Part shown: positions 1 to 64,000 of the stretch, piece after piece | Position numbering within the stretch: the stretch's first letter is position 1 | How the letters are laid out: each line of letters opens with the position of its first letter | Origin: Williamsia deligens | GTDB taxonomy: Bacteria; Actinomycetota; Actinomycetes; Mycobacteriales; Mycobacteriaceae | Reading direction: 5' to 3' | DNA length: 64,000 bases | Assembly: GCF_024171765.1 (NCBI RefSeq) | Contig: NZ_JAMTCI010000002.1 | Span: forward strand, 186,001 to 250,000 | Program-made: the position numbers and the translations under genes | The notes under the pieces: generated by a model | The model's input: the letters and a program-made list of their open reading frames with translations, nothing else | Told to the model about the DNA's origin: nothing | Databases searched by the model: none

Positions 1-663
1 GCGGAAGTACGCCTGCAGCGGGATGTCGACGTGGACACCCTTCGGCACGTAGATGAAGCTGCCGCCCGACCACACCGCGGTGTTCAGCGCGGAGAACTTG
101 TTGTCGCCGGCGGGGATCACGGACCCGAAGTACTCCCGGAACAGGTCCGGGTGCTCCTTGAGCGCGGTGTCGGTGTCGAGGAAGATCACGCCCTGCTGCT
201 CGAGGTCCTCACGGATCGAGTGGTAGACGACCTCGGACTCGTACTGCGCGGCGACACCGGAGACCAGACGCTGCTTCTCGGCCTCGGGGATGCCGAGCTT
301 GTCGTAGGTGTTCTTGATGTCGGCGGGCAGGTCGTCCCAGGTGGCCGCCTGCTTCTCGCTGGACCGCACGAAGTACTTGATGTTGTCGAAGTCGATGCCG
401 TCGAGGTTGCTGCCCCAGCTCGGCATCGGCTTGCGGTCGAACGTCTGCAGCGCCTTGAGACGCGCGGCGAGCATCCACTCGGGCTCGCTCTTCTTCGACG
501 AGATGTCGGTGACGACGGCCTCGTTGATGCCGCGCTGGGCGCTCGCGCCCGCGACGTCGGAGTCCGACCATCCGTAGCCGTAGGTGCCCAGGGAGGCGAT
601 GGTCTCCTCTTGCGTCAACGGGGAGGTCGCGCCTGCAGAGGTGCGGGGGTCAGTGACGGTCAT
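1..663 (-). CDS. sufB: Fe-S cluster assembly protein SufB (N-terminal part, cut by window edge)
   Basis: Scaffold subunit of the cytoplasmic SufBCD complex, which builds Fe-S clusters and passes them to apoproteins. The first 221 residues are present; the gene runs off the left edge (the family is about 470-480 residues). The translated start MTVTDPRTSAG and the segments GYGWSDSDVAG, EPEWMLAARLKAL and FIYVPKGVHVDIPLQAYFR are typical SufB. The ATG at 661-663 lies inside the end of sufR (14-nt overlap), so the two are co-transcribed and probably translationally coupled, as in the mycobacterial suf operon. Identification is secure; only completeness is missing. Confidence 0.96.
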   Translation of the reverse strand, partial: MTVTDPRTSAGATSPLTQEETIASLGTYGYGWSDSDVAGASAQRGINEAVVTDISSKKSEPEWMLAARLKALQTFDRKPMPSWGSNLDGIDFDNIKYFVRSSEKQAATWDDLPADIKNTYDKLGIPEAEKQRLVSGVAAQYESEVVYHSIREDLEQQGVIFLDTDTALKEHPDLFREYFGSVIPAGDNKFSALNTAVWSGGSFIYVPKGVHVDIPLQAYFR

Positions 664-1492
664 CGGAGTCCTCTCGATGGGTGGTGGCGGTCGGCGACGG
701 GGGCTGTACGTCGGCCGCCGGTGATGATCGGTCCCGGCCGGGGCCGGGGGATCGATCGTCCCGGTCGCCCGCAGGGGCGCCGGTGGAGGTCGGGGAGGTG
801 AGCGGGACATGGGTGGTGCAGGCGCAGTCGCCGTTGGCGATCGTGGCGAGCCGCTGGACGTGGGTGCCCAACAGCGCGGTGAACCGTTCGGTCTCCGCCT
901 CGCACAGTTCGGGGAACTCGGTCGCGACGTGGCCGACCGGGCAGTGGTGCTGGCAGATCTGGACGCCGTTGCCCACCCGCCGGGTGTCGGCAGAGTATCC
1001 CGACCGCGTCAGCGCCTCGGCAATCTGTCCGGCGGTGCGTTCGACGGCGTCGGGGTCGCTCTCGGCGCGTTCCGGGCTGGTGGGCTCGACGCCGGTCACG
1101 AGATCACCGATGCGATCGGCCGCGAACGCGCGGACGGCGGCGTCGCCGCCGATGTCACGGAGACGACGCATGGCCGCGCCGGCGAGGTCGTCGTAGGCGT
1201 GGGGCAGGCCGCCGCGCCCGCGGGAGGTCAGCCGGAACTGCTTGGCGGGGCGGCCGCGTCCCCGCCGGGCGTACCGCGACGACTCGCCGGATGTCACCCG
1301 CCCGTCGGCGATCAGGGCCTCGAGGTGACGTCGGACACCACCGGCGCTGACCCCCAGCGCGTCGCCGATCTCGCTCGCCGTGCACGGCCCGTGCTCGAGC
1401 AGCAACGCGATCACGGCGGACCGGGTCTGGCCCTCCGCACCGATCGTGACGTGCGGCTCCGCGGAGCGCGCGTCGGCTGACGAGGTTTTCAC
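650..1492 (-). CDS. sufR: SufR-type Fe-S sensing transcriptional regulator
   Basis: Helix-turn-helix repressor of the suf operon that senses Fe-S cluster status. The N-terminal winged helix is visible (TASEIGDALGVSAGGVRRHL). The C-terminal half carries the cysteine pattern CQHHCPVGHVATEFPELC followed by NGDCACTTHVP, the usual cluster-ligand region. A Pro/Ser-rich tail of about 45 residues follows. I chose the GTG at 1490-1492 (280 residues): GACACT lies 6 nt upstream, matching the leaderless pattern seen elsewhere here. GTG at 1495 is an alternative, and the frame stays open to 1654. It is divergent from mptB and overlaps sufB by 14 nt. It is likely autoregulated. Confidence 0.92.
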   Translation of the reverse strand: MKTSSADARSAEPHVTIGAEGQTRSAVIALLLEHGPCTASEIGDALGVSAGGVRRHLEALIADGRVTSGESSRYARRGRGRPAKQFRLTSRGRGGLPHAYDDLAGAAMRRLRDIGGDAAVRAFAADRIGDLVTGVEPTSPERAESDPDAVERTAGQIAEALTRSGYSADTRRVGNGVQICQHHCPVGHVATEFPELCEAETERFTALLGTHVQRLATIANGDCACTTHVPLTSPTSTGAPAGDRDDRSPGPGRDRSSPAADVQPPSPTATTHREDSDDRH

Positions 1493-1493
1493 C

Positions 1494-1504
1494 ACACAAG
1501 TGTC
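1494..1504 (-). promoter_or_regulatory. Candidate sufR -10 box and SufR operator
   Basis: GACACT on the minus strand sits 6 nt before the chosen sufR start. It overlaps a small palindrome, ACAC-AA-GTGT at 1494-1503. A regulator site covering its own promoter fits autorepression by SufR. The palindrome is short and I know of no exact consensus to match it to, so this is a suggestion only. Confidence 0.3.
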
Positions 1505-1598
1505 ACCTAATTCCGACCACGGTGCCAGCAAGGGTGACCTATCCCCCCGGCACGCGCCCCGCGCGGTCGGGAGAGGCGTGTCCCGCGACGCCGCCGGA

Positions 1599-1604
1599 TA
1601 GTCT
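1599..1604 (+). promoter_or_regulatory. Leaderless -10 box of mptB
   Basis: TAGTCT followed by 6 nt and the mptB GTG at 1611. No Shine-Dalgarno sequence is present, so the transcript probably begins at the start codon. Confidence 0.55.
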
Positions 1605-1610
1605 GCACTC

Positions 1611-3560
1611 GTGTCTGACCCCGCGGCGCGCCCGAGCCCCATCGGTGCGCTCACCGGTCGCGCGCGCAGCGCGGCGAGCTACCTCGGGCTGCGCCGACGA
1701 CGCACCGCACCTCCCGCGGATCGACCCGGCGACTACGGCGTCTCGGTCGCCCGCATGCACGACCGCGAACCCGAGGTCGGGCCCCTGCTCCCCGCCGAGA
1801 GCGCCGCGCTGGCCAAGATCCGCGTCTTCGGCGCCGTCGGCTCGATCTTCATCCTGATCGGCTCGCTGGGCACCGGCGCGGTCCCCGTCCTGCAGAACCC
1901 GATCGCCGGGATGCGTCTGTTGTCGCTGCCCTCGCGGATGTGGACCACGGCGCTGACCCTGTCGATCACCGGCACCATCGTCCTCGTCCTCGCCTGGCTC
2001 ATGCTGGGGCGGTTCGCGGTCGGTCGGCTCACCGTCGAGGTGCTCGGCGGGTCTCGTCCGGAGAGGCGGATGACGCGCCGTCAGGCGGATCGGACACTGC
2101 TCGTGTGGCTCGCGCCGATCGTCGTGGCGCCCCCGCTGTTGAGCAAGGACATCTACTCCTATCTGGCGCAGAGTGCGATCGCGGCCAAGGGGATGGACCC
2201 GTACAAGATCAGCCCCGTCCGAGGGTTGGGTGTCGACCACGTCTTCACCCGGTCGGTGCCGAACCTGTGGCGCGACACCCCCGCCCCGTACGGCCCGCTG
2301 TTCCTCTGGATCGGCAAGGCCATCACGAACATCACCGGCGACAACCTCTCCGCCGCGATCCTGCTGCACCGAGTGGTCGCCCTGGTCGGCGTCGGCCTGG
2401 TGGTGTGGGCACTCCCCCGCCTCGCGCGACGCTGCGGTGTCTCGCCGGTCGCCGCGCTGTGGCTCGGGGCCCTCAACCCGCTGCTGATCCTGCATCTCGT
2501 CGGTGGCATCCACAACGAGGCACTGATGCTCGGCATGATGCTGGCCGGCATCGAGGTGTGTTTCCGCGCCATCGACTCCCCCCACCGACTGCGGCGCCCC
2601 GGATCATGGATGCCGTCGGCGACGGGATGGCTCCTGCTGGCGGGCGCGACGGTGATCGCAGCGTCGTCGATGGTGAAGATCGCCTCGCTGCTGGCCCTCG
2701 GGTTCGTCGGCATCGCCCTGGCGCGTCGCTGGGGTGCCACCCTGCCCGCGCTGCGGCACGCGCCCCGCTCGCAGTGGTGGGTGCGATCCCGGCGGTCGGT
2801 GATCGCGCTCGCGGGATCGGCCGGCCTGCTGCTGGCCGTCGCCGCCGTGGTCATCGGGGGACTGTGCGTCGGGACGGGGCTCGGTTTCGGCTGGACCAAG
2901 ACCTTGAGCACCGGGGACGTCGTCCGGTCGTGGATGTCGATGCCGACGCTGCTGGGGGTGACCGGCGGTCGCGTCGGGGTGGTGCTCGGCCTCGGCGACC
3001 ACACCCAGGCCATGCTCGACGTCGCCCGGCCGATCGGCGAGTTGATCGCGGGCGTCTTCATCGTGCGGTGGCTGCTCGCCGCGCTGGCCGGCCGCGTCCA
3101 TCCCCTCGGCGCCCTCGGCATCGCGATGGCGACCTTCGTGGTCTTCTTCCCGTTCGTGCAGGCGTGGTACCTGCTGTGGGCGATCATCCCGCTGGCCGCG
3201 TGGGCGACCGGACGGTGGTTCCGCCTCGTCGCGATCGCCGTGTCCGCCGTCATCGCCGTCGTGGTGCTCCCCACCGGCGCCGGGACCCGGGGCTTTCAGC
3301 TCGCCGAGGCCATCGTCGCCTCGATCCTGCTGACCGCCGTGCTCACCGCGGTGTTCTTCGAGCGGCCGTGGGGTCAGCGGCGAGGCCGTGAGCGAGACCA
3401 CGACGGCGCCCGCGACGACACCGCGGGGAGCGCATCCGACCCCGTCGCCGACGCGTCGTCGTACGACGATCCGTCGTCGACGGCCGTACGGTCCCCCGTC
3501 GAGTCCTCTGCGACGAACGACACACCCCGGGTCGGCGCCGCCGACCAGCGGCTCCGGTGA
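1611..3560 (+). CDS. mptB: Polyprenol-phosphomannose-dependent alpha-(1->6)-mannosyltransferase MptB
   Basis: Membrane GT-C glycosyltransferase that starts the alpha-1,6-mannan core of lipomannan and lipoarabinomannan from polyprenol-phosphate mannose. The 649-residue protein has a soluble N-terminus of about 75 residues, then many hydrophobic segments. The loop LLSKDIYSYLAQSAIAAKG carries the Asp motif expected after the first transmembrane segments of this family. The tail after about residue 585 is charged and low in complexity. Its position next to sufR matches M. tuberculosis Rv1459c. The GTG start is set by the leaderless -10 box at 1599-1604. MptA paralogues are the main alternative, but the synteny favours MptB. 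Confidence 0.9.
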   Translation: MSDPAARPSPIGALTGRARSAASYLGLRRRRTAPPADRPGDYGVSVARMHDREPEVGPLLPAESAALAKIRVFGAVGSIFILIGSLGTGAVPVLQNPIAGMRLLSLPSRMWTTALTLSITGTIVLVLAWLMLGRFAVGRLTVEVLGGSRPERRMTRRQADRTLLVWLAPIVVAPPLLSKDIYSYLAQSAIAAKGMDPYKISPVRGLGVDHVFTRSVPNLWRDTPAPYGPLFLWIGKAITNITGDNLSAAILLHRVVALVGVGLVVWALPRLARRCGVSPVAALWLGALNPLLILHLVGGIHNEALMLGMMLAGIEVCFRAIDSPHRLRRPGSWMPSATGWLLLAGATVIAASSMVKIASLLALGFVGIALARRWGATLPALRHAPRSQWWVRSRRSVIALAGSAGLLLAVAAVVIGGLCVGTGLGFGWTKTLSTGDVVRSWMSMPTLLGVTGGRVGVVLGLGDHTQAMLDVARPIGELIAGVFIVRWLLAALAGRVHPLGALGIAMATFVVFFPFVQAWYLLWAIIPLAAWATGRWFRLVAIAVSAVIAVVVLPTGAGTRGFQLAEAIVASILLTAVLTAVFFERPWGQRRGRERDHDGARDDTAGSASDPVADASSYDDPSSTAVRSPVESSATNDTPRVGAADQRLR

Positions 3561-3617
3561 TCGCGGCCGCACGACGCGGTCGCACTGCCCCACGGCGGGA
3601 CCGGCCCGCGCGGCGCA

Positions 3618-3623
3618 TAGTGT
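3618..3623 (+). promoter_or_regulatory. Leaderless -10 box of the ABC transporter genes
   Basis: TAGTGT followed by 7 nt and the GTG at 3631, with no Shine-Dalgarno sequence. This fixes the ATPase start at 3631 rather than an upstream in-frame codon. Confidence 0.55.
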
Positions 3624-3630
3624 TGTCCTC

Positions 3631-4566
3631 GTGAACAGCCCGACCGGAGCTGCGGCCGTGGATGTCGCGGGCCTCGTCAAACGCTATGACGGGACGACCG
3701 CTGTCGACGGCATCGACCTGCGTGCCGAGCGCGGCCAGGTGGTCGCGCTGCTCGGACCCAACGGGGCCGGCAAGACCACCACCGTCGAGATCTGCGAGGG
3801 CTTCCTCGCCCCCGACGACGGCACCGTCCGCATCCTCGGACTCGACCCCATCGCCGACAACGAGGCCCTGCGCCCCCGTATCGGCGTGATGTTGCAGGGC
3901 GGCGGCGCCTACCCGGGTGCCCGTGCCGGCGAGATGTTGCGCCTGTGCGCGGCCTACTCCGCCGACCCGATCGACCCCGACTGGCTGCTCGACACGCTCG
4001 GCCTCCGGGAGGCCCAACGCACCGCCTACCGTCGCCTCTCCGGCGGTCAGCAGCAACGGCTCGGTCTCGCCTGCGCCCTGGTCGGGCGTCCGGAGCTGGT
4101 CTTCCTCGACGAGCCGACCGCGGGACTCGACGCGGCCGCGCGGATCCTCGTGTGGGAACTCATCGACAGCCTCCGCTCCGACGGCGTGTGCGTCGTGCTG
4201 ACGACCCATCTCATGGACGAGGCCGAACAGCTCGCCGACGACCTCGTGATCATCGACCGGGGCCGGGTCGTCGCCCACGGCACCCCCGCCGAGGTGACCA
4301 GCCGCGGCGCCGAGAACGAGCTGCGGTTCCGTGCCCCCCGCGGCCTCGACCTGGACCTGCTGCGCTCGATCCTCGCCGAGGAATACGAGACCAGCGAGGT
4401 CACGCCGGGCACCTATCTCGTGGCCGGCCCGGTGACCCCCGAGGTCATCGCCGCGGTGACCGCGTGGTGCGCCCGCATCAACGTGTTGGCCACCGACATG
4501 CGGGTGGAGACACGCAGCCTCGAGGACGTCTTCCTCGACCTCACCGGACGGGACCTCCGCGGATGA
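3631..4566 (+). CDS. ABC transporter ATP-binding protein (ABC-2 type exporter)
   Basis: Cytoplasmic ATPase that powers the permease encoded next door. It has 311 residues with Walker A GPNGAGKT (residues 42-49), the signature LSGGQ (136-140), Walker B ending in LVFLDEPTAGLD (Asp160-Glu161) and an H-loop TTHLMDEAEQ. The C-terminal extension is typical of drug or lipid exporter ATPases. The stop overlaps the permease start by ATGA at 4563-4566, so the two are coupled. The position matches M. tuberculosis Rv1458c. The substrate is unknown; the neighbours mptB and ctaA do not settle it. Confidence 0.93.
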   Translation: MNSPTGAAAVDVAGLVKRYDGTTAVDGIDLRAERGQVVALLGPNGAGKTTTVEICEGFLAPDDGTVRILGLDPIADNEALRPRIGVMLQGGGAYPGARAGEMLRLCAAYSADPIDPDWLLDTLGLREAQRTAYRRLSGGQQQRLGLACALVGRPELVFLDEPTAGLDAAARILVWELIDSLRSDGVCVVLTTHLMDEAEQLADDLVIIDRGRVVAHGTPAEVTSRGAENELRFRAPRGLDLDLLRSILAEEYETSEVTPGTYLVAGPVTPEVIAAVTAWCARINVLATDMRVETRSLEDVFLDLTGRDLRG

Positions 4567-5372
4567 CCGACCTACGCGCCGACGGACGTCGCCCCTCCGG
4601 CGGTCCCCGGTTCACCCCCGGGCAGTTCACCCCACGCCCCCAGCCCGCACCGGTCCTGCAGATGCTCATGGCGCAGTCGCGCATGGAGCTGCGACTCCTG
4701 CTGCGCAACGGCGAACAGCTGCTGCTCACCCTGTTCATCCCCGTCACGATGCTCATCGGCCTGTGCCTGCTGCCGATCGCGACCCACGGCGAGTCGCGCG
4801 CGGACCGGTTCGTGCCCGCGATCATGACCGTGGCCGTCATGTCGACGGCGTTCACCGGTCAGGCGATCGCGGTCGGCTTCGACCGGCGGTACGGGGCGCT
4901 CAAACGACTCGGTGCCACACCGCTCCCCCGGTGGGGGGTCATCGCGGGCAAGTCGATCGCCGTCGCCATCGTCGTCGTGCTGCAGGCCGTCGTCCTCGGT
5001 GCGATCGGTGTCGCCTTCGGGTGGGACGTCGGCCCGGGTGGACTCCTCGTCGGGGCGGTGGCCATCGCGATCGGCACCCTGACCTTCTCCGCGCTCGGAC
5101 TGCTGCTCGGCGGGACGCTGCGCGCCGAGATCGTGCTCGCCCTGGCCAACATCGCGTGGTTCGTCTTCATCGGCATCGGCAGCCTCGTCGTGGCCGGGTC
5201 GTCGGTGCCCGAGGCCGTGCGCTGGGTGGCGCGGTGCTCGCCGTCGGGTGCGCTCGCCGAGGCGCTGCACCAGGCGACGCGCCTGTCGGTCGACTGGGTC
5301 GGTTTCGGCGTCCTCATCGCGTGGGGCGTCGTCGCCGCGGCGGCCGCCGTCCGCTGTTTTCGGTTCACCTGA
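4563..5372 (+). CDS. ABC-2 type transporter permease
   Basis: Integral membrane partner of the preceding ATPase. It has 269 residues with a Pro-rich cytoplasmic N-terminus of about 45 residues, then about six hydrophobic segments from LLLTLFIPVTMLIGLCLL onwards. The loop GFDRRYGALKRLGATPLPR is characteristic of ABC-2 permeases. The start ATG overlaps the ATPase stop. It corresponds by position to M. tuberculosis Rv1457c. Exported substrate unknown. Confidence 0.9.
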   Translation: MTDLRADGRRPSGGPRFTPGQFTPRPQPAPVLQMLMAQSRMELRLLLRNGEQLLLTLFIPVTMLIGLCLLPIATHGESRADRFVPAIMTVAVMSTAFTGQAIAVGFDRRYGALKRLGATPLPRWGVIAGKSIAVAIVVVLQAVVLGAIGVAFGWDVGPGGLLVGAVAIAIGTLTFSALGLLLGGTLRAEIVLALANIAWFVFIGIGSLVVAGSSVPEAVRWVARCSPSGALAEALHQATRLSVDWVGFGVLIAWGVVAAAAAVRCFRFT

Positions 5373-5382
5373 GTCGCGGCGA

Positions 5383-5388
5383 TACCAT
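5383..5388 (+). promoter_or_regulatory. Leaderless -10 box of ctaA
   Basis: TACCAT followed by 7 nt and the GTG at 5396. It lies just after the permease stop, so ctaA probably has its own promoter. Confidence 0.5.
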
Positions 5389-5395
5389 CGGTCTC

Positions 5396-6388
5396 GTGCT
5401 CTACCGCGGCTTCACACGACTCGTCGATCTCCTGCCCATGGTCTCCCGGCGCGTCCAGGTGGTGATCGCCGTCCTGGTGGTGGTGACCCAGGCGGGCATC
5501 GCCGTCACCGGGTCCATCGTGCGGGTGACCGCGTCCGGCCTGGGCTGCCCGACGTGGCCCCAGTGCTTCCCGGGGAGCTTCACCCCCGAGCCGCACCAGG
5601 AGGTCGCCGGCATCCACCAGGCCGTCGAGTTCGGCAACCGGATGCTCACCTTCGCCGTCGTGGCCACCGCCGCGGCCATCGTGATCGCCGTGGTCCGCGC
5701 GAAGCGTCGTCGCGAGGTGAAGGTCTACGCCTGGTTGATCCCCCTGTCGACGGTCGCGCAGGCCGTCATCGGCGGCATCACCGTGCTCACGGGCCTGCTG
5801 TGGTGGACGGTCGCGATCCACCTGCTCGTCTCCATGGCGATGGTGTGGCTGTCGGTGCTGCTCCTGGAGAAGGTGCGCGAACCCGACGACGGCGAGGCAC
5901 TCCCCCTCGTGCCGACGCCGCTGCGGTGGCTGACCGCCCTCTCGGGCGCGATCATGGCCGTCGTCCTCGTCGCCGGGACCATGGTGACCGGCGCCGGACC
6001 CCACGCGGGTGACGCCAGCATCGAGAAGCCCGTCCCGCGTCTCGCGGTGGCCATCACGACCCTCGTGCACTTCCACGCGGAGATGATGGTCGCCTACCTC
6101 GCGCTCATCGTGGCGCTGGGCTTCGGTCTCGCCGCGGTCGGGGCCTCGCCCGCCATCCGTCGACGTCTGTACGTCGTCGTCGCCACCATCGTCGTGCAGG
6201 CCGCGATCGGGATCACGCAGTACGCGACCGGCATCCCCGAGGGTCTCGTCGTGCTGCACGTGGCGGGCGCGGCGGCATGCGTCGCGGCCACCGCCGCGCT
6301 GTGGGTGTCGCTGCGCCCCCGGCGGCTGATTCCCGCACAGGTTGACGCCGACATCCGCGCCCGCGGCGAGGCCGCCGAACTCGGCTGA
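5396..6388 (+). CDS. ctaA: Heme A synthase (COX15/CtaA)
   Basis: Membrane enzyme that oxidises the C8 methyl of heme O to the formyl of heme A for cytochrome c oxidase. It has 330 residues and eight hydrophobic segments. The N-terminal half shows SGLGCPTWPQC, with the paired cysteines of this family, and HQAVEFGNR with a heme-binding His. The second half repeats the pattern around VHFHAEMMVAY and VLHVAGAAA. ctaB, which makes heme O, lies 1.4 kb downstream on the other strand. The GTG start is fixed by the -10 box 7 nt upstream. Confidence 0.94.
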   Translation: MLYRGFTRLVDLLPMVSRRVQVVIAVLVVVTQAGIAVTGSIVRVTASGLGCPTWPQCFPGSFTPEPHQEVAGIHQAVEFGNRMLTFAVVATAAAIVIAVVRAKRRREVKVYAWLIPLSTVAQAVIGGITVLTGLLWWTVAIHLLVSMAMVWLSVLLLEKVREPDDGEALPLVPTPLRWLTALSGAIMAVVLVAGTMVTGAGPHAGDASIEKPVPRLAVAITTLVHFHAEMMVAYLALIVALGFGLAAVGASPAIRRRLYVVVATIVVQAAIGITQYATGIPEGLVVLHVAGAAACVAATAALWVSLRPRRLIPAQVDADIRARGEAAELG

Positions 6389-6415
6389 CCCCGCCGGACG
6401 GGATCGAGCTGTCCG

Positions 6416-6763
6416 TCAGGTGTTGGCGACCCAGCCCGCCATCTGCTTCCAGTGGCCCGGGCGCGGCGTCGCGACGCTGCTGAGCTCGCGGTCCCACTCG
6501 GCGGTGGTGAGGCCCTCCACGGCGTCCACCACGGCGTGTGCGGTGGCGACGTCGGCCACGACCTGGTCACCGATCACACCGCCGTCCTGGGCGACCATGA
6601 GGATGCGTACCCCGGAGGCCCCGATCGGCTCGATGACGGCGCTCGCGGCACCGCCGCCGCGGCGCACGAAGCGGGTCGCGGCCGCGACCGCGGCCTTCGG
6701 CGCGCGCGCCGGCGAACCGGTCTTCTCGGAGTCCGTGCTCTCCGGTGCGTTCTGCTCAGCCAT
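6416..6763 (-). CDS. Conserved hypothetical protein, 115 residues
   Basis: No function recognised. The N-terminus is polar (MAEQNAPESTDSEKTGSPAR), then comes an Ala/Arg-rich helix and an alpha/beta-looking part with GVRILMVAQDGGVIGDQVVA. There is no signal peptide or membrane segment. TAGGAT lies 7 nt before the ATG, so it has its own leaderless promoter. It sits between ctaA (convergent, 27 bp apart) and qor (divergent). Mycobacteria have a small unknown gene at this same place. A role near heme or quinone metabolism would be a guess from location only. Confidence 0.75.
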   Translation of the reverse strand: MAEQNAPESTDSEKTGSPARAPKAAVAAATRFVRRGGGAASAVIEPIGASGVRILMVAQDGGVIGDQVVADVATAHAVVDAVEGLTTAEWDRELSSVATPRPGHWKQMAGWVANT

Positions 6764-6770
6764 GCCACGG

Positions 6771-6776
6771 ATCCTA
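6771..6776 (-). promoter_or_regulatory. Leaderless -10 box of the 6416-6763 gene
   Basis: TAGGAT on the minus strand, 7 nt before the ATG at 6763. Confidence 0.55.
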
Positions 6777-6810
6777 TCGGGGCGGTGGGTCGGTTCCCCG
6801 CGCCCGGGCG

Positions 6811-6816
6811 TAGAAC
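6811..6816 (+). promoter_or_regulatory. Leaderless -10 box of qor
   Basis: TAGAAC followed by 6 nt and ATG at 6823. The last base departs from TANNNT, but the spacing fits the other leaderless starts here. Confidence 0.4.
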
Positions 6817-6822
6817 GGACCC

Positions 6823-7806
6823 ATGCGTGCAGTCCATGTGTCCCGCCACGGCGGACCCGAGGTCCTCGAGCCCGTGACCGTCGACGACCCGACGCCCGGT
6901 CCCGGTGACCTGCTGGTCCGCGTCGGCGGGGTCGGGGTCAACTTCATCGACACCTACCTGCGGTCGGGGTACTACCCGTCCACCCCGCCGTACATCCCCG
7001 GGACGGAGGGTGCGGGCACCGTCGTCGCCGTCGGTGACGGCGTGTCCGACCCGGAGGTCGGGACCCGCGTCGCGTGGTGCGACGTCCCGAACAGCTACGC
7101 GGAGCTCGTGGTGGTCCCGGCGGATAGGGCTGTCGTCGTCCCCGACGGCGTCGACGACGCCGTCGCCGCCACGGTCCTGCTCCAGGGGTGCACCGCGCAC
7201 TACCTCCTCGACGGTGTGTCCCACCCCCGCGGCAGCGACGACCCGGGCGGCCCCGACACGGTGCTCATGCACGCCGGGGCCGGCGGCGTCGGACTGATCC
7301 TCACCCGGTTGGCCGCCGCACGCGGCATCCGGGTGATCACCACCGTCTCGACGGACGCCAAGGAGCAGCTGTCCCGGGACGCAGGGGCGGCGCACGTCCT
7401 GCGCTACGGCGACGACGTCGGCTCGACGGTGCGCGATCTCACCGACGGACGGGGTGTCGTCGCCGTGTACGACGGCGTCGGGGCCGACACGTTCGAACAG
7501 AGCCTCCTCGCGACGGCTCGACGCGGAACCGTGGCGCTGTTCGGCGCCGCGAGCGGTCCTGTCCCCCCGTTCGACCTGCAACGTCTGAACGGGCTGGGGT
7601 CGTTGTTCGTCACCCGCCCGACCCTGGCGCACCACATCGCCGACGCAGAGGAGTTCGCCTGGCGCACCTCGGCGGTGATGGGTGCCGTGGCCGACGGGAC
7701 CGTGCCCATGCGCGTGGACCACCGCTATCCGCTGGATCAGGCCCAGCAGGCGCACACCGATCTCGAGGCGCGGGCCACCACCGGATCGATCGCGCTCATC
7801 CCCTGA
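6823..7806 (+). CDS. qor: Quinone oxidoreductase (zinc-free MDR family)
   Basis: NADPH-dependent quinone reductase of the medium-chain dehydrogenase superfamily. It has 327 residues. The N-terminal GroES-like domain has GVGVNFIDTYLRSGYYP and GTEGAGTVVAVGDGV. The Rossmann half has VLMHAGAGGVGLILTRLAA, the AxxGxxG NADP-binding signature of quinone reductases, and the family segment LQGCTAHYLLDG. No structural zinc cysteines are seen, as expected for QOR. It is convergent with ctaB, 15 bp away. M. tuberculosis has qor (Rv1454c) in the same place. Confidence 0.92.
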   Translation: MRAVHVSRHGGPEVLEPVTVDDPTPGPGDLLVRVGGVGVNFIDTYLRSGYYPSTPPYIPGTEGAGTVVAVGDGVSDPEVGTRVAWCDVPNSYAELVVVPADRAVVVPDGVDDAVAATVLLQGCTAHYLLDGVSHPRGSDDPGGPDTVLMHAGAGGVGLILTRLAAARGIRVITTVSTDAKEQLSRDAGAAHVLRYGDDVGSTVRDLTDGRGVVAVYDGVGADTFEQSLLATARRGTVALFGAASGPVPPFDLQRLNGLGSLFVTRPTLAHHIADAEEFAWRTSAVMGAVADGTVPMRVDHRYPLDQAQQAHTDLEARATTGSIALIP

Positions 7807-7821
7807 CCCGGGCGCGGGCGA

Positions 7822-8802
7822 TCAGAAGGTCGCGAGCACCGTCGGCAGGTGGATGACCGAGTCGAGGGCGAGACCGCAGAAGACGATCGCCAGGTACTCG
7901 TTGGACTGCAGGAACACCCGCAGCGGCGCGATCGGCTCGCCGCGTTGCGTCGAGGCGTACAGCTTGTGCACGGCACGCAGGAACCATGCGCCCGCCGCCA
8001 CGGCGACGGCGGCGTAGATCCACCCCGTGGCGAGGACCAGCACGAGCGTGGCCGCGACCGTGGCCCAGGTGTAGAAGACCATCTGTCGGGCGACCTGCTG
8101 CTCGGTGGCGACGACCGGCAGCATCGGCACACCGGCCGCCGCGTAGTCCTCCTTGTAGCGCATCGCCAGGGCCCAGGTGTGCGGCGGCGTCCAGAAGAAG
8201 ATCACCAGGAACAGCACCACGGGCTGCCAGGACAGGCTGCCGGTGACCGCGGCCCACCCGACCAGCGTCGGCATGCACCCGGCGGCACCGCCCCACACCA
8301 CGTTCTGCCAGGTCCGGCGCTTGAGGATCATCGTGTAGACGCCGACGTAGAACGCGATGGTCGCCATCACGAGCAGCGCAGCCAGCAGGTTCGCGAACAG
8401 CCACAGGACGACGAACGACGCCGCACCGAGCACGATGCCGAACGCCAGCGCATGCCACCGGCCGACGGCCTGTCGGGCCAGGGGGCGGCGGGCGGTGCGC
8501 TTCATCTTCTGGTCGATGTCGGCGTCGACGACCATGTTCAACGTGTTGGCGCTGCCCGCCCCGAGCCATCCACCGACCAGGGTCACGGCGATCAGCCCGA
8601 TGTCGACCGATCCGCGGTCGGCCAGGAGCATCACGGGCACCGTCGCGACCAGCAGCAGTTCGATGACGCGCGGCTTGGTCAGCGCGATGTAGGCGAGGAC
8701 GAGATCGCGGGCGCGGCGCAGCGGTGTCGACGGACCGGGGTCACCCGCGGGGGGCCGGGGGGCGGCCGACGTACGAGCGCCGCCGCTGTGACCCATCTCC
8801 AC
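7822..8802 (-). CDS. ctaB: Protoheme IX farnesyltransferase (heme O synthase)
   Basis: UbiA-family membrane prenyltransferase that adds the hydroxyethylfarnesyl group to heme B, giving heme O for CtaA. The polyprenyl-diphosphate-binding Asp motif [20 protein letters not shown] and the loop [18 protein letters not shown] are clear, with about nine hydrophobic segments. I chose GTG at 8802 because GGGAGA lies 4 nt before it (326 residues). The frame is open to an ATG at 8838, with no Shine-Dalgarno, which would add 12 residues. Another ATG lies at 8796. Confidence 0.93.
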
Positions 8803-9007
8803 TGGTTCTCCCGCTACGCTCGTCGACCCGGTGCGCATCGTCGCGTGCCGGCTGACCCCGCGCGCGTGCCGGGCCCGATCGGGCGACGGAGCGCGCGTCT
8901 ACTACAGGGAATGGTAGACGGACCCACCCCGCCGACCACAAACGGACACAGGGCCCGCACGGTCGACACCGCCCCATGTCCGGGCTCCCGGCGATGGGTA
9001 CGGCGAC

Positions 9008-9013
9008 TAGGGT
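9008..9013 (+). promoter_or_regulatory. -10 box upstream of the tkt uORF
   Basis: TAGGGT followed by 7 nt and GTG at 9021. This is the same geometry as the leaderless genes in the window, but the reading frame it starts is a short ORF rather than tkt itself. Confidence 0.5.
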
Positions 9014-9020
9014 TGAGCAC

Positions 9021-9110
9021 GTGGTCGCCCCGTCCGCACGCCGAACCCCATCCCCGTACTTCGGCACCGCACCGACATCGATACAGGAGATCCCCACATC
9101 GTGGCTGTGA
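9021..9110 (+). CDS. Predicted leaderless 29-residue upstream ORF of tkt
   Basis: A GTG placed exactly 7 nt after TAGGGT opens a 30-codon frame that ends in TGA at 9108-9110. It overlaps the tkt start (GTG 9101) by 10 nt in another frame. The peptide begins MVAPSARRTPSPYFGTAP and ends IPTSWL. Proteins this small are usually not annotated. The geometry suggests ribosomes load on the leaderless uORF and terminate at the tkt start, giving translational coupling. The peptide itself shows no recognised motif. Confidence 0.45.
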   Translation: MVAPSARRTPSPYFGTAPTSIQEIPTSWL

Positions 9111-11209
9111 CAGACGAGATCCGTTCCCTCACCCAGGCGTCGCACCCCGACGACTGGACCGACGTGGACACCCGCGCCGTCGACACGATCCGGGTTCTCG
9201 CCGCCGACGCGGTCCAGAAGTGTGGATCCGGTCACCCCGGTACGGCCATGAGCCTCGCGCCGCTGGCCTACACGCTCTTCCAGCGCATCATGCGCCACGA
9301 CCCGAACGACACGGCGTGGCTCGGTCGTGACCGTTTCATCCTGTCGTGTGGTCACTCGTCGCTGACCCTGTACATCCAGCTGTACCTCGGAGGGTTCGGT
9401 CTCGAGCTGTCCGATCTCGAGGCGCTGCGGACGTTCAAGTCGAAGACCCCCGGTCACCCCGAGTTCCGGCACACCCGCGGCGTGGAGATCACCACGGGCC
9501 CGCTGGGCCAGGGACTCGCCTCGGCGGTGGGCATGGCCATGGCCGCCCGCCGCGAGCGCGGTCTGTTCGACCCGGACGCTCCCGAGGGTCAGAGCATCTT
9601 CGACCACTTCATCTACGCGATCGCCTCCGACGGCGACATCGAGGAGGGCATCACCTCCGAGGCGTCGTCGCTCGCCGGTACGCAGCAGCTCGGCAACCTC
9701 GTCGTCTTCTACGACGACAACAAGATCTCCATCGAGCACAACACCGACATCGCCCTGAGCGAGGACACCGCCAAGCGCTACGAGGCCTACGGCTGGCACG
9801 TCCAGTACGTCGAGGGCGGCGAGAACGTCACCGGCATCCTCGAGGCCGTCGAGGCCGCCAAGGCCGTCACCGACAAGCCGTCGATCATCATCCTGCGGAC
9901 GATCATCGGCTTCCCGGCGCCCACGAAGATGAACACCGGTGCCGCACACGGTGCGGCCCTGGGTGACGACGAGGTCGCCGAGGTCAAGAAGATCCTCGGG
10001 TTCGACCCGGAGAAGACCTTCGAGGTCGACGACGACGTCATCGCGCACACCCGCGGACTCCTCGAGCGGGGACGCCACGCCCACGAGCAGTGGTCCGACG
10101 AGTTCGAGAAGTGGTCGTCGGCGAACCCCGAGCGTCGCGCGCTCCTGGACCGCCTGACCAAGGACGAACTGCCGGAGGGGTGGGCGGATGTGCTCCCCAC
10201 CTGGAACCCGGGCGACAAGGCGGTCGCCACCCGGTCGGCGTCGGGCAAGGTGCTCGGTGCGCTCGGCCCGGTGCTGCCCGAGCTGTGGGGCGGCTCGGCC
10301 GACCTCGCCGGCTCCAACAACACCACCATCGAGGGTGCGAAGTCCTTCGGCCCGACGTCGATCTCCACCGACGACTGGGACGCCGAGCCCTACGGGCGCA
10401 CACTGCACTTCGGTGTCCGCGAGCACGCGATGGGTGCGATCCTGTCCGGCATCGTGCTGCACGGCCCCACGCGCGTCTACGGCGGCACGTTCATGCAGTT
10501 CTCCGACTACATGCGCCCCGCGGTGCGCCTCGCCTCGCTGATGGACATCGACCCGATCTACGTGTGGACGCACGACTCGATCGGTCTGGGCGAGGACGGC
10601 CCCACCCACCAGCCCATCGAGCACCTCGCCGCGCTGCGCGCCATCCCGAACCTGTCGGTGGTGCGTCCCGGTGACGCGAACGAGACCGCGTACGCGTGGA
10701 AGTCGGTCATCGCGCGCTCGTCGAGCAGCGGCCCGGTCGGTCTGGCCCTGACCCGCCAGAACATCCCGATCCTGGAGGGCACCTCGGCCGAGGGCGTCGC
10801 CAAGGGCGGATACGTGCTCAAGGACTCCTCGACGCCCGAGCCCGAGGTGATCATCGTGGCCACCGGATCCGAGCTCTCGCTCGCCGTCGACGGTGCGAAC
10901 TCGTTGGAGGAGAAGGGCATCGGCACGCGCGTGGTGTCCATGCCGTGTGTCGAGTGGTTCATGAGCCAGGACCAGAACTACCGCGACCAGGTGCTGCCGC
11001 CCACCGTGGCGGCCCGCGTCTCCGTCGAGGCGGGGATCGCGATGCCGTGGTACCCGATCGTCGGCGGCCACGGCGAGATCATCTCGCTGGAGAACTTCGG
11101 TGAATCCGCCGACTACCAGACACTGTTCCGCGAGTACGGCTTCACCGTCGAGGCCGTCGTCGCCGCAGCGCAGCGCTCCATCACGTCCGTGAAGGGACAA
11201 TCCGCATGA
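9101..11209 (+). CDS. tkt: Transketolase
   Basis: Thiamine-diphosphate enzyme of the non-oxidative pentose phosphate pathway, moving two-carbon units between ketose and aldose phosphates. It has 702 residues. [20 protein letters not shown] near residue 40 and [19 protein letters not shown], the ThDP-Mg motif, are clear. The pyrimidine-domain segment [10 protein letters not shown] follows. The start GTG at 9101 has AGGAGA about 10 nt upstream and lies within the end of the 29-codon uORF. The stop overlaps tal by ATGA. It is first gene of the tkt-tal-zwf-opcA-pgl operon. Confidence 0.97.
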
Positions 11210-12324
11210 GCCAGAACCCGAACCTCAAGGCCCTCTCCGACGCCGGCGTGTCGGTGTGGCTCGACGACCTGTCGCGCGAGCGCATCTCGTCGGGCAACCT
11301 CGCCGAGCTCGTCGAGACCAAGTCGGTCGTGGGCGTCACCACCAACCCGTCGATCTTCCAGGCCGCACTGTCGTCGGGCTCGGCCTACGACGACCAGGTG
11401 AACGACCTCGCGTCGCACGGTGCCGACGTCGACTCCGCGATCCGCACCATCACCACCGACGACGTCCGCAACGCCTGCGACGTGCTGCGTCCCGTCTACG
11501 ACGCGACCAACGGTGTGGACGGTCGCGTGTCGATCGAGGTCGACCCCCGCATCGCCCACGACGCCGACAAGACCGCGGCCCAGGCGATCGACCTGTGGAA
11601 GACGGTCGACCGGCCCAACATGTTCATCAAGATCCCGGCCACCGAAGAGGGCATCCCGGCGATCACCAAGACCCTGGCCGAGGGCATCAGCGTCAACGTG
11701 ACGCTGATCTTCTCTGTCGAGCGCTACCGCCTGGTGATGGACGCCTACCTCGACGGCCTCGAGCAGGCGAAGGCCGCCGGGCACGACCTGTCGACGGTGC
11801 TGTCGGTGGCGTCGTTCTTCGTCTCCCGCGTCGACACCGAGGTCGACAGTCGGCTCGACGCGATCGGCACGCCCGACGCCGTCGAGCTCAAGGGCAAGGC
11901 CGCACTGGCCAACGCCCGGTTGGCGTACGTCGCCTACCAGCAGGTGTTCGAGGTCGGGTCCCGCTTCCAGGCGCTGCTCGCCGACGGTGCGCTCCCCCAG
12001 CGCGCACTCTGGGCGTCGACCGGCGTGAAGAACCCCGACTACCCCGACACGCTGTACGTCAGCGAACTCGTCGCCCCGAACACGGTCAACACCATGCCGG
12101 AGAAGACGATGGACGCCTTCGCCGACCACGGCGAGGTGAACACCGAGTCGCTCATCGGACGCGGACCGGAGTCCGAGGAGGTCTTCGCGAAGATCTCCGA
12201 CCTGGGCATCGACCTCACCGACGTCTTCCTCACCCTCGAGAACGAGGGCGTCGAGAAGTTCGAGAAGGCCTGGGGCGAGCTGCTCGACGCGACGAGCGAG
12301 CAGCTCGACTCCGCCAAGAGCTGA
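11206..12324 (+). CDS. tal: Transaldolase
   Basis: Transfers the dihydroxyacetone unit of sedoheptulose 7-phosphate to glyceraldehyde 3-phosphate through a Schiff base. It has 372 residues, the long actinobacterial form. [14 protein letters not shown] lies near the N-terminus, and [11 protein letters not shown] holds the catalytic Lys. ATGA overlap with tkt at 11206-11209 implies coupled translation. zwf begins 8 nt after its stop. Confidence 0.97.
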
Positions 12325-12332
12325 CGCCGCCG

Positions 12333-13874
12333 GTGACCGCGACCATCGACACCGCGTGGTCCAACCCGCTCCGGGACTCACGCGACAAGCGTCTGCCCCG
12401 GATCGCGGGGCCGTGCAGCCTGGTCATCTTCGGCGTCACCGGCGACCTCGCCCGGCGCAAGCTCATGCCGGCCGTGTACGACCTCGCCGCGCGCGGACTG
12501 CTGCCACCGAGTTTCGCCCTGGTCGGGTTTGCCCGACGGGACTGGGACGACCAGGATTTCGGGCAGATCGTGCACGACGCCGTCCGCGAACACTCGCGGA
12601 CCCCGTTCCGCGAGGAGGTGTGGGAGCGCCTGTCCGAGGGCTTCCGCTTCGTGCAGGGGGCCTTCGACGACGACGCCGCGTTCGATCAGCTGTCGGAGGT
12701 CCTCGCCGACCTCGACCGGCAGCGTGGCACCGACGGGAACCACGCGTTCTACCTGTCGATCCCGCCCGGGGCCTTCCCGACCGTCTGCGAGCAGCTGCAG
12801 CGGTCGGGCCTGGCGGATCAGACCGACGAGCACTGGCGACGCGTCGTCATCGAGAAGCCGTTCGGCCACGACCTCACCAGCGCGCAGGAACTCAACGCCG
12901 TGGTCAACCGGGTCTTCCCGGAGGACGCGGTGTTCCGGATCGACCACTACCTGGGAAAGGAGACCGTCCAGAACATCCTGGCCCTGCGGTTCGCCAATCA
13001 GCTGTTCGATCCCCTGTGGAGTTCGCACTACGTCGACCACGTGCAGATCACCATGGCCGAGGACATCGGCCTCGGTGGCCGTGCCGGCTACTACGACGGC
13101 ATCGGCGCCGCACGGGACGTCATCCAGAACCACCTGCTGCAGCTGCTCGCCCTCGTGGCGATGGAGGAGCCCGTCTCGTTCGAGCCGCGCGAGTTGCAGA
13201 ACGAGAAGATCAAGGTCCTGTCGGCGACCCGCAACGTGCTCCCCCTGGAGCTGAACACCGCGCGCGGGCAGTACGGACCCGGGTGGCAGGGCAGCACCGA
13301 GGTGCCCGGCCTCGTCGACGAGGAGGGGTTCGCCCAGGACTCCATCACCGAGACCTACGCCGCCATCGCCGTCGAGGTGGACAGCCGCCGCTGGGCGGGT
13401 GTCCCGTTCTACCTGCGGACCGGGAAACGGCTGGGCCGCCGGGTGACCGAGATCGCCCTGGTCTTCAAGCGGGCCCCGCACCTCCCGTTCGACAAGACGA
13501 TGACCGAGGAGCTCGGCGAGAACGCCCTGGTGATCCGCGTCCAGCCCGACGAGGGCATCACGCTGCGGTTCGGGTCGAAGGTTCCCGGGTCGAGCATGCA
13601 GGTCCGTGACGTCAACATGGACTTCAGCTACGGCCAGGCGTTCACCGAGTCCTCCCCGGAGGCCTACGAGCGCCTCATCCTCGACGTCCTGCTCGGTGAG
13701 CCGTCGCTGTTCCCCGTGAACGACGAGGTCGAGCTGTCGTGGAAGATCCTCGACCCCGTCCTGCGGGCATGGGCCGACTCGGGTCGCCCCGACACCTACG
13801 AGTCCGGCACCTGGGGTCCGCGATCGGCCGACGAGATGATGAACCGCGTCGGACGCACCTGGCGTCGTCCGTGA
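12333..13874 (+). CDS. zwf: Glucose-6-phosphate 1-dehydrogenase
   Basis: NADP-dependent first step of the oxidative pentose phosphate pathway. It has 513 residues. FGVTGDLARRKLMPAVYDLA is the nucleotide-binding start, and RIDHYLGKETVQNI is the active-site signature with the catalytic His and Lys. The start is GTG at 12333, 8 nt after tal; the frame is open further upstream inside tal, but that part has no homology. opcA, encoding its assembly factor, follows. Confidence 0.97.
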   Translation: MTATIDTAWSNPLRDSRDKRLPRIAGPCSLVIFGVTGDLARRKLMPAVYDLAARGLLPPSFALVGFARRDWDDQDFGQIVHDAVREHSRTPFREEVWERLSEGFRFVQGAFDDDAAFDQLSEVLADLDRQRGTDGNHAFYLSIPPGAFPTVCEQLQRSGLADQTDEHWRRVVIEKPFGHDLTSAQELNAVVNRVFPEDAVFRIDHYLGKETVQNILALRFANQLFDPLWSSHYVDHVQITMAEDIGLGGRAGYYDGIGAARDVIQNHLLQLLALVAMEEPVSFEPRELQNEKIKVLSATRNVLPLELNTARGQYGPGWQGSTEVPGLVDEEGFAQDSITETYAAIAVEVDSRRWAGVPFYLRTGKRLGRRVTEIALVFKRAPHLPFDKTMTEELGENALVIRVQPDEGITLRFGSKVPGSSMQVRDVNMDFSYGQAFTESSPEAYERLILDVLLGEPSLFPVNDEVELSWKILDPVLRAWADSGRPDTYESGTWGPRSADEMMNRVGRTWRRP

Positions 13875-13905
13875 CCCACCACTCCCCCGTGAAGGAGCCC
13901 CTCCG

Positions 13906-14829
13906 GTGATCCTGGACCTCCCGGCCACCACCACCGAGAAGGTGAGCAAGAAGCTCGTCACCATCCGCGAGAGCGGCGGCGCGGTCACGCTCGGCCGTGT
14001 GCTGACCCTCGTGGTGTGTGCCGCCGAAGGGCAGCCGACCGAGGGTGCGATCGACGCGGCGAACGAGGCCAGTCGGGAGCACCCGTGTCGCGTGATCGTG
14101 GTGTCGCTGGGCAACCCCGCGGCAGCCACACGCCTCGACGCGCAGATCCGCGTCGGCGGTGACGCGGGTGCCTCGGAGGTCGTCGTGCTGCGGCTCTACG
14201 GCGGTTTGACCGGACACGCGTCCAGCGTGGTGACGCCCTTCCTCCTGCCCGACACCCCCGTCGTGACGTGGTGGCCGGGTGACGCACCCGCCGACCCCGC
14301 CGGAGATCCTCTGGGACGCCTGGCGACCCGCCGGATCACCGATGCAGGTCATGCGTCCGACCCGGACGCCGTGCTCGCCACGCGGCTGGAGTCCTACTCC
14401 CCCGGTGACTCCGACCTGGCCTGGTCGCAGATCACCTACTGGCGTGCGATCCTCACCGCGTCACTGGACCGGCCGCCGTTCGAGCCGGTCACGTCGGCCA
14501 CCGTCGCGGGTCCCGCGCGGTCGCCGTCGATCGACCTGCTCGCCGGCTGGCTGCGGTCGCAGCTCGGTGTGGACGTCGTCCGCACCGTGGGGAGTTTCGA
14601 GATCCGGCTCGACCGCGCGTCGGGTCCGCTGGTGCTCGCCGTCGACCAGAACAACACCGCGGTGCTCAGCAACCCGGGCAAGCCCGACGGGCGCATCGCG
14701 ATGGCGACCCGCGGCATCCGCGAGTGCATCGCGGAGGAACTGCGTCGCCTCGACCCCGACGAGATCTATCACCTGGCGCTGCAGGGTGTGCAGCGCCTGT
14801 CCCGACCCGAGGCGGAGGTACCGGCGTGA
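13906..14829 (+). CDS. opcA: Glucose-6-phosphate dehydrogenase assembly protein OpcA
   Basis: Allosteric and assembly partner of Zwf, found in actinobacteria and cyanobacteria. It has 307 residues: an N-terminal alpha/beta domain (MILDLPATTTEKVSKKLV, TLVVCAAEG) and a C-terminal domain with LLAGWLRSQLGVDV. The segment PVVTWWPGDAP is typical. GTG start with GAAGGAG about 9 nt upstream. The stop overlaps the pgl start by GTGA at 14826-14829. It follows zwf by 31 nt, so enzyme and partner are co-expressed. Confidence 0.95.
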   Translation: MILDLPATTTEKVSKKLVTIRESGGAVTLGRVLTLVVCAAEGQPTEGAIDAANEASREHPCRVIVVSLGNPAAATRLDAQIRVGGDAGASEVVVLRLYGGLTGHASSVVTPFLLPDTPVVTWWPGDAPADPAGDPLGRLATRRITDAGHASDPDAVLATRLESYSPGDSDLAWSQITYWRAILTASLDRPPFEPVTSATVAGPARSPSIDLLAGWLRSQLGVDVVRTVGSFEIRLDRASGPLVLAVDQNNTAVLSNPGKPDGRIAMATRGIRECIAEELRRLDPDEIYHLALQGVQRLSRPEAEVPA

Positions 14830-15566
14830 GTGTTCGACCCGAGGTCGTCGAGGTCACCGACAAGACCGAGCTCGTCGACGCGGCCGGTCGCCGGTTGGTC
14901 GAGACCGTGGTCGCCGCGCAGCGCGACCGGGGCACCGCGTCGATCGTCCTCACCGGCGGGAGCAACGGGATCGCGCTGCTGGAGTGGTTGCGCGACAACG
15001 GCTCACAGATCGACTGGCGGTCCGTCGACATCTGGTTCGGCGACGACCGCTTCGTTCCCGACGACGACGACGAACGCAACCACGGCCAGGCACGCGAGGC
15101 GTTGCTCGACCACGTCGACGTCGACCCGGCACGGGTGTTCGCGATGGCGCCGTCGGACGGTGAGTTCGGCGACGACATCGATGCCGCCGCTACCGATTAC
15201 GCGCGTCTCCTCCAGGAGCGGGGCGACGGGGGGTCGACGCCGGCCTTCGACGTGCACCTGCTGGGGATGGGCGGCGAGGGCCACATCAACTCGCTGTTCC
15301 CCCACACCGATGCACTCGCGGAGCGTGAGCGGACGGTCGTCGCGGTCGAGGACTCGCCCAAGCCGCCGCCGCGGCGCATCACCCTGACCGTCCCCGCAGT
15401 CACCCGTGCCCGCCAGGTGTGGTTCCTGGTCGCCGGTGCCGACAAGGCGGAGGCCACGGCCGCGGGCGTCGGCGGCGGGGATCCGGCGGCGTGGCCGTGC
15501 GCATCGGTGGGCGGCACCGAGGCGACGGTGTGGTTCGTCGACGCCGCAGCATCCGCCGACCTCTGA
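14826..15566 (+). CDS. pgl: 6-phosphogluconolactonase
   Basis: Hydrolyses 6-phosphogluconolactone, the Zwf product. It has 246 residues of the SOL/DevB family. IVLTGGSNGIALLEWL, VDIWFGDDRFVPDDDDERN and LLGMGGEGHINSLFPH are the family motifs. GTG start overlaps the opcA stop. It is the last gene of the pentose phosphate operon and converges on ppc, with a 21-bp repeat array between the two stops. Confidence 0.96.
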   Translation: MSVRPEVVEVTDKTELVDAAGRRLVETVVAAQRDRGTASIVLTGGSNGIALLEWLRDNGSQIDWRSVDIWFGDDRFVPDDDDERNHGQAREALLDHVDVDPARVFAMAPSDGEFGDDIDAAATDYARLLQERGDGGSTPAFDVHLLGMGGEGHINSLFPHTDALAERERTVVAVEDSPKPPPRRITLTVPAVTRARQVWFLVAGADKAEATAAGVGGGDPAAWPCASVGGTEATVWFVDAAASADL

Positions 15567-15575
15567 CGTCACCCC

Positions 15576-15630
15576 GTCGAGTGGGCGGTTGTGGACGTCG
15601 AGTGGGCGGTTGTGGACGTCGAGTGGGCGG
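15576..15630. repeat. 21-bp tandem repeat array, 2.6 direct copies, between convergent pgl and ppc
   Basis: Units at 15576-15596, 15597-15617 and a partial 13-nt unit at 15618-15630. The first two are identical: GTCGAGTGGGCGG followed by TTGTGGAC. The array fills most of the 70 bp between the pgl stop (15566) and the ppc stop (15637). All copies point the same way, so no long hairpin forms. The same unit builds the larger array at 29278-29546, so this is a dispersed family. Its place between convergent stops suggests a role in 3'-end formation; that is inference. Confidence 0.85.
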
Positions 15631-15636
15631 CCGGCG

Positions 15637-18468
15637 CTAGCCGCTGTTGCGCAGTGCGGTCGCCAGGCCGTTCATCGTCAGCTGGATGCCGCGACGCACC
15701 TGCGGTGAGTCGTCGCCGGACCGGAAGCGCCGCAACAACTCCAACTGCAGCAGGTTGAGCGGTTCGAGGTACGGGAACCGGTTGAACACCGACCGCGCCA
15801 GCGACGGGTTGTCGGCGAGGAGGTCGTCGGTCTCGGTGATCGCGAAGTACATCGCCATGGTGCGACGGTGCTCGTCGGTGATCATGCCGAACACCCGCGA
15901 CCGCAGGTCCTCGTCGGCGACGAGATGCGAATAGCGCTCCGCCAGGCCCAGATCCGACTTGGCCATCACCTGCGCGAGGTTGGACAGCACGGTCCGGAAG
16001 AACGGCCACGTCCGATAGAGCCGACGCAACGTCTCGAGGCGCTCGGCGTCGTCGCCGACCCACTGCTCGAACGCCGACCCCGTCCCGTACCACCCGGGCA
16101 GCATCACGCGGCACTGCGTCCACGACAGGACCCACGGGATGGCGCGCAGGTCGGAGATCTTCTCCGTCTGCTTGCGCGACGCCGGCCGACTGCCGATGTT
16201 CAGGGCACCGATCTCCGACAGGGGCGTCGAGGTGGTGAAGTACTCGACGAAGCCCGGGGTCTCGTGCACGAGGGCCGAGTACGCGGCACGGGCGAGGGCG
16301 GCGATCTCGTCGAGGACCGCATACGCCGCGTCCGCGTCGTCGCCGAGCCCTTCGACGTCGAGCAGGGTGGACTCCAGCGTCGCGGCGACCAGGGTCTCCA
16401 GATTGCGCCGGGCGAGAACGGGTTCGGCGTACTTCGCGGCGATCACCTCACCCTGTTCGGTGAGACGCAGGGCGCCCTGGACCGCCCCCGGCGGTTGGGC
16501 GAGGATCGCGTCGTAGCTCGGACCGCCACCGCGACCGACCGTGCCCCCGCGACCATGGAACAGCCGCAGCCGGATGCCGGCCTCGCGCGCGGCCTCGACG
16601 AGGTCGAGTTCCGCGCGGTACAGCGCCCAGTTGGCGGCCATGTAGCCGCCGTCCTTGTTGGAGTCGGAGTAGCCGAGCATGATCTCGTGGGTGTCGCCCT
16701 GTGCGGCGACCACGGCCCGGTACAGCGGCACGGCGAGGACGGCGCGCAGCGTCGCCGCGCCCTGCTGCAGGTCCTCGATAGTCTCGAACAGCGGGACCAC
16801 GCGCACCGTGCACGTCGGTGACTCCCCCGCGGCGCCCGGGTCGAACAGGCCCGCCTCCTTGAGCAGCAGCGCCGCCTCCAGCATGTCGCTGACCGACGTG
16901 CACATGCTGATCACGTAGTTCGGCACCGCCTCCGGCCCGTAGGCGGCGACCGCGGCGGCCGCCGCACGCACGATCGCGACCTCCTTGGCAGCGAGCTCCC
17001 CGAGCTCCGCGCCCGGTCCGATCAGCGGGCGCCGATGCGACAGTTCGTGGACGAGGATCTGCACCCGGTCGTCCTCGTCGAGCGAGGCGTAGTCGTCGTG
17101 GACACCGGCCCACGCGAGGAGCTCGGCGACGACCTCCTCGTGCACGTCGGAGTTCTGACGCATGTCGAGGCCCGAGAGGTGGAAACCGAACGTGCGCACG
17201 GACTCCCGCAGACGCAGCAGACGGTCGTCGGCGAGGGCCGAGTCGTTGTTCTCGCGCAACGACGCATCGACGACATCGAGGTCGGCGAGCAGGTCCGTGG
17301 CCACCGCATAGGGTTCCGCCGACGGGTCGTCGAGCGGACCGGGCGCCTCCGCGTCCCCGCCGAAGCGGTCACGCACGGTCGCCAGCAGCCGCGATCGGAT
17401 GTGGCGCAGCGCGAGTCGGTAGGGCTCGTCGGCGGCGACGTCACCGGGGTCCGCGCCCCCGAGGTCGACGAGAGCGTCGCTCACGGACACCAGCCGGGAC
17501 GACATGCTCAGTTCCTGGGCGAGGGTCGTCAGTTCTCCGAGGTGATGGTCGAGTGCGGTCCGGGCCGCGCGCCCGGTGGCCAGCGCCACCACGTCGCCCG
17601 TGACGAAGGGGTTGCCGTCCCGGTCCCCACCGATCCACGACCCCATGCGCACGATCGGGTCGTCGGACAGCCCGGCCGCCGGGTACTGCTCACGCAGGTG
17701 ATCACGCAGCGACGCGTTCAGCGTCGGGATCACGTCGAAGAAGGATGCGTCGTAGTAGCGGAGTCCGACCTCGATCTCGTCCTCGATACGGAGTCGTTCG
17801 AGGCGGATGAGCGCGGTCTGCCACAGGGTGAGGATCTGTCGCCGGAGGCCCTCGGTGACCTCCGCGTCCTCGTCGGGGGTCAGATCGGTGCGGTCCCGGT
17901 ACCGCATGAGGTCGGTGATGCGCCGCTGCACCTCGAACACCGTCCGACGACGGGTCTCGGTGGGGTGAGCGGTGATGACGGGGATCACGGCGGCGTCGGC
18001 GAGGGCCTCGCCGACCTGCTCGTCGGAGAGGTCCGCTGTGGCCAGTGCGGACCAGGTGGCGGCCAGCGAACTCGCCACCGGCGGTTCGCCGGCCCGGACA
18101 TGGACCGCACGGCGCCGTTCACGGTGGATGTCCTCGGCCAGGTTGGCCAACAGGCCGAAATGGGAGAACGCCCGGATGACCGGGATCGCCTCCGCGGTGT
18201 CGACGCCGGCGAGCATGTCGGCCAGCTCGCCGCGGTCGATCTCGGAGCGTCGCACACGGAACGACTCGACCCGCGACCGCTCGACCAGATCGAAGATGGT
18301 CTCACCGGCGTGTTCGCGGACGACGTCGCCCAGGAGACCGCCGAGGAGCCGGATGTCCTGTCGCAGTGGCTCTGTCGCCGCCCGCCCGGTCGCGGTGGAC
18401 GCGACGGGTGCGTCCGACGGTGCGGCGAACGTCGCGTCGATCTCGGTGGGGGCGCTGGTGTCCGTCAT
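15637..18468 (-). CDS. ppc: Phosphoenolpyruvate carboxylase
   Basis: Anaplerotic enzyme adding bicarbonate to PEP to give oxaloacetate. It has 943 residues. [19 protein letters not shown] carries the first catalytic His, and [17 protein letters not shown] and [17 protein letters not shown] are the C-terminal catalytic motifs. It ends in [13 protein letters not shown], close to the conserved C-terminus. Start ATG at 18468, with GATACT 6 nt upstream (leaderless). M. tuberculosis lacks this gene; Corynebacterium, Rhodococcus and Gordonia have it near gap-pgk-tpi. Confidence 0.97.
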
Positions 18469-18474
18469 CGACCC

Positions 18475-18480
18475 AGTATC
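18475..18480 (-). promoter_or_regulatory. Leaderless -10 box of ppc
   Basis: GATACT on the minus strand, 6 nt before the ATG at 18468. It lies between secG and ppc, so ppc can be transcribed on its own. Confidence 0.4.
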
Positions 18481-18535
18481 CCCGCCGACGGCGGACGACG
18501 CTGGGCACGCGACCCGTTCGGGCCGGTGTCCGAGG

Positions 18536-18769
18536 TCAGGACAGCTTGATGTCCAGCCCAATGCCGAGGATGAAGATGAACCAGATGACGCCGACGAAGA
18601 TCGTCAGTCGGTCGAGGTTGCGTTCGACGACGCTGGAGCCGGACAGGCTCGACTGCACGCCGCCACCGAACAGCGACGACAGGCCGCCGCCCTTACCGCG
18701 GTGCAGCAGCACCAGGACCACCATGAGCACACTGGTGATCACCAGTCCGATGTCCAACGCGAACTTCAC
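18536..18769 (-). CDS. secG: Preprotein translocase subunit SecG
   Basis: Small membrane subunit of the SecYEG translocon. It has 77 residues and two hydrophobic segments ([18 protein letters not shown] and [18 protein letters not shown]). The loop between them, [19 protein letters not shown], is the most conserved SecG feature. GTG start with a strong GGAGG 6 nt upstream. It lies between tpiA and ppc, the usual place in this order. Confidence 0.95.
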
Positions 18770-18820
18770 TCGAATCCTCCGGTCGTCGGCGCACGACCGA
18801 ACCCGGCCGCGCACCGTGTG

Positions 18821-18826
18821 AGTGTA
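18821..18826 (-). promoter_or_regulatory. Candidate -10 box of secG
   Basis: TACACT on the minus strand in the 74-bp tpiA-secG gap. It would give a leader of about 45 nt that includes the secG ribosome-binding site. Confidence 0.3.
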
Positions 18827-18843
18827 CGTGTCGTGGGGGTCGC

Positions 18844-19632
18844 TCAGGGAAGCGGTCCGCCGGCCGCGATGGCCGACAGTGTCGCGAACTCGTCGGACTT
18901 CAACGAGGCCCCGCCCACGAGGGCGCCGTCGATGTCGGTCTGACCGACGATCTCGCCCACGTTCTTGGCGTTCACGGACCCGCCGTACAGCACCCGGACC
19001 CCGGCGGCGACGTCGTCGCCGGCGAGTTCCCGCACGGTCGCACGAACAGCGCCGCACACCTCCTGGGCGTCGGCGGCCGACGCGACCCGACCGGTCCCGA
19101 TCGCCCACACCGGCTCGTAGGCGATGACGACGTTCGCGATCTGTTCGGCGGTGAGACCGGCCAGCGAGCCCCGCAGCTGCGCCACGTTGTGGGCGACGTG
19201 GTCGCCCGCCTCTCGCACCTCGAGCCCCTCGCCGATGCAGACGATCGGGGTGAGTTCGTGACGCAGCGCGGCGCTCGCCTTGGCCAGCACGATCTCGTCG
19301 GTCTCGCCGTGCAGCGTCCGCCGCTCCGAGTGCCCGACGATCACGTACGAGCACCCCAGCTTGGCCAGGAAGGACCCGCTGATCTCCCCGGTGTACGCAC
19401 CGGAATCGTGCCGGGAGAGATCCTGGGCGCCGTAGGTCAGCAGCAGCTTGTCACCGTCGACGACCGTCTGGACGCTGCGGATGTCGGTGAACGGCGGGAT
19501 GACCGTGACGTCGACATGCGCGAAGTACTTCGCCGGCAGGGCGAACGCGATCTTCTGCACCAGGGCGATCGCCTCGAGGTGGTTGAGGTTGCACTTCCAG
19601 TTGCCCGCGATGAGCGGCTTGCGCGTGGCCAC
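18844..19632 (-). CDS. tpiA: Triose-phosphate isomerase
   Basis: Interconverts dihydroxyacetone phosphate and glyceraldehyde 3-phosphate. It has 262 residues. [12 protein letters not shown] has the N-terminal Lys, IVGHSERR the catalytic His, and [11 protein letters not shown] the catalytic Glu. [11 protein letters not shown] is the phosphate-binding loop. It starts 4 nt after the pgk stop. Confidence 0.98.
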
Positions 19633-19636
19633 CGAG

Positions 19637-20848
19637 TCAGTCCTCCAGAACCGTCAGGCCGGGCAGCTTCTTGCCCTCCAGGTATTCCAGCGACGCACCG
19701 CCGCCGGTCGAGATGTGCGAGAAGTCGCTGTCGGGCAGACCGAGCGACCGCACCGCCGCCGCGGAGTCACCGCCACCGACGACGCTGAACGCCCCGCCGG
19801 AGGTGGCGGCCGCGATGGCCTCGGCGACCCCCCGGGTCCCGGCGGCGAACGCCTCGAACTCGAAGACGCCCGACGGGCCGTTCCAGAAGACGGTGCGCGC
19901 ACCGGACAACACGGCGGCGAAACGCTTCACCGACTCCGGGCCGATGTCGAGCCCCATCCACCCGTCCGGGATCTCCGACGACGCGACGGTCTTCGCGTTC
20001 GCATCCGCGGCGAACGCGTCGGCGACGACGACGTCGACCGGGAGGTGGATCACGTCCCCGAACCGCTCGAGCAGGTCCTTGCAGACGTCGATCTGATCGT
20101 CCTGCAGCAGCGACGTCCCCACCGAGTACCCCTGCGCGGCAAGGAAGGTGAACGCCATGCCCCCGCCGATGACCAGCGTGTCGACCTTGGGGGCGAGCGC
20201 CTCGATGACGCCGAGCTTGTCGGAGACCTTCGACCCGCCGAGCACCACCGCGTAGGGGCGCTCCACCTCCGCGGTGAGCTTGCGGAGCACCTCCACCTCG
20301 GAGCGGACGAGGTCACCGGCGTAGTGCGGCAGCAACTTCGCGACGTCGTAGACCGACGCCTGCTCGCGGTGGACCACGCCGAACCCGTCCGAGACGAACG
20401 CGCCGTCGTCCCCGACCAGCTCGACGAGGGCCTTCGCCAGAGCCTGCCGTTCCGCCGGGTCCTTGGACGTCTCCCGCGGATCGAACCGGATGTTCTCCAG
20501 CAGCAGGACGTCACCGTCGGTGAGGCCCTCAGCCCGGGCGAGCGCATCGGTGCCGACCACGTCGGACGCGAGCTGCACGTTGCGGCCGAGTTCCTCGCCG
20601 AGCCGCTGCGCGACCGGGCCGAGTGAGTACTTCGGGTCCGGTTCGCCCTTCGGGCGACCGAGGTGCGCGGTGACGATCACCGACGCGCCGGCCTCGGCCA
20701 GCTTGGCGATGGTCGGCGCCGAGGCCACGATGCGCCCCGGGTCGGTGATGGCGGACCCGTCGAGCGGGACGTTCAGATCCGAGCGCACCAGGACGATGCG
20801 GCCGGACACCCCGGTGTCGAGGAGATCGGTCAGCGTGGAGAGCGCCAT
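19637..20848 (-). CDS. pgk: Phosphoglycerate kinase
   Basis: ATP-forming step from 1,3-bisphosphoglycerate. It has 403 residues. [13 protein letters not shown] is the N-terminal signature, [15 protein letters not shown] the substrate region, and GGGDSAAAV the C-terminal nucleotide site. The ATG at 20848 is 14 nt after the gap stop. The frame remains open upstream through gap, but homology begins at [10 protein letters not shown]. Confidence 0.98.
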
Positions 20849-20862
20849 CGTGTGCGGGCCGC

Positions 20863-21930
<1,068 letters not shown>

Positions 21931-21939
21931 TCACCGATC

Positions 21940-21945
21940 ACCCTA
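21940..21945 (-). promoter_or_regulatory. -10 box of the gap-pgk-tpiA operon
   Basis: TAGGGT on the minus strand, about 58 nt before the gap start. The leader contains the gap ribosome-binding site. Confidence 0.45.
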
Positions 21946-21980
21946 ATCGGGCGGCCCGTGACCCGCGACGGGCGGTCCGT

Positions 21981-21997
21981 GCCCGCGTGACGCGGGC
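21981..21997 (-). terminator. Hairpin after whiA, probable terminator
   Basis: Perfect 7-bp stem GCCCGCG / CGCGGGC with a 3-nt loop, 10 nt after the whiA stop. There is no T-run, which is common for actinobacterial terminators. Confidence 0.45.
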
Positions 21998-22006
21998 GCG
22001 TGGGAT

Positions 22007-22984
22007 TCAGGCGTCGTCGAGCAGATCCGCGGTGACGGCCGACTCGGTGTCCGGGAGGCCTTCGGCGAGGGCCTTCTTGTCCGCCATCGACAGCAGGCGG
22101 CGGATGCGTCCGGCGACGGCGTCCTTGGTCATCGGCGGATCGGCGAGCTGGCCCAGTTCCTCCAGCGACGCCTGACGGTGCTCGACGCGCAGTCGTCCGG
22201 CCGCGAGCAGGTGACCGGGGACGTCCTCGCCGAGGATGTCGAGCGCGCGCTCGACGCGTGCAGCCGCGGCGACCGCCGCGCGCGCGGACCGTCGCAGGTT
22301 CGCGTCGTCGAAGTTGGCCAGGCGGTTGGCGGTGGCCCGCACCTCGCGCCGCATCCGGCGTTCCTCCCACGTGAGCCGGGTGTCCTGCGCGCCCATGCGG
22401 GTGAGGAGTGCGCCGATGGCCTCCCCGTCGCGGATGACGACCCGATCGGCACCGCGGACCTCGCGTGCCTTGGCGGGCACGCCGAGGCGGCGGGCGGCGC
22501 CGACGAGGGCGAGTGCCGCCTCCGGGCCCGGGCAGCTGACCTCGAGGGCGGACGAGCGACCGGGCTCGGTGAGCGAACCGTGTGCGAGGAAGGCGCCACG
22601 CCAGGCGGCCTCGGCGTCGGAGACACCGCCACCGACGACGTGCGCGGGCAGGCCGCGCACCGGACGGCCACGCATGTCGAGCAGACCGGTCTGGCGGGCG
22701 AGCGCCTCACCGTCCTTGGTCACACGGACGACGTACCGCGACCCCTTGCGGATGCCGCCGCCCCGCAGGACGTGCACCTCGGAGTTGTAACCGTAGAGGT
22801 CGAAGATCTCCTTGCGCAGGCGACGGGCGACGTTGCCGAGGTCCACCTCGGCCTCGACGATGACCCGCCCGGCAACGATGTGCAGACCACCGGCGAAGCG
22901 CAGAAGAGCCGACACCTCCGCCTTGCGGCAACTCGTCTGTGTCACGACGAGCCGGCTGAGCTCGTCCTTGACGGCCGCTGTCAT
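22007..22984 (-). CDS. whiA: DNA-binding protein WhiA
   Basis: Sporulation/cell-division regulator homologue found in most Gram-positives. It has 325 residues with an N-terminal LAGLIDADG-like fold ([30 protein letters not shown]) and a C-terminal helix-turn-helix ([20 protein letters not shown]). In Streptomyces it acts with WhiB. Here it ends the uvrC-rapZ-yvcK-whiA unit, as in mycobacteria. ATG at 22984; the frame is open upstream without homology. Confidence 0.95.
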
Positions 22985-23087
22985 CGCCACCGGTTGTCGT
23001 CCTCCTGCCCGGGCCGCGGCCCGGAGTGTCGTCTCGTCGCGTCCGCGTGACCCCACACGCGTTGTCCTCGCAGGGGTGCCCCGCCGT

Positions 23088-24149
23088 TCACCCCGCCGAT
23101 GTGTCGATTCCCCCGGCACCGTCTCCGTCCGTCGCCCCACCGGACGGCTCGGCCTCGTCAGAGTAGCCACCCCGGCCGGTGCGGGTCAGGGTATGCACCA
23201 TCGCCGCGACTTTTGCCGGGTCGTGTACCTGGGTCCCGGGCCGGGCGAGATCACCGACATGCAGCCGCGCACCGAGGCGTGCCGCGGCGCGCGCCACGTG
23301 GTCGCGTTCGGTGTCCGACGGCACCGACGAGCCGTCGACGACGACGTCGTCGATGCGGAGGTCGTCGGCGTGGGCGTGCAGCACGTGCAGGTGGCGTTCC
23401 ACCGAGAACCCGCTCGTCTCACCCGGTTCCGGAGCCAGGTTGACGAAGAGCAGCCGGCGGGCCCGGGTCGCCTTCAGCGCGGCGAGCTGGGCCGGCACGA
23501 GGACATGCGGGATGACACTGGAGAACCACGACCCGGGGCCGAGCGTGACGAGGTCCGCGGACTCGATCGCCTCGACCGCGGCGTCGCAGGCGGGCGCGTC
23601 GGCGGGCAGCAGCCGGACGCGACGCACCTTGCCTGGCGTCGTGGCCACGGCGACCTGACCGACGATCGACCGACTGATGCGCGGGTCGTCCTCGAGTCCC
23701 GAGACGTCGGCCTCGATGCTCAGCGGCACCGTCGACATCGGCAGCACGCGGCCGGTGAGGCCGAACAGCTCCACCATCGCGTCCAGCGCCGCCACCGGGT
23801 CACCGAGATGATCGGCGAGACCGGCGAGCAGCAGGTTGCCGACGGGGTGTCCCGCCAGCGCCCCCCGGCCGCCGAACCGGTGTTGCAGCACCGAGGCCCA
23901 CCGCGCGGAGGGATCGCCCGACCCGTCCGCGTCCGCCTCGAGCAGGGCGGCCAGTGCCATCCGCAGATCACCCGGCGGGATGACCCCGAGCTCCGAGCGC
24001 AGGCGACCCGACGAACCGCCGTCGTCGGCGACGGTCACGACCGCGGTGACGTGGTCGAACACCCTCCGCAGCGCGGTGACCGTGGCGTGCAGACCGTGCC
24101 CGCCACCCAGGGCCACCACCGAGCGCAGATCCGTTGTCGCGCCGGTCAT
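23088..24149 (-). CDS. yvcK: Gluconeogenesis factor YvcK-like protein (CofD family)
   Basis: In Bacillus and mycobacteria this family binds UDP-sugars and affects cell shape, carbon use and peptidoglycan precursor supply. It has 353 residues. [17 protein letters not shown] is the nucleotide-binding start, [15 protein letters not shown] and [13 protein letters not shown] the next family blocks. A Gly/Asp-rich tail of about 25 residues ends the protein. ATG overlaps the rapZ stop (ATGA, 24146-24149). Confidence 0.93.
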
Positions 24150-25117
24150 TCGCGCCCCAGGTCTCGGTGCACGGCGCGGGCGTCGAACGGGGTGAGGTCG
24201 GCGAATCGCCCGCCCGGCCAGTCGTCGTCTCGGGCACACGCGAGACGACGGGCCAGTTCGGTGGACATGGCCACGCTGCGGTGTTTGCCGCCGGTGCACC
24301 CGATGGCCACGGTCATGTAGCGCTTGCCCTCTCGGGTGTAGCCCTGCGCTGTCAGGCGGATGACCCGCTCGTAGGCCTCCAGCCAGGAGTCGGCCCCGGG
24401 TTGGTCGAGCACGTACTGCGACACCGGGGCGTCCCGGCCGGTCAGCTCCCGCAGGTCCGCCACCCAGTAGGGGTTGGGGAGGAAGCGGACGTCGGCGACG
24501 AGGTCGGCGTCGATCGGGACGCCGTACTTGAAGCCGAACGACTGCAGGGTGATCTGGACGTCTGTGCCCGCGGGTTGGGCGAACGCGTTGTCGACGATGG
24601 TGCGCAGCGCCGTGACCGACAGCCCGGAGGTGTCGACGGCGAGGTCGGCCGATTCCGAGACACCGGCGAGCGCGGCGCGTTCCCGGGCGATCGCGTCGAC
24701 CAGGGTCCCGTTCTGCTGGAACGGATGTCGGCGTCGGACCTGTTCGTAACGGCGCACCAGGGCGGCGTCGTCGGCATCGAGGAAGAGCAACCGCACATCG
24801 GCCCCGGTCGACTCGAGTCCGGCCCGGACGTCGCTCACCCCGGCGGCGAAAGCGGCGCTCGGCGTGCGCATCACGGCGGCGACGCGGGTCAGGCCGGGGT
24901 CCTGCTCGCGGGCGACGACCACCGTCCGCGGGATCAGCGTGGAGGGGACGTTGTCGGTGACGTACCACCCGAGATCCTCGAGCAGGCGGGCGACGGTCCC
25001 GCGTCCCGCACCCGACATCCCCGTCACCAGAAGGACGTCCATCCCCCGTCCTGCGCCGTCCTCCGACGGCAGACCGTCGGTGGGTCCTCCGCCGGCCGTC
25101 GGCCCGTCGCCGGTCAC
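24146..25117 (-). CDS. rapZ: RNase adapter RapZ family nucleotide-binding protein
   Basis: P-loop protein that in E. coli binds sRNA and RNase E; the actinobacterial role is less clear. It has 323 residues. The loop reads GMSGAGRGT, with Arg where a Walker A Lys is normal; I recall the same Arg in mycobacterial homologues. The C-terminal domain is well conserved ([32 protein letters not shown]). GTG start overlaps the uvrC stop (GTGA). About 25 low-complexity residues precede the P-loop. Confidence 0.93.
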
Positions 25118-27213
25118 GATGCCGCCTCCCCGAGCGCACGCTGGACGGCGGCGGCGGTGGACGGCCCGATACCGGGCACACCGGCGATCTCCTCGACCGA
25201 CGCCTTCTTCAACCGTGCGACCGAACCGAAGTGGGTCACCAGGGCCTTCCGGCGCGTCTCCCCCAACCCGGGCACACCGTCGAGAGCGGACGCCGTCATC
25301 CGCTTGCTGCGCTTGCTCCGGTGGTAGGTGATGGCGAACCGGTGCGCCTCGTCGCGGACCCGCTGCAGCAGGAACAACGCCTCGCTGGAGCGGGGGAAGA
25401 TCACGGGATCCTCGTCGTCGGGGGTCCACACCTCCTCGAGACGCTTCGCGAGACCGATGACGGCGACGTCGGTGACACCGAGTTCGTCGAGCACGTCGGC
25501 CGCAGCCCGGACCTGTGGCCCGCCGCCGTCGACGACGAACAGGTTGGGGGGGTAGGCGAATCGCCGGGGACGGCCGGTGGCGGGATCGATGGCGGCCTCC
25601 GGTGCCATGTCCCCACCGTTGTCCCCCGCCGCGTCACCGGACCCGACCGGGGCCGACGGATCCGATGCCGACGAGACCGTCGCACCGGGGTCGGCGGGAT
25701 CGCTGCGGTGGGCGTCGGCACGGTGGCGCAGGAACCGGCGGCGCGTCACCTCTGCGATGGACGCGACGTCGTCGCTGCGGCCGTCGCCCGCGGCCTCCCT
25801 GATGCCGTAGTGGCGGTAGTCGGACTTGCGCGGCAACCCGTCCTCGAACACGACCAGCGAGGCGACGACGTCGGTGCCCTGCACGTGGGAGATGTCGATG
25901 CACTCGATGCGCAGCGGGGCGTCGTCAAGGCCGAGGGTCTCCTGGATCTCGGTGAGCGCCGCCGACCGTGTCGTGAGATCGCCTGCGCGCTTGAGCTTGT
26001 GCTGCGTCAGGGCCTCGCCGGCGTTGCGCTCGACGGTGTCGAACAATGCCTTCTTGTCGCCGCGCTGAGGCACCCGCAGGCTCACCTGCGCACCCCGGAG
26101 CGAACTCAACCACGCGGTGAACTCGTCGGCGTCGGGCGGGAGGACCGGCACGAGGACCTGGCGCGGGACGCTCTCCAACCCACCGGGTTCGCCGTCGTCG
26201 ACGGTGGACGCCTGATCGACCTGTTCGCCGTAGAACTGTGTGAGGAACTGACCGACCTGCTCGGCGAGGTCTGCGCTCGAGGCCTCCTGTGAATTCTCGT
26301 CCTGTGCGTCGGTGCCGTCGGAGCCGGACAGGTCGTCGACGCGCTCGACCACCCAGCCCCGTTGACCCCGCACCCGGCCGCCGCGGACGTGAAACATCTG
26401 CACCGACACCTCGAGGGAGTCGCCGACCATCGCGATCACGTCGGCGTCGGTGCCGTCGCCGAGGACGACCGCCTGCTTCTCCAGGGCCCGTCGCAGGGCA
26501 CCCGCGTCGTCCCGGAGGCGGGCAGCACGCTCGAAGTCGAGATCCTCGGCCGCCGTGGCCATCTGGTTCTCGAGATTCCGGATCATCCGGTCGGTCCGGC
26601 CGGCGAGGAAGTCGCAGAAGTCCTCGACGATCTGGCGGTGCTCGGCGGCGTCCACACGACCGACGCAGGGCGCCGAACACTTGTCGATGTAGCCCAGCAG
26701 GCACGGGCGATCGATCTGTCCGTGCCGCTTGAACACTCCGGCCGAGCACGTGCGGGCCGGGAACACCCGCGTCAGCAGGTCGAGCGTCTCGCGGATCGCC
26801 CAGGCGTGCGCGTACGGACCGAAGTACCGAACCCCCTTGCGCCGCGGGCCGCGATAGACGAACAGGCGCGGGTACTCCTCGTTCAGGGTCACCGCGAGCA
26901 TCGGATACGACTTGTCGTCGCGGTAGCGGACGTTGAACCGCGGGTCGAACTGTTTGATCCAGTTGTACTCGAGCTGCAGTGCCTCGACCTCGGTGGTCAC
27001 GACGGTCCACTCGACCGATCCCGCGGTGGTGACCATGCGGCGTGTCCGAGGGTGCAGCCCCGACAAATCCGCGAAGTACGAGGTGAGGCGCTGACGGAGG
27101 TTCTTCGCCTTGCCGACGTAGATCACGCGGCCGTGCGGGTCCCGGAACTTGTAGACGCCCGGCGCGGTCGGGATGGTCCCCGGCGCCGGGCGGTACGTGG
27201 TCGGATCGGGCAC
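25114..27213 (-). CDS. uvrC: Excinuclease ABC subunit C
   Basis: Makes both incisions in nucleotide excision repair. It has 699 residues. The GIY-YIG domain is at the N-terminus ([20 protein letters not shown]); a UVR motif lies near residues 205-240; the RNase H-like 3' domain includes [20 protein letters not shown]. Tandem helix-hairpin-helix motifs end the protein ([16 protein letters not shown]). An acidic insert of about 45 residues sits before [20 protein letters not shown] start with TAACCT 6 nt upstream. Confidence 0.97.
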
Positions 27214-27219
27214 CGGTCC

Positions 27220-27225
27220 AGGTTA
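27220..27225 (-). promoter_or_regulatory. Leaderless -10 box of uvrC
   Basis: TAACCT on the minus strand, 6 nt before the GTG at 27213. It is 27 bp from the plus-strand -10 box of ggt, so this is a compact divergent promoter. Confidence 0.5.
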
Positions 27226-27252
27226 GTACGCCCCTCCGACGGGCCGGTCGGC

Positions 27253-27258
27253 TAGCGT
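27253..27258 (+). promoter_or_regulatory. Leaderless -10 box of ggt
   Basis: TAGCGT followed by 7 nt and ATG at 27266; no Shine-Dalgarno sequence. Confidence 0.5.
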
Positions 27259-27265
27259 CTGCACG

Positions 27266-29236
27266 ATGCCGGTACGCGCCACGAGCGGTCCCACGACGAC
27301 CTGGATCCGTGCGACATGCCTGGTCGCGGCCATGGCTCTGGGGGTCGGGGCGTGCTCGTCGCCGTCCTCCGACGAGGCCTCCGCCGGGGTCTGCTCCACC
27401 GCCACCGCGACGGGTGCGCCGCAGTCGGGGGCCACGAATCCATCCGATGCGACACCGTCGTCCCGCGACATCTCGACGGCACCGGAGGTGGCGACGGGAT
27501 ACCGCTCCGGGCTGACGCCGGTGCGCACCCGCACGTTCGCCGTCGTCACCGCCAACCCGCTCGCCACCAAAGCCGCATGCGATGTCGTGTCGGAGGGCGG
27601 GACCGCCGCCGACGGGCTCGTCGCCGCCCAGGCCGTCCTCGGACTCGTCGAACCGCAGGCGACGGGGATCGCCGGCGGGGCGTTCCTCGTCTACTACGAC
27701 AAGGCGTCGAACTCGGTCCAGGCCTACGACGGGCGGGAGACGGCGCCCGCCGCGGCCACCGACGACTACCTCCGGCGCATCAGCGCCACCGACCCCCGCG
27801 CGCCGATCCCCTCGGCGCGTGCGAGCGGTCGCTCGATCGGCACGCCCGGCGTGCTGCGGATGCTCGAGATGGCGCACGACGACCACGGTGAGAAGTCGTG
27901 GCGGTCGTTGTTCGACCCCGCGATCTCGCTGTCCGACGACGGTTTCGCGATCAGCCCGCGCATGGCCGCGGCCATCGCCGACAGCCGCGCACAGTTGGCC
28001 AACGACGCGGAGGCCCGGCAGTACCTGCTGCAACCCGACGGGTCGCCCAAGACCGCGGGCACGGTCCTCACCAACCCGGCGTACGCCAAGACGTTGGGCG
28101 CGATCGCCACCGATGGCCCCGACGCGTTCTACACCGGCGCCATCGCCCGCGACGTGGTCGAGGCGATCGGACGGACCACCGGCGGCATGACGCCGGGCCT
28201 CACCACCGAGGCCGACCTCGCGGGCTACCGGGCCAAGAAACGCACCGCGCTGTGCACGCGGTACCGCGACCACGTGCTCTGCGGCATGCCGCCGCCGTCG
28301 TCGGGTGGGATCACCGTCGCCTCCACGCTGGGGATCCTCTCGTCGTTCGACCTGGCGTCGATGGGTCCGACCACGACGGACCGCAACGGCGGCCGGCCGT
28401 CGGCGGAGGCGGTCCACCTCGTCTCCGAGGCGGAACGACTGGCCTACGCCGACCGCGATGCCTATGTGGCCGACACGGACTTCGTCCCGCTCCCGGGTGG
28501 GTCGCCGGCGGCGCTCACCGATCCCGCGTACCTGCGCTCCCGGGCCGCGCTGATCGATCCGAGACGGTCGATGGGGACGGCCCGACACGGCGATCTCGGT
28601 GACGTCCCGGTGGGGCGCGACACCCCCGAGCACGGGACGAGTCAGATCTCCATCGTCGACCGCCAGGGCAACATGGCGTCGATGACGACCACGGTCGAGT
28701 CGTCCTTCGGCTCGTTCCACCTCGTCGACGGGTTCGTCCTCAACAACCAGCTGACGGACTTCTCGGCGACGCCCGTCGGCGACGACGGACGTCCCCTGCC
28801 GAACCGGGTGGCCCCCGGCAAGCGACCGCGCAGCTCGATGTCGCCGACACTGCTGTTCGCGGCGCAGCCGGACGGGTCCCGGGGCGCGCCTGTCGGGACG
28901 ATGGGGTCGCCCGGCGGCTCGGTCATCATCCAGTTCGTCGTCAAGACGCTGGTGTCGATGCTCGACTGGGGACTCGACCCGCAACAGGCGGTGTCCGCGG
29001 TCGATTTCGGGGCGGCGAACGGTCCGACGACGAACGTCGGGGGCGAGCACCCTGACATCGACGCCGCCGACAACGGTGACCACGATCCCCTGGTGCAGCG
29101 ACTGCGCTCGCTGGGACATCAGGTGTCGGTGGCCGACCAGAGTTCCGGGCTGGGGGCGATCATGCGTGACGGGGACGGATGGATCGGTGGCGCCGACCCC
29201 CGACGCGAAGGCGTCGTCGCCGGGGACACGCGCTAG
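27266..29236 (+). CDS. ggt: Gamma-glutamyltransferase, predicted lipoprotein
   Basis: N-terminal nucleophile hydrolase that cleaves gamma-glutamyl bonds of glutathione-like peptides outside the membrane. It has 656 residues. A signal peptide ends in the lipobox GVGAC with Cys30, so the protein is probably membrane-anchored. TATGIAGGAFLVYYD-like and GMPPPSSGGIT segments lie in the large-subunit region. HGTSQISIVD places the autocleavage and catalytic Thr at residue 458, and GSPGGSVIIQFV is the small-subunit motif. It is inserted between uvrC and the rib cluster, facing the opposite way. Confidence 0.94.
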   Translation: MPVRATSGPTTTWIRATCLVAAMALGVGACSSPSSDEASAGVCSTATATGAPQSGATNPSDATPSSRDISTAPEVATGYRSGLTPVRTRTFAVVTANPLATKAACDVVSEGGTAADGLVAAQAVLGLVEPQATGIAGGAFLVYYDKASNSVQAYDGRETAPAAATDDYLRRISATDPRAPIPSARASGRSIGTPGVLRMLEMAHDDHGEKSWRSLFDPAISLSDDGFAISPRMAAAIADSRAQLANDAEARQYLLQPDGSPKTAGTVLTNPAYAKTLGAIATDGPDAFYTGAIARDVVEAIGRTTGGMTPGLTTEADLAGYRAKKRTALCTRYRDHVLCGMPPPSSGGITVASTLGILSSFDLASMGPTTTDRNGGRPSAEAVHLVSEAERLAYADRDAYVADTDFVPLPGGSPAALTDPAYLRSRAALIDPRRSMGTARHGDLGDVPVGRDTPEHGTSQISIVDRQGNMASMTTTVESSFGSFHLVDGFVLNNQLTDFSATPVGDDGRPLPNRVAPGKRPRSSMSPTLLFAAQPDGSRGAPVGTMGSPGGSVIIQFVVKTLVSMLDWGLDPQQAVSAVDFGAANGPTTNVGGEHPDIDAADNGDHDPLVQRLRSLGHQVSVADQSSGLGAIMRDGDGWIGGADPRREGVVAGDTR

Positions 29237-29277
29237 GTCCGCTCACCCCTCACCCCTCACCCCTCCCCCTCGACCCT

Positions 29278-29546
29278 CACCCGTCGAGTGGGCACTCACG
29301 TACGTCGAGTGGGCGGTTAGAGACCTCCACTGGGCACTTTCGTACATCGAGTGGGCGGTTGGAGACCTCCACTGGGCACTTTCGTACGTCGAGTGGGCAG
29401 TTGGCGACGCGTCTGAGGTCGCGACGCCCACTCGACCCCTCCAACTGCACAGTCGACGTGTCCAACCGCCCAGTCGACGTGTCCAACCGCCCAACCGACG
29501 TGTCCAACCGCCCAACCGACGTCTCCAACCGCCCACTCGACGGGTG
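29278..29546. repeat. Inverted array of 21-bp repeats (6 forward + 6 reverse units) between convergent genes
   Basis: Six units run forward from 29283 to 29408, then after 7 nt six units run in reverse from 29416 to 29541, each 21 nt. The consensus is GTCGAGTGGGCGG followed by TTGGAGAC. Units at 29325-29345 and 29367-29387 are an identical variant beginning CTCCACTGGGC, so part of the array has a 42-bp period. The outer ends pair perfectly for 16 bp (29278-29293 with 29531-29546). The innermost pair matches for 11 bp (29388-29398 with 29426-29436). It occupies most of the 331 bp between ggt and the 29568 gene and holds no credible gene. It could act as a two-way transcription barrier. Confidence 0.88.
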
Positions 29547-29567
29547 GGGTGTGGGCGATCGGCCGGA

Positions 29568-31838
<2,271 letters not shown>

Positions 31839-31842
<4 letters not shown>

Positions 31843-32480
31843 GCGGGTGCCTCGCTCTCGCGGCGGTCCCGCGCGTGCGGGACGGCCAGCCGTTCGACGT
31901 ATTTCGCGATCACGTCGACCTCCAGGTTGACGGTGTCCCCGACCGCGAGTCGACCCAGGGTCGTGACGTCGAGGGTGGTGGGGATGAGGGAGATCTCGAA
32001 CCAGCTGTCGCCGGTGGGGTCGGCCGGGGTCGCGGAGACGGTCAGCGAGACGCCGTCGACGGTGATGGACCCCTTCTCCACGACGTACCGCGCGAGGTGA
32101 CCGGCGATCGCGATGCGGATGACCGTCCAGTTCTCCGACGGGGTGATCGCGGCGACGGTCCCGGTGCCGTCGACGTGGCCCTGCACGATGTGGCCGCCGA
32201 AACGACCACCCGCGGCCATCGCGCGCTCGAGGTTGACCGGCGCGCCCGCGTCGAGTGCGGCCAGCGAACTGCGGCGCAGCGTCTCGGCCATGACGTCGAC
32301 GGCGAAGGTGCCGTCGGTGGGAGCGGAGACGACGGTCAGACAGACCCCGTTGACCGCGATGGAGTCGCCGTGGGCGGCGTCGCTGGTGACGAGGGGCCCG
32401 CGGATCACGAACCGGGCCGCGTCGGTGAGGTCCTCGCGGCGGATGATCTCGCCGCGTTCCTCGATGATGCCGGTGAACAC
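31839..32480 (-). CDS. ribE: Riboflavin synthase alpha chain
   Basis: Dismutates two lumazines to riboflavin. It has 213 residues, made of two lumazine-binding repeats. [16 protein letters not shown] is the characteristic N-terminus; [10 protein letters not shown] and [10 protein letters not shown] mark the two repeats; [13 protein letters not shown] lies between them. GTG start with a strong GGAGG 5 nt upstream, about 55 nt after the FMN riboswitch that should control it. Confidence 0.97.
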
Positions 32481-32535
32481 CGTGCCTCCTGTCGTCGACT
32501 CAGGGCAGCACGTCCGCGGCCGGCACGGCCACGAC

Positions 32536-32690
32536 AGTTCTCTCTCATCCGGACTGTGACCGTCGGCTCCGGAGTCACACCGGATCTGCTGACCCCGGCG
32601 CCAACCTGTCGGTCGTCGTCCGGGCGCTCGCGGGCTTCGACGCGTACGCCGTCACCGCCGGTGGGGAATTGCACCCCGCCCTGAGAACTT
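32536..32690 (-). ncRNA. FMN riboswitch (RFN element)
   Basis: The conserved core is readable: GGGCGGGGTGCAATTCCCC, then ACCGGCGGT, GCCCGCGAGCG, the CAGATCCGGTG segment, and GCCGACGGTCACAGTCCGG with GATGAGAGA at the end. P1 is a perfect 7-bp pair, AGTTCTC (32683-32689) with GAGAACT (32536-32542). It precedes ribE by about 55 nt and should shut off ribE-ribBA-ribH when FMN is high. No obvious terminator with a T-run follows, so control is probably at translation; that part is inference. Confidence 0.95.
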
Positions 32691-32699
32691 GCGGTTCCG

Positions 32700-32705
32700 A
32701 CGCTA
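32700..32705 (-). promoter_or_regulatory. -10 box of the riboswitch-ribE operon
   Basis: TAGCGT preceded by TGC (extended -10) on the minus strand. Transcription would start just before the riboswitch P1 stem. It lies in the 63-bp gap after ribD. Confidence 0.5.
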
Positions 32706-32753
32706 GCACAGAACGGACCGGGGACCGGAACGCGTTGAGGGCGAAACCGCCGG

Positions 32754-33788
32754 TCAGGGGGTTGCGACCAGGGTGAGGAGAATGTCGTCGCCGAGTTCGG
32801 TGACCGCGACCCGACGGAAACGACGCGCATCGGTCAACGTCGCGACGGTGACGTCGTCCACGGCCGACCGGCCGGCCCCGAGGACCATCGGGGCGAGGTA
32901 GACCTGGACGCGGTCGACGATGCCGGCGGCGAGGAACGCGCCGAGCACCGTCGGGCCGCCCTCCACGAGGACGTCGAGCGCGTCCCCGGCGGCGGCGAGG
33001 GCGTCGAGAGGGTCGTGCGAGCGCACCTCGACCGGCGGTTCACCACTGCTGCGCATCCGGACGCCCGCGGGGACACCACTGTGGCCGAGGACGATCCGGC
33101 GGGGCTGCCGGTGGCGCGGTGAGCCGTCGCTGTACCGCGCGGTGAGTTCGGGGTCGTCGGCCAGGACGGTGCCCGTGCCCACGACGATCGCGTCGAGACG
33201 CGCACGGTCGGCGTGGACCTGTTCCCGGCTCACCGGGCCGGTGATCCATCGGCTCGTGCCGTCGGGTGCGGCGACCCGGCCGTCGACGGTCGCGGCGATC
33301 TTGACGGTGACGCGGGGTCGTCCCGTGCGGCGTCGGTGCAGCCACCCGGCGAGTGCTCCGTCCGACGCGGCCCCCGTGGACTGCCCTGCGACGACGTCGA
33401 CGCCGGATGCGCGCAGCGTGCCCGCTCCCCCGCCGGCGAAGGGATCGGGATCGTCGACCGCGTAGACCACCCGCGCGATCCCCGCGGCGAGCAGTGCCCG
33501 CGTGCACGGACCGGTCCGGCCGACGTGGTCGCAGGGTTCGAGGGTGACCACCGCCGTCCCGCCCGCGGCCGCGGCCCCGGCCTGACGCAGCGCCATCACC
33601 TCCGCGTGCGGTCCGCCCACGGGCTGGGTGTGCCCGGCACCGACGACGACACCGTGGGCGTCGAGGACGACGGCCCCGACCGGGGGGTTCGGTGTACTGA
33701 CACCGCAGGCCGCCAGCCCCTGTGCCATCGCGAGATCCATCGCCTCGACGAGGTCATCGGGGTGCGCACCGAGCACGTCGTCGGACAC
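32754..33788 (-). CDS. ribD: Bifunctional pyrimidine deaminase / reductase RibD
   Basis: Second and third steps from GTP cyclohydrolase product to ribitylamino-pyrimidine. It has 344 residues. The N-terminal zinc deaminase has GGPHAEVMAL and LEPCDHVGRTGPC. The C-terminal reductase starts at VTVKIAATVDGRVAAPDG and includes ILVEGG-like VLVEGGPTVLGAFL. GTG at 33788 is 4 nt after the rpe stop. It is upstream of the riboswitch and so escapes it, unlike ribE-BA-H. Confidence 0.95.
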   Translation of the reverse strand: MSDDVLGAHPDDLVEAMDLAMAQGLAACGVSTPNPPVGAVVLDAHGVVVGAGHTQPVGGPHAEVMALRQAGAAAAGGTAVVTLEPCDHVGRTGPCTRALLAAGIARVVYAVDDPDPFAGGGAGTLRASGVDVVAGQSTGAASDGALAGWLHRRRTGRPRVTVKIAATVDGRVAAPDGTSRWITGPVSREQVHADRARLDAIVVGTGTVLADDPELTARYSDGSPRHRQPRRIVLGHSGVPAGVRMRSSGEPPVEVRSHDPLDALAAAGDALDVLVEGGPTVLGAFLAAGIVDRVQVYLAPMVLGAGRSAVDDVTVATLTDARRFRRVAVTELGDDILLTLVATP

Positions 33789-33792
33789 GTCG

Positions 33793-34485
33793 TCAGCCGC
33801 GGACGGCGGCGGCCTGCGCCCGCAGCGCCTGCACCGCGGCAGCGGGGTCGTCGGCGCCGTAGACCGCGGACCCGGCCACGAAGCAGTCGACCCCGGCCTC
33901 GGCGGCCTGCTCGATCGTGTCGGCGTTGATGCCGCCGTCGATCTCGACGAGGATCCGCAGGTCGTCGGCATCGATGCGGGTCCGCAGGGTGCGCACCTTG
34001 TCGAGGACCTCGGGCATGAACGACTGACCGCCGAACCCCGGCTCGACGCTCATCACGAGCAGCGTGTCGAACGACCCGAGGATGTCGAGGTAGGGATCGA
34101 GCGCGGTCCCCGGCTTGATGCTGAGCCCGGCCTTGGCGCCGGCGGCCCGGATGTCGCGGGCGACCGCGGTCGGGTCGTCGGTGGCCTCGGCGTGGAACGT
34201 GACGTTGTACGCCCCGGCCTCGGCGTACGGCGGCGCCCAGCGACCCGGGTCCTCGATCATCAGATGGCAGTCGATGGGGATGTCGGTGGCGCCCAGCAGG
34301 CTCTGCACCACCGGCAGCCCGAGGGTCAGGTTGGGGACGAAGTGCGCGTCCATCACATCGACGTGGAGCCAGTCGCTGCCGCGGACGGCGTCGGCCTCAC
34401 GGGCGAGGTTGGCGAAGTCGGCGGACAGGATCGACGGGGCGATCATCGGCTGGTCGGGACGGACCCGGGCGTGCGCGGAGGACAT
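33793..34485 (-). CDS. rpe: Ribulose-phosphate 3-epimerase
   Basis: Interconverts ribulose 5-phosphate and xylulose 5-phosphate. It has 230 residues. [48 protein letters not shown] and [11 protein letters not shown] are all family motifs. ATG at 34485; a -10 box overlaps the rsmB stop codon upstream, giving a near-leaderless start. Confidence 0.97.
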
Positions 34486-34493
34486 GGCCCGTG

Positions 34494-34499
34494 AGTCTA
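34494..34499 (-). promoter_or_regulatory. -10 box of rpe overlapping the rsmB stop
   Basis: TAGACT on the minus strand. Its first three bases are the rsmB stop codon. It lies 8 nt before the rpe ATG. Confidence 0.4.
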
Positions 34500-35993
34500 G
34501 GGCGCGATGTCGGCGGTCCCGACGGTCGCCGTGACGTCGGCCTCGCCCGCACGGTCGTCCTCGCCCGCGGCGTCGTCGGTCGGGACGGGAACGGTGAGCA
34601 GCGCCAGGAACATCGCGTCCGTCCCGTGTCGGTGCGGCCACAACTGCACGGTGCCGTGGGCGGGATCGGTGTCCACCCCGACGGAATCCGTCCCCGCTGC
34701 GTCCACGCCGACCAGACCGCGGGCGTCGGACAGGACGGCTCCCGTCGACTCGGCGACGGCACGCACCACACCGAGGGTCTCCTCCGGGTGCGGGGAGCAG
34801 GTGGAGTAGACCAGCGCACCGCCGGGCCGCAGCAGTCCGACGGCCGCGGTCAACAGCTCGCGCTGCAGGGTGACGAGCGGCGCGACGTCCTCCGGAGTGC
34901 GTCGCCACCGGGCCTCGGGGCGGCGCCGCAGCGACCCCAGCCCTGTGCACGGTGCGTCGACGAGGATCCGGTCGTAGCCGGGATCCAGACCGCTCTCGCG
35001 GCCGTCGACGACGTGCACCGTCACCGCCAGGCCGGCGGTGGCCTGACGCACCAGCTCCGCGCGGTGCTCGGCCGGCTCCACCGCGTCGACGTGCGCACCG
35101 TCGATGTCGGCCAGCGACGCCAGCAGCGCGGCCTTGCCACCGGGTCCGGCACAGAGGTCGAGCCACCGTCCGCCGTCGGCGCCGTCGAGCGGTGCCATCG
35201 ACAGCGCGCGCGCCACCAGCTGACTCCCCTCGTCCTGCACGCCGGCGAGGTGTTCGCGCACGGCGTCGAGGGCGCCGGGGTCCCCGCCGGGGAGGTAGAC
35301 GCAGTACGGCGACCACCGACCGACCTCGCCGCCGGTCGTCGCGGCCAGCTCGTCGGCCGTGATGAGGCCGGGGCGGGCCACCAGGTGCACCTCGGGGCGC
35401 GCGTCGTCGGCCGCGAGCGCGGCCTGCAGCTCACCGGCACCCACCCGACGTGTGGGGGTGCTCAGGGCGTCGGCGAACACGTCGGCGATCCACCGCGGGT
35501 GGGCGTAGCGGAACGCGAGGTGGCCGACGGGGTCCTCGGCGATCGACGGCGCCAGCTCCTCGGTCCACAGCTCCTCGTCGCGCTGGGAGACCTTGCGCAA
35601 CACGGCGTTGCAGAACCCGGCCGGACCCTGGCCCGCCTCCGACCGCACCAGGTCGACGGAGGTGGACACCGCGGCGTGCGAGCCGACGCGGGTGCGCAGC
35701 AGTTGGTAGGAGCCCAGGCGGAGGACGTCGAGCAAGGTCGGGTCGATCTCGGTGACCGGCCGCTTGGCCGCCGCGGCGATGATCTGGTCGAGCACACCGG
35801 CGGTCCGGCAGGTGCCGTAGGCGAGTTCGGTGGCGAACGCCGCGTCTCGGCCGGTGATGTGGCGTTCGCGCAGCAGCCGGGGAAGGACGAGGTTGGCGTA
35901 GGAGTCGCGTTCGCGCACCGCGCGCAGGACGTCGCGGGCCGCTGCCCGCGCCGCGTCGACCGGCTTGTCCCGGACGTGGGCCGGGCGCGTCAC
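34497..35993 (-). CDS. rsmB: 16S rRNA (cytosine-C5) methyltransferase RsmB
   Basis: SAM-dependent methylation of C967 in 16S rRNA. It has 498 residues. A NusB-like RNA-binding domain comes first ([20 protein letters not shown]), then a Rossmann methyltransferase with [38 protein letters not shown] and [10 protein letters not shown] hold the two catalytic Cys. An acidic, low-complexity tail of about 35 residues ends it. GTG overlaps the fmt stop (GTGA). Confidence 0.95.
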
Positions 35994-36937
35994 GCGAACA
36001 CCGCGTCCGCGTCGAGGCGGGCGCCCCGCGCCCAGTCCGCGGCGGGGATGGGCTTCTTCCCGGGAGGCTGGACCGACCCGAGCCGGACGGGGGAGGTCGC
36101 GGTACCCACGTACACGTCCTTCTTCGAGGCGGCGATCGCACCGGGCGCGAGGTCCGGCACGTCTGTCCCGTCCCGGGCCGCGTCGACGACGGTCACCGGG
36201 CCGATCTTGAGCCGGAGGTCACCGAGTTCGGTCCAGGCGCCGGGTTCGGGTGTCCGCGACCGGATCCGGCGATCCAAGACGTGGGCGGGCAGTCCCCATT
36301 CGACGCGGGCGTCGGCCACCTCGATCTTCGGGGCGAGGCTGACGCCGTCGGCCGGTTGCGGGACGGCGACCAGTTCACCGCGGTCGATCCCGTCGAGCGT
36401 CGACAGCAACAGTTGCGCACCGGCGTCCGCGAGCCGGTCGAGGAGGACACCGCTGGTGTCGTCGGGTCGGACGCGTTCGGTGAGCGCGCCGAACACGGGC
36501 CCGGTGTCCAGGCCCGCCTCGATGCGGAAGGTGCTGGCCCCGGTGAACTCGTCACCCGCGGCGATCGCCGCCTGCACCGGGGCGGCACCGCGCCAGGCGG
36601 GCAGCAGCGAGAAGTGCAGGTTGATCCACCCGTGCCGCGGCAGGTCGAGCAGGTCGGGCGGGACCAGCGCACCGTAGGCGACGACGGCGCAGCAGTCCGG
36701 CGCGAACCGGTCCAACGCCGCCCGCGCATCGGGATCGGTGAGACGTCGCGGCGTGGCCACCTCGATCCCCGCCTCGTCGGCGACGACCCCGATCGGCGAC
36801 CGGGTGACCCCACGCCCCCGGCCGGCGGCGGCGTCGGGACGGGTGAGCACGCCGACGACCTCGTGGTCGTCGGAGGCGAGCAGTCGCCGGAGCGACGGCA
36901 CCGCCGGTTCGGGCGTGCCGGCGAAGACCACCCTCAT
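35990..36937 (-). CDS. fmt: Methionyl-tRNA formyltransferase
   Basis: Formylates initiator Met-tRNA. It has 315 residues. [20 protein letters not shown] begins the formyltransferase domain; [18 protein letters not shown] is the active-site block; the C-terminal OB-like domain follows. ATG overlaps the def stop (ATGA at 36934-36937). Pairing with def, which removes the formyl group, is standard. Confidence 0.97.
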
Positions 36938-37524
36938 CGCACTGCCTCCGCCGCGAGCTCCGGTGCCGGCCGACCGTCGCCCACCCAGACGGGGTGGTCG
37001 ACACGGGGGTCGTCGGTGACGGTCTGGCCGGCCACGAACCAGCCGGTCGCACGGACGACGCGCATCACGGCGCGGCGGGCGTCCGGGTCGAGTCGTTGCG
37101 GGAACAGGACACCGTCGAGGTGGTCGGTCTCGTGCTGCACCGCACGGGCGAGGATGCCGTCGACCTCCATGCTCACCGGCGCCCCGTCTCGGTCGACGCC
37201 GGTCACCGCGACGCGGGCGGCGCGGGTGCACGCGGCCTGCACGCCCGGGATGGACAGGCAGCCCTCGGGCCCGGTCTGGGTGGTGTCGTCCAGTGCCGTC
37301 CACACGGGGTTCACGACGTGCCCGCGGCGGCCCCCGCAGTCGTAGACGAACACCCGCGCCCCGACGCCCACCTGGGGGGCGGCGAGGCCGGCGCCGTGGA
37401 AGGCGTCCATCGTCTCGAGCATGTCGTCGACGAGCCGGTGCAGATCGGGCCCGAAGTCGGTGACCTCGGGCGTCGGCGTCCGCAGCACGGGGTCGCCGAA
37501 CAACCGGATCTCACGTACCGCCAC
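36934..37524 (-). CDS. def: Peptide deformylase
   Basis: Metalloenzyme removing the N-formyl group from new proteins. It has 196 residues. All three motifs are present: [17 protein letters not shown] and QHETDHLDG, with the metal-binding Cys and two His. GTG start with GGAGGAGG 6 nt upstream. It heads the def-fmt-rsmB group. Confidence 0.97.
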
Positions 37525-37584
37525 CGACGACCTCCTCCGGGAACCGAGACGCCCGGCGACAGCACGTCGACGGACCGGTTGTCG

Positions 37585-37590
37585 AGTCTA
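37585..37590 (-). promoter_or_regulatory. -10 box of the def-fmt-rsmB operon
   Basis: TAGACT on the minus strand, about 60 nt before the def start, in the 96-bp priA-def gap. Confidence 0.4.
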
Positions 37591-37620
37591 GGCGGCGGAC
37601 CAGGCACGGCCCGGACGCGC

Positions 37621-39663
37621 TCACCCGACGGTGGGTGGGTCGACCTGGATGCGCAGCGGTCCGGTGTCGTGTGCGGCCGATCGATGCACCTGCGCCGCCT
37701 TCAGGGCCGTGACGAGGGCACGTCCGTGGGCGCGGGGTGTCCGCACCAGGATCCGGGTGAGGGCCCCGGAGGTCTCCCCGTCCCAGCCCGCGGGGGGCCT
37801 GGCGTCGGCGGGGAGGTCGACGGGACCGAGCACCTCGGCCTCCGGCGGGAGTTCCACGGTGTCGACGAACGCGGCGACCGACCGTTCGGTCCCGTCCACC
37901 GAGACCATGGTGACCGCGGGCGGCAACCCCAGTTCGGAGCGCTGCGACAGTTCCTGGGCCGCGAACCCGACGGGGTCCCAGCGGATGACGGCCTGCACCA
38001 CCGGGAGGCCGGCATCGGCCACGACGACCGCGGTGCCGCCCTGCGCCGCGGCGCGCACGCCCGCCAGGACCGCGGTCCACCGCCGGAAGGTCTGCTCCCC
38101 CGCCCGCAGGTCGGCCCGGTCGAGCTGTGCCCAGGTGTCGACCAGGATCGCCGCGCCGTAACCGCCGTCGACGACGGGTTCGGCACCCGGCGTGGCCACG
38201 ACCAACCGCGCACCCGGATCGATTCGATCGGCCATCTGATCACCGCCGGAGGTGAGGACGGGCACGCCCGGGAACGCCTTGCCGAGCTCCTCGGCGGTGC
38301 GGCGGGCGCCCGAGCTGGTCGCCCGCAGATGGGTGTCACCGCACTCGACGCAGCGGAACGACTCGTGCCGCCCGCACCACCCACAGGTGATCGTCGGCGA
38401 CGCCTCCCGCAACGCGCCGGCCGAGTCCGCGCGCATCGGCCCGTGACAGCGGCGGCACCGCACCCGTGTCCGGCACCGTGCACAGGCCAACGACGGGTGG
38501 TAGCCGCGACGGGGGACGCTGACGAGCACCGGCGCCTGCGCGGCGAGGGCCGATCGGGCGGCGTCGAAGGCGATCGCGGGCAGACGGGCCACCCGCGCGA
38601 GTGGGTCACGCGCGACCGTCCGGTCGTCGTCGCTGATGGCGCGGATGCGCGGCATGCGGTCACGGACCGTCGAGCGGTCGGCGACGAGGTCGTGCATCCA
38701 GCCCGAGGCCACCAGCACCTGGGTCTCGGCGGTCCGGGCGATCCCCGCGAGGACGAGCCCGGATCCCCCGGACCCGGATGCCCCGGCGGCCGATCGGAGG
38801 ACGGCCACCTCGCGGGGGTGGGGGTAGGGCGCGCGGGGTTCGGTGAGGCTGTCGTCGCCGTCGTCCCACACGACGACGAGACCGAGGTCGTGCACGGGTG
38901 CGAACGCAGCACTGCGTGTGCCGAGGACGACGTCGGCGTCGCCGCGGAGCACACGCAGCCAGCGGCGGTACCGGGCCGACGGGCCCAGGCCCGCGGACAA
39001 CGCGACCACCCGGTCGGCGAGGTGGACCCGGCACGCGGCCTCCACGCGGTCGAGGTCACGCTGATCAGGGACGACGACGATCACCCCGCGTCCGCCGGCG
39101 ACGGTCGCGGCGGCGAGATCGGCGATACGGGCGGGCCAGTCCTCACCAGGCAGGGCCTGCCACGCGGCGCGCGGTGCGCCGCCGGAGGACAGGGCGGTCA
39201 ACAGCGATCCCGCCGCGGGATAGGCGGCCCAGTCCGCGGGGTCCGGAGCGGGTGGCGGTTGCCGATCGACGGACGCCGGCGGTGTGGCGGTCTCCGTGCG
39301 TCCGTGGCGGGGCGGGATGGCCAGGCGCACCACGTCGGTGAGCGTGCCCGCATACCGGTCGGCGACCGCGCGGCACAGCGCGAAGACCTCCGGGGTGAGG
39401 ACGGGCTCCGGTGAGACGACACGGTCGAGGCGGCCGAGGCGGCCGGTGTGGTCGCTGGCCGCGAGCCGGTCGACGACGAACCCGTCGACGAGTCGGCCGG
39501 CGAAGCGCACCCGGACGCGCGCCCCGGGGACGGCGTCGGCGTCCTGGTCGGCGCCGACCTCGTAGTCGAACAGTCGGTCGAGATGCGACAGACCCAGCAT
39601 CACGAGCACCGACGCCACCGGCAGATGGGCGGCGGGCGCGGTGGTGGCTGCGCGCGGGCTCAT
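37621..39663 (-). CDS. priA: PriA-like primosomal protein lacking helicase motifs
   Basis: PriA restarts stalled replication forks. This 680-residue protein keeps the N-terminal 3'-DNA-binding domain (LDRLFDYEV, VRVRFAGRLVDGFV) and the zinc region. The latter has eight cysteines in CxxC-type pairs at about residues 394-444 (CARCRTRVRCRRCHG, CGWCGRHESFRCVECG). The Walker A site is replaced by AAWQALPGEDWPAR, with no GKT, and the DEEH box reads VVWDDGDDS. Actinobacterial PriA proteins are known to lack helicase motifs, so it probably has no helicase activity. Confidence 0.92.
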   Translation of the reverse strand: MSPRAATTAPAAHLPVASVLVMLGLSHLDRLFDYEVGADQDADAVPGARVRVRFAGRLVDGFVVDRLAASDHTGRLGRLDRVVSPEPVLTPEVFALCRAVADRYAGTLTDVVRLAIPPRHGRTETATPPASVDRQPPPAPDPADWAAYPAAGSLLTALSSGGAPRAAWQALPGEDWPARIADLAAATVAGGRGVIVVVPDQRDLDRVEAACRVHLADRVVALSAGLGPSARYRRWLRVLRGDADVVLGTRSAAFAPVHDLGLVVVWDDGDDSLTEPRAPYPHPREVAVLRSAAGASGSGGSGLVLAGIARTAETQVLVASGWMHDLVADRSTVRDRMPRIRAISDDDRTVARDPLARVARLPAIAFDAARSALAAQAPVLVSVPRRGYHPSLACARCRTRVRCRRCHGPMRADSAGALREASPTITCGWCGRHESFRCVECGDTHLRATSSGARRTAEELGKAFPGVPVLTSGGDQMADRIDPGARLVVATPGAEPVVDGGYGAAILVDTWAQLDRADLRAGEQTFRRWTAVLAGVRAAAQGGTAVVVADAGLPVVQAVIRWDPVGFAAQELSQRSELGLPPAVTMVSVDGTERSVAAFVDTVELPPEAEVLGPVDLPADARPPAGWDGETSGALTRILVRTPRAHGRALVTALKAAQVHRSAAHDTGPLRIQVDPPTVG

Positions 39664-39733
39664 CGCCGGTGGCGTCGGTGGTGTCTGTCGGGCCCGGGGA
39701 CCGTGACGGTCCGCGGGCCGCGGGTGTGTCGGG

Positions 39734-40960
39734 TCAGACGCCCGCTGCGGCCTTCAGCTTGTCGGCGCGGTCGGTGTTCTCCCACGGCAACGAGATGTCG
39801 GTCCGGCCGAAGTGCCCGTACGCCGCGGTGGGCGCGTAGATCGGGCGCAGCAGGTCGAGGTCGCGGATGATCGCGCCGGGACGGAGGTCGAAGACCTCGC
39901 TGATCGCCTGGCGGATCTTCACCGGGTCGATGGTCTCGGTGCCGAAGGTCTCGACGAACAGTCCGACGGGGGCGGCCTTGCCGATCGCGTAGGCGACCTG
40001 GACCTCGATGCGCGTCGCGAGGCCCGCGGCCACCGCGTTCTTCGCGACCCACCGCATGGCGTACGCGGCGCTGCGGTCCACCTTCGAGGGGTCCTTGCCG
40101 GAGAACGCGCCGCCACCGTGACGCGCCATGCCGCCGTAGGTGTCGACGATGATCTTGCGGCCGGTCAGACCGGCGTCACCCATGGGCCCACCGAGGACGA
40201 ACTTGCCGGTGGGGTTCACCAGGAGACGGGGGTTGCTGGTGTCCAGCGACGGCAACTCGAGATCGGCGAGGACCGCGTCCACGACATGGGTCTTGATGTC
40301 GGGGGTGAGCATGTTCACCAGGTCGATGTCGGCCGCGTGCTGCGTCGACAGGACCACGGTGTCCAGACGGACCGGCTTGTCGCCGTCGTACTCGATGGTG
40401 ACCTGGGTCTTGCCGTCCGGGCGCAGGTACGGCAGCGTGCCGTTCTTGCGCACCTCGGTCAGCTTGCGCGACAGGCGGTGGGCCAGCGCGATGGGCACCG
40501 GCATGAACTCGGGGGTCTCGGAGGTCGCGTACCCGAACATGAGGCCCTGGTCGCCGGCACCCTGCTTGTCGATCTCGTCGGTCTCACCGTCGACCCGCGC
40601 CTCGTAGGCGTTGTCGACACCCTGGGCGATGTCGGGCGACTGCGCACCGATGGCGACGTTGACGCCGGCGGTGGCACCGTCGAAGCCCTTCGACGACGAG
40701 TCGTACCCGATCTCGAGGACCTTCTCGCGGACGATCCTGGGGATGTCGGCGTACGCGGACGTGGTGACCTCACCGGCGACGTGGACCTGCCCGGTGGTGA
40801 CCAGGGTCTCGACCGCGACACGCGAGGCGGGATCCTGCTCGAGGAGGGCGTCGAGGATCGAGTCGCTGATGGCGTCGCAGATCTTGTCCGGGTGACCCTC
40901 GGTCACCGACTCACTGGTGAACAGTCGCGACGTCCCCGCGGAACTCTGGCCTGAAGTCAT
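39734..40960 (-). CDS. metK: S-adenosylmethionine synthase
   Basis: Forms SAM from methionine and ATP. It has 408 residues. [32 protein letters not shown] and [20 protein letters not shown] are the family signatures. Two ATGs are adjacent (40963 and 40960). I chose the second because GAGGAA then lies 3 nt upstream rather than touching the start; both spacings are short. A structured leader of about 105 nt precedes it. Confidence 0.97.
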
Positions 40961-40978
40961 CATTTCCTCTCGAAGTCC

Positions 40979-40994
40979 GACGCCGGTCGGCGTC
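40979..40994 (-). promoter_or_regulatory. Hairpin just upstream of the metK ribosome-binding site
   Basis: Perfect 6-bp stem GACGCC / GGCGTC with a 4-nt loop, ending about 10 nt before the GAGGAA. It may modulate translation; no known SAM riboswitch class is recognised here. Confidence 0.3.
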
Positions 40995-41071
40995 GCGTGG
41001 GGCGGTGCGGTGGGATGTCCCGCCGCGGTCGTGAACCGTCCCCGTGTGGTCACTCCCCCTGCCAGAGGAAC

Positions 41072-41077
41072 AACCTA
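41072..41077 (-). promoter_or_regulatory. -10 box of metK
   Basis: TAGGTT on the minus strand, about 112 nt before the metK start. Confidence 0.35.
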
Positions 41078-41129
41078 CACACCCCCGCCGCTGGTCGGTG
41101 ACCCGCAGGGTCACCGCCGTCGGGGGTGG

Positions 41130-42392
41130 TCAGTCGCCCGAAGACCCGGGCAGCAACGCTGTCACGGCGTCCAGTATTCGGCTCGCCATGAGTGTTTTCG
41201 ATCCCAGCGGCAGTGCCGTCTCCGACCCGTTGGCCGCGAGCAGCCACCCGGTGTTGTCGTCGGTGCCGAACGCCTTGCCGTCGCCGACGGCGTTGACGAC
41301 CAACAGGTCGCACCCCTTGCGGGCCAACTTCTCGCGACCGTGGTCGAGGACACCGCCGCGGTCGTCGCCGGTCTCGGCGGCGAATCCCACGATCACCGTC
41401 TCCGCGAGCCCGTCGCCCGCCTCGCGCGCCGCGACGAGGCCGCGCAGGATGTCGGGGTTGGTGGTCAGCTCGATCGCGGGCGGGGTGGTCTTCTCCCCGG
41501 CGTCCTTCTTGATCTTGGAGTCGGCCACGTGCACGGGTCGGAAGTCGGCGACGGCGGCCGCCATGATGACGACGTCGGCGTCGGACGCCCGCGCCGTGAT
41601 CTCGTCGGCGAGCTGGGCGGCCGTCGTGATCTCGACGAGGTCGACGCCCGAGGGTGCGGTGAGACCGGTCGACGACCCGGCGACGAGTGTCACGTGCGCG
41701 CCGCGATGGGTTGCGGCACGGGCCAGGGCGAATCCCTGTTTGCCCGAGCTGCGGTTGCCCAGGTAGCGGACCGGGTCCAGGGGCTCGCGGGTCCCGCCGG
41801 CGCTGATGAGCACCCGCCGTCCGGCGAGGTCGTACGGGAGGGCGTCAGGGCGTTCGAGCAGGACGTCCCCGAGCAGACCGATCTCCCCCGGCTCGGGCAG
41901 GCGACCGGCACCCGAATCGCTGCCGGTCAGCCGGCCCGAGTCGGGGCGCAGGACCGTGGCGCCGTGGGCGCGCAACGTGGCGACGTTGGCCTGTGTTGCG
42001 GGGTGCTCCCACATCTCGGTGTGCATCGCGGGCGCGAACACCACCGGGCACCGAGCGGTGAGCAGGGTGGCGGTCAGCAGGTCGTCGGCGCGACCGGAGG
42101 CCGCTCGGGCCATGAGGTCGGCCGTGGCGGGGGCGACGACGACGAGGTCGGCCTCCTGCCCGATGCGCACGTGCGGGACGTGTTCGACGTCGGCGAAGAC
42201 CTCGGGCGTGACCGGGTTGCCCGACAGCGCCTCGAAGGTGGCGGCGCCGACGAACTCGAGCGCCGCGCGGGTCGGGATGACGCGGACGTCGTGGCCGGCC
42301 TCGGAGAAATGGCGGATCAGCGAGCACGCCTTGTAGGCAGCGATGCCCCCTCCGACCCCGACGACGACCCGACGGGAACCGGCGCCGGTCAC
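41130..42392 (-). CDS. coaBC: Bifunctional phosphopantothenoylcysteine decarboxylase / synthase (CoaBC)
   Basis: Two steps of coenzyme A synthesis. It has 420 residues. The N-terminal CoaC flavoprotein half has VVGVGGGIAAYKACSLIRHF, APATADLMARAASG and PAMHTEMWEHPATQ. The CoaB half starts at VLISAGGTREPLDPVRYLGN and includes NRSSGKQGFALA and ADFRP. GTG at 42392 is the only in-frame start after the rpoZ stop, 37 nt away. Confidence 0.95.
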   Translation of the reverse strand: MTGAGSRRVVVGVGGGIAAYKACSLIRHFSEAGHDVRVIPTRAALEFVGAATFEALSGNPVTPEVFADVEHVPHVRIGQEADLVVVAPATADLMARAASGRADDLLTATLLTARCPVVFAPAMHTEMWEHPATQANVATLRAHGATVLRPDSGRLTGSDSGAGRLPEPGEIGLLGDVLLERPDALPYDLAGRRVLISAGGTREPLDPVRYLGNRSSGKQGFALARAATHRGAHVTLVAGSSTGLTAPSGVDLVEITTAAQLADEITARASDADVVIMAAAVADFRPVHVADSKIKKDAGEKTTPPAIELTTNPDILRGLVAAREAGDGLAETVIVGFAAETGDDRGGVLDHGREKLARKGCDLLVVNAVGDGKAFGTDDNTGWLLAANGSETALPLGSKTLMASRILDAVTALLPGSSGD

Positions 42393-42429
42393 CCGTGCAG
42401 GGCCGACGTCGACCGTGTCACCACGGACG

Positions 42430-42726
<297 letters not shown>

Positions 42727-42823
42727 TCACGGTCTGCGGCTGTCACGGGGACAGCCGCTCGATGTCGCCGCACTGCGGCGTTGATGCTCCGGTGGTCGAT
42801 GACCGGGACGTCGGTGGTCTCTC

Positions 42824-43402
42824 TCAGGGACGAGCCGGGTCCCACGCGGGGGCGTCCTGCTCACGTCCGACCAGCAAGGATACCAACTCCTGCGCCACCT
42901 GGTCGACATGGTCGTTGACGATCACGTGATCGAACTCGTCCGCGATGGCCATCTCCTCGCGCGCGGTCTGCAGTCGGCGGGCGATCACCTCGGCGCTCTC
43001 GGTGCCGCGACCGGTCAGTCGGCGGACCAGTTCCTCCCAGCTCGGCGGGGCCAGGAAGACCGAGACCGACTCCGGGATGCGCTGCGCCACGGCCCGCGCA
43101 CCGGCGATGTCGACCTCGACGAGGACAGGGACCCCGTCGGCGAGAGCGGCGAGCACCGGGGCTGCCGGTGTGCCGGAGCGCTGCAGCCCGCCATGGATCT
43201 CGGCCCACTCGAGCAGCTCACCGTCGGCGATCATCTCGGTGAACCGCGCCTCGTCGACGAAGTGGTAGTCCACGCCGTCGACCTCGCCGGTCCGCGGCGC
43301 GCGGGTGGTGGCCGAGACGATGAAGACGAGGTCCGGCAGCAGTTCGCGCACCCGTCGGACGACACTGGACTTGCCGACGGCGGAGGGGCCGACCAGTACC
43401 AC
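42824..43402 (-). CDS. gmk: Guanylate kinase
   Basis: Phosphorylates GMP to [14 protein letters not shown] is the P-loop; [37 protein letters not shown] and [19 protein letters not shown] are family blocks. The start is uncertain. GTG at 43402 has GGAGG 9 nt upstream but leaves only a few residues before the P-loop. The frame extends to a GTG at 43543, inside mihF, and the residues GRL before 43402 look conserved. If that start is used, the protein has 239 residues instead of 192. Confidence 0.9.
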
Positions 43403-43490
43403 CAGTCGGCCCCTCCGGTGCGACGCGCGGTCGCCGTCTCCGTCGTCCGGGTGCGACCTCAGTTCGCCCCCTGTCGTGCTGACGACTGCC

Positions 43491-43823
43491 TCAGTTCTCG
43501 AACTTCGCCAGCAGCGCCTTGCGCTGGCGGTCGCCGAGTCCACGCAGACGGCGCGTGGGGGCGATCTCCAGTTCGGTCATGATCTCCTGCGCCTTGACCT
43601 TGCCGACCTTCGGCAGGGCCTCGAGAAGCGCCGAGACCTTCATCTTGCCGAGGATCTCGTCGGTCTCGGCATCCTTCAGCACCTGCGTCAGGTCGGTGCC
43701 TCCTCGCTTGAGCCGCTCCTTGAGCTCGGCGCGCGCCTTGCGGGCGGCAGCAGCCTTCTCGAGAGCAGCGGCGCGCTGCTCGGCGGTCAACTGGGGAAGG
43801 GCCACGGGTTCCTCCGTACTCAT
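43491..43823 (-). CDS. mihF: Integration host factor mIHF (actinobacterial type)
   Basis: Nucleoid-associated DNA-binding protein of actinobacteria, essential in mycobacteria. It has 110 residues. The N-terminal helix is Ala/Lys-rich ([20 protein letters not shown]), followed by [20 protein letters not shown]. The helix-two-turn-helix part reads [17 protein letters not shown] and ends [21 protein letters not shown] at 43823; the frame continues upstream to 44138 without homology. It is first in mihF-gmk-rpoZ-coaBC. Confidence 0.95.
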
Positions 43824-44211
43824 AGAACTGCGTTTCACAGCACTGCTCGGGTGTTCTCGGCTGCCGGTAGCCCGGTGGGGTTCGCCGACAGCGATTCCAG
43901 ACCGTACCGACGCAACCTGCGATTCGCGACCCCCACCCCGGCATTTCCGCACTAGAGACGGTGTTGTAGGGCCCGCACACCGAAGGCCCGGGCCGAGCGG
44001 GCCGCATCGCCGCGAACACCCGTGCGGAAGCCTGAAACCGGTTGCGCGACAACGGTTCGTGACGATCTGACCCGCACCCTCCGAGCAAGTCGGGCGCGGG
44101 CGCGCGGTGTGACGCATGTGACGGGGGGTTCCTGGCACGATCCGTCGCGATCGGATCCGCGCCCGCGCGTGTCGGAACGCCCCTGACCTGCATCAGACCG
44201 GCGTGGACCGC
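43824..44211. other. 388-bp gene-free region between mihF and pyrF with three hairpins
   Basis: No credible gene on either strand and no tRNA. Three hairpins are visible: 43985-44003 (GGCCCG / CGGGCC, 7-nt loop), 44036-44057 (AACC and GTTG pairing with CAAC and GGTT, one bulged base), and 44139-44157 (GATCCG / CGGATC). The last lies 55 nt after the pyrF stop and could end the pyrimidine operon. The mihF promoter should be in the left part; TACGGT near 43905 on the minus strand is a weak candidate. Confidence 0.6.
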
Positions 44212-45032
44212 TCAGCGCAGCGCGCTCTCCACCTCGTCGCGCAACGCATCCGCGGCCGCGGCGACCGCCGAGCGGTCGGGCCCGGCGGCCAGCACCTGGC
44301 GCGACGCCGACGGCAACAGCAGCTCCGTGGTGCCGGCGAAGACCCGGGCGAGATCGGGCGCGGTGGCGCCCTGGGCACCGAGACCCGGCGCCAGGATGGG
44401 GCCACCGAGTGCGTGCAGGTCCAACCCGTGCTCCCGTGTCGCGCCCACGACGAGCCCCACGGCGGCCGGACCCCGGGCGTTGTGGGCGGCCGCGTCGTCG
44501 ACGACGGCCTGTGCGACGGTCCGCCCGTCCGCGGTGACGGCGGTCTGCAGTGTCGCCCCCTCCGAGTTCGACGTCCGTGCGAGCACGAACACGCCGCGAC
44601 CGGTCTCGTCGGCGAGGGACACCGCGGGCTCCAGGGCACCGACGCCGAGGTAGGGCGACGCGGTCATCGCGTCGGAACACAGCGGGGACGCATCGTTCAG
44701 CCACGTGTGGGCGTAGGCGGCCATCGTGGTCCCGATGTCGCCGCGCTTGGCGTCGGCCACGACCAGCGCACCCGCCGCCCGGAGAGCGACGATCGCGTCC
44801 TCGAGGACGGCGACACCCGCCGACCCGTGCCGCTCGTAGAAGGCCACCTGCGGCTTCACCAGGGCCACCCTGTGGCCGATGGCCTCGACGACGGTCTCGG
44901 TGAACGCACGCACACCGTCCGCGTCGTCGTCGAGCCCCCACCCTTCCAGCAGCGCCGGGTGCGGGTCGATGCCGACGCAGAGTCGCCCCCGCTCCCCGAT
45001 CACCGCCCGGACGCGGGTGGTGAAGTCCGCGG

Positions 45033-45036
<4 letters not shown>
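44212..45036 (-). CDS. pyrF: Orotidine 5'-phosphate decarboxylase (type 2)
   Basis: Last step of UMP synthesis. It has 274 residues of the longer type found in actinobacteria. [33 protein letters not shown] with the catalytic Asp-Lys-Asp network, and [13 protein letters not shown] are the signatures. GTG overlaps the carB stop (GTGA). Confidence 0.97.
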
Positions 45037-48358
<3,322 letters not shown>

Positions 48359-48359
<1 letters not shown>

Positions 48360-49540
48360 CAGCCCCGGCCTTTCTGCGCGGCACGCGCGTCCAGCTGTGA
48401 GAGGAAACGGTCGAACAGGTAGGCGGCGTCGTGCGGACCGGCCGCGGCCTCCGGGTGGTACTGCACCGAGAAGGCGTCGCCGGCGATCAGCTCGACACCC
48501 TCGACGGTGCCGTCGTTGGCGCAGGTGTGGCTCACGCGGGCACGTCCGAAGGGGGTGTCGAACTCGGCGCCCGCCTCACCCTCGAGCGCGAAGCCGTGGT
48601 TCTGCGCGGTGATCGACACCAGGCCGGTCGTGTGGTCGATGACCGGGATGTTGATGCCGCGGTGGCCGAAACGCATCTTGTAGGTGCCCAGCCCCAGGGC
48701 CCGCCCGAGGATCTGGTTGCCGAAACAGATGCCGAAGAGCGGGATCTCGCGCTCGAGCACCCCGCGGGCGAGGGCGACCGGCCCGTCCGCGGTCGCGGGG
48801 TCGCCGGGTCCGTTGGACAGGAACACACCGTCCGGTGCGATGTCGTCGATCGCCGCGATCTCGGTCCCGGCGGGCACCACGTGCACCCGGATCCCGCGCT
48901 GCGCGAACATCCGCGGGGTGTTGGTCTTGATGCCGAGGTCGACGGCCACAACCGTGTGGCGGTGGTCCCCGACCGGCTCGACGACGTAGGCGTCGTCGGC
49001 GCTCACCTCGCCGGCGAGGTCGGCACCGGCCATCGAGGGCTGCGATCGGACGCGGTCGAGCAGGGCGTCGGTGTCGACCCCGGAGGGACCGTGCGCGAGG
49101 GCGTCCCCGGAGAAGATGCCCGCGCGCATGGATCCGTTGTCGCGCAGGACCCGGGTGACGGCGCGGGTGTCGATCGCGGCGATGCCGACGATGTCCTGAC
49201 GCTCGAGCTCGTCGTCGAGGCTGCGGTTCGCGCGCCAGTTCGACACGCGCCGTGCCGGGTTGCGGACGGCGTACCCGGCCACCCAGATGTGCCCGCCGGT
49301 GCTCGTGCCGTCGGTCGCACCCTCGCGGCTCTCACCGTCTTCGTCGTTCCACCCGGTGTTGCCGATCTGCGGTGCGGTCGCGACGACGATCTGCCGGTGG
49401 TAGCTGGGGTCGGTCAGCGTCTCCTGGTAACCGGTCATCGCGGTGCAGAACACCGCCTCGCCGAGGGTCTGTCCGGTGGCCCCGAACGCGGTGCCGGTGA
49501 ACACCTGTCCGTTCTCGAGTACCAGTACTGCGGCGGTCAT
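48359..49540 (-). CDS. carA: Carbamoyl-phosphate synthase small subunit
   Basis: Glutaminase subunit that feeds ammonia to CarB. It has 393 residues. [19 protein letters not shown] is in the N-terminal domain. The class I amidotransferase has [16 protein letters not shown] with the catalytic Cys and [13 protein letters not shown] with the His-Glu pair. ATG overlaps the stop of the upstream membrane protein (ATGA). Confidence 0.97.
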
Positions 49541-50127
49541 GGATGTCCGTCCTCTTCGGTGTCGGTCGTCGTGGTGGCGTCGGCGGCCGCGGGCGGGCCG
49601 TCCGGCGGCGGTTCGGTCCCCGGGGAGGGTGTCGGCGGGTGGGACCGGGGGTCCTCGCGGATCCACTGCGGGTAGACGCCCTTGTCGTCGGCGCGCACCC
49701 CCGAGTCGATCTCGGTGCCCGAGGGCAGGACCCACCGGATCACCAGGACGCCGTCGGCCGTCATCACCTTGCCCGCGATGCCGCGCTCGGTGCGGATGGC
49801 GGTCACCGACGACCGGGGGATCCAGATCGGGTTGGCCCCGGAGCGGTCGATGAGGATCCCCTCGGGGTGCAGCGACATCTCCGCCGACGCGCGGTCGCCG
49901 TAGTCACCGACGGCGACCCGGTCCTGCCAGCTCGGCGCGATGGTCGACCCGAGGTACAGGCCGGTGTGCGGTCCCACCTGCGCGGCGCCCACCGCGGCGG
50001 GGACCTCGGGGAAGGCGCCGATGCGGTCGGCCTGTCGGTGACCGCGGTTGCGCCACCCGCGCACCATCAGCCCGACGACACCGATCCACGCGAGCAGGAC
50101 CACCCCGACGATGAGCACGCTGGTCAC
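49537..50127 (-). CDS. Single-pass membrane protein of unknown function in the pyrimidine operon
   Basis: It has 196 residues. One N-terminal hydrophobic segment ([19 protein letters not shown]) is followed by a beta-rich domain ([52 protein letters not shown]) and a Pro/Asp-rich tail of about 40 residues. The domain looks PH-like. It overlaps both pyrC (GTGA) and carA (ATGA), so it is translated with the pathway. M. tuberculosis has a membrane gene (Rv1382) at the same place. Role unknown. Confidence 0.83.
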
Positions 50128-51461
50128 AGTGGTCGCACCTTCCCGTCGAACGCCGTGATCCGTCCGCGCAGGACCGTGGCGGTCACACGGGCGGGCAGCG
50201 TCATGCCGTCGAACGGCGAGTTCTCGGCGATGCTCGCGAGGTCGTCGGCCCGCACGGTCCACGACGCGTCGGGGTCGACCACGGTCAGGGTCGCCGGTTC
50301 CCCGACGTCCACGGGTCGGCCCTGGTCGGGCAGGCCCACGATCTGCGCGGGCCGTTCGCTCATCACGCGCGCGACGCCGCGCCAGTCGAGCCCGGGGGCA
50401 CCGCCGTCCGCGGGGGCGACCATCGTGGCCACCACCACCGACAGGGCCGTCTGCAGGCCGAGCATGCCCGGTCGTGCGACGGCGAACTCGCAGCACTTGT
50501 CCTGCGCCGCGTGGGGGGCGTGATCGGTGGCGACGCAGTCGATCACACCCTCGGCGAGGGCCGCCCGCAGCGCCGCGCAGTCCGACGACTCCCGCAGCGG
50601 CGGGTTGACCTTGTTCACCGGGTCATAGGTCTGCAGCCGCGAGTCGTCGAGGAGCAGATGGTGCGGTGTCACCTCGGCGGTGATCGCGATGCCCTGCGCC
50701 TTCGCCCACCGCAGCAGCTCCACCGTGCCCGACGTCGACGCATGACAGATGTGTACGCGGGCGCCGGCGTCGCGGGCGAGGATGGCGTCGCGGGCGACGA
50801 TCGACTCCTCGGCCGACCGCGGCCACCCGGCGAGTCCGAGACGCGATGCCTGCGGCCCCTCGTGGGCGATCGCGCCGACGGTGAGCCGTGGCTCCTCGGC
50901 GTGCTGCGCGATGAGGACGTCGAGCCCGCGGGCGTACTCCAGGGCCCGGCGCATGAGCAGCGGGTCGTGCACGCACTTGCCGTCGTCGGAGAACATTCGG
51001 ACCCCGGCGACACCGTCGGCCATGGCGCCCAGCTCGGCGAGCCTCTCCCCTCCCAGACCCACGGTGATCGCGCCGACCGGGTGGACGTCGACCAGGCCGA
51101 CCTGCTGCCCGCGCGCCCACACGTGGTCGGTGAGGACTGCGGTGTCGGCGACCGGGTCGGTGTTGGCCATGGCGAAGACCGCGGTGTACCCCCCGAGAGC
51201 CGCTGCGGCCGAACCGGTCTCGATCGTCTCGGTGTCCTCGCGGCCCGGCTCGCGCAGATGCGTGTGCAGATCGACGAAGCCCGGGAGGACGACGCCGCCC
51301 GCGCCGTCGACCACCTCGTCGGCCTCGACGTCGAGACCGGCACCGATCGCCACGATCACCCCGTCGCGGACGGCGATGTCCACCGGGTCGCCCTCGCCGT
51401 ACGGTCGGACCGCACGCAGCAGCAACGACACCCTCGTGTCGCCGTCGGTGGCGTCAGCCAT
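50124..51461 (-). CDS. pyrC: Dihydroorotase
   Basis: Cyclises carbamoyl aspartate. It has 445 residues, type [18 protein letters not shown] has the zinc His pair; [24 protein letters not shown] and [14 protein letters not shown] complete the site. Its ATG follows the pyrB stop directly with no gap. Confidence 0.97.
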
Positions 51462-52406
51462 CTAGCCCACCTCCCCGTCGGTCCCGACCAGCAGTCGGAA
51501 GAGCACGGCCATCCGCACGTGCACCCCGTTGGTCACCTGTTGCAGCACCGTCGCGCGGGGCGAGTCGGCCACGGAGAACCCGATCTCCATGCCGCGCAGC
51601 ATCGGACCGGGGTGCAGCACGACGGCGTCGTCGGGCAGGAGCGCCAGGCGCCGGTCGGACAGTCCGTAGCGGATCGAGTACTCGCGGGCCGACGGGAAGA
51701 ACCCGCCGGTCATCCGCTCGGCCTGGACCCTCAGCATCATCACGGCGTCGAGGCTCGGCAGGGCGGCGTCGAGGTGATGACTCACCTGCACCGGCCATTG
51801 CTCGACACCGACGGGCAGCAACGTCGGCGGGGCGACGAGCACCACCGTCGCCCCCAGGGTCGCCAGCAGATGCGCGTTGGAGCGGGCGACCCGCGAGTGC
51901 AGCACGTCGCCGACGATGCCGATCCGCCTGCCCTCCAGCGTCCCGAGGCGTTGCCGGAGGGTGAGGGCGTCGAGAAGTGCCTGCGTCGGGTGTTCGTGGG
52001 TGCCGTCGCCGGCGTTGATGATCGCGGGCCCGGGACCGTCCTCGGAGGTCCAGCGGGCGATCTGGTGTGCCGCACCCGATGCGGGGTGGCGCACGACGAG
52101 CGCATCGGCCCCCGCCGCGTGCAGCGTCTTGGCGGTGTCGCGCAACGACTCCCCCTTGCCCGCGGAGGAACTCGAGGCGCTGACGTTGATGACGTCGGCG
52201 CTCATCCACTTGCCGGCGACCTCGAAGGACACCCGTGTGCGCGTGGAGTTCTCGTAGAACATCGTCATGACCGTGCGCCCACGCAGGGTCGGGAGCTTGC
52301 GCACCTCCCGGCCGAGGAGCGCCTGCTCGAATCGCTCGGCGTCGTCGAGGAGTTCGCCCGCCGAGGTCGCGTCGAGGTCGTCGACGCCGAGGAGATGACG
52401 CATCAC
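51462..52406 (-). CDS. pyrB: Aspartate carbamoyltransferase catalytic subunit
   Basis: Condenses carbamoyl phosphate with aspartate. It has 314 residues. [17 protein letters not shown] is the carbamoyl phosphate site; [19 protein letters not shown] and [11 protein letters not shown] follow. The start may be GTG 52406 (GTGA overlap with pyrR) or ATG 52403 (TGATG); they differ by one residue. Confidence 0.97.
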
Positions 52407-53020
52407 ACCGTCCCGACCGTGCCGGCCGGCGCCGCGTCACCGGTGATGAGGACCTCGTCGACACCGTCGTGCTCGGAGAACCGCACGCCCACGTCCTCCG
52501 ACCGGGCGGTGGGGATGTTCTTGCCGACGTAGTCGGCGCGGATCGGCAGCTCGCGGTGCCCGCGGTCGACGAGGACCGCGAGCTGGACGACGGCCGGTCG
52601 GCCGAGGTCCCGCAGGGCGTCGAGCGCGGCGCGGACCGTGCGTCCGGAGAAGAGGACGTCGTCGACGAGGACGACGAGTGCACCGTCGATGCCGCCCGCC
52701 GGCACCGACGTCCGTTCGAGCGGGCGGTGCGGCCGGCCGCGGAGGTCGTCGCGGTAGAGCGTGATGTCGAGGTAGCCCACACCCGGTCGGACGCCGGAGA
52801 ACTCGGCGATGCGCTCGACGAGCCGCTGGGCGAGGATCGTGCCGCGGGTCGGGATGCCGAGGACCACGACGCGCGGGGCGTCGGCGGAGTCGACCGCGGT
52901 CTTCTCGATGATCTGGTGCGCCATGCGGGCCACGGTGCGGGTGACGTCGGAGGCGTCGAGCAGGACGCGGGACGCGCCGCCGGACGAGGCCGGGGACGTA
53001 CCGGAGGGCGATGGGCTCAC
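52403..53020 (-). CDS. pyrR: Pyrimidine operon regulator PyrR / uracil phosphoribosyltransferase
   Basis: RNA-binding regulator that represses the pyr operon when UMP is high, with weak UPRTase activity. It has 205 residues. [19 protein letters not shown] is the PRPP loop; [16 protein letters not shown] and ITLYRDDL are family blocks. GTG start with AAGGAGG about 10 nt upstream. A PyrR-binding hairpin lies just before that site, so it should regulate its own translation. Confidence 0.96.
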
Positions 53021-53039
53021 CGAAGGGAGACCTCCTTCT

Positions 53040-53055
53040 CCGCCTCACGGGACGG
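53040..53055 (-). promoter_or_regulatory. PyrR-binding RNA element in the pyrR leader
   Basis: On the minus strand the leader reads CCGTCCCGTGAGGCGG. Its core GTCCCGTGAGGC fits the known PyrR loop consensus (RUCCNGNGAGGY) at every position, with flanking CCG/CGG pairing. The AAGGAGG ribosome-binding site begins only a few nt downstream. Binding of PyrR-UMP would hide it, as shown for Mycobacterium smegmatis. Confidence 0.8.
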
Positions 53056-53078
53056 ATCGTTAAAGGATGTCTGTCTGT

Positions 53079-53095
53079 GCCGGACGGTGTCCGGC
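53079..53095 (-). promoter_or_regulatory. Hairpin in the pyrR leader
   Basis: Perfect 7-bp stem GCCGGAC / GTCCGGC with a 3-nt loop, between the promoter and the PyrR element. It would form at the 5' end of the mRNA; its role is unknown. Confidence 0.4.
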
Positions 53096-53102
53096 GGGCA
53101 TC

Positions 53103-53108
53103 ACGATA
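53103..53108 (-). promoter_or_regulatory. -10 box of the pyr operon
   Basis: TATCGT preceded by TGC (extended -10). The transcript would begin near 53096, giving a leader of about 76 nt that carries the PyrR site. Confidence 0.5.
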
Positions 53109-53148
53109 GCAGCGCGCGCGAGGCGACCGGAGGTCGTGGGGTGCGCGA

Positions 53149-53631
53149 TCAGGCGGATGTGTGGGGGGTCTCCCCCGACGGCGCACCGGCGGCAGCGGCC
53201 GCACGGACCTGTGGCGCGAGATGGACCATGCGACCCAGCACCCCGTTGACGAAACCCGGTGAGTCGTCGGTGGAGAGCTCCTTGGCGAGTTCGACGGCCT
53301 CGTCGACGACGACGACCGGCGGGACGTCGACCGTGTTGAACAGCTCCCACGCGGCGAGCCGGAGGATCGCCCGGTCCACGGCGGGCAGACGCGGCAGCGT
53401 CCACTCCTTGAGGTGCGACTGCAGGACGGCGTCGATCTGCGGTCCGTCCGCGGCGATGCCGGTCACGATGCGCTCGGTGTACTCGGCCACCACACCGATG
53501 CTCTCGTCGTCACGGACGAGTTCGCGGCGCTCCGCGACGAGGTCGACCGGGGAGACGTTCTTCGCCTCGGCCTCGAAGAGCAGGTCCACCGCGCGTTTGC
53601 GCGCGCGGTGCCGTGTGCCGGGCTTCTTCAC
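53149..53631 (-). CDS. nusB: Transcription antitermination protein NusB
   Basis: Antitermination factor for rRNA transcription. It has 160 residues. [20 protein letters not shown] is the N-terminal block; [17 protein letters not shown] and [20 protein letters not shown] are the C-terminal signatures. GTG start 31 nt after efp. Confidence 0.96.
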
Positions 53632-53662
53632 GGGAGCAGCGGGGTGCGCCGGGCGGCGGCGA

Positions 53663-54226
53663 TCACGAGTTGACGCGCCCGAGGTAGTTGCCGTCGCGCG
53701 AGTCGACCTTGAGCTTGTCGCCGGTGTTGATGAACAACGGCACCTGGATCTCCGCGCCGGTCTCCAACGTCGCGGGCTTGGTGCCGCCGGTGGAGCGGTC
53801 GCCCTGGACGCCCGGGTCGGTCTGGGCGACGACGACCTCGACGGTCACGGGCAGCTCGACGTACAGCGGCAGACCCTCGTGCATGGCGACCTGAACCTTC
53901 ATGCCCTCGAGCAGGAAGCGCTCACCGCCGCCGAGCGTGGACGGGCTCACCGACACCTGCTCGTAGTTCTCGGAGTCCATGAAGACGAAGTCGGTGCCGT
54001 CGTTGTAGAGGTAGGTCATGTCGCGGCGGTCGACGGTCGCGGTCTCGACCTTCACGCCGGCGTTGAACGTCTTGTCGACGATCTTGCCGCTGAGGACGTT
54101 CTTGATCTTGGTCCGCACGAACGCGGGGCCCTTGCCCGGCTTGACGTGCTGGAACTCCTGGATCTGCCACAGCTGGTTGTCCATGCGCAGCACGAGACCG
54201 TTCTTGAAATCCGCGGTGGTCGCCAC
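53663..54226 (-). CDS. efp: Elongation factor P
   Basis: Relieves ribosome stalling at proline stretches. It has 187 residues in three beta domains. [20 protein letters not shown] holds the tip Lys of domain [20 protein letters not shown] is the conserved domain III block. GTG start with AAGGAG upstream. It is co-transcribed with nusB. Confidence 0.97.
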
Positions 54227-54296
54227 TGGTGAAGCCTCGCTCCTTCTCGCCCGTCACGCGGGCACATGACCGCTGGTACCGCGCAGAGCGCACGGA

Positions 54297-55397
54297 CTAG
54301 ACGATCCGAAATGTCCTGTCGGTGGTGGTGAGCAGCTCTGCGCCGTCCTCGCGGACGACCAGGGTGTCCTCGATACGCACCCCGCCTCGGCCGGGGAGAT
54401 ACACACCGGGCTCGACGGTCACTGCAGCACCGGATGGGAGTGTACCCGTCGCGGTGGCGCCGATCGACGGCGCTTCATGGATCTGCAGACCCACCCCGTG
54501 GCCGAGTCCGTGCACGTAGTGCTCGCCGTGACCCGCGTCGGCGATGACCGTCCGCGCCGCCGCGTCGACGCCCGCGGCGTCGACTCCCGGGTGCAGTGCC
54601 TCGCGTCCGGTCCGTTGCGCCGCCGCCACCAGCTCGTAGATCTCCCGTTGCCAGTCCGCCGCGTGCTCGAGCACGAAGGTGCGCGTCATGTCCGAGTGGT
54701 AGCCCCCGACGACCGACCCGAAGTCGATCTTCACGAAGTCCCCGGCACGCAGGACGGCGTCGGTGGGTCGGTGGTGCGGGATGGCCGAGTTCGCCCCGGT
54801 CGCGACGATGGTCTCGAAGGCGATGTCGTCGGCGCCGGCCGCGTACATGCCGAACTCGAGCGCCCGGGCGACCTCGCGTTCGGTACGGCCCGGGACGAGG
54901 ACACCGTCGTCGACGAGTGCGGCGAGTGCGGTGTCCCCGATCATGCAGGCCTCGCGGAGCAGGGCGATCTCGTCGTCGTCCTTGATCATGCGCAGGTCCT
55001 CGACGAGCCGACCCGAGGCGACGAGACGACCCCCGTCGGACTCGGCGAGTTCCGCCAGCGCCCGCCACGCCGTGACCGTGAGCGCGTGTTCCTCGACCGC
55101 GACGGTGGTCCCCGAGCCCCCGACCCGACCCAGCAGGGCCGCCGCGCAGGCACGGTCGATCACGGCCTCGAGGTCCGGCGACTGCTCCCCCACCTGGGTC
55201 GTGTAGCGCCCGTCGGTGGCGATGAGGTCCCCCGCGGGCTCCGGGGTGACGACCAGGGCGGCGTTGGACCCGGTGAAACCGGACAGGTAGCGCACGTTGA
55301 TCAGGTCCGACACGAGCATCGCGTCGGCACCCACCTGCTGCAGCCGTGTGCGCAGGAGGTCGCGCCGGGCGCGGTGGGTGGTCGTCGGGTCGATCAT
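54297..55397 (-). CDS. pepQ: Xaa-Pro peptidase (M24 family)
   Basis: Metallopeptidase that removes residues before proline, in the cytoplasm. It has 366 residues: a creatinase N-domain (MLVSDLINVRYLSGFTGSNA) and the pita-bread domain. The metal ligands appear in VKIDFGSVVGGYHSDMTRTF, GHGVGLQIHE, VTVEPGVYLPG and GVRIEDTL. ATG at 55397 is fixed by TAGCGT 7 nt upstream. An upstream in-frame start at 55451 is rejected. Confidence 0.94.
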   Translation of the reverse strand: MIDPTTTHRARRDLLRTRLQQVGADAMLVSDLINVRYLSGFTGSNAALVVTPEPAGDLIATDGRYTTQVGEQSPDLEAVIDRACAAALLGRVGGSGTTVAVEEHALTVTAWRALAELAESDGGRLVASGRLVEDLRMIKDDDEIALLREACMIGDTALAALVDDGVLVPGRTEREVARALEFGMYAAGADDIAFETIVATGANSAIPHHRPTDAVLRAGDFVKIDFGSVVGGYHSDMTRTFVLEHAADWQREIYELVAAAQRTGREALHPGVDAAGVDAAARTVIADAGHGEHYVHGLGHGVGLQIHEAPSIGATATGTLPSGAAVTVEPGVYLPGRGGVRIEDTLVVREDGAELLTTTDRTFRIV

Positions 55398-55404
55398 CGA
55401 CGCA

Positions 55405-55410
55405 ACGCTA
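55405..55410 (-). promoter_or_regulatory. Leaderless -10 box of pepQ
   Basis: TAGCGT on the minus strand, 7 nt before the ATG at 55397. Confidence 0.55.
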
Positions 55411-55467
55411 CCGGGATGCCCCGCCGCCGAGTGTGTGGTGCAGCACATCACGGGTGTGTCCGTGGGC

Positions 55468-55473
55468 TACGCT
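55468..55473 (+). promoter_or_regulatory. Leaderless -10 box of the 55481 gene
   Basis: TACGCT followed by 7 nt and ATG at 55481. It is divergent from the pepQ promoter. Confidence 0.55.
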
Positions 55474-55480
55474 TCGCGCC

Positions 55481-55966
55481 ATGGTGTCGTGGTTGCTCCG
55501 GGGACTGCCGTTGGCGGCCGTCCACATCGTCGCTCGTGTCCTGCTCGGGATGGCCATCGTGCACAGCCCGTTGCACGGGCTGCTGTGGAAGACGATCGCC
55601 GTCGCCGCCGTCGTCCTGATCCCCCTCATCTGGGGCGGCATCGACGGGATCGTCGACGGGCGCGCCCACGACGACCCCGACGACTACGCCGACCTCACGA
55701 TGCGGTGGCTCAAGGCCGGCCTTCTCGCGGGCGTGCTCGCCGGCGTGATCGGGTGGGCGCTGGCCAACTACGTCTTCGCCGGCATGGGCCGGAACAGCCT
55801 TCTCATCGAGTTGTTCGCCGGGGGCTCGTTCACCGCACTGCTGGTGTTCCTGCCCGCGATGGTCGGCGCCGCGGTGGGCCGCTTCCTCGCCCGCCGTCAG
55901 CGCCGTCGCCAGCAGGGTGACCAGCCGGAGGAGACCCGGCCCAGCCTGCAGAAGCAGAACGCCTGA
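55481..55966 (+). CDS. Conserved membrane protein with four predicted segments (B-4DMT-like)
   Basis: It has 161 residues. Hydrophobic segments: PLAAVHIVARVLLGMAIV, TIAVAAVVLIPLIWGGI, AGLLAGVLAGVIGWALANYV and FTALLVFLPAMVGAAVG. A charged tail (ARRQRRRQQGDQPEETRPS) follows. The loop DGRAHDDPDDYADLTMRWLK is typical of a mycobacterial family that lies between pepQ and aroB (Rv2536 position). A transporter function is the usual label but unproven. Start fixed by the -10 box. Confidence 0.82.
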   Translation: MVSWLLRGLPLAAVHIVARVLLGMAIVHSPLHGLLWKTIAVAAVVLIPLIWGGIDGIVDGRAHDDPDDYADLTMRWLKAGLLAGVLAGVIGWALANYVFAGMGRNSLLIELFAGGSFTALLVFLPAMVGAAVGRFLARRQRRRQQGDQPEETRPSLQKQNA

Positions 55967-56003
55967 GTCTCCGGGGTTCCGGGGTCCTCCTGCCGGCTCC
56001 GTC

Positions 56004-58945
<2,942 letters not shown>

Positions 58946-58951
58946 GTCGCC

Positions 58952-58957
58952 ATCATC
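58952..58957 (-). promoter_or_regulatory. Candidate leaderless -10 box of aroC
   Basis: GATGAT on the minus strand, 6 nt before the aroC GTG. The first base departs from TANNNT, as in the ppc and sufR boxes. Confidence 0.3.
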
Positions 58958-59024
58958 CCACGACCCACGCGGCACTCCCGCATCGCGCGGGGCCTGCGAC
59001 GACGCGGACGGCGGACGCCGCCGG

Positions 59025-59438
59025 TCACAGACCGACCACGAGCACCGCCGCGGCCATCGCCGGACCGTGCGCGATGCCGCGGCCGGCGCGGGCGCGGGCG
59101 GCGACGGGCGCCGCCACCAGGGTCAGGACCGCGGCCAGCACCACGGCGCCGGACGCTTTCAGCGGGTCACCTGCGAGTGCCCCGACCACCACCGCGAGCT
59201 TCACGTCCCCCGCGCCGCATCCGCGCACCGCTAAGGCGACCGCATACGGCGTGACGGCGACGAGCACCGCGAGCGCGACGGACGTGTCCCCAGCGGCGCC
59301 CGACAGGGCCGCGAGGACACCCGGCAGGGTCAGCGCGTTGGGGAGGCGCTGCTCCCGCAGGTCGGTCCCGGACAGCACCAGCAGCCACGCGACGACGGGG
59401 ATCTCCACCCCGGGATCGTGCGGCGTCCGACGGGACAC
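59025..59438 (-). CDS. A24-type prepilin peptidase-like membrane protein
   Basis: Inner-membrane aspartyl protease fold, peptidase part only. It has 137 residues and about four hydrophobic segments. [18 protein letters not shown] has the first Asp; [16 protein letters not shown] has the GxGD motif with the second. No methylase domain or pilin genes are nearby. The position between aroE and aroC matches Rv2551c. The start is uncertain: GTG 59438 or GTG 59408. Confidence 0.85.
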
Positions 59439-59504
59439 CGCGACGGATTGCCGCGCCCGGGGACGTGATCCTGGGGATGGAGTCGGTTCTGGGGACAGTG
59501 CGGC

Positions 59505-60353
59505 TCAGAGGCCGACGACAGCCGCCATCTCGGCCCGGGGTGCAGGTCGTCCGGTGAAGGCCTCCACCTGTGCGTACGCCTGGTTCACCAGCATGACGAG
59601 ACCTCCGGCGACCACACCGCCGCCCGCTTCCACCGCGGAGGCCAGCGGTGTGGGCCACGGGTCGTAGATGGCGTCGACGAGGTGCGTCGTCGACGCGACG
59701 GCGTCGGCGATCACGGCGGCAGCAGCGACGGGCACGGTGCTCACCACGACACCGGCCCGCGCGCACCGGTCGCGCAGTTCGGGCGCATCCTCGAACGGCA
59801 GGACGACGACCGCGACGCCGAGATCGTCGGCGAGCTGTCGGAGGTCCCCCGCGCGTGCAGCGTCCCGGACGACCACGCCCACCTCGGCGACGCCCGCGGC
59901 GTGCAGCGCGGCGAGCGCCGGGCGAGCGGTCCCGCCGGCCCCGAGCAGGATCGCGTCGCGACTCGTGAGGTCGGTGACCCCGATCCGGGCGAGAGCGCCG
60001 GTGACACCGTCGATGTCGGTGCAGTCGGCGTGCCATCCACCGGATGCGGTCCGCACCAGCGTGTTCGACGAGCCGACGAGTCGCGCCCGATCGGTCGTGG
60101 TATCGGCATGTCGCAGCGCGGCCACCTTGGCCGGCATGGTCACCGACAGCCCCACCCACGATTCGTCGAGAGCGTCGACGAGCGCGGGCAGGCGGTCCTC
60201 GGTGCAGTCGATGCGGTCATAGGTCCACCCGTCCAGACCCAGCGCCCGGTATGCCGCGAGGTGCAGATCCGGCGAGCGCGAGTGGTCGATCGGGTGACCG
60301 AGGACCGCTGCGTGCCGCACGGATCCGCCTGCGACCTCGGGGGTACGGCTCAC
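59505..60353 (-). CDS. aroE: Shikimate dehydrogenase
   Basis: Reduces dehydroshikimate with NADPH. It has 282 residues. VLGHPIDHSRSPDLHLAAY is the substrate-binding start; GLSVTMPAKVAAL holds the catalytic Lys; LLGAGGTARPALAALHAAG is the dinucleotide site. GTG overlaps the mltG stop (GTGA). Confidence 0.95.
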   Translation of the reverse strand: MSRTPEVAGGSVRHAAVLGHPIDHSRSPDLHLAAYRALGLDGWTYDRIDCTEDRLPALVDALDESWVGLSVTMPAKVAALRHADTTTDRARLVGSSNTLVRTASGGWHADCTDIDGVTGALARIGVTDLTSRDAILLGAGGTARPALAALHAAGVAEVGVVVRDAARAGDLRQLADDLGVAVVVLPFEDAPELRDRCARAGVVVSTVPVAAAAVIADAVASTTHLVDAIYDPWPTPLASAVEAGGGVVAGGLVMLVNQAYAQVEAFTGRPAPRAEMAAVVGL

Positions 60354-62128
60354 TGGCACCCGACGGAGAGCACCTTGTTGTCGCAGGCGCGCTGACGGTT
60401 GCGCAGGTGCTGCTGGTAGTCGTCGGTGAAGACGGTGGTGCCCTGCGCGTCGACCGCGACGAAGTACAACCAGTTGCCCGCCGGCGGGTCGACGGTCGGG
60501 GCGACGACGTTCTCCCCCACCGAGCCGATCGGGGTGGCCGGCAGCCCGGTGACGCGGTAGGTGTTCCACTTCGTGTCCGCGGTGTAGGCGTCGCCGGACA
60601 CGTCGATGTTGACCACCGCGGCGGTGTAGTTCGCCGTCGAGTCCATCTCCAGCTTCTGGTTCTTCGCCAGGCGGTTGACGATGACGCGGGCGACCTTGCC
60701 GTAGTCGGCGGGGTCAGCGACCTCCTTCTCGACCACCGACGCCGCGACCAGCGTCTGGTACGGGTCGAGCCCGCTGCTGCCCTCACGGGTGAGACCCCAC
60801 CGCTCGAAATATCCAGCGCTGGTGGAGATCAGGTAGCGCAGCATCGCGGTCGGCGACAGGGACGGGTCGATCGCCTCCCACGCGACCGGCGCGATCAGTC
60901 CCTCGATGCGGCGGTGGTCGCCGGTCAGCTGCTGCACGCGGTCGGTCGCCCACGACGGCACACCGAGGTCGGCGGGGCTCGCGGTCGCCGCAGCCTGGGC
61001 GAGCTGCTCGGCGGTGACGCCGCGACGCTTCCCGTCGATGGTGACGGTCGTCGCCTGCGACAGCATCGCGAAGATGCCGGTGGTGGCCGACCCGTCCGAG
61101 GACTGCTTCGTGTCGAGTTGGCGTCCGGCGGGGATCACCAACCGTCCGACGCGGTTGTCGTCGCCGTCGAGCATCGACACCGCCGACGAGGCCGAGATGT
61201 GGGTCCGCAGCTTGTAGAAGCCGGCCGAGATGGGCTTGCCGTCGGCGGCGTCGGTGAACGCGCGCACGCTGCCGACGACGCCCTGATCGGTGAGGATCTG
61301 GCCAAACTGCGTCAGCGAGGCGTCGTCGGGGATCTGGACCAGGACGTCCCCGCGCCCACCGCTGCCGCTGAAGTCCTCGTCGTCGACGAAGAACCCGGTC
61401 AGTCGCAGTCCGGCGTACCCGAGTCCGCACACGAGGGCGACCATGACGACGAGGACCCCGGCGAGCGCGACACGACGGCGGCGGCGGCGCGTGCGGGCGG
61501 TGGCGGCGCCTCCACGGCGGCGTGGGCGGTCACCGGCACCGCGACGGTCACGGTCGTCGACCGTGCGGTCGAGCGGGGGGGCGGTCGGGCCCCCGTCCGT
61601 CTCGGGCGGGGCGAACGCGCGTCTGTCGCGCGCCTCGGTGTCGTCGAACCGGGCACCGCGGGCCTCGGTGTCGTCGACGCGGGGGTCACGGACGCGGGGA
61701 TCGACCGGGGCCCAACTGCGAGTGACAGCGTCGGAGGTCGACACGTCGCGTTGCTGCCCGCGCAGCGGGCGCTCCCACTGCTCGTCGCGGCGCGGGGTGG
61801 CGCCGTCGCGATAGGCGGGACTGTCGGCGCGGGCGCGGGGGTCGAGACCGGCGGGTTCGGCGGGCGGGATCACCTCGGGCCGGGCGCGGCGCGGCTCCGT
61901 CCACCCGGCCGCGTAGGGGTCGACGGGGACCTGTCGGCCTGTGCCGGCCTGGTTCTCCCTCGGGATCCGCGGGCGGGGTGCACGCGGGGGGCCGCCGTCG
62001 TCGGGTCCCGGGCGGGCCCTGCGGTGGGCGTGGGGGTGTGCGCCGGGCTCGACCCGGGGCAGGAAACGGCCGTCGGCGGTGTCCCCGTCGGTGGGGCGCC
62101 GGTGGTGACGGTTCGGGTTGTCGCTCAT
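60350..62128 (-). CDS. mltG: Endolytic murein transglycosylase MltG
   Basis: Cleaves nascent glycan strands to end peptidoglycan polymerisation. It has 592 residues, longer than usual. About 218 residues of Arg/Pro/Asp-rich disordered cytoplasmic sequence come first, then one membrane segment (about 220-248), then the YceG domain. [20 protein letters not shown] carries the catalytic Glu, and SGLDPYQTL is nearby. ATG overlaps the ruvX stop (ATGA). Confidence 0.94.
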
Positions 62129-62613
62129 CGGTCGACGGTCCCGGTCAGGTCGTCACGGTCGTGGGGTCGGCGCAGATGCTGGTCCAGCCAGGACTGCAGG
62201 ATCTCGACCGCGGCGGCCTGGTCGATGATCGCGCGCTGCTGTCGCGACGTCCGGCCCCCGGCACGCAGTGCCCGTCCCGCCACCGCGGTGGTCATGCGCT
62301 CGTCGTGCATCGTCACCGGCACGGGGTCGACTCGGGTGCGCAGGCTGTCGGCGAAGGCGGTGACCGCCTGGGCGGCCGGGCCGTGTTCCCCGCGGAGGTT
62401 GCGCGGCAGGCCGACGATCACCTCGACGGCGTCGTACTCCGTCACGAGGTCGGCGAGTCGACGCAGATCGCGTCCGTCGCCGACACGGGGCACGGTCTCG
62501 ACCGGTGTCGCCAGCATCCCGTCAGGATCACATGTGGCGACGCCGATGCGCACACTCCCCACGTCGACGGCGAGTCGACGACCTCGGGGGTGGGACGCCA
62601 CCGGTCCACTCAC
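62125..62613 (-). CDS. ruvX: Holliday junction resolvase-like protein RuvX (YqgF)
   Basis: RNase H-fold nuclease implicated in 16S rRNA 5' maturation. It has 162 residues. [19 protein letters not shown] has the first catalytic Asp; [20 protein letters not shown] and [15 protein letters not shown] follow; [17 protein letters not shown] is the C-terminal helix. GTG overlaps the alaS stop (GTGA). Confidence 0.94.
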
Positions 62614-64000
62614 CCGGCGGCCCGTCGCACGCGGGTCACGGCGGTGTCGATCCCGCCGGGGTCGGTCCCCGAGCCCTGAGCGAGATCCGGCTTGCCGCCG
62701 CCGCGTCCCCCGACGACGGGGGCCACATCTGCGACGATCGCACCCGCCGAGAGTCCGGCGTCCCGTCCCGCGGGCGTGACGGCGACCGCGAACGGCACCT
62801 TGCCGTCGGTGACAGAGAAGAGGGCGACGACGCCCCGTTCCCCGCCGAGCTTCCCCCGCAGGTCGGTCGCGAGCGACCGCAGATCGCCCCCGGTCAGACC
62901 GTCCGCCAGGCGCGCCGCCACCACCAGGGTGTCGCCGACACGCACGGCGTCGTCGAGGACCGACGACGCCGACGCGCGCGCGGCCTCCGCCTTGAGCTTC
63001 TCGAGACTCTTCTCGGCGTCACGCAACCGCTCGACGAGCGTCGCGACGCGGTCGGGGACGTCCTCGCCGGGGACCTTCAGCGTCGACGAGACCGCAGCCA
63101 ACAGCGCGCGCTCGCGGGCGAGGTGCCGGTAGGAGTCCAGTCCGACGTAGGCCTCGACACGGCGAACGCCGGATGCGTTCGACGACTCCCCGATCAGGGT
63201 GACCGGGCCCACCTGCGCCGATGACCCGACGTGGGTACCGCCGCACAGCTCCATGGAGAACGGCCCGCCGATCTCGACGACACGCACGCGGTCGCCGTAG
63301 TTCTCCCCGAACAGCGCCATGGCGCCCATCGCCTTGGCCTCGTCGAGGCCGGTCTCGAACGTGTGGACCTCGTGGTCGGACTCGACCGCGGCGTTGGCGA
63401 TGTCCTCGACCTCGGCGCGCTGGGATTCGTCCAACGGACCGTTCGCCCGGAAGTCGAATCGGAGGTATCCCGGCCGGTTCAGCGAACCCGCCTGCGTCGC
63501 ACCGGAACCCAGTACCTGCCGCAGCGCGGCGCCGACGAGGTGGGTGCCGGAGTGGCCCTGGGTCGCGCCACGGCGGTGCTGCGGGTCGACGCTCGCGAGG
63601 ACGGTGTCTCCGACGGCGAACTCCCCCGCCTCGACGGTCACCCTGTGGCGATACACGGACTTGGCGACCTTCTGGACGTCGGTGACGCGCGCCCGCGCTC
63701 CCGCCGACGTCGAGATGGAGCCGACGTCGGCGGTCTGGCCGCCGGACTCCGCGTAGAGCGGCGTGCGGTCGAGGATGACGTCGACGGTGGCGCCCGCGGT
63801 GGCCACCGGGACCGTCGTGGTCCCGGTCACCAGACCGAGAACCGTTGCGTCACTGACGAGCTCGTCGAAGCCGGTGAACTCCGTCGGGCCGCGGTCGAGG
63901 AATTCGCGGAACACGGACAGGTCGGCGTGACCCGACTTCTTCTCCTGCGCATCGGCTTTGGCGCGCTGCCGCTGCTCGCGCATCAGGTCGGCGAACCCCT
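62610..64000 (-). CDS. alaS: Alanyl-tRNA synthetase (C-terminal part, cut by window edge)
   Basis: Charges tRNA-Ala and edits mischarged Ser/Gly. About 463 C-terminal residues are present; the catalytic core is beyond the right edge. The editing domain shows [20 protein letters not shown] with its HxxxH zinc ligands and [16 protein letters not shown]. The oligomerisation C-Ala part ends [20 protein letters not shown]. The frame continues open to the window end. It is first of the alaS-ruvX-mltG-aroE genes. Confidence 0.96.

Follow-up and report, generated by a model that had tools for sequence, protein, structure and literature searches.

The inverted array between two convergent genes of Williamsia deligens is one member of a genome-wide family of polar repeats that, judged from genome sequences, lie mostly at the 3' ends of genes with nearly rigid 21-bp spacing and much more variable linkers, at sites shared with relatives that differ in linkers, copy numbers, and dominant core. 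We tentatively favor, with a probability of about 0.4, the reading that the repeats are binding sites in phase with the DNA helix and serve to terminate or block transcription past the gene end, with both the factor and its effect being putative. The 21-bp arrays may represent a hitherto unrecognised class of intergenic boundary or stop element that is bound by protein, and a literature search, although not exhaustive, found no description of this repeat. For the question of how transcription ends in G+C-rich actinobacteria where no U-tract hairpin is visible, repeats that are tied to gene ends, polar, phased, and lineage-specific in sequence are directly testable candidates for a factor-bound stop or boundary, with their core dialects providing a handle for finding the factor through co-evolution.

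Architecture of the array and its 21-bp unit

The window (the whole stretch of 64,000 nucleotides analysed) contains the inverted array and a second array with a single arm (Table 1). The initial annotation described six forward units facing six reverse units, each of 21 nt, in a 331-bp gap between convergent genes, and the sequence bears this out (gap at 29237-29567), with all 10 within-arm spacings equal to 21 nt. Its 7-nt centre is correct when units are counted from GTCGAG, counting from the conserved C giving 9 nt, and it was also right that the outer 16 bp (29278-29293 and 29531-29546) pair perfectly and that the innermost facing cores match over 11 bp. Units 3 and 5 of the forward arm (29282 to 29407) have diverged to CTCCACTGGGCA, and part of the arm repeats as a double unit of 42 bp (29289-29408; 2.9 copies, 91% matches), which indicates expansion by two units at once.

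Table 1. Arrays of the window and the genes that precede the two facing arms
Feature	Position	Strand	Basis or remark
Forward arm, six 21-nt units, core GTCGAGTGGGCR	29282..29407	+	sequence
Centre separating the arms, 9 nt long when units start at the conserved C; facing 12-nt cores lie 25 nt apart	29408..29416	.	
Reverse arm, six units of 21 nt each on the minus strand	29417..29542	-	sequence
Gene preceding the forward arm (ggt, name from the initial annotation)	27266..29236	+	first core 46 nt past stop
Gene preceding the reverse arm, about 157 aa	29568..30041	-	own gene call; first core 26 nt past stop
Second array, one arm, three cores/units, between two convergent genes	15575..15629	+	sequence

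With up to three mismatches, CGTCGAGTGGGCGGTT matches 14 times in the window, whereas 100 shuffles give 2.88 matches on average and never more than 7. The FMN riboswitch (RF00050, 107.4 bits, 32533-32692 on the minus strand), near genes that the initial annotation named as riboflavin genes, is the sole Rfam match at gathering score in the window, and none falls at the array.

Each unit consists of a 12-nt core, then eight more variable linker nucleotides, then a conserved C. The core, GTCGASTGGGCR in Williamsia and GTYGAS(T/C)G(G/T)GCG in genus g9, lacks palindromy in its Williamsia form. Among 209 comparisons of adjacent units there are 503 linker differences (over 8 nt each) as against 212 core differences (over 12 nt each). 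When same-strand core intervals of up to 70 nt are taken unconstrained, 240 of 258 are exactly 21 nt, 13 are 42 or 63 nt, and five are neither. The rule that defines arms accepts only steps of 20, 21, 22, 42, and 63 nt, and this restriction conditions the spacings counted under it, of which 5 of 292 are not multiples of 21; the count of 258 intervals is free of the condition.

The period is also recovered without prior choice of a core dialect. A dialect-free scan of one 400-kb stretch each of G002, G006, and W. deligens finds intergenic arms at lag 21 in numbers of 8, 17, and 7, respectively, and 0 to 2 arms per stretch at every other lag from 15 to 30; it requires TG(G/T)GC in similar units, so that the constancy of TGGGC is partly by design. 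In a less refined self-match scan of these stretches, lag 21 yields 3, 14, and 5 regions and the runner-up, lag 22, yields 3, 6, and 3, with masked N in the W. deligens stretch inflating its counts at all lags. The 21-bp spacing is not universal further out, and tandem motifs in G296 (genus g29) are 18 to 20 nt apart by eye. At one locus of G006 (L132), the core is GTCGASCGTGCC with an apparent 22-nt period, and relatives have 21-nt arrays there, again by eye.

This nearly rigid spacing supports the remark in the initial annotation that the 21-nt period corresponds to two turns of the helix. Rigid spacing, variable linkers, and genome-level change of the core together point to a DNA-binding factor that reads one face of the helix, although tandem duplication by itself would also keep the spacing. 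We propose that a sequence-specific protein would bind the core on one helix face every two turns, and that factor and sites would co-evolve to give genome-level dialects around a largely constant TGGGC.

Position and polarity at gene ends

The arms are oriented with respect to the genes that they follow. The gene at the 5' side of an arm runs in the same direction as the arm in 30 of the 36 scorable W. deligens arms (37 arms, one unscorable) and in the opposite direction in six (binomial p of 7e-5), and in unchosen 400-kb stretches the same polarity holds for 8/9 arms in G002 and 12/19 in G006 (together 20/28, p of 0.04); both p values are optimistic because they treat arms as independent, which two arms of one locus are not. 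With chosen relatives included, the counts are 46/53 scorable arms in Williamsia and 21/28 in g9; loci L075-L094 were chosen rather than random, nine of them for two arms flanking a gene and eleven as examples, and neither the L047 arm nor one of those at L083 has a scorable 5' neighbour. The W. deligens polarity count and the 400-kb stretches are free of locus choice, with the W. deligens stretch overlapping the polarity loci. Gene calls throughout come from a simple hexamer model made for the analysis.

Most arms begin close to the gene end, with fewer than 60 nt separating the stop from the first core in 39 of 46 same-direction Williamsia arms. Convergent outer flanks are found at 13 of 22 scorable W. 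deligens loci as against 35 of 214 intergenic regions of a 400-kb stretch. Arms also occur between co-directional genes (L038, L041, and L044), and a few loci face outward (L033 and L051 in W. deligens and L066 in g9). Tabulated genome-wide against gene orientation, as the initial annotation had proposed, the positions are non-random, which supports a role at gene ends, and the arrays may act as the two-way terminator suggested there. Placement behind genes and polarity together suggest a link to transcription ends. Each arm would be a largely independent polar tandem array of candidate binding sites at the 3' end of the preceding gene, and where genes converge the two arms would meet head to head as an "inverted array." Once bound, such an array would act as a one-way barrier to RNA polymerase or as an insulator between neighbours, above all convergent genes.

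We note that an ordinary-looking hairpin lies between stop and arm at L039, L126, and L128-L131, with a short T run at L039 and L129 (all by eye). The arm is therefore not the sole possible stop there, and insulation or a fail-safe function is as consistent with the arrangement as primary termination is.

Four g9 arms at L081, L088, and L089 begin inside the upstream gene, 5 nt short of its end, such that its stop codon lies within the first core and is apparently the TGA of GTTGAC. A coding repeat was considered and rejected, as distances from the upstream stop show no constant frame; frame 0 has few stops (one among 1326 codons of g1), which composition can account for. Neither is a G-rich RNA motif general to the arrays, since g9 linkers are not G-rich.

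Paired arms and the single-unit inverted pair

The foremost alternative, which we consider somewhat unlikely, is a bidirectional RNA-hairpin terminator. Here the facing units of a transcript arriving from either side would pair into one long stem, which would end transcription or protect the RNA 3' end, and the arrays would be an expanded form of a single-unit hairpin. The very stable RNA fold of the whole window array (z = -10.8, with none of 200 shuffles equally stable) is as expected of such an element, but single arms are only mildly structured (sense z mean -0.85, 18/78 below -2; antisense -0.16, 6/78), and a simple consensus scan for the canonical intrinsic terminator, a G+C-rich stem followed by a T run, finds no site in 29000-29800. 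Several loci carry one-arm arrays, and elsewhere two arms flank an entire gene. Inward gaps between facing 10-mers in W. deligens are 26 to 28 nt in 7 of 15 cases, with the others ranging from 16 to 103 nt.

Linker sequences speak against pairing of whole arms. Of eight linker positions, 5.59 are identical between within-arm neighbours; facing units share 3.61 in register and 3.63 off register, and units of different loci share 3.88. Shuffled partner arms equal or exceed the facing-linker identity in 1431 of 2000 trials. At the array ends there is a weak signal in register: the outermost linkers agree at 66 of 136 positions compared with 51.3 when shuffled (47/2000 shuffles reach this), and the innermost flanks at 61 of 175 compared with 49.6 (69/2000). 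Because this agreement exceeds that of shuffles, some pairing or local copying near the array ends is possible. The initial annotation had raised a single palindrome (a cruciform, a long hairpin, or an RNase III-like substrate), and this proposal is weakened by the commonness of one-arm arrays, by arm pairs flanking a whole gene, and by facing linkers that are unshared overall; what survives of the pairing is the weak signal at outermost and innermost positions. On the sequence comparisons made here, a pair of polar tandem arrays, one per gene, describes the inverted array better than a single hairpin does.

The hairpin terminator is a live rival above all for a single-unit version of the element found in the wider family. 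The inverted pair CGAGTGTGC-N-GCACACTCG (N of 33 to 63), in which CGAGTGTGC is related to the array core motif, is present in 36 of 301 genomes and 7 of 31 genera, with no match in the reversed control; the inverted-pair matches listed include no Williamsia row. Linkers and gaps were compared in 74 of the 79 listed plus-strand matches, from 19 genomes, with five nested or near-identical matches omitted (gaps 58, 57, 39, 39, and 39). The 11-nt linkers of these 74 form 8.12 pairs, as against 7.80 when shuffled within genomes (49/3000 reach this) and 5.38 when shuffled overall (0/3000), as a stem would predict. A stem-loop, however, gives no evident reason for their gap, with N being 38 or 39 in 67 of the 74 listed matches, 58 or 59 in five, and 42 or 48 in two. 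Williamsia genomes of the W. maris type differ, with an N of 32 or 33 in nearly all of their pairs listed, at the edge of the search range of 3 to 33. Among 30 of the 34 core matches in G296 that were examined, 26 are intergenic by our own gene calls, and a same-direction gene lies at the 5' side in 16 of 25 scorable cases. A single-unit version with genus-typical geometry is thus spread over part of the family, as far as sequence matches indicate, and the tandem arrays look like an elaboration of it, the direction of change being presumed.

The RNIE paper reportedly describes a mycobacterial terminator motif, TRIT. PMC3526491 mentions TRIT of the RNIE paper. TRIT may correspond to the single-unit version of the pair, but tandem arms in phase and arrays with just one arm go further than a lone hairpin. 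Neisseria DNA uptake sequences (DUS) have dialects that differ by species. Uptake-sequence pairs resemble the arrays in their short core, inverted pairs at gene ends, and species dialects, but the 21-bp arrays have far fewer copies and are phased, tandem, and polar. Dyads of Haemophilus influenzae uptake sequences (USS) act as terminators (PMC5217627), and the excerpted text of that source gives other spaced 3'-end motifs, none of which is the 21-bp array repeat.

Several facing-arm pairs lie about 1 kb apart around one gene and are orthologous in two species each (L077/L078, L080/L082, and L048/L076). The genes between facing arms at L040, L075, L080, and L082, in two genera, are AbiEi/DUF559-like by resemblance, with only those of L080 and L082 reaching the DUF559 cut-off. 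A DUF559/AbiEi-like nuclease as spreader of the arrays was rejected, as only 2 of 26 DUF559 matches in four genomes are in between-arm genes (places compared by eye), and no gene common to all between-arm intervals was found. Gene insertion into an array centre as the origin of the arms was likewise set aside: at another locus, facing repeats are seen by eye in 8/8 Williamsia genomes, in four dialects and at the end of the same downstream gene, and seven of the eight have a called gene between these repeats. Since G004 has the facing repeats without a called gene, the middle gene does not explain the arms. The other neighbour of this locus differs in G006, whose dialect there has CGTGC instead of TGGGC.

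Spread of the family and its dialects

Across the W. deligens genome (4.41 Mb, nine contigs), CGTCGAGTGGGCGGTT with up to two mismatches has 138 matches compared with 10 for a reversed control. There are at least 23 array loci (26 regions fetched, of which 23 have arms and three do not), a minimum because the dialect-free 400-kb scan added one locus with other cores, at 226699 of the stretch. Loci L001-L030 and L057-L065 and lone cores are left out of the arm scan and the arm counts, respectively; L035, L036, L056, and L071-L074 have no arm under the rule, with L036 carrying four minus-strand units with weaker cores. Tandem core pairs are present in 7/8 genomes of the genus Williamsia and in 32/301 genomes and 9/31 genera of the family sample. 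Outside Williamsia, nine g9 genomes and one g17 genome have at least 10 tandem-pair matches, and the remaining genomes have one or two that are possibly chance.

Sites are conserved more than sequences. In G007, five of six fetched array loci lie between the same genes as a W. deligens array, as does one of two in G004. Orthologues of the window locus have 2+3 units in W. serinedens and 3+4 in an uncultured Williamsia, and in a Williamsia MAG (L071) and W. maris (L072) there are facing TCGAGTGTGC cores without 21-bp units. Orthologous arms keep their polarity and mostly their core, with linkers and copy numbers replaced, and orthologous arrays of relatives can have another dominant core (GCCAGTTGGGC or GTCGGTTGGGC) in the same polarity. 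The dialects are also visible among the commonest intergenic 9-mers, which in G002 include pieces of TCGAGTGTGC and CAGTTGGGCAC, in G006 pieces of CGTCGGTTGGGCGGAAA, and in W. deligens pieces of CGTCGAGTGGGC beside general G+C-rich words. Dialects are mixed in G006 arms, where GTCGGTTGGGC, GTCGACTGGGC, and GTCGAGTGGGC occur 33, 15, and 13 times, respectively.

Dominant dialects shared across a genome, mixtures within single arrays, large copy-number changes at orthologous sites, and patchy presence (tandem pairs in 32 of the 301 genomes, some with one or two chance-like matches) would all be in keeping with a selfish or neutral dispersed repeat, spread by some copying process and surviving mostly behind genes because other insertions harm, with ongoing copying producing the dialects. 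We regard this as unlikely, given the polarity of arms to the gene and given that both sites and polarity are common to species. No RAYT-type transposase is found in 20 genomes, and no gene is common between arms. An origin as part of a mobile element was rejected on the settings used, with no exact tandem-pair pattern match in viral contigs and no array match in plasmids and phages (blastn, 1e-5).

REP/BIME elements with RAYT transposases are dispersed, intergenic, located at 3' ends, and often present as inverted pairs. The W. deligens arrays share all of these attributes, but their unit is non-palindromic, tandem at 21 bp, and polar to the gene. The initial annotation held that the repeats differ from REP elements, and this stands as regards the transposase: a search for the Y1 transposase (PF01797) is positive in 0/20 genomes, compared with 5/14 control genomes. 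Membership of the REP/RAYT family was rejected on this result and on the lack of palindromy in the core. The mycobacterial interspersed repetitive units (MIRU) have units of about 50 to 80 bp and lie mostly between co-directional genes; they too are intergenic, tandem, polar to genes, and from related bacteria, but are well apart in length from the 21-bp unit.

A role in gyrase and supercoil handling has been proposed for some E. coli BIMEs, and arrays that attract gyrase or a bending protein, and thereby take up positive supercoiling where genes converge, would suit the convergent setting and the helical phasing; this is very improbable, as arms also lie between co-directional genes and such a site does not require polarity.

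Helical phasing and polar arrays are each known from protein-bound systems. Iterons of plasmid origins are roughly 20-bp direct repeats in phase with two helical turns, and the Sal-box terminators of mammalian rDNA are polar protein-bound terminator arrays. The 21-bp arrays differ in being dispersed behind many genes and in that their factor is putative. Within the binding-site reading, they could be a bacterial counterpart of protein-bound stop arrays, in which a fast-evolving factor, lineage-specific core dialects, and phased tandem sites combine in a one-way block to RNA polymerase, a doubtful but possible extension.

A larger arrangement is present at G003:C1:2847256-2847973, where facing TCGAGTGTGC pairs occur six times with 133-nt spacing, forming a tandem array of a larger palindromic element.
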